Below, one piece after another: positions 1-23,958 of a stretch of 23,958 nucleotides of DNA. Each line of letters starts with the position of its first letter. The first letter of the stretch is position 1. The notes beneath the pieces were generated by a model. The model was not told the origin of the DNA and did no database searches. It saw nothing but the letters and a program-made list of their open reading frames with translations. The stretch is from a virus. Location: positions 1 through 23,958 of IMG/VR virus record IMGVR_UViG_3300011114_001050; one strand, written 5' to 3'. The translations under genes were made by a program, and so were the position numbers.

Positions 1-130
1 ACTTCTTTCCAACGGCGCCGATGGAATCGAGCTTGCCCCCGATTCCACCGGCGTTATTTCCAGTCGATGGAGATGACGGATTCTCAGCACTTCTGGGTGG
101 AAGTTGGTCTGGAAATAATACGTAGCCCAT
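1..130 (-). CDS. Partial hypothetical protein (N-terminus only)
   Basis: An ATG at 130 opens a minus-strand frame with no stop before the left edge, so only the first 43 codons are present. The start reads MGYVLFPDQLPPRSAENPSS and continues rich in Gly, Ser, Pro and Asn. It begins 15 nt after the stop of the small HTH gene and could be co-transcribed with it. There is no Shine-Dalgarno motif and no recognisable domain in this fragment. The flexible composition would fit a disordered N-terminus, but function cannot be assigned. It could be a chance open frame, although spacing and strand fit the operon. Confidence 0.5.
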   Translation of the reverse strand, partial: MGYVLFPDQLPPRSAENPSSPSTGNNAGGIGGKLDSIGAVGKK

Positions 131-145
131 AACTAATTGCGATTA

Positions 146-406
146 TCAATTCTGATAAAAAGAACGATCGGTGCCTTGCCCAATATCGGAGGTGCCGACG
201 AAATTCCCGCGATAGCGCAGGCGATCGATGACCGCACTCGGATTGGCAATACCAGCTTTTCGCATTTCAGCGCTCGTAATACTGACACCGCTGCCCTTGA
301 GATATTCCAGAACTGCAGTGGGCTGACTGAAACGTTTAAGGAGCTTCGCCAATTTTTGAGTGTTCTTCTGATTCACTTTGTTTGTCTTTGTCTTTGTCTT
401 TGTCAT
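146..406 (-). CDS. Small winged-helix/HTH-like DNA-binding protein
   Basis: An 86-residue basic protein. The N-terminus is a Thr-Lys repeat (MTKTKTKTNK) encoded by a TCTTTG-type hexamer repeat. Residues about 17-70 look like a small helix-turn-helix or winged-helix fold: a first helix QKLAKLLKRF, a middle region ITSAEMRKAGIANPSAVIDR, and a basic strand region RLRYRGNFV. The segment 'IANPSAVIDRLR' is the likely recognition helix; similar short HTH proteins are common in T4-like environmental phages. It follows the AAA+ gene after 111 nt. That gap holds a 23-bp dyad set inside a possible promoter, so autoregulation is plausible. The DNA-binding role is inferred from pattern only, and no regulatory target is known. 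Confidence 0.65.
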   Translation of the reverse strand: MTKTKTKTNKVNQKNTQKLAKLLKRFSQPTAVLEYLKGSGVSITSAEMRKAGIANPSAVIDRLRYRGNFVGTSDIGQGTDRSFYQN

Positions 407-462
407 GTGTTTGTTTTGTTTGTTTTGTTTTCTTATTAGTTGTTATCCAACCAATGTCACTA

Positions 463-491
463 ATACTACTTCTAAACAGTTTAGAAGTAAA
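463..491 (-). promoter_or_regulatory. Putative promoter with embedded operator dyad upstream of the HTH gene
   Basis: On the minus strand a -35-like TTTACT (486-491) and a -10-like TAGTAT (463-468) are separated by 17 bp. An odd perfect inverted repeat, TACTTCTAAAC-N-GTTTAGAAGTA (467-489), fills the spacer and overlaps both boxes. This is the geometry of a repressor operator. It lies about 60 bp upstream of the HTH gene start. No U-run follows the dyad, so it is not an obvious terminator for the AAA+ gene. Confidence 0.5.
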
Positions 492-517
492 TAACTTAAT
501 TACGATATGCCGTAATT

Positions 518-1726
518 TCAGAAAGCGGGCTCTTGAAGAGGGGCGGGCGCGCTCGTTTGAAGAGCGGGAGAGGTGACGATCGTTGCGTCGATTTTTGAAT
601 AAAGGTCCATGAAGGCATTCCGCGTATCCTCATTAAATCGAGCCGTGCAAAGTTTAATAGCGCGCGCGCGATCGCCATAGATGGCGAAAGTGTGTGTGAT
701 GTGACAGAGTCTTCGAGTTGAAATCAAATCATCGATCGCATCGCTTGCATATGTCTTTCGAATAACAGTGGACCATGAGACCAAGTGATCGGCAAAGGCT
801 TCATCGACTTTTCCATACAACTCCATGTGCTTCATCACGATCTTCTTTTCGACAGAAGCGGAAGGATATTCTTGCTCGATAGTAGCCACAAATCGCTCGA
901 GGAAAGCTTCATCGATGAATGAAGCAGCCGAGAAACGACCATCGTCGGAACCGCGGCCTTTCGTATTAGCTGTCGCAATAACCGTGAATCCGGGAGCAGG
1001 AACGATTATCTGACCTGTCTTCTTAATGAGCACCGGCTCACCTTCTAGAATTCCCTGCAGACACATAATTTTGTTCGAACCGCGGTCAATTTCGTCGATG
1101 AGCAGGACACAACCACGCTCCATGGCTTTAATGACTGGGCCTTTGCAAAATACCGTCTCGCCTCCCAGAAGTCGAAATCCACCAATCAAATCATCTTCGT
1201 CAGTTTCCGGAGAGATTTGAACTCGGCAATATTCGCGCTTGAGTTTAGCACATGCTTGCTTGACCATGATAGTCTTCCCATTTCCGGAAAGGCCTGAAAT
1301 GTAAATTGGGAAGAACGTTCTAGATTCGATTGCCTTGAGGATGGTGTCATATTCGCCCCACCGAACAAAGGTCGAATCGATTTCTGGAATATGAATGTCG
1401 TCATTGACAATCGATTGAATGGTTCGCGAAGCAAGCTTGAAAACTTCGGGCGCTGCCGGAAGTGTAGTCGATATCGCATTGCTTTCGCTCTCTGCAGTCG
1501 TCACCTGAGGAGAATTGACTGGACTGGCAGAATTTGTGTCGACGCGGGAAATGTCATAGCATCCTCGCCCGCTGCGCAATTTCGCATTGAGGAGGTGTGT
1601 GTTGATGTCGTTCCACGAAAGTCCAATGGAACGAGCGACGTCGCTAATCGTATCTCGGTGCCAGTGGATTTGCCCGGGACTGCGTTCATGGAGTTTTTCG
1701 ACTGTTTGTTTAATCAGGTGATGCAT
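518..1726 (-). CDS. cobS-like: MoxR/CobS-type AAA+ ATPase
   Basis: A 402-residue AAA+ ATPase of the MoxR/CobS group. The Walker A motif GLSGNGKT is at residues 145-152, Walker B VLLIDE at 207-212, and a sensor-1 region IATANT near 250-255. It is followed by an FLERF segment typical of MoxR-type ATPases. The first ~60 residues form a separate helical N-domain, and residues 60-100 are a Ser/Thr/Asn-rich linker. Homologues annotated CobS are common in T4-like cyanophages, but the cobaltochelatase role is unproven there. MoxR ATPases generally remodel a partner carrying a von Willebrand A domain, and such a protein is encoded just upstream (1844-4114). I infer the two work as a pair. A possible sigma70-type promoter sits 42 nt upstream. 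Confidence 0.88.
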   Translation of the reverse strand: MHHLIKQTVEKLHERSPGQIHWHRDTISDVARSIGLSWNDINTHLLNAKLRSGRGCYDISRVDTNSASPVNSPQVTTAESESNAISTTLPAAPEVFKLASRTIQSIVNDDIHIPEIDSTFVRWGEYDTILKAIESRTFFPIYISGLSGNGKTIMVKQACAKLKREYCRVQISPETDEDDLIGGFRLLGGETVFCKGPVIKAMERGCVLLIDEIDRGSNKIMCLQGILEGEPVLIKKTGQIIVPAPGFTVIATANTKGRGSDDGRFSAASFIDEAFLERFVATIEQEYPSASVEKKIVMKHMELYGKVDEAFADHLVSWSTVIRKTYASDAIDDLISTRRLCHITHTFAIYGDRARAIKLCTARFNEDTRNAFMDLYSKIDATIVTSPALQTSAPAPLQEPAF

Positions 1727-1767
1727 AATATATTTTCTGTCGTTTCGTTTTCTGCCGTTATGAGATA

Positions 1768-1795
1768 ATTCTACACTGTTTTGTCAAAATGTAAA
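1768..1795 (-). promoter_or_regulatory. Putative sigma70-like promoter for the AAA+ gene
   Basis: On the minus strand TTTACA (1790-1795) and TAGAAT (1768-1773) are 16 bp apart, in the 117-nt gap between the HExxH/VWA gene and the AAA+ gene. The predicted start lies about 35 nt before the ATG. The same spacing and -35 type recur before the VWA gene and gp55. Confidence 0.5.
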
Positions 1796-1843
1796 TGAAA
1801 TAGTGAAAGTTTACGCAAATGAATATCAGCTACTTGCGCATCT

Positions 1844-4114
1844 TTAAGCAATAATCTCCGAGAACTTCTTCAAAATCACTCGAGATTCGCTCTTCTTCTT
1901 GTTGAAGTCTGTAAAAGCTCGAGTCAATTTAGACGCAGTGAGCTTAGAATTCGCCATGATCGCGTCTGCGAAATCCCCATCTTCTTGCAGCTCCAGATCT
2001 CCGGATGGGGGGAGAACGAAGTAGGAAGTGAAATTGTGTGCTCCGTTGACGACGCAGATTTGTTCTTTCCTATATTGTTCCTTAGCTTTGTCAAGCACAC
2101 TTTGCTCACTTACCTGAAGCTTAGTATCGAATTCGAACATTCGATTGATAGCTGAGATTCCGCGAGTATTATTCATTGGAATGAAGAAGCCAATCACATT
2201 TGAATTTGTCGTGATTCGAAGATTCTCGACGAGCTTTTCATATTGATTCGCCCGGGCGCTGGCACTATACGAATTCGTCTGATACTCGACCAGCCGCTTA
2301 TTGATTACGACTGACACTTTCAGCTTCATGTGATATCCTAGCTTAGAGCGTTCATATTCGAGAGGTAAACCTGCGCCGTCTGACAGAAAAACGATATTCA
2401 TTTTCTGAACGACATTTCTTTTACGGAAATCTCTGACTAGAGTGTGAGCGACAATCACCGTTTCGTTGAGAGGAGTTCCATGGAGCTCATCATATTGGCA
2501 TGTTACGGGACTGATGTTTTTATACCGCGCAACGCTCGAGTCAGACCAACGAATCGATTTGAAATGTCTATTGGCCAAAACTTGGTCGATGGCCAATTCC
2601 AGCTCTTTGGAATTCATTCGCGACGAGAAGAGTTCAACGATGTTCAACATCTGGATGTTGATTTCCCACTGTGCTGCAGGGATGCTGCGTAGGCGGGTTT
2701 GATTTGCTGTTGTAAAGCCGTAGACTTCAAACGGGATATTCAACCTCTGGCAGAAAATGACTAAATTGATTGTGTGCTCGAAGACGTCATCGATCATGCT
2801 CGTCATCGATGAAGACATATCGACAAACATCATCATACCGTGATTCTTAGCATTGGCCATGACAGTCGCAGACTTGAAGATGTCTTCGGCATATCGGTAT
2901 GAATGAAGCTTCGACATGTTCAAAGTGCCGGAATTCGATTGTCGTGCACGGGAATATTGAAAAGCTGCCTTGCGCATTTCAAATTCTCGAGTCAGCGCGG
3001 AGACGAATTTGTTGGCAGACTTTCTCCTTTCAGCGATGAATCTTTTAGTCTCCGCCGCGTTCATGAACGCGTTATATTGAAGCTTCTGTTGACGAAGGTT
3101 TAAAACGGTCTTGAAGGGAATGATCGATCCGCGGATCGCCTGCTCCGAAGGTTCAATCGCATGCGACACGCCTGAAGTATCTTGAAGACATTTTGCTAAA
3201 GAGTCTTGCAGATTGTCAGCCGTGTTCGAAGAAAGCTCATGTTCTAGAGAACTATATGAACGCTTCGAAGAGGGAATCGATTCTCCACGCGCATTTGAGC
3301 CTTCAGTGGAATTCGTGCCAACATCTTCAGAATATGCAGAATCGACATTTTCACCAGCAGGAGAATTTGAATCTTCATTGAGCGAGATTTCCTCATTCTT
3401 AGATTCTTCAGCTTTATCGTCTTCGCCTTCGCCGGCCGATTCACCACTCTCAGATTCTGTTCCGTCATCATTCTCGCCCTTGGCATCCTTGCCTTTGGCA
3501 TCCTTGCCTTTGGCATCCTTGTCCTTGGCATCCTCGTCACGTTTAGATTTCTCAATCATGTGGGCAATGTCTTTGCAGATTTGAATGCAATCTTCGATTG
3601 TCTGGGTTGCCAAACATCTGTCATAGATTGCTTTCTCTTCGACAGAGAGATTGACGTCCATGACTGTTCCAGCTTTTGCATGGAGATTGAGACGGTCGAG
3701 GAAGCCCAGTGTCGCGACGTCTTTTCCCTTAGTTCCAAAGAAGTTCCGTTCAACCATCGCGACGTAAGCCTTTTGAAATGCGCTCTTTAGACCCGGATAC
3801 ATGTCCTGCACCATTCGTTCAATGCGAATATCCTCGACGATATTTAGAGCATCGAACGGAATATCGGGGCATTGCTTCTTAAAGTCTTGAATAGAACTAG
3901 CTGGCGTGTATAAAGCATGACCAACCTCATGTCCGACAAGAAGATCATAGACGTCCTTTGAGACATTCCAGATTGGAAGTCCGAGAACGCGGGCCGCCGG
4001 GTCAAAGAATGCCGTCGTATAGTTGCCATGATGAATCCTTAGATTCTCCTTGGCGAGAAGTTTGGCCAGCATTCCTTGCTGAACCATATTCACTTTATTG
4101 TCTTGCTCGATCAT
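1844..4114 (-). CDS. cobT-like: HExxH metallopeptidase-like protein with C-terminal VWA (CobT-like) domain
   Basis: A 756-residue protein with two recognisable parts. Near the N-terminus is HEVGH (62-66), then NIVEDIRIER (91-100), where Glu94 could be a third zinc ligand as in gluzincin-type peptidases. Residues ~190-300 are acidic and low-complexity with AKGKD repeats. The C-terminal half is a von Willebrand A domain with MIDAS motif DMSSS (432-436) and a later SDG segment in NIVFLSDGAG. Related CobT/VWA or 'peptidase' proteins occur in T4-like environmental phages. Next to it is a MoxR/CobS ATPase, the usual partner of VWA proteins. The target and any proteolytic activity are unknown; the metal site could be structural. 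A -10-like TATACT lies only seven bases before the ATG, so the transcript may be nearly leaderless. Confidence 0.8.
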   Translation of the reverse strand: MIEQDNKVNMVQQGMLAKLLAKENLRIHHGNYTTAFFDPAARVLGLPIWNVSKDVYDLLVGHEVGHALYTPASSIQDFKKQCPDIPFDALNIVEDIRIERMVQDMYPGLKSAFQKAYVAMVERNFFGTKGKDVATLGFLDRLNLHAKAGTVMDVNLSVEEKAIYDRCLATQTIEDCIQICKDIAHMIEKSKRDEDAKDKDAKGKDAKGKDAKGENDDGTESESGESAGEGEDDKAEESKNEEISLNEDSNSPAGENVDSAYSEDVGTNSTEGSNARGESIPSSKRSYSSLEHELSSNTADNLQDSLAKCLQDTSGVSHAIEPSEQAIRGSIIPFKTVLNLRQQKLQYNAFMNAAETKRFIAERRKSANKFVSALTREFEMRKAAFQYSRARQSNSGTLNMSKLHSYRYAEDIFKSATVMANAKNHGMMMFVDMSSSMTSMIDDVFEHTINLVIFCQRLNIPFEVYGFTTANQTRLRSIPAAQWEINIQMLNIVELFSSRMNSKELELAIDQVLANRHFKSIRWSDSSVARYKNISPVTCQYDELHGTPLNETVIVAHTLVRDFRKRNVVQKMNIVFLSDGAGLPLEYERSKLGYHMKLKVSVVINKRLVEYQTNSYSASARANQYEKLVENLRITTNSNVIGFFIPMNNTRGISAINRMFEFDTKLQVSEQSVLDKAKEQYRKEQICVVNGAHNFTSYFVLPPSGDLELQEDGDFADAIMANSKLTASKLTRAFTDFNKKKSESRVILKKFSEIIA
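3479..3540. repeat. Tandem 15-bp repeat inside the VWA gene
   Basis: Degenerate tandem units of the type TTGGCATCCTTGCCT (plus-strand reading) are repeated about four times. They encode the (D)AKGK repeats of the acidic linker. Repeat copy number is likely to vary between relatives. Confidence 0.8.
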
Positions 4115-4120
4115 GATACT

Positions 4121-4148
4121 AGTATATCAAGAATTTTGAGGATGTAAA
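4121..4148 (-). promoter_or_regulatory. Putative sigma70-like promoter for the HExxH/VWA gene
   Basis: TTTACA (4143-4148) and TATACT (4121-4126) on the minus strand are 16 bp apart. The -10 box ends only 6 nt before the ATG at 4114, so the mRNA would start at or next to the initiation codon. Confidence 0.5.
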
Positions 4149-4180
4149 TAAAAAAGTGACAAAAGATGAAACTATTTCGC

Positions 4181-4271
4181 CGTTGGCGGCCAACGACTTG
4201 CACCTAAAGCCTTGTGGTTCTTATGGTTTAAGGCTTTTGCTAAGCAGACGCGTCGAGATGCTCGAATCGAC
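4181..4271. other. Cluster of three hairpins in the gp46-VWA gap
   Basis: Three closely spaced inverted repeats: CGTTGG-CGG-CCAACG (4181-4195), AAAGCCTT/AAGGCTTT with a 16-nt loop (4206-4213 and 4230-4237), and GTCGA/TCGAC (4252-4256 and 4267-4271). None is followed by a convincing U-run on the minus strand. I tried to fold a tRNA here and could not. A structured leader for the VWA mRNA, a small RNA or an origin-like element are all possible. Confidence 0.4.
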
Positions 4272-4277
4272 ACAATG

Positions 4278-4285
4278 GATAAATA
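4278..4285 (+). promoter_or_regulatory. Late-promoter-like GATAAATA on the plus strand
   Basis: GATAAATA on the plus strand, followed three bases later by an ATG. The frame from 4289 has only 16 codons before TAA; the same frame then stays open from an ATG at 4355 to a TGA at 4439-4441. This is the only gap where the motif points against all the genes. It may be a chance match. Confidence 0.3.
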
Positions 4286-4362
4286 GAAATGCTGGCCACG
4301 GTATTACAAGTGCCTGTCAGCTCTACAGTTAACAATTAAAACGGAAACTGCAGCATGCAAAC

Positions 4363-4370
4363 TATTTATC
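4363..4370 (-). promoter_or_regulatory. Late-promoter-like GATAAATA facing the VWA gene
   Basis: GATAAATA on the minus strand, 249 nt upstream of the HExxH/VWA start and facing the plus-strand copy at 4278-4285. Both are followed closely by ATGCTG. A transcript from here would run through the hairpin cluster into the VWA gene. Confidence 0.35.
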
Positions 4371-4420
4371 GCCCCCACAAGGATGGCCATCAAGTTGATC
4401 CTTCTCGTCCTATTTTTTAC

Positions 4421-4453
4421 ATCATACTGGCGCCAGTATGATATCATACTGGC
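4421..4453. repeat. Three abutting 11-bp units forming overlapping palindromes
   Basis: ATCATACTGGC (4421-4431), its exact reverse complement (4432-4442), and the direct copy again (4443-4453) follow each other with no spacer and no mismatch. Units 1+2 and 2+3 each form a perfect 22-bp palindrome. The block is flanked by a T-run (4413-4418) and an A-run (4457-4462). It lies 15 nt beyond the gp46 stop. On neither strand does a U-run follow the hairpin, so it is not a standard intrinsic terminator. A multimeric operator, cruciform or 3'-end stabilising structure is more likely. Confidence 0.75.
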
Positions 4454-4467
4454 TCGAAAAAATAAAG

Positions 4468-6183
4468 CTATGTTAGATGCACGTGCGAAAAAATTCCTTT
4501 TTTCTCAAATTTAATCATCGCTGAAAATTTATCCTGCATAGTTTCAGGTTTGTGAGTGATGACGAAGACGTTGGTTGTCGTGAGCGTATTTAAGATTCGC
4601 AGAAGATTTTCCACTCCATCACCATCCAGAGACGAATCGAACGTTTCATCGAGAATTAAAAGATTGGTCGCGCAATGATTTTTAAGCTTGGCGATCTGGC
4701 GCCACGTGAAAAGAATTGCCAAATTGATTCTCATCTTCTCCCCTTCGGAGAAAGAAGCATATGAAAAATCATCGCGATGTCTCGATCGGATCGATTCGTT
4801 AAATGAATCGTCGAGCGTGAATGAAACGAAAAAATCGAGGACCGAGAGATATTGATTGATGAATTTATTCATCAGTGGAACATATTGCTTGATCACTTTA
4901 GCTTTAATGCCGGTATCACGAAGCATTTCCTGAATGACGTCTATATATGCGCGGTCGTCGATCTGGCTCAGGCGTGTTTCCGTGAGAGCGAGATAATCGC
5001 GTTCGGATGTGGATAGTGCATCTTCAGTTTGTTTGATGTCCACCTTGTCCGATGATTCGGAAATTTTTCTATGCAATGCTCCAATCTGAGATTGAAGAGA
5101 TGCGATAGTTCCATTCACGGCTGCCAGAGATGTTTGATTTTTAGCCAGATCGTTCATTTGAACGACGGCGTTTTTGAATTTCAAATCAACATCATCGATG
5201 GATTTATTCAATTTCACCAGTCCATCATTAAACTCGGCCGATTTAAGCGAACACGCATGTGCTCGACGCTCCTTGATTGGAGCTTCGATTTGTTGCTGAC
5301 ATGTTGGACACTCATCATTCTTTTCATAGAATTCAAGTTCCGTTCCAATTTTGGAAAGATTCGATTGAATTTGCTTTCGATATCCCACCATAGTCTGATG
5401 CGTATTCTGCAATTTCGCATGCGCATCGATGAGAATATTCGAATTGTCATCTAGGAAATTTCGATGAACCTGAGCTATCTTTGCAGCTTCAGAGATTTCA
5501 TTTTCCAGTGATGTAATTTCATCGCGCGCTCTCTGAATATAATCGGCATCGATTTGCCGAAGCTCGGAAAGATGTTTCGATTGCAGTGTCACTTTTTCTT
5601 TGAAGATGGCTAGCTGATTTTCGCTCTTCTCAATCGAATCTCGCGACTTGGCGAGTTTATCCTTAATCAGGTGATTCATATCAGAGAATACGGATATGTC
5701 AAGAAGATCTTCGATGACGCCGCGGCGATCCCAAATCGGCATCGCCATAAATGGTACAAAATTTCCTGCTCCCAAGACAACAATCTGATTGAACGATTTT
5801 TTGTTCATCTTCAGAATATTCGTCTCGAGGAATCCTTGATAATCGCGCGAATGGGATTCCTGATTCAGGAGTGTTCCATTTTTCCAGATTTCAAATATTG
5901 AAGGCTTATATCCACGAATGACTTCAAATTTGTCTAGCCCGATGGAAAACTTAATGTGAACTTCGCAGTTTTTGCCATTGATCGAATTGATGAGCTGTGG
6001 ATTTTTGATGTCACGATGAGGTTTGCCAAAGAGTGCAAAACAAATTGCATCTAGAATTGTGGATTTTCCAGAGCCGTTTGTGCCAACGATCAGGGTTGTT
6101 ATATTCTGATCGAGGTTAACTGTGATAGGCACATCACCTGCCGATAGAAAATTCTTATACGAGATAGAGCGAAATGTTAACAT
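4468..6183 (-). CDS. 46: Recombination endonuclease subunit gp46 (Rad50/SbcC-like ATPase)
   Basis: A 571-residue SMC-type ATPase matching T4 gp46 (about 560 residues). Walker A GTNGSGKS is at residues 34-41, coiled-coil regions lie on both sides of a zinc-hook CPTC (292-295), the ABC signature SFSEGEK is near 478-483, and Walker B LLILDE at 508-513. With gp47 it forms the Mre11/Rad50-like complex that resects DNA ends for recombination-dependent replication and helps degrade host DNA. The ATG lies 3 nt after the gp47 stop, so the two are translationally linked. No Shine-Dalgarno motif is seen. Confidence 0.95.
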   Translation of the reverse strand: MLTFRSISYKNFLSAGDVPITVNLDQNITTLIVGTNGSGKSTILDAICFALFGKPHRDIKNPQLINSINGKNCEVHIKFSIGLDKFEVIRGYKPSIFEIWKNGTLLNQESHSRDYQGFLETNILKMNKKSFNQIVVLGAGNFVPFMAMPIWDRRGVIEDLLDISVFSDMNHLIKDKLAKSRDSIEKSENQLAIFKEKVTLQSKHLSELRQIDADYIQRARDEITSLENEISEAAKIAQVHRNFLDDNSNILIDAHAKLQNTHQTMVGYRKQIQSNLSKIGTELEFYEKNDECPTCQQQIEAPIKERRAHACSLKSAEFNDGLVKLNKSIDDVDLKFKNAVVQMNDLAKNQTSLAAVNGTIASLQSQIGALHRKISESSDKVDIKQTEDALSTSERDYLALTETRLSQIDDRAYIDVIQEMLRDTGIKAKVIKQYVPLMNKFINQYLSVLDFFVSFTLDDSFNESIRSRHRDDFSYASFSEGEKMRINLAILFTWRQIAKLKNHCATNLLILDETFDSSLDGDGVENLLRILNTLTTTNVFVITHKPETMQDKFSAMIKFEKKGIFSHVHLT

Positions 6184-6186
6184 TGT

Positions 6187-7257
6187 TCAGGAAGATTTTG
6201 TCTGGTGTGCTTCGACGAAAAGTTCATTCATCATTTTTTTTAAACGTTCTTTATTCAAGGATGTTTCTATTCCATCGATGTAAGAATGGAGAAGACGGCC
6301 CGTATCTTCTAAATCGATCTGATGATCTTCAACCCGATCGGAAGCAAATTCTTCAAATGATTCGATAATCCTCGGCTGTTCAATTGGACCGGCATCTTGA
6401 ATCGATTGGAGGAATCTGTCAAATTTAGCAGAATCAGATTTCTTCGTGACGACAATCTTGACATACTTATTTTTGTATTTCTCCAGATTATGCGCAAAGG
6501 TAGATGGATCGGTCTCATCATACACCACACGCTCAAATAAAGTAAAGGGGTTTTTTATTTGCACGAGCTCACGCGTCACCGTGTCGAGAACGTGAAAATA
6601 CTTTGGATCATCGCAATCGGCCCAGCTCTGTTGAAATTGAGTTCCAAGATAATGAATATTGCCGCGTGTTGATTTGGTATGATAATGACCGGACAATACC
6701 ATTTCAAATCTATTGAAGAGTGCGGCATCCATTCCTCCTGTCGAAGTTGGCATGCCCTTTATCATTTCAAACCCAGCTAGCTCGAGATGTGATATCAGAA
6801 TAGACGCCGGTGCCTTTCCAATGAATTCCATGGAATCGGCATAATTATCCGGAGCAATCCATGGAAGAAATGCAATATCCAATTCCTCAATCTGCTTGAC
6901 AATCGGCTTCATGATTATTTCAATGTCTTCGATAAAATAACCAAGGACCTCTCGAAGTCCACAGAGATCGTTCGTATTCTTATAGTAGACATCATGGTTC
7001 CCCGGAATAATGATCATCTTCATCTGATTGGCGACTAGCGGTTCTAGAAACGATTTGCGAGTGCGATGAAGAGCTTTGAAATTTACGTACTTGCGATTAT
7101 CGAGATAATCACCTCCATGAATGACCGTTTTAATATCTAGAGCTTTACAGGTTGGAAAGAAAACATCATGGTAAAATTTATCTGTATAGTCGAGGAAAAC
7201 ATCGGATGCATTCCGCTGACCGGCATGAGTGTCATTGATAATAGCAATTTTAGCCAT
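6187..7257 (-). CDS. 47: Recombination endonuclease subunit gp47 (Mre11/SbcD-like nuclease)
   Basis: A 356-residue calcineurin-like phosphoesterase, close to T4 gp47 in length. Metal-binding motifs appear in order: DTHAG (9-13), GGDYLD (48-53), GNHD (86-89) and SGHYH (189-193). It is the nuclease partner of gp46 in DNA-end processing for recombination and replication. The ATG lies 8 nt after the gp55 stop; gp55, gp47 and gp46 thus form one tight operon, unlike T4, where several small genes separate them. Confidence 0.95.
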   Translation of the reverse strand: MAKIAIINDTHAGQRNASDVFLDYTDKFYHDVFFPTCKALDIKTVIHGGDYLDNRKYVNFKALHRTRKSFLEPLVANQMKMIIIPGNHDVYYKNTNDLCGLREVLGYFIEDIEIIMKPIVKQIEELDIAFLPWIAPDNYADSMEFIGKAPASILISHLELAGFEMIKGMPTSTGGMDAALFNRFEMVLSGHYHTKSTRGNIHYLGTQFQQSWADCDDPKYFHVLDTVTRELVQIKNPFTLFERVVYDETDPSTFAHNLEKYKNKYVKIVVTKKSDSAKFDRFLQSIQDAGPIEQPRIIESFEEFASDRVEDHQIDLEDTGRLLHSYIDGIETSLNKERLKKMMNELFVEAHQTKSS

Positions 7258-7265
7258 AAGTTAAA

Positions 7266-7886
7266 TCAATAGAGAGAGGATGTCGACGAAGGCTTAGACT
7301 TTCTCGAAGAAGCTATTTTTTTCGGCATGACAATTGCATCTGAACTTTTACCAATCGAAACTCTATGGCGAATTCGTTCAACGATGCCCTCTCCAACGGC
7401 CGGACAATCTCCATGTTCGCCCTCTCCGAAGGTGGCGAATTTATCTATTCCAGAAGATTCCATGTACGCCATTTTCGTATCTTGTATTTTCTTCTCCCTC
7501 TGAATTCGTCGAATGAAAGCAAAGAAGCAGATCTGTGTAAAATATGAAAATGCATTTGGAAGTCCACTTCGGGTTCCTGCATTCACGTTGAAATTTGATA
7601 TCGCGCGAATACAATTTTCCAACGCATCCATCACCATGTCTTCTCGATAGCTGTATCCAATGAAATTTGGTTTATGTGAAAGGCCTTGAGATATTTTCAA
7701 AAGACTTTCACCAATATATTCTGAAATTCTAGGAGAAATTCCTACGTTCTTATTTTGCGCAAAGGCTTTAACCTCTCGGACATACTCGACAACGGCCGTT
7801 GAAAAGTCTACATTGTTAACGTAATGTGGTCGATCAGAGGGTTTAAGTTTCTTGATTGGAAGATCATCGATCGTGTCAGCTTTCAT
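7266..7886 (-). CDS. 55: Late-transcription sigma factor gp55
   Basis: A 206-residue match to T4 gp55 (185 residues), the small sigma-70-family factor that directs host RNA polymerase to TATAAATA-type late promoters. The core region shows GLSHKPNFIGYSYREDMVMDA (written here by its key pattern: GLS..FNF-like.GY...MV.DA), then FSYFTQICFFAFIRRIQREKK, closely following T4 'ITQACFNAFVQRIKKERK'. In T4 the extreme C-terminus (SLDFLYE) contacts the sliding clamp; here the protein ends in Ser/Lys-rich sequence and SSLY. The ATG overlaps by 4 nt (ATGA) the end of an interrupted mini-gene. NATAAATA motifs before the structural genes of this window match this factor. Confidence 0.92.
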   Translation of the reverse strand: MKADTIDDLPIKKLKPSDRPHYVNNVDFSTAVVEYVREVKAFAQNKNVGISPRISEYIGESLLKISQGLSHKPNFIGYSYREDMVMDALENCIRAISNFNVNAGTRSGLPNAFSYFTQICFFAFIRRIQREKKIQDTKMAYMESSGIDKFATFGEGEHGDCPAVGEGIVERIRHRVSIGKSSDAIVMPKKIASSRKSKPSSTSSLY

Positions 7887-8014
7887 ATTCTGTTACTATA
7901 ACACGTAACGATAACATGTACAGCTTTATTCTTCAATCCGTAGTCTCTGGTAATTATTGCCTTTACTTCTTTTCAGCACTCATTACAATAGGTCCAGCTT
8001 TCAGCCATAGCCAT
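7883..8014 (-). pseudogene. Interrupted zinc-ribbon-like mini-gene upstream of gp55
   Basis: A 44-codon frame starts at ATG 8014 and ends with a TGA that overlaps the gp55 ATG by 4 nt. It is broken at codon 14 by an in-frame TGA (7973-7975). It reads MAMAESWTYCNEC-stop-KEVKAIITRDYGLKNKAV, then HVIVTCYSNRI. The break follows a CxxC pair, where zinc ribbons usually have Gly; GGA to TGA would be one base change. The ATGA junction and sensible composition on both sides suggest a real small gene. TGA ends several normal genes here (gp17, gp47, gp55), so general recoding is unlikely. A point mutation, sequencing error or readthrough are the options. Confidence 0.5.
7895..7922 (-). promoter_or_regulatory. 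Putative early/middle promoter for gp55-gp47-gp46
   Basis: TGTACA (7917-7922) and TATAGT (7895-7900) on the minus strand are 16 bp apart, 9 nt before the gp55 ATG. This is the same spacing as the two promoter candidates upstream of the VWA and AAA+ genes. It lies inside the interrupted mini-gene. Confidence 0.4.
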
Positions 8015-8103
8015 GGTTAGTCAAGGCAAACTGGATTGGAGATTGAAGGAAAGGAAAACTGAAAAGGAAAGTATGAAGGCTGCGAGAAGAACCCCCTCGA
8101 GAT

Positions 8104-8559
8104 TTACTGCCATCGATGCGATTTCTCCTGCTTCTTAATTTCTTTAGAAAGCTTTGAATTTGCAACACCAATCTGAGCCTCAGAAGTCTTGGCATGTTCT
8201 GCACATTGTTCTGAAATAATGCTATTGTACTCCTCCGCCGACAGTAATTTCTGCAAATATGTCATGAGGTAATGTCGAGAATATTTGAATTTCTGATCGA
8301 AGCTAGCCTCCGATTCGGCAATAATGTCGCTCAATCGAATTTTCAAGAGTTCATTTAATTCCGGCATCCATGGAACACAGATCAATTGCATTTGGAATTC
8401 GGCTGTCACCACCGGATAAAGCTGTAATGGCTTCTGCAAGATTACTCGATTATTCTTAATATTGCGCTGGCTTTCTTCGGCCAAGATTAAAGAACCATCC
8501 ATCATCCGATATAAACGGATTGGAAGAGATTGAATGTAATTATGCAGATCGTCTGTCAT
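8104..8559 (-). CDS. Sm-like-domain hypothetical protein
   Basis: A 151-residue protein of unknown function. The first ~75 residues (IRLYRMMDGSLILAEES, then VILQKPLQLYPV, then QLICVPWMPE) resemble the short Sm/LSM-like barrel seen in many hypothetical proteins of T4-like environmental phages near uvsW and gp55. A helical middle and a Lys/Glu/Gln-rich C-terminal tail follow. It starts 9 nt after the UvsW stop. A CATAAATA motif overlaps that stop, six bases ahead of the ATG. Whether it binds RNA is not known; the fold is inferred from sequence pattern only. Confidence 0.6.
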   Translation of the reverse strand: MTDDLHNYIQSLPIRLYRMMDGSLILAEESQRNIKNNRVILQKPLQLYPVVTAEFQMQLICVPWMPELNELLKIRLSDIIAESEASFDQKFKYSRHYLMTYLQKLLSAEEYNSIISEQCAEHAKTSEAQIGVANSKLSKEIKKQEKSHRWQ

Positions 8560-8565
8560 ATAATA

Positions 8566-8573
8566 TATTTATG
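8566..8573 (-). promoter_or_regulatory. Late-promoter-like CATAAATA before the Sm-like gene
   Basis: CATAAATA overlaps the UvsW stop codon and ends 6 nt before the ATG at 8559. If used as a -10 element the transcript would be leaderless. Confidence 0.45.
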
Positions 8574-10086
8574 AGATTGGAACATCATGAACTTCAAAGT
8601 CAAATTTTTCCATGGTGTATATTTTAGCGCGAGCCATGCCATGTTCTAGAGTATAGTTTTTAACACCATTCTTCGAAAGATTGTCGGCAATGTCGTAGAC
8701 TGTAGTTGGTCGATCATCCTCAGTCTTTCGAAGTCCGCGGCCAATCGATTGAAGAACGCGGATCTGAGATTTGGTTGGAGAAGCAAAGATAATGTTATGC
8801 AGATTCCGAATGTTGACTCCCGTTGAAAATGTTCCAACCGAAGCGACGATGACGGCGCCATCTTCCTTTTCAACTAGAGATCGGATCCGTTCACGTTCAT
8901 CGGTCTCAACCTCTCCAGAAACAAAATAGACTTTACGTTTGGAACCATCGAGTTTTTTCTTAATCGATTCGAAAAGTGGTTCGCCGTGTTTTTCGACGAA
9001 TTGAAAAAGAACCAGGGAATTTCCTTTTAAATCGGCCGTCAGATTTACGATGAAACGATTTCGAGGTTCATATGCCGTTAAAAAATCAAGCTCTTCGTGG
9101 TAATCGGCATTCTTCTGTTCGTCGCAAAGGCGCTTTGGATATTTCAGAACAAGCATGTGAATCTTGAGCTGTGCCAGTGTTCCAGCATCGATCAGCTCCG
9201 ACGTCGTCGTCACTCGAAATACAGGACCAAAGCACCCTTCCAAGACGAGCTGATTAACCTTGGCATCTTCTCCACCGGGAAGCGTACCAGTAGTTCCAAT
9301 ACGAAACCATGCATTCTTGAGCCAGCTCATGATTTTCGTCAGAGACACGGCTTTGAAAAGGTGCGCTTCATCTCCAAAGACGGCACCAAAGCTTTCAAAC
9401 CATTTGGGTCCCATTGTAATCGCGGATTGCCACGTGGTGATAATGACCGGCGCGGCCGAATCCTTTTCTTGACCAGAGTAGATTCGATGGAGGTCTTTCT
9501 CGGCATTAAACGTCTTGTCACCAGTCGAATAATCCGTGAAGTCTTTATACATTTGTTCAACGAGTGCCGTGGTTGGAACAATGATAATAGCTTTCTTACT
9601 CGCGCCTTTCGTATTGTCCAAGTACCATCGTAAAAGTTGGTAGATGATCAGAGATTTACCAGATCCGGTTGGAGATACGAGCAGCGTTTTCTTATTCTCA
9701 ATCGCATGAGCAATTGCTTCGGCTTGATAATCGCGTATCTCCAGATCTTCACCGTCATTACCAACGGCCGAATAAGCGGCTACGGACGACGCGGATTCAG
9801 CTTCTGACAGCTTTGGAAGCGCTAGCCCTGATGCCAGTATCAGTTCGTGTTTACGCGACGAACAAAACTGAGCCAGATGATATAACAAACCGCCGGGTAA
9901 AGACTGATTACGAAGATTTAGAAGTCTGATTTTGCCATCCCAATGATGATTCCGGAATGCCGGAGAGAACTTGTATCCAGGCGAGAAGAATGAAAAGAAG
10001 TCCGAAAGCTCTTGCATGACTCCGGCATCTTCACATGTAATACGAAGATGCGCCTGATCGATCTGACTAACATGTATTGCACTCAT
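8569..10086 (-). CDS. uvsW: UvsW recombination DNA/RNA helicase
   Basis: A 505-residue SF2 helicase, almost exactly the length of T4 UvsW (503). The N-terminal domain (LRITCEDAGVMQELSDFFSF, then GYKFSPAFRNHHWDGKIRLL) matches the T4 UvsW N-domain. Motif I SPTGSGKS is at 138-145, motif II DEAH at 239-242, and motif VI QSIGRGLRK is near the C-terminus. UvsW unwinds R-loops and branched DNA, switching replication from origin-initiated to recombination-driven. The ATG overlaps the stop of the upstream fusion gene by 4 nt (ATGA), so translation is coupled. Confidence 0.95.
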   Translation of the reverse strand: MSAIHVSQIDQAHLRITCEDAGVMQELSDFFSFFSPGYKFSPAFRNHHWDGKIRLLNLRNQSLPGGLLYHLAQFCSSRKHELILASGLALPKLSEAESASSVAAYSAVGNDGEDLEIRDYQAEAIAHAIENKKTLLVSPTGSGKSLIIYQLLRWYLDNTKGASKKAIIIVPTTALVEQMYKDFTDYSTGDKTFNAEKDLHRIYSGQEKDSAAPVIITTWQSAITMGPKWFESFGAVFGDEAHLFKAVSLTKIMSWLKNAWFRIGTTGTLPGGEDAKVNQLVLEGCFGPVFRVTTTSELIDAGTLAQLKIHMLVLKYPKRLCDEQKNADYHEELDFLTAYEPRNRFIVNLTADLKGNSLVLFQFVEKHGEPLFESIKKKLDGSKRKVYFVSGEVETDERERIRSLVEKEDGAVIVASVGTFSTGVNIRNLHNIIFASPTKSQIRVLQSIGRGLRKTEDDRPTTVYDIADNLSKNGVKNYTLEHGMARAKIYTMEKFDFEVHDVPIS

Positions 10087-11048
10087 ATGTCTTTAGTACA
10101 GATGTCTTGTGTTCCGTATTTCTGTGTTCCATGTAATCCGCAACTGATTCGATCACTCAGATACTTGAATTCTCCACTTTCTTTGCCTACGTATTTGACG
10201 ATCGCGATCAGGGCTTTTTGTTGAAATTGCCTATCATGATCGCAGTGCTGAGCCAGGAGCCAGTAATTGTTCCAGTCGTCCTGTCCAAATGTTTCGAAAT
10301 CAAATTTCACTCCAATGAATTTTTGCAAACGGTCCTTCTCGCCAAAGACGTCATCGGCGTCTCTATCATGCAACTTAGCATACATCTGAGCGCCCTTCTC
10401 CCAATCGCCATTCGCTTTAGTCTTTACGAAAGCCTGATAGGATTTTCGTTCGCTCTGATCTTGAGCGACTAAGGTTGAAAGCATCTGATTGGATTCTTTT
10501 AAAAGAATCTGCTTTACCGTCTCATTGAGATTCAACTCGTCACTCTCATCGCCATCCGATGTGTCACCAAAGGCATAGGATAGAATTATCTTGGGTCGTG
10601 CATGGCACGCAACCAGTGCGGCGTTAATATCTTCGAGACATTCATTAGCCGCACCACCTGCCAGATCAACATCCTTTCCCGAAAAAGATTCGCACAATTT
10701 TAATAGATCGTCTTCCAGGAGAAAGTAAGGATGTACACCCGAAGTCTGAACAATCATTCTTCCATCATCAGTGTGAAAAGAATCGCTATGGCCATTTCTA
10801 TACTTTTTTAATTCGGATCCCGACAAGTAATCTTCTACATTGCTATCGTCCAAATCAAATCCATATTGTTTTTCAATGGACCGCACTTCATTTGGAAATA
10901 TAAAATCAGGTTTAACGGAATCGATGCTATCAAATATCTGATAGACTTTTTTATATTCTCGACAAAGAGTTTTTACCTTCTGTACGAATCCAAGATTATT
11001 TTTAAGAAAATGTCGTTGAACATCAATTACGATTAGTGCATTTTTCAT
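10083..11048 (-). CDS. Isochorismatase-like hydrolase fused to a DUF6624-like domain
   Basis: A 321-residue protein set between uvsY and uvsW. Residues 1-~165 resemble the isochorismatase/cysteine hydrolase fold: ALIVIDVQRHFL with Asp9, a possible Lys82 ahead of SDSF, and AGGAANECLEDI with Cys137, giving a candidate Asp-Lys-Cys triad. Residues ~190-314 resemble DUF6624: DQSER near the start, then WLLAQHCDHDRQFQ (263-276), YLSDR (296-300) and QKYGTQ (309-314), ending 7 residues later. I know of no reported function for DUF6624. Substrate is unknown; isochorismatase relatives include nicotinamidases and other amidases, so a role in small-molecule turnover is a guess. GATAAATA lies 5 nt before the ATG. 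Coupled to uvsW by ATGA overlap. Confidence 0.7.
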   Translation of the reverse strand: MKNALIVIDVQRHFLKNNLGFVQKVKTLCREYKKVYQIFDSIDSVKPDFIFPNEVRSIEKQYGFDLDDSNVEDYLSGSELKKYRNGHSDSFHTDDGRMIVQTSGVHPYFLLEDDLLKLCESFSGKDVDLAGGAANECLEDINAALVACHARPKIILSYAFGDTSDGDESDELNLNETVKQILLKESNQMLSTLVAQDQSERKSYQAFVKTKANGDWEKGAQMYAKLHDRDADDVFGEKDRLQKFIGVKFDFETFGQDDWNNYWLLAQHCDHDRQFQQKALIAIVKYVGKESGEFKYLSDRISCGLHGTQKYGTQDICTKDI

Positions 11049-11053
11049 AGAAG

Positions 11054-11061
11054 TATTTATC
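11054..11061 (-). promoter_or_regulatory. Late-promoter-like GATAAATA before the fusion gene
   Basis: GATAAATA follows the UvsY stop codon (TAG) directly, sharing its last base, and ends 5 nt before the ATG at 11048. Confidence 0.45.
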
Positions 11062-11513
11062 TACGCTCCAGAGGTAAACTTTCGAAAATCCAGAACGTTC
11101 TTGATGTGCTGATGTCTCCACCTCAAGGTATCTAAGATTTCCGTGACGGCATCGACTCCAGTCTGAAAGTAAGTTTTCTTATCAATGAGAATTCGAAGTT
11201 CTGAATCGGAATCGATGTATGTTTCCAGATCCGATCGAAGGGGCTTGGACGCTCCTTTGAATGGATCGTATGGCCACTTACGTTCATCCATCTCTTCCTT
11301 GCTCATCTTGCCTGTGAAGTACATCCACTTGGCATGGCGAACTTCTGAAATTTTAGATTCGGATAATCGAAGCTTAAGTTTGTAATCTGTCAGGTAAGTC
11401 AAATACTTGGCATGGATGTTTGCATACTTGATAGTTGAATCGTCTAGAGCCAGAGAATCGATTTGGCAATCGACTTCCCACTCTCCAATAATGTCTTCAA
11501 TTGATTTATTCAT
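11061..11513 (-). CDS. uvsY: UvsY recombination mediator
   Basis: A 150-residue protein matching T4 UvsY (137 residues), which loads the UvsX recombinase onto single-stranded DNA covered by gp32. Diagnostic segments are KYANIHAKYLTYLTDYKLKL near the N-terminus, the WMYFTGKMSKEE region (T4: DYYSGRG), and the end IKNVLDFRKFTSG (T4: IKHIQDMRAFEAG). It follows gp3, as in cyanophage-type T4 genomes. A CATAAATA motif overlapping the gp3 stop lies 14 nt before the ATG. Confidence 0.85.
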   Translation of the reverse strand: MNKSIEDIIGEWEVDCQIDSLALDDSTIKYANIHAKYLTYLTDYKLKLRLSESKISEVRHAKWMYFTGKMSKEEMDERKWPYDPFKGASKPLRSDLETYIDSDSELRILIDKKTYFQTGVDAVTEILDTLRWRHQHIKNVLDFRKFTSGA

Positions 11514-11527
11514 GATGTAAGCGAATT

Positions 11528-11535
11528 TATTTATG
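11528..11535 (-). promoter_or_regulatory. Late-promoter-like CATAAATA before uvsY
   Basis: CATAAATA overlaps the gp3 stop codon and ends 14 nt before the UvsY ATG. Confidence 0.45.
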
Positions 11536-12025
11536 GAAGCACGTTAAGGTAGTTGAAGCGAAGAGTCATGTCACATGCTATGTAAGTTACTCCTTCGGCC
11601 TGTGTATCAAAGGACAGTTCGGAAATACCGATTGGAAATGCATCGATAAATTGAAATTGCCTGTTACTAGTATTCTTTGACGATAGAACCGAAAGAATGA
11701 TGTCCATTCTCTCTGGAGGTTTCGTACTGACAGAATTTTTATTTGAAAGGGAGGCGAGCCATCGATAGGCTTCGATGTAATTATTCATGTTCTCATCGAC
11801 CATGAAACGCACTTTCAAGGCTTCATAGGCCAGAGTATCTCCTGGAAAATATGCCTCCTGATTCAGATAGTTTTTCTTGACCGCGCCGATCGAAATACTT
11901 GGAAGATTGACGGAGGTGCAGAAGAATTCGATATTGGCAAAATCCAAATGCTGAATGGTTAATTTGAAATTAACTTGGGAAAGGAAATTGACGTTGGTCG
12001 TTAGCGCCGATAATGGTATACTCAT
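11531..12025 (-). CDS. 3: Tail completion and sheath stabiliser protein gp3 (tail terminator)
   Basis: A 164-residue protein with the pattern of T4 gp3 (176 residues): 'LAYEALKVRFMVDENMNNYI' parallels T4 'FEYDPLIVRFIVDEELRSWI', followed by the EAYRWLASLS helix and a closing 'YIACDMTLRFNYLNV' (T4 'LVCTATFYYTYFQV'). gp3 caps the tail tube and stabilises the sheath before head joining. It shares a fold with tail-tube proteins, so a gp19 paralogue is the alternative; position between gp23 and uvsY, the usual gp3 position in cyanophage-type genomes, favours gp3. It has its own late-promoter motif and follows a terminator. Confidence 0.82.
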   Translation of the reverse strand: MSIPLSALTTNVNFLSQVNFKLTIQHLDFANIEFFCTSVNLPSISIGAVKKNYLNQEAYFPGDTLAYEALKVRFMVDENMNNYIEAYRWLASLSNKNSVSTKPPERMDIILSVLSSKNTSNRQFQFIDAFPIGISELSFDTQAEGVTYIACDMTLRFNYLNVLP

Positions 12026-12084
12026 GGTGATATATTTTACTTCAGCTGACTTGCTTCAGAAATTTGACGTGCATTCTATATTAG

Positions 12085-12092
12085 TATTTATG
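12085..12092 (-). promoter_or_regulatory. Late promoter CATAAATA before gp3
   Basis: CATAAATA lies just past the gp23 terminator and 59 nt before the gp3 ATG, leaving a normal leader of about 50 nt. Confidence 0.6.
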
Positions 12093-12098
12093 AACATG

Positions 12099-12129
12099 AA
12101 AAAGGGGCTTCCCCTTTCGAGGAAGCCCC
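12099..12129 (-). terminator. Intrinsic terminator after the major capsid gene
   Basis: A perfect 9-bp stem GGGGCTTCC/GGAAGCCCC with an 8-nt loop (12104-12129) is followed on the minus strand by five T residues. It begins 19 nt after the gp23 stop and separates gp23 from gp3. Confidence 0.9.
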
Positions 12130-12148
12130 ATGAGAGGTTAGTCAGAAC

Positions 12149-13732
12149 TTACACCGCCGGGGTCTGAGCACCTTGAGCACCGCGGAGGCTCAGATTTTTC
12201 ACGTTGAACGTGCGGTAGTAGAAGTTGCCGCGATCGGCGCCGGACTGAGTGACTGCATTGGCTCCGTTGATCTGATTGACGAAGGGATTCGAAACCACAC
12301 CATACCGAGTCTTGAAGGCAATCTTCGGCTGGAAGGTGTTCGGATCGATCGCGCGAACCATGGTGAGAGGCACGTACGGAGCGTAGAAGATACCCGCATC
12401 ATACGGATTTGTTCCACGATAACCGACCGTGATGTAGTCCGTGAAGGAATACGGATCGACGTAGACTTTAATGCGGCCATTGAGAACACCGGCGAAGGTG
12501 TTGCCAGTGTCATCGACTTCGAGCTTAGTGCTCAGAGCCTGAGCATAATCCAAAGAACCGGCCGCGGCGAGGGCCGAAGCAACGTTCGAGGAACAGAGGA
12601 TGAAGTTACCCTTACCACGCCGTGTTTCCTTGGCGATCTGGTTGGCTTCAAGTTCGATTGCCATGTGAAGGCTCTTATACCGTTCCGCGGCCCAACGACC
12701 ATCGGCATCGCGCGCCACGTCGTAGATACCTGCGTTAGTATAACCAAAGCGAGCACCAAGGACGGCTTTCGCATTGATCGTCTCAATGACTTCACGATTG
12801 ATTTCAAACAGAATCTCCGAGGAGAGAATGTTCGCCAATTCGCTCTCGGCATCCAGACCATGAACGGCCTTAAGATCCTGAGCAAGTTCCATCGTGTAAG
12901 AAGCTTTAAGAGCGCGGGTATTAGCCGTCACAACTGTCTTCTCGATGTCAAAGCCCATTTCACCGAAGGCAGTGCCGCCAGTAGATCCCAGAGCTTCTGC
13001 AGTAGCCGTAGCAATACCGATACCAGACTGGCCGATACCAGCAACGCCGGTAAAGACGGAGGTAATGGGAGAGAGGTTGGCAAACAGGAGGGTCGAAGCG
13101 GTGTTAACGATGACACCGGTAGCAGTATCAAAAGATATCTGCGTGCCTGACACCGAGGTAATCCGCGTACCGGCAACGAAACCCTGACCAATGATGAGAT
13201 CGCCGGCCGAAAGACCGGTGACAGCCGCCGAAAGGCTCATGAGCAATGTGGTAGCAGAAACGCTAACTATCGAGCTGACCGTGCCAGTGAAGTATGACGC
13301 CTGGGCAGTGGTAGAAGAACCCGCCACGGAAGGCTGAGTCGTAGTCACACCACTGACACCACCATACAGCGCATCATCGCCGGGAGTGACGATCGTCGCT
13401 CCGGAAATAGTGAGAGGAGTAGTATACTTCGGCTTCAGCGCGAAGATCAGACCAGTAGGTCCACTCATCGGCTGAACACCAGCAACGTCGTAGGCGATCA
13501 GGTTCGGCATGGCCCGGCGGACCAGCGAGATCAGGATCGGATCGAAGTTCTGAATTGCACCGGTGCCCATATCGGCTTCGGTAATCATTCGGCGCTCTTC
13601 CTTCAGAGCCTTCTCTTGGTTTTCGAGCAACGCGGCCGTAACTTGACGGCGATAGTTGTCTTTAAAGGCTGGAGCTTCGGGGTGGTCCAGAACGGGTCCC
13701 CACTTTTTAATAGATTGTTCGGTGTTAAACAT
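12149..13732 (-). CDS. 23: Major capsid protein gp23
   Basis: A 527-residue match to T4 gp23 (521). Recognisable segments are GPTGLIFALKPKY (91-103), EMGFDIEKTVV, SYTMELAQDLKAVHGLDAES, LFEINREVIETINAKAVLG, RRGKGNFILCSSNV and YAPYVPLTMVRAIDPNTFQP. A prohead-protease-type cleavage site I-T-E/A is at residues 50-53, so the first 52 residues are probably removed during maturation. Residues about 112-225, including the SAVTGLSAGDLIIGQGF-like stretch, differ from T4 and look like a surface beta-module. A CATAAATA late promoter, a 28-nt spacing to the ATG without Shine-Dalgarno motif, and a strong terminator make it a separate high-level unit. Confidence 0.97.
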   Translation of the reverse strand: MFNTEQSIKKWGPVLDHPEAPAFKDNYRRQVTAALLENQEKALKEERRMITEADMGTGAIQNFDPILISLVRRAMPNLIAYDVAGVQPMSGPTGLIFALKPKYTTPLTISGATIVTPGDDALYGGVSGVTTTQPSVAGSSTTAQASYFTGTVSSIVSVSATTLLMSLSAAVTGLSAGDLIIGQGFVAGTRITSVSGTQISFDTATGVIVNTASTLLFANLSPITSVFTGVAGIGQSGIGIATATAEALGSTGGTAFGEMGFDIEKTVVTANTRALKASYTMELAQDLKAVHGLDAESELANILSSEILFEINREVIETINAKAVLGARFGYTNAGIYDVARDADGRWAAERYKSLHMAIELEANQIAKETRRGKGNFILCSSNVASALAAAGSLDYAQALSTKLEVDDTGNTFAGVLNGRIKVYVDPYSFTDYITVGYRGTNPYDAGIFYAPYVPLTMVRAIDPNTFQPKIAFKTRYGVVSNPFVNQINGANAVTQSGADRGNFYYRTFNVKNLSLRGAQGAQTPAV

Positions 13733-13740
13733 AGGATTAT

Positions 13741-13753
13741 TTAGTTATTGAAT
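13741..13753 (-). promoter_or_regulatory. Shared 5'-leader motif (gp23 copy)
   Basis: ATTCAATAACTAA on the minus strand in the gp23 leader. An identical 13-mer is in the gp19 leader at 18556-18568. It may aid translation or mRNA stability. Confidence 0.5.
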
Positions 13754-13760
13754 ACGGAGT

Positions 13761-13768
13761 TATTTATG
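13761..13768 (-). promoter_or_regulatory. Late promoter CATAAATA before gp23
   Basis: CATAAATA ends 28 nt before the gp23 ATG, leaving a short leader that contains the 13-mer shared with gp19. Confidence 0.65.
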
Positions 13769-13781
13769 GTTTGGGTTTTTT

Positions 13782-15005
13782 TCACTCTGCTTTACGATTT
13801 GGATTATGAGATTCGGCGCGAGAGATGGCGCCCATGTATCGTTTCATATCCTGCGTCATGTGTGCCATGGCATCTTCCTGACCTTCGACGATCACTTCAG
13901 AAGACTTGGTACCAGACGCTCTAACTGTTTCATTCATGTTCTGCTCCAGAATAGGAGCGAACTTCTTAGACTGAGGTGTTTTTCCTGCGAAGAACGATTC
14001 TTTAATTACAGCAACTTTCTTCTTGAAGGCTTCGGCCGATTCAAAGACAGAATCCCTAGTAAGTTCATTGAGTTTGGAAGCCTGTGTAGTCGCCAATCCT
14101 TTAGCCGCTTCCGCGACAATTGATTTGCGAAGCAAAGACTCGTTCTGTTTCTTAGAGCTTACTATAGAACTCCGAGCTTCTTTCACTTGAACTTGAAGTT
14201 CGACGACGCGAGCATTCAACGATTCAACCAAGTCTTTATCAGCCCGGGGAACCTCGATGTAATTCTCGGCAAACACGTTCTTCAGAGAAGTGATGAAACT
14301 TTCAGCGATTTCGGTTCGAAGAGTGGAGTCAATCGCGACCTGATTATTCTTGATCCAGGATTCGACGACATATGTGAGATATGAATCGACCTGTTCTGTA
14401 ACCGTATTCAAGATTTCATCAGCTCTAGTAGCCAATTTTACTTTATAGGCTTCATAGAGTTGTTTCCGTCCAGCCCGAACTTTGGACTTTACGGCCGCTT
14501 CGAAGATGACCTTAGCTTTGGCTTTGAAACCTTCTGTCAGATTATTTTCACCAGAGATCAGAGCATTCACGTCTTCTTCCATGTCAACTTCAGGATCTTT
14601 GACGTCTTCATCTTCATCTTCATCTTCATCCTCATCTTCTTCATCCTCATCGGAATCAGCTTCATCGGAATCAGCTTCATCAGCGTCACTATGTTCATCC
14701 TCGTCGGAATCGATAACTTCACCTTCACCGGCCTCAGGCCCTTCATCCCCATCGGATTCAGAAGCTTCGCCATCTTCCACAGTGGAGTCATCATCCGACA
14801 TGGAATTCACAGTGTCGAATTCAATTTCCGCGTTCCCATCGTTCTCACTTGGTTCCTCTTGCGCAACTGAATCAGCAACCGAAACAGATATAGGATGCGT
14901 TACCGGCTTAAGCGCAGTTGGAGCAACCGCGATGGCCTTTTCGATATCCGACATGTCCTGATCCGATTCTTGAATCACCGTTTTATTACTTTGCTTTTTA
15001 AGCAT
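13782..15005 (-). CDS. 22: Prohead scaffold protein gp22
   Basis: A 407-residue scaffold (T4 gp22 is 269). I chose the ATG at 15005 (MLKKQ; T4 starts MLKEQ) over an in-frame TTG at 15038; the sequence before it is A-rich. The C-terminal two-thirds fit gp22: FKAKAKVIFEAAVKSKVRAG, YLTYVVESWIKNNQVAIDS, then FAENYIEVPRADKDLVESL, a coiled coil and SEAFKKKVAVIKESFF-like sequence. Residues ~50-146 are extremely acidic (Asp/Glu/Ser). Such acid tracts belong to gp67 in T4, whereas the gp67-like protein here has none. It lies between gp21 and gp23 in the canonical order. It forms the core on which gp23 assembles and is destroyed by gp21. Confidence 0.9.
   Translation of the reverse strand: MLKKQSNKTVIQESDQDMSDIEKAIAVAPTALKPVTHPISVSVADSVAQEEPSENDGNAEIEFDTVNSMSDDDSTVEDGEASESDGDEGPEAGEGEVIDSDEDEHSDADEADSDEADSDEDEEDEDEDEDEDEDVKDPEVDMEEDVNALISGENNLTEGFKAKAKVIFEAAVKSKVRAGRKQLYEAYKVKLATRADEILNTVTEQVDSYLTYVVESWIKNNQVAIDSTLRTEIAESFITSLKNVFAENYIEVPRADKDLVESLNARVVELQVQVKEARSSIVSSKKQNESLLRKSIVAEAAKGLATTQASKLNELTRDSVFESAEAFKKKVAVIKESFFAGKTPQSKKFAPILEQNMNETVRASGTKSSEVIVEGQEDAMAHMTQDMKRYMGAISRAESHNPNRKAE
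14606..14692. repeat. Low-complexity acidic-codon repeat in gp22
   Basis: TCATCT/TCATCC-type hexamers run from about 14606 to 14650 and a 15-mer ATCGGAATCAGCTTC is repeated after them. They encode the Asp/Glu/Ser tract of the scaffold. Confidence 0.75.
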
Positions 15006-15064
15006 TTGTTTTATTTTGGTTTGCGAGAGGAAATCCAATGGACCTCTATCTCATTATTTTCAAT

Positions 15065-15128
15065 CTCAATTAAACAAACAGGTTTAATTGAGTACCCATA
15101 CCGATAACTCCCCGACTTTACAATCGGG
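15065..15128 (-). other. Two hairpins in the gp21-gp22 gap
   Basis: A perfect 11-bp inverted repeat CTCAATTAAAC/GTTTAATTGAG with a 6-nt loop (15065-15092), and CCCGA/TCGGG with an 8-nt loop (15111-15128). Neither is followed by a U-run on the minus strand. They sit in the 130-nt leader of gp22, which has no NATAAATA motif, so an RNA-processing or stabilising role is possible. Confidence 0.5.
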
Positions 15129-15135
15129 AAAAATG

Positions 15136-15801
15136 TTACTGAACAGAAAATGACGAACAATCTTTTAGAAATGTAGTGAGCTCTTTGGCTTGCATTTCCT
15201 CGAGGTACCTCGAAGGAGTCGCACTAATTTTTTTCTTGATGTTCTCGATTTTACGAGCGACAAATTCATTTCCGTTCTTGAAAAAATCTACACCCTCCAT
15301 GATGCCTTCAACGAAAGCCGAAGGAGCCGAAGGATCCTGCACAATGTCAATCGTCGAAAGTGTAAAGTCGGACTTGACGTACGTCTTTCCACCTCTAGAC
15401 TCGACCGATCCCATACCCCTCGAAGATACTCCAAGCTTCACACCGCCATCTAGGAGCCCCTTGACAATCATGCCCATGGGAGTATTCAGAATCAAAGCCT
15501 TTCCATGGACGTTATCTCCATTCCACGATAGCTGAGTAATGCGATGGCTTACCTTATCCAAATTGATCTGCGGACCATCGGGATGATTAAGTTCACCAAC
15601 CGCGCGGCCAGTTGAAACAGATTCAGATATAAATCTAGCCACGGCTTCTTTCAGAATTTCGCGAGGATAAATGCGATTATTTCGATTCTGCTTTTCAGCT
15701 TGCATAAATACACCTTCGAGAAAGAATTTCTTCTCTCCATTCGAAGCAGCTTCAACCAGAGCCTTTACTCCAATTTCGTTGTATTCGCAGATTAGTTTCA
15801 T
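15136..15801 (-). CDS. 21: Prohead core protease gp21
   Basis: A 221-residue serine protease of the T4 gp21 family (peptidase family S80). The start at 15801 (MKLICEYNE) is preferred over an upstream in-frame codon at 15852 because it avoids most of the overlap with gp67 and begins 1 nt after its stop. FFLEGVFMQAEKQNRNNRIY (26-45) parallels T4 'LYIEGIFMQAEVVNRNKRLY'. The likely catalytic residues are His73 in GELNHP, Ser126 or Ser127 in GVSSRG, and Asp156 in VQDPSAP. It cleaves scaffold and capsid proteins after (I/L)-x-E during head maturation. Confidence 0.95.
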   Translation of the reverse strand: MKLICEYNEIGVKALVEAASNGEKKFFLEGVFMQAEKQNRNNRIYPREILKEAVARFISESVSTGRAVGELNHPDGPQINLDKVSHRITQLSWNGDNVHGKALILNTPMGMIVKGLLDGGVKLGVSSRGMGSVESRGGKTYVKSDFTLSTIDIVQDPSAPSAFVEGIMEGVDFFKNGNEFVARKIENIKKKISATPSRYLEEMQAKELTTFLKDCSSFSVQ

Positions 15802-15802
15802 G

Positions 15803-15973
15803 TTACTTTTGAGGAGAGACTTTCTTATTGAAAACCTCATCGACCAAGACAAGCTTTCGAATTTCTAAAGCTGCCATTGTTTTTTCGGCCAATCCGCGAT
15901 TCAACGCCATTTCGGCTTTATCATTGGCGCCGGCGACAATGCCGTGCACTATAGTTTGGGCATGTATATTCAT
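15803..15973 (-). CDS. 67: Small prohead core protein, gp67-like
   Basis: A 56-residue protein between portal and protease, the gp67 position in T4-like phages. It starts MNIHAQTIVHGIVAGANDKA and continues EMALNRGLAEKTMAALEIRK, then LVLVDEVFNKKVSPQK. The 'A..L..GLAEKTMAALEIRK' helix parallels T4 gp67 'ARKLFAEAMAARTIDLIKEEK'. T4 gp67 is about 80 residues with an acidic tail that is missing here. TATAAATA lies nine bases ahead of the ATG. No gp68 homologue is seen between this gene and gp21. Confidence 0.75.
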   Translation of the reverse strand: MNIHAQTIVHGIVAGANDKAEMALNRGLAEKTMAALEIRKLVLVDEVFNKKVSPQK

Positions 15974-15982
15974 CGATATTTT

Positions 15983-15990
15983 TATTTATA
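15983..15990 (-). promoter_or_regulatory. Late promoter TATAAATA (exact T4 consensus) before gp67
   Basis: TATAAATA on the minus strand matches the T4 late consensus exactly and ends 9 nt before the gp67 ATG. The predicted mRNA would have a leader of only a few bases. Confidence 0.65.
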
Positions 15991-16008
15991 CTTTTTCAAC
16001 GTTTCGAA

Positions 16009-17784
16009 TTATGCTTGAACCGGTTCTTCGGCCGGCTCTGCGATATTAGTATCCGCGGCTTCTGGAGCCGGCGCGCCGAGGGAATCCCCTTCTACCGCCT
16101 CAGGCGAAGCTAAATCCGGAATAGAAACGTTTCCGCCGGGCATACCACCGGACATGGCAAGATCATCTCCACCACCCTGCGCTACATTTTCTCCGGCATC
16201 TATAGATATGTTCCCCATGGCTTTTTCCTGGGCAATTTCCAAATCCATCGAATTAATTTCCGAATCGGATTGACGAAGGACGTTACGCCGAACCCACTTC
16301 TCCGAGAAATATCTTCCAATAAATTCACCTACCGAACTAAGCATCGCAACCCGCGCGGCCATAATTTCAAAGTCTTTCAACTCCGAGAAGTAGTTGTCCT
16401 TTTTAAAATCGATCGTGATCTTCTCTTTGATGGTATGCCAATCATCTTCGACGATGATACCCTTCAGAAGGAGCTGAGTGTGAAGAAGATTGATGAAGAT
16501 GTAGGAGAACTTTCGTCGAAGGCGATCGATAAATTTCTGAAAGGATACTTCTTCTCGGGAAATTTCCGTAGATTTACCAGCCGTCCAGAGAGAATCTTTG
16601 GCTTCGAATCGAGAAAGAGGAACAGAGAGAGAACGATAGAGATTCCGCTTAAAGAATAGGATGTCTTCAATCTGGCCGAGATTTTCTCCACCGGGAAGAG
16701 TTGTGATTTCTGTTCCCTTTCCACCCTCTCTTCGCGGAAGCCAGAAATCCTCGAGCATCGACATGTGTCGACGATCATCGCGAACGGCGCCAGTCGATGC
16801 ATCATACACCATCTTATTACGATACTTCGACATGATTTCTTGCATGTATTGCTCGGCTTTTCCCTTGGGAAGATTGCCAACGTCGATGTAGAATATGCGC
16901 CGTTCTGGTGCACGAGACATGCGATAAATTACCAGGGAATCTTCCATCATTCGAAGCTGATTCACCGGCTTAAGTGCTTTATGTATATTCGAAATTACTC
17001 TCTTATGAGTCGAATCCAGAAGGCCCGAGGGAACGTAACAGACGGCCAATGGATCAATCTTCAGACCGGTGACAGAATCGCCGGAGTTGACAGTCTGAGC
17101 GAGCTGACCGACAATCTGATTTTCCGCGTAGATAAAATATTCGGCTTTGGTTGTAACTAACTTGACACCCGTCTCAGTATCAATCTTGGTATCTACTTCG
17201 CGAATTTTCCGCATCTTAATCGGATCAACGACCCGCAGTTCGCTAATTCCAGCGCCTGGATCTTTCGAATCTACAATGACGTGATAATACAATCGTCCAT
17301 CGATGTACCATCTCCGAAAAATATCTGAGCATGCTCGCGAAAAATCGAGTAGTCGAAGGATTTCTGCGAATTCTTTCTGAATAGCTTCCTTTACATCATC
17401 ATCATAATTTAAATCGTTGAAACTTAAAGATACTGGAACTCCAGATTCTCCAGCCGCAATTGCTTCGTCGACGATGTAATTGACAGCCATGTCGCATTCG
17501 GGCTGTTCGGCCGCATTACGATATTTGAGAATTAGATCCTGATCAGAAGCTACGGCCGTGCCATCAATATCGACGTACTGACCGAAGTATCCGCCGGCGG
17601 TAATTACCGTTGAACCATCTTCGCTTTCCTTTGGAATAAACGATTTAGCTTCGACCGGTTCTTCTTTCTTCTCAGATGTCGATACTAAAGCCAATGGAGG
17701 AAGCGTGGCTCCAGAGTCTCTCCGATTTAAATCAGAATCGGCCTTGTCAATCTGTCGAGAAATTTCAAATCCAAATAATTTCAT
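16009..17784 (-). CDS. 20: Portal vertex protein gp20
   Basis: A 591-residue match to T4 gp20 (524). I chose the ATG at 17784 (MKLFGFEIS) over a GTG two codons upstream. Diagnostic segments are VNYIVDEAIAA, FRRWYIDGRLYYHVIVDSKD, MEDSLVIYRMSRAPERRIFY, GNLPKGKAEQYMQEIM, NKMVYDASTGAVRDDRRHMS and the LLKGIIVEDDW region. The portal is the dodecameric DNA channel that nucleates prohead assembly and docks the terminase. The last ~60 residues form an extra Ala/Pro/Glu-rich tail beyond the T4 length. GATAAATA lies 9 nt before the ATG, immediately after the tail-tube terminator. Confidence 0.97.
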   Translation of the reverse strand: MKLFGFEISRQIDKADSDLNRRDSGATLPPLALVSTSEKKEEPVEAKSFIPKESEDGSTVITAGGYFGQYVDIDGTAVASDQDLILKYRNAAEQPECDMAVNYIVDEAIAAGESGVPVSLSFNDLNYDDDVKEAIQKEFAEILRLLDFSRACSDIFRRWYIDGRLYYHVIVDSKDPGAGISELRVVDPIKMRKIREVDTKIDTETGVKLVTTKAEYFIYAENQIVGQLAQTVNSGDSVTGLKIDPLAVCYVPSGLLDSTHKRVISNIHKALKPVNQLRMMEDSLVIYRMSRAPERRIFYIDVGNLPKGKAEQYMQEIMSKYRNKMVYDASTGAVRDDRRHMSMLEDFWLPRREGGKGTEITTLPGGENLGQIEDILFFKRNLYRSLSVPLSRFEAKDSLWTAGKSTEISREEVSFQKFIDRLRRKFSYIFINLLHTQLLLKGIIVEDDWHTIKEKITIDFKKDNYFSELKDFEIMAARVAMLSSVGEFIGRYFSEKWVRRNVLRQSDSEINSMDLEIAQEKAMGNISIDAGENVAQGGGDDLAMSGGMPGGNVSIPDLASPEAVEGDSLGAPAPEAADTNIAEPAEEPVQA

Positions 17785-17793
17785 GCTCACTTC

Positions 17794-17801
17794 TATTTAT
17801 C
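17794..17801 (-). promoter_or_regulatory. Late promoter GATAAATA before gp20
   Basis: GATAAATA ends 9 nt before the gp20 ATG and follows the gp19 terminator, so portal transcription restarts here with almost no leader. Confidence 0.6.
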
Positions 17802-17805
17802 ATTC

Positions 17806-17839
17806 AAAAAAGGGGGGCAGCTTCTTAAGGCTACCCCCC
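17806..17839 (-). terminator. Intrinsic terminator after the tail tube gene
   Basis: A 10-bp stem (GGGGGGTAGC with GCTGCCCCCC, one G-U pair) and an 8-nt loop are followed by six T residues on the minus strand. It starts about 27 nt after the gp19 stop. Confidence 0.9.
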
Positions 17840-17866
17840 CCCGATATCTGGCTAAGTATAGCGAGA

Positions 17867-18526
17867 TTATGCAAGATTTCCAACACCAAACGAACCGCCT
17901 CCGCCAAGATTGAGGCCGCCGACTTTACCGCTAATGTTTACTGCTATTTCGGCTCCAAGTCCGCCGATAGTGCCAGCCGTGCCAGCCGACCGTTTATTGC
18001 CGGCAAACTTCGTAGAATTGGATATCCAATATTGATATTCGAATGTCACTTCAAATTCTTCGATGGCATCGTTAGTCTCATATGCAACCTCGATCGCACC
18101 AATCGATGTAGGAAAGGCGTCGACGAACAGATATCTCTTGATATCATTTCCAGACTTATCCATCTGAATTACCTGCAATTGACACATGTAGCTACTGAAA
18201 TCGGTGTGACCGGTATTCGAAGGCGCAGGATTGCTGATATCAATCCAACTTTCGAAGGCATTTCGAAGATCGAATGTACTATCATTGATGACCTTAACAG
18301 TCCATGTATCAAAGGTACGATCGCCGGGAATCTTAAATTTGCGACCTCGAAAAGGAATTTCAATTTTCCCCTGTGTCGATGCGGGAAGAGCCGCCGACTT
18401 AATCATGAAGGTAGCCTGTTGCTGATTCCCCCCAGTCCCACTTGGAAAAGGACATTCGACTCGAAACAAGTTAGCTCGAGCTCCACCGCCTACCAGCCTC
18501 GCTTTAAAATCGTTTAAGCTATGCAT
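17867..18526 (-). CDS. 19: Tail tube protein gp19
   Basis: A 219-residue tail tube subunit (T4 gp19 is 163). Typical segments are the N-terminal FKARLVGGGARANLFRVECP, IPFRGRKFKIPGDRTFDTWT, FDLRNAFESWIDISNP and the closing FEVTFEYQYWISN. It polymerises into the inner tail tube under the sheath. It is longer than T4 because of loops and a ~40-residue Gly-rich C-terminal tail (GGLNLGGGGSFGVGNLA). It is flanked by its own AATAAATA late promoter and a strong terminator, consistent with a high-copy product. Confidence 0.93.
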   Translation of the reverse strand: MHSLNDFKARLVGGGARANLFRVECPFPSGTGGNQQQATFMIKSAALPASTQGKIEIPFRGRKFKIPGDRTFDTWTVKVINDSTFDLRNAFESWIDISNPAPSNTGHTDFSSYMCQLQVIQMDKSGNDIKRYLFVDAFPTSIGAIEVAYETNDAIEEFEVTFEYQYWISNSTKFAGNKRSAGTAGTIGGLGAEIAVNISGKVGGLNLGGGGSFGVGNLA

Positions 18527-18555
18527 ATTTTTTAATTAGTTAAATTTAACCGCTA

Positions 18556-18568
18556 TTAGTTATTGAAT
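18556..18568 (-). promoter_or_regulatory. Shared 5'-leader motif (gp19 copy)
   Basis: ATTCAATAACTAA in the gp19 leader, identical to the 13-mer in the gp23 leader at 13741-13753. Confidence 0.5.
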
Positions 18569-18570
18569 GG

Positions 18571-18578
18571 TATTTATT
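18571..18578 (-). promoter_or_regulatory. Late promoter AATAAATA before gp19
   Basis: AATAAATA lies directly after the sheath stop and 44 nt before the gp19 ATG. The leader also contains a 12-bp palindrome GTTAAATTTAAC (18539-18550). Confidence 0.55.
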
Positions 18579-18579
18579 G

Positions 18580-20931
18580 TTAAGCTCCAGCGACCTCGGC
18601 GAAAGAAACACCGGTGCGAGTGGCGATGAAATTAAGCGAAATGAAATTGATCGAACGAGCCGGTTTGATGTAGATATCCGCAACAAACCGATTTGTGTCA
18701 ATTACTTCAGGAGTATTGTTAGTCGAATCACAGACGACGAGGAAATCCGTAATGCCCCTTCGTCCTGCAATCTCTCGAAGAAACGGTTCAACCATGTTCC
18801 GGAACATCGCCTGTGTAAAACGATCATTCAATTCGAAGAGCTGATACTTGGCCGCCGTGGCAATTGCTTTCTCGAGAATAATGAAAAGCCTCCGCACGTT
18901 GATCCGATCGAATGCCGACGGTTTAGCCTGCGCAGTCTTATCTCCAAAGAGAATAATACCCTGGCCAGGAAACGAAACAATCGGATTGACCGAAGCTTTA
19001 TAGAGCTCATCCCGGGATGTCTGAGTCGGATTGAATGCGAGTTTAGTAACACTCTTCAGATTTCCACGATTATATCCGGCCGGAGAAAACCAAGCATCGG
19101 CGACCAGATCGGTATTGGCGCAAAGTCCGGCCATGTGTCCACAAGCCGGAATCCAAATATAGTTATCTTGATATTTGTTGTAGACGTAAAGCGGAGACGA
19201 GTCAAAGACGGAATACGAATTGCGCGCGGCTGTTCCATCATTAAACTTAGCCAAAATCGCAGTTTGCTTAGCGGGTTCAGAAGTCTTTTGGTAAAGAAGA
19301 GGAGGAGCCGAGATGAATGCAATCGTGTCTTTGCGAGCCTCGGCAATCTCCTGAGCTTTCTGTTCGCCCGTGCCAAGCGAAGTATCGCCGCTGAAGTCGC
19401 CGGTGAATAGAAGATTGACGTCGATTGTTGCCGCATCGGCAAATACATCTAGAGCCGTTGCAATGTCTCCGGCCGCGCCGATAGAGGCGCCATCATATCC
19501 CGATGATTTTGTCGGCCCAATGACTCCACTCAGATAATTCACTCCACCTAGAATGTGCGAAAGCGCATCGCCGCGATCTGGAAGTTGAATGTATGTAGAA
19601 TCGGTTGACGCAATTTCGTCGCCTGTAAAATAGTTAGCTGCGAAACCGGCGGAATACACGTAGCTCGAATTACGATTTATGTAATCCTTGTAGAAGTTAT
19701 TCGTACCATCCGCACGTTTGCCATCCGAGAGAAGAGAAAGATTCTGGAATTTTTCCAGAACAGTTCCAGAAGTTCCACTAATTCCGCCGTCCAAATCAAC
19801 GACCAGGGCGTGAATTTCATCGGCTTCGAAAAACTTAAACGCCGTTCCAACTGCATATGCGGCCTGATTTTCGGAGAGTGTGACAGTATAGTTGGACCCA
19901 GTTGCAGTAAAGCTGTTTACTTTGGCCGGCCCGTGCTCGGGTAGATTGGCAGAGGAAACTACGTACATCGATGTTGTCAGAGGCAGAGCCGAAAAGGCTA
20001 ACTGCGGAACAGTAATTGTAGCGCTGGCGGCCGTCGACGACGTCGTGGAGGCCATCGCCGTTACGACTGTAGGATTATTCGAGTTGAACGTAGGGATGTA
20101 GTCGAATTGCTTCGCATATGAATCTGTCGGAGCTGTCCGGGCAGTTACTACGAAGACACCTAGGGAATTTCCCAAAGCACCAGGATATCGAGCAACGAAT
20201 GAAACATCTGAGGTTGTGGAGGAGACTGCAGTATTATTATTAAATTGATCAATATTGCCAATTTTTATCAACGAATTTGAACCAGTCCCCGACCCTGCTG
20301 AGGCATATAGCGAGGAAAGTTGAATAACTGAAGTACCCGATGTAAATGTACCAGACGTTGAACCTACAGTGAGAGTAGCCGTGATCACATTCCCAATTGT
20401 GCTGAAAGAGATAGACGAAGTGGATCCTGAATTACGAGTGATATTGGTGATTATCGTATACGCCGGTGTGTAACTGGAAGAGGTGACAGTACTGGTGGTC
20501 GTAGTACTATTTGTACCTATGTAAACTGTAGCTGTCTGTGTAGTTTTTCCGAGCGTGATAGTATCAATAGTGGAGGTAAAAGTGCTTATAGTAGTGCCTG
20601 AGTAAGAGCCGCTTGCAATCACGGTTAACTCAGTTTGCGCGAGGAAGGTCGAAACGGCATTGTTACAATCAGCACCCGCGGACCTCGACACTTTCAGCGC
20701 ATTTCCATACTTTAAATAGCTAGCCGCAGTTAGAAAACTCCGAGCATGTAAACCATCTGGTTTACCGAAATTGAGTAGAAGATCTCCTTCCGAAGCACAT
20801 GTAATAGCCGTATCGGTTGGGCCCCACTTAAATGGACCGGCAAAAGCGCCGATCGATGCCGAAACGGCTGGAACTACGTTTGTCAAGTCCTTTTCAGTAA
20901 CTTGAACGCCAGGAGAAACGAGAAATGCCAT
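18580..20931 (-). CDS. 18: Tail sheath protein gp18
   Basis: A 783-residue contractile sheath subunit (T4 gp18 is 659). The N-terminus LVSPGVQVTEKDLTNVVPAV and AGPFKWGPTD are typical, as are ARYPGALGNSLGVFV and the C-terminal region with INVRRLFIILEKAIATAAKY, ELNDRFTQAMFRNMVEPFLR and ends in a FIATRTGVSFAEVAG strand. Residues ~95-245 are an insertion very rich in Ser, Thr and Gly that is absent from T4; its DNA is more AT-rich and repetitive than the rest of the gene. The sheath surrounds the tube and contracts on infection. Confidence 0.95.
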   Translation of the reverse strand: MAFLVSPGVQVTEKDLTNVVPAVSASIGAFAGPFKWGPTDTAITCASEGDLLLNFGKPDGLHARSFLTAASYLKYGNALKVSRSAGADCNNAVSTFLAQTELTVIASGSYSGTTISTFTSTIDTITLGKTTQTATVYIGTNSTTTTSTVTSSSYTPAYTIITNITRNSGSTSSISFSTIGNVITATLTVGSTSGTFTSGTSVIQLSSLYASAGSGTGSNSLIKIGNIDQFNNNTAVSSTTSDVSFVARYPGALGNSLGVFVVTARTAPTDSYAKQFDYIPTFNSNNPTVVTAMASTTSSTAASATITVPQLAFSALPLTTSMYVVSSANLPEHGPAKVNSFTATGSNYTVTLSENQAAYAVGTAFKFFEADEIHALVVDLDGGISGTSGTVLEKFQNLSLLSDGKRADGTNNFYKDYINRNSSYVYSAGFAANYFTGDEIASTDSTYIQLPDRGDALSHILGGVNYLSGVIGPTKSSGYDGASIGAAGDIATALDVFADAATIDVNLLFTGDFSGDTSLGTGEQKAQEIAEARKDTIAFISAPPLLYQKTSEPAKQTAILAKFNDGTAARNSYSVFDSSPLYVYNKYQDNYIWIPACGHMAGLCANTDLVADAWFSPAGYNRGNLKSVTKLAFNPTQTSRDELYKASVNPIVSFPGQGIILFGDKTAQAKPSAFDRINVRRLFIILEKAIATAAKYQLFELNDRFTQAMFRNMVEPFLREIAGRRGITDFLVVCDSTNNTPEVIDTNRFVADIYIKPARSINFISLNFIATRTGVSFAEVAGA
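20197..20649 (-). other. Ser/Thr-rich insertion within the sheath gene
   Basis: This segment encodes residues ~95-245 of gp18: runs such as GTNSTTTTSTVTSSS and SGTFTSGTS, alternating beta-like strands. Composition contrasts with the conserved flanks. It probably forms a surface-exposed beta domain on the outside of the sheath. Confidence 0.65.
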
Positions 20932-20995
20932 AATAGTTGTCTTTCAGTTAGTATTTAATAAGTTGGTACATGATAAGACTTGATTCAATAAACTT

Positions 20996-21003
20996 TATTT
21001 ATT
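20996..21003 (-). promoter_or_regulatory. Late promoter AATAAATA before gp18
   Basis: AATAAATA lies 13 nt after the gp17 stop and 64 nt before the sheath ATG. A second related sequence, TATTAAATA, lies about 20 nt before the ATG. Confidence 0.5.
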
Positions 21004-21016
21004 CAAATTAGAAGCT

Positions 21017-22627
21017 TCACAGCTTTTCCCACTCTTCCATCTCATTTACCATTTCCATATAAATCTCCATAGATCGTGTCGGAATAGCAGAACCGGCGTT
21101 TCCTAAAAAGCCAGGAGGTACCAATTCATCTTCCATTCCCTTTACTTTCTCGGCAAACAGCATATCCTTCAATTCACCATCTTTTAATTCGGCAAATGGT
21201 GTAGTCAAAAACCATGCCAGAAGAACCAGATTCATGGCCAAATCGTCGTGAGAACCATCGGCCCCTTCATAGGAGTCTCCCTTGGCTTCGAAAGTAGAGA
21301 GCTCTACGATCGTATCGGAGTCATTGATTACGAGCTTTCGGCTTTCAATCAAGTCCTTCAGAAAAGAACATCCGATTTTCTTGACGCGCTTAGTCATTGT
21401 CACACCGATGCCACCACGAACGTTTGATTCTACAAACGTATTTTCATACTCCATGTCGTAATACACACCATTACAAACAACCTGTCCGACGTCATTGTTT
21501 TCAATGATGACAAGTGCCGAATTGAATCTCTTGGCCAATCCAACAATCAAATCGGGAAATATGAGAGGTGACATCATGTTATCACGGAAAGTTGCCACCT
21601 GTTCAAATGGACGAGCCGTGACATCGAAAACCGAAACAGTGGAATAATCCTGTCCTCGTCCTTTCGAAACATCAACCAGTAAGAAATACTTATGTCCTTC
21701 AATTGGTTTCTTGTAGATCTTGATTCCACGAATAATTTCTTCGGGGCCAATGGCTTTGAGCGCCAGGAGAAATTCAGGGGCAATCAATGTATCTGTAGAT
21801 CCAATTGCGCAGTTGCCAAATTCTTGGTCGAATTGCATCTGAGATGTATTGGCAATTGTCTGGGCTTTCCACTTCTCATCTCTTCCAGGAACATCCCACC
21901 AGTCAACACGAAATGGTTTATATTCATTGATGCCTTGAACTGCGCCTTGCCATAGACGATAATATAGATTCACTACGCCATTGAACGTCGACGTCATGAT
22001 TACCTGAGACTGCTTTCCCGATGAAATAACCGGATAGGTGGATGTGTAGAATCTTTCCGCATCATTGACAAAGGCGAATTCATCTAGATAAAGTAGAGAG
22101 ATAGATAGACCTCGAATAGAATTGCCAGAGGTGGCTGCCGCAATGATCCTAGAATTATTTGAAAAGGATATTGAACCTTTGTTCAGAGCTTTGCAACCAG
22201 GCTGCAGAAAGAATGGAAGATTCTCCAGAGCCAGAGTTATGCGAGATAGCATTTCCCGAGCCGTCGATCCCTTGTTGGCCAGGATAGCAATTGTCTTATC
22301 AGATTGAAAGATAGCATACCAAAGAATAAATATCGATGCACTTACAGATTTCCCCGACTGCCGGCAGGCTAGGACGATGTTAAAGCGATTCTCTCGAAAC
22401 TGCTTGAACATCTGTTCTTGATATGGATAGAGATTGAATGGTACCAGGCCTCTATCCAGATTGATGACCTTGCAATACTTTCGAGCAAAGTATGCCGGAT
22501 CATCCATGCACTTCTTATATTCTTCAACCTGCTTCTTGGTAAAATTCTGCAGAATGCCATCACGCTTGACGGAATTATTCCCTAGGTATGAGATACCTAA
22601 TTTGCCCTGATCGATTATTCGCTGCAT
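21017..22627 (-). CDS. 17: Terminase large subunit gp17
   Basis: A 536-residue packaging motor and headful nuclease (T4 gp17 is 610). Walker A ACRQSGKS is at residues 87-94, Walker B LLYLDE at 178-183, and a TSTFNG coupling motif at 212-217. The RNase H-like nuclease has Asp319 in LLVDVSKGRGQDYS, Glu376 in VIIENNDVG, and Asp461/462 in GSHDDLAM. It overlaps gp16 by 13 nt in another frame, so it is translationally coupled. It cuts concatemeric DNA and pumps it through gp20. Confidence 0.97.
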   Translation of the reverse strand: MQRIIDQGKLGISYLGNNSVKRDGILQNFTKKQVEEYKKCMDDPAYFARKYCKVINLDRGLVPFNLYPYQEQMFKQFRENRFNIVLACRQSGKSVSASIFILWYAIFQSDKTIAILANKGSTAREMLSRITLALENLPFFLQPGCKALNKGSISFSNNSRIIAAATSGNSIRGLSISLLYLDEFAFVNDAERFYTSTYPVISSGKQSQVIMTSTFNGVVNLYYRLWQGAVQGINEYKPFRVDWWDVPGRDEKWKAQTIANTSQMQFDQEFGNCAIGSTDTLIAPEFLLALKAIGPEEIIRGIKIYKKPIEGHKYFLLVDVSKGRGQDYSTVSVFDVTARPFEQVATFRDNMMSPLIFPDLIVGLAKRFNSALVIIENNDVGQVVCNGVYYDMEYENTFVESNVRGGIGVTMTKRVKKIGCSFLKDLIESRKLVINDSDTIVELSTFEAKGDSYEGADGSHDDLAMNLVLLAWFLTTPFAELKDGELKDMLFAEKVKGMEDELVPPGFLGNAGSAIPTRSMEIYMEMVNEMEEWEKL

Positions 22628-23088
22628 GGCACATCGATTATTTCGGAAGATGAAGAAGACAGTCTCTTCTGCAAATCGGCCGATGTTCCTATAAACACGG
22701 CGACATTCGTTGGATTTGGAGAATGATCGGTATTATTTTTCTGAGGCGCCAGAATGTCTTTCCTCTTGCGTTGCAAATCCATCAACTTATCTGTCATGTC
22801 AGAAGTAGTCTGGAGCATTCCAGCTAGGACTTCGTATGTTCGAGGATGTTCGGCCTCTTCGGCTACCGTCATCAATCCTTCCAGAGAGTGTTCAGCTTTG
22901 TCAATTAGGCTCTTGAGTTTTGCCCTGGAAAATTTATAGTCTTCTTCCGAATCGGATATCAGATCTTCCTTTTCAGGTTGCTTAAATAGGAGTTTCGGAG
23001 GAGGAGGAGGTGCAATTCGAATAGCAACCGGTAGATTTGATTCTAGGGCTTCGAGTAATTTACCAGACTTCGATTCAATCTTCTTCAT
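22615..23088 (-). CDS. 16: Terminase small subunit gp16
   Basis: A 157-residue protein (T4 gp16 is 164) just upstream of gp17. The central helices SRAKLKSLIDKAEHSLEGLM and the conserved HPRTYEVLAGMLQTTSDMTD, KLMDLQRKRKDI identify the T4-type small terminase. A proline run (APPPPPK) near the N-terminus and an acidic patch (SDSEED) precede them. It forms a ring that recognises DNA and regulates gp17. It lies 30 nt after the membrane-protein gene, across a gap containing a 14-bp palindrome. Confidence 0.88.
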   Translation of the reverse strand: MKKIESKSGKLLEALESNLPVAIRIAPPPPPKLLFKQPEKEDLISDSEEDYKFSRAKLKSLIDKAEHSLEGLMTVAEEAEHPRTYEVLAGMLQTTSDMTDKLMDLQRKRKDILAPQKNNTDHSPNPTNVAVFIGTSADLQKRLSSSSSEIIDVPCSE

Positions 23089-23098
23089 AGTATAATCA

Positions 23099-23112
23099 CA
23101 TTCTATAGAATG
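23099..23112. repeat. 14-bp palindrome upstream of gp16
   Basis: CATTCTATAGAATG is a perfect palindrome 10 bp before the gp16 start. It could be an operator or simply chance AT-rich sequence; no U-run follows. Confidence 0.4.
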
Positions 23113-23118
23113 CGCTTA

Positions 23119-23304
23119 TTAGCGTCTGTGCTTATTTTTCCGCAATAGGCGATATAGTGTAATGCAACCGATAATGACGCCAAGGGTCAGGGAAAATAGA
23201 CGTAGACCGGTTTCGATCTGTGGCATGAATGATATAGAAATGCCGCCAACAGAAGCTCCAAAGCCGACGGCGCCGTTTATCAATGTGTTGGTGTGGTCGT
23301 GCAT
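23119..23304 (-). CDS. Small two-helix membrane protein, possible holin
   Basis: A 61-residue protein with two hydrophobic segments, about residues 9-29 (INGAVGFGASVGGISISFM) and 35-54 (LFSLTLGVIIGCITLYRLL), and a strongly basic tail RKNKHRR. Size, topology and charged C-terminus fit small class II holins. Its start overlaps the stop of the secreted-protein gene by one base (TAATG). No endolysin is visible in the window, so the lysis role is inferred from shape alone. Confidence 0.55.
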   Translation of the reverse strand: MHDHTNTLINGAVGFGASVGGISISFMPQIETGLRLFSLTLGVIIGCITLYRLLRKNKHRR

Positions 23305-23576
23305 TAGTCCTCAACAAGTTTCACGCGGACATTTTCCATGACGCCGATAATCACATCATTGGTGCCGTCGCGGGTGAGCATAACGCGAATCAAAGTAGTG
23401 TTGGGCTTCTTGGAGTCAATAATTTCCCAAAGCGCATTCAGTTGGTCGGTGCGAGCAGCGTTGAGTTTGGTGTTGCGAAAAAATTCCCGGTGCATGGGTT
23501 GCCCAAATTCTTGCGCAAAGGTGTAACCCGCGACGAGCGCGGCAAGGAGGGTAATGGGGAGGATGATTTTTTTCAT
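23304..23576 (-). CDS. Small secreted/periplasmic hypothetical protein
   Basis: The start at 23576 gives a 90-residue protein beginning MKKIILPITLLAALVAGYTF, a clear signal peptide with a probable cut after TFA. I preferred it to an in-frame start at 23666, which would overlap the upstream gene and bury the signal sequence. There is no lipobox Cys, so it is not an obvious o-spanin lipoprotein. The mature part (~69 residues, NAARTDQLNALWEIIDSKKP) shows no family I recognise. It begins 4 nt after the upstream stop. The location beside a possible holin could suggest an envelope role, but this is weak. Confidence 0.65.
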   Translation of the reverse strand: MKKIILPITLLAALVAGYTFAQEFGQPMHREFFRNTKLNAARTDQLNALWEIIDSKKPNTTLIRVMLTRDGTNDVIIGVMENVRVKLVED

Positions 23577-23580
23577 AGGT

Positions 23581-23958
23581 TTATTGGTATTGAGTAACGA
23601 CAACGCGAAAGGTTGCGCTGGCCGGGTCTTGAGTGGCTGCGGTGGGAACGAATCGACCGTAAGCAACGCCGTTGCTGGCGAAGCCGGTGTAAAATCCGAT
23701 AATGCCAGTCATGGCAGCTTGTGGCGGCGAGACGATAACTTGATCGCCATCTTTCACGCCAGTGATGTTTGCGCCGAGGTCGGCAACAGAACCGCTCGAC
23801 GTGCTGGGGAAATCCCAAACGACGTTGGTGCTCATAATGTTTGTCACAATCGCGCTAAACGAGTTTGACGAAACTTGAAATCGAGGAACCGTAAATTTGT
23901 TTGTGGACGTTGAAAAATTTCGTCCTCCGGTCATTAACACCATATCTGAACCAGTTAA
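23581..23958 (-). CDS. Partial tail/fibre-type structural protein (C-terminal part)
   Basis: The frame is open through the right edge; in-frame codons before the first ATG (23943) read LTGSD, so the true start may lie outside the window. The C-terminal ~70 residues, SVADLGANITGVKDGDQVIV, SPPQAAMTG, FYTGFASNGVAYGRFVP, then DPASATFRVVVTQYQ, match a small beta domain found at the C-termini of many phage tail and fibre proteins, with the typical 'GDxVxVxPP' and 'DPASATFRV' segments. I infer a virion-surface protein; full length and role are unknown. Confidence 0.55.
   Translation of the reverse strand, partial: LTGSDMVLMTGGRNFSTSTNKFTVPRFQVSSNSFSAIVTNIMSTNVVWDFPSTSSGSVADLGANITGVKDGDQVIVSPPQAAMTGIIGFYTGFASNGVAYGRFVPTAATQDPASATFRVVVTQYQ

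What the first reader, a model, noticed from the sequence alone, without database searches (positions are those of the whole stretch)
10083..11048. Isochorismatase-like hydrolase fused to DUF6624-like domain, inserted between uvsY and uvsW
In cyanophage-type T4 genomes uvsY is followed by uvsW. Here a 321-residue two-domain gene separates them, coupled to uvsW by an ATGA overlap and preceded by GATAAATA. The N-domain has a candidate Asp9/Lys82/Cys137 triad. The C-domain ends in WLLAQHCDHD...YLSDR...QKYGTQ, resembling DUF6624, for which I know no function. The fusion links an uncharacterised domain with a small-molecule hydrolase in the phage recombination operon; NAD or signal-molecule turnover during infection is one possibility.
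Basis: partly seen in the sequence, partly recalled or inferred. Interest (0 to 1): 0.75.

Follow-up and report, generated by a model that had tools for sequence, protein, structure and literature searches.

The report
Phage protein carrying two tagged cargoes
A T4-like virus gene joins two unrelated protein modules through a short tag that looks like the virus's own 'pack me into the head' signal; the second module has jumped between distantly related viruses, each supplying its own tag, which suggests both are cargo carried in the virus particle and injected into the host.

Summary
DUF6624 homology of the C-domain is supported by profile-profile comparison (98% probability) but not by Pfam's own model. 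The N-domain's isochorismatase fold is supported only structurally; Asp9 and Cys137 are invariant in 36 relatives, Lys82 is not (8/36), and His106 is.

It reads ...NLNETVKQILLKE185|SNQ and fits the L/I-x-E site of T4 prohead protease; gp23 boundaries in 39 of 40 relatives end in E, and the window's own is ITE|A. Close relatives carry the N-domain alone or the C-domain alone at this locus. In other phages the C-domain sits behind other tags (MTPxRFMVLLE|, MTFKELNILLLE|) or inside polyproteins with repeated QGVAE|G linkers. Across the 24-kb window, the only DNA shared with two distant T4-type phages is this C-module (92%, residues 184-321). There it is 41% GC in a 57% GC genome and begins directly after their own tag.

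Best explanation: a head-packaged, injected two-cargo protein with a central capsid-targeting and cleavage tag. Packaging, cleavage and both activities are inferred; only one contig carries the fusion.

The parts
10083..11048 (-). 321-aa two-domain ORF (P0001)
   Evidence: stop codon 10083-10085, ATGA overlap with uvsW
10569..11048 (-). N-domain, residues 1-160: phage-specific isochorismatase-like Rossmannoid domain; invariant D9, H106, C137
   Evidence: 247 viral relatives, no relative found in genome contigs by the pattern scan
10524..10565 (-). low-confidence (probably disordered) linker, residues 162-175
   Evidence: pLDDT < 50 at 162-172
10494..10532 (-). capsid-targeting-like tag NLNETVKQILLKE (residues 173-185) ending in an L-x-E prohead-protease-type site, predicted cut E185|S186
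   Evidence: aligns with MKLNQVAKQILLDE| that starts the free C-domain gene of G005
10083..10493 (-). C-domain, residues 186-321: short-form DUF6624-like helical domain
10081..10499 (-). horizontally exchanged module: only DNA shared with G003 (91.6%) and G004 (92.7%); starts at residue 184
10499..10521 (-). recombination joint: N-part matches L001/L002 (93.9% to L001) up to 10521, C-module matches G003 from 10499 (and G005 from 10515)
11054..11061 (-). GATAAATA, T4-type late-promoter-like box 6 nt before the start codon (very close; possibly not a promoter for this gene)
11061..11513 (-). uvsY
8569..10086 (-). uvsW helicase
15136..15801 (-). gp21-type prohead protease (likely start M at 15801); own N-terminus carries ALVE|A
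13782..15038 (-). gp22-type scaffold; N-terminus carries TVIQE|S
12149..13732 (-). gp23 major head protein; propeptide boundary RRMITE|ADMG (E52, at 13577)

Best explanation
The gene encodes a two-cargo internal head protein of a T4-like phage. Made late, it is drawn into the prohead core by a short capsid-targeting-type tag that here lies in the middle of the chain (NLNETVKQILLKE). Prohead protease gp21 then cuts after Glu185, releasing an isochorismatase-like hydrolase (tag left at its C-terminus) and a DUF6624-like domain. Both are ejected with the DNA and act on the new host early in infection. Shown: the fusion, the L-x-E site at the joint, the matching site in gp23 relatives, the separate existence of each half behind tags in other phages, and transfer of the C-module with breakpoints at the tag. 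Inferred: packaging, cleavage, injection and the two enzymatic activities.
For: Joint ILLKE185|S fits the gp21-type site: gp23 boundary in 40 relatives has P1=E in 39, P3=L34/I3/M3, P1'=A22/T9/S3, and the window's gp23 has ITE|A; only four [LIM]xE occur in the 321 aa. At the same locus relatives have N alone (L001, L002, G016) or C alone with leader MKLNQVAKQILLDE| (G005). C-domain homologues follow tags in other lineages: MTP(V/A)RFMVLLE|, MTFKELNILLLE|, MRDNTTKLLE, or QGVAE|G linkers within 455-1302-aa polyproteins. In G003 and G004 the tag MxPxxFxx[LMIV]x[ED] occurs 15 and 16 times against 0.9 and 1.4 in shuffles, mostly at residue 1. In G004 the same cluster has a tagged ART-PolyVal protein (above Pfam's cut-off), a domain named for polyvalent proteins that are predicted to be injected (PMC5512222, PMC9503650). 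The C-module is the only DNA shared by the window and G003/G004 (92%), starts at residue 184 here and right after their 11-aa tag there, and is 41% GC in 57% GC genomes. 46 of 52 distinct N-domain homologues start with an MKxIKTFE-like tag in phages; all six records tested have a T4-type capsid protein. T4 CTS and gp21 rules: PMC9026906.
Against: No proteomic or functional data. A known CTS is N-terminal; an internal one is unproven, although T4 Alt is processed at both ends (PMC9026906). No second tagged accessory gene was available in the window's own lineage, so the tag is inferred from relatives. The general tag regex is not significant in the window, G001, G005, G006, G010 or G011. L-x-E is a short motif. 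Megaphage tags end TFE, not L/I-x-E. Only one contig has the fusion. AF2 puts the site in a low-confidence helix start.
Confidence: 0.5

Rival explanations
1. An ordinary cytoplasmic accessory enzyme: a small-molecule cysteine hydrolase that gained a partner domain by chance recombination. The tag-like stretch is only a helical linker and nothing is packaged.
For: In other T4-likes the uvsY-uvsW slot holds unrelated untagged genes. The N-domain has no N-terminal tag here. L-x-E is short and can arise by chance. The box GATAAATA is shared with many genes.
Against: It does not explain why the C-domain repeatedly sits directly behind different tags or repeated linkers in other phages, why the exchanged DNA starts at the tag end, or why the N-domain's own relatives are tagged.
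Confidence: 0.27
2. The tag is a genuine sorting tag but not for head packaging or proteolysis: for example recruitment to another phage structure or to a host partner, with the fusion acting as one intact bifunctional protein.
For: Tags differ between lineages and several do not end in L/I-x-E (TFE in megaphages; VAE in the linkers).
Against: Tag length and layout match T4 IP propeptides (10-19 aa, cut after L/I-x-E; PMC9026906). G004 encodes a T4-type protease and a capsid protein whose boundary is LDE|A.
Confidence: 0.15
3. Assembly chimera: the two halves were joined by misassembly of metagenomic reads.
For: Only this contig has the fusion; each half is found alone in close relatives.
Against: The joint is in frame, flanked on both sides by the same lineage's uvsY and uvsW, and keeps an ATGA overlap with uvsW that differs in sequence from the N-only relatives. 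G005 has the C-domain at this same position.
Confidence: 0.05

Closest known systems
T4 internal head proteins (IPI, IPII, IPIII, Alt) with capsid-targeting sequences cut by gp21
   Same: Short tag ending in L/I-x-E; late-type gene near head genes; diverse cargo behind a tag; Alt is processed at both ends (PMC9026906, PMC3012670)
   Different: Tag lies between two cargo domains; domains unrelated to IPs or Alt; cargo recombines between phages that each supply a different tag
Polyvalent proteins (Iyer et al. 2017, PMC5512222)
   Same: Several effector-like domains in one phage polypeptide predicted to enter the host; an ART-PolyVal gene stands in the same tagged cluster of G004
   Different: No embedded peptidase found; predicted release by the prohead protease at repeated tags or linkers
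DUF6624 (PF20329)
   Same: QHxDxDxxFQ, YLxDR and QxYGTQ motifs; hhalign 98.1%
   Different: Phage form is shorter (the C-terminal P-D-RR part is missing) and is not found by the Pfam model
Isochorismatase-like cysteine hydrolases (PncA, YcaC, RutB, EntB)
   Same: Predicted order of strands, D9 after strand 1, C137 at a helix start after GGxxxEC; Foldseek 2b34 probability 0.99
   Different: Catalytic Lys not found, His106 invariant instead; no significant sequence match; the pattern scan of genome contigs found no relative

Membership tests
T4-type CTS-tagged internal head protein | Tag ending in a prohead-protease site L/I-x-E | tested here: met
   ILLKE185|S; gp23 boundary logo in 40 relatives
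T4-type CTS-tagged internal head protein | Tag at the N-terminus | tested here: not met
   In the window the tag is internal; in G003, G004, G005 and G010 the same C-domain has it N-terminally
T4-type CTS-tagged internal head protein | Present in the virion and cleaved | not testable with these tools
   No proteome available
T4-type CTS-tagged internal head protein | Same tag type shared by several cargo genes of the phage | tested here: inconclusive
   Met in G003/G004 (15 and 16 tags); no accessory genes to test in the window's lineage
DUF6624 (PF20329) | Score above Pfam's gathering cut-off | tested here: not met
   No hit at E up to 10
DUF6624 (PF20329) | Core motifs and profile-profile similarity | tested here: met
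   98.1% probability; Q90 H91 D93 F98 Q99 D122 R123 Q132 GTQ (C-domain numbering) invariant
Isochorismatase superfamily (PF00857) | Significant sequence match | tested here: not met
   Best E 0.099 in 3 of 30 members; hhalign 2.4%
Isochorismatase superfamily (PF00857) | Fold | tested here: inconclusive
   AF2 N-domain mostly pLDDT 80-97; best PDB match 2b34 with probability 0.99, E 7e-3, TMt 0.39. That 2b34 belongs to this superfamily is from memory
Isochorismatase superfamily (PF00857) | Asp-Lys-Cys triad | tested here: not met
   D9 and C137 36/36, K82 8/36; H106 36/36
Polyvalent proteins | Two or more disparate domains in one phage protein | tested here: met
Polyvalent proteins | Embedded peptidase or virion-structural domain that releases or delivers the parts | tested here: not met
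   No such domain found in P0001 by Pfam, PHROGs or NCBIfam

The most novel reading that the evidence does not exclude
T4-type phages share a general cargo-polyprotein system. Effector modules are strung together, separated by lineage-specific repeated tags or linkers (MTPxxFxxLxE, QGVAE|G, VLKKGSEEAGIDIDI, LNETVKQILLKE) that target them to the prohead and are cut by the prohead protease. Modules move between distant phages, and each phage supplies its own tag.
Probability: 0.35. Interest if true: 0.85.

Novelty: new variant of a known kind. Interest (0 to 1): 0.63.

Why it matters
If right, a short recurring tag lets one predict which anonymous phage genes are carried in the virion and injected, and shows that cargo domains are traded between distantly related phages while the delivery tag stays local. 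It also suggests that T4-type phages use the head protease to process multi-effector polyproteins, which would link many genes of unknown function to early host takeover, and it gives DUF6624 a first testable setting in phages.

Tried and rejected
Lys82 as catalytic residue: rejected, not conserved. The uvsY-uvsW slot as a general cargo slot: rejected, inserts in other T4-likes are untagged and varied. Single-sequence AF2: pLDDT 37, useless. Alignment A8: N-rows were split by MAFFT, discarded for A7. Scans of genome contigs with both domains: no relatives. PDB profile searches with A4, A5 and A10: only chance-level hits. PADLOC and NCBIfam: nothing for the window protein. Third domain of G005: no relatives. 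Text search for the linker GVAEG: no phage paper. A general CTS regex over all contigs was significant in G003 and G004 and nominally in G007 and G009, but not in the window, G001, G005, G006, G008, G010 or G011, so the argument rests on lineage-specific tags and breakpoints, not on that regex.

Full report
Observation. The ORF is real and lies at the stated coordinates on the minus strand. The window is a 23,958-base virus record carrying a T4-type block read on the minus strand: terminase small and large subunits, sheath, tube, portal, gp21 protease, gp22 scaffold, gp23, a second tube-like gene, uvsY, this ORF, uvsW, a 151-aa ORF, gp55, gp47, gp46. The nearest portal proteins are from marine cyanophages at about 48% identity. 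In 58 of 74 T4-like contigs uvsY and uvsW have no ORF of 40 aa or more between them (counted), so the insert is unusual, but inserts in other lineages are varied and untagged.

Two modules. The scan of viral contigs immediately split the protein: two contigs match residues 1-184 only and three match about 172/181-321 only. In L001 and L002 (and at the edge of G016) the N-domain stands alone between uvsY and uvsW and ends LDESIKRVLRKP*. In G005, the C-domain stands right after uvsY with its own start, MKLNQVAKQILLDE|SNQML, and is followed in frame by a second tag-like stretch (MNFDNLVNLILE|G, residue 156) and a third domain. In G003 and G004, phages of different gene content, it is a free gene starting MTP(V/A)RFMVLLE|KESNQML. 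The window is the only fusion seen.

The joint. Window DNA matches L001 at 93.9% up to base 10521 (residue 176), and L002 ends at the same base. It matches G003 at 91.6% from base 10499 (residue 184) to the end of the gene. Over the whole window this 411-419-bp stretch is the only nucleotide match to the 40.5-kb G003 and 61.3-kb G004 contigs; the detectable shared structural proteins (gp18 in both, gp21 and gp23 in G004) are only 27-33% identical. In G003 the match begins at codon 12, just after its 11-residue tag. There the module has 41% GC against a 57% genome, at the bottom 0.1% of windows. So a cargo module moved between very distant T4-type phages, and each phage attached its own leader. 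This is the strongest result here.

What the tag is. PMC9026906 states that T4 internal proteins have N-terminal propeptides of 10-19 residues (capsid targeting sequences), that gp21 cuts after L/I-x-E, and that Alt is also processed at its C-terminus. The gp23 boundary of 40 relatives shows P1=E in 39, P3=L/I/M in all 40, and P1'=A/T/S in most; the window's own sites read ITE|A (gp23), ALVE|A (gp21) and TVIQE|S (gp22). The joint reads ILLKE185|S, one of four L/I/M-x-E in the protein. G003 and G004 hold 15 and 16 copies of MxPxxFxx[LMIV]x[ED] against 0.9 and 1.4 in shuffled proteins, mostly at residue 1, some internal or C-terminal. One internal case precedes a region with sub-threshold GNAT similarity, the same layout as the window. 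One tagged gene in that cluster is an ART-PolyVal protein. G003 and G004, 94-99% identical over most of the region compared, differ by module replacements beside such tags.

Polyproteins. Distant C-domain homologues (53-60%) lie, in four of these lineages, inside ORFs of 455-1302 aa with repeated QGVAE|G-type linkers, one directly before the C-domain each time. Another phage (G011) has a different repeated linker, VLKKGSxEAGIDIDI, in 159-1188-aa ORFs near its copy. The linkers look like further versions of the same idea, but their motif (VAE) is not L/I-x-E and their cleavage is unproven.

N-domain. 247 viral relatives and none in the genome contigs pattern scan; four huge-phage records among annotated phages. 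46 of 52 distinct sequences begin with a tag such as MKYIKTFE, and the six host records checked have a T4-type capsid protein with a boundary such as SINE|N where it could be read. D9, Q11, F14, H106, G131, G132, E136, C137 and D140 are invariant; K82 is not. The model has mean pLDDT 82.8, with a Rossmann-like N-domain, a linker below 50 at 162-172, and a helical C-domain. Foldseek's best PDB match is 2b34, probability 0.99 but E 7e-3. Sequence methods do not place it in the isochorismatase family, so it is filed as isochorismatase-like by fold only, with a possible His in place of Lys.

C-domain. Tblastn finds plasmid DUF6624 proteins at 5e-4 to 1e-3; hhalign gives 98.1% over the core motifs; Pfam's model does not reach it. 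The phage form lacks the C-terminal part. DUF6624 has no known function; one paper notes it in graspetide gene clusters as a possible biosynthetic enzyme (PMC13097080).

Conclusion. The best reading is a head-packaged two-cargo protein with a central targeting and cleavage tag (0.5). The plain alternative is an untagged cytoplasmic fusion enzyme (0.27). Packaging, cleavage and activities are inferred.

Noticed in passing
L203, L204, L206 (G007-G009) and L202 (G006): Large ORFs (455-1302 aa) with repeated (K/E/Q)QGVAE(G/A) or QSVAEG linkers; no description found in the paper library.
   Followed up: partly
L223 (G011 20672-36472): ORFs of 159-1188 aa with a repeated linker VLKKGS(E/K)EAGI(E/D)IDI at internal and C-terminal positions, and N-termini MR(D/N/S)xYKVLxE.
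   Followed up: partly
L024-L030 (G003, G004): About 15 ORFs per contig share the tag MxPxxFxxLxE, including an ART-PolyVal protein; GNAT proteins carry it at the C-terminus.
   Followed up: yes
L113-L190 loci: In huge-phage relatives, neighbouring ORFs often begin MKHIRTFE or MRYLKTFE: 70 of 269 neighbours match a loose tag pattern against 42 of 822 internal-Met controls (some matches, such as HAD-type FDFD starts, are false).
   Followed up: partly
window 8104-8559: 151-aa ORF between uvsW and gp55 found in only three other contigs; a marker of this rare lineage.
   Followed up: partly
window 11531-12025: Second tail-tube-like gene (phrog_45) between gp23 and uvsY, besides gp19 at 17867-18526.
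   Followed up: no
L005 4466-4984: Third domain fused after the C-domain, preceded by MNFDNLVNLILE|G; no relatives in viral contigs.
   Followed up: partly
window minus strand: BATAAATA boxes lie 6-60 nt before gp20, gp23, the second tube gene, uvsY, this ORF and the 151-aa ORF; several are so close to the ATG that a leaderless transcript or another role is possible.
   Followed up: partly
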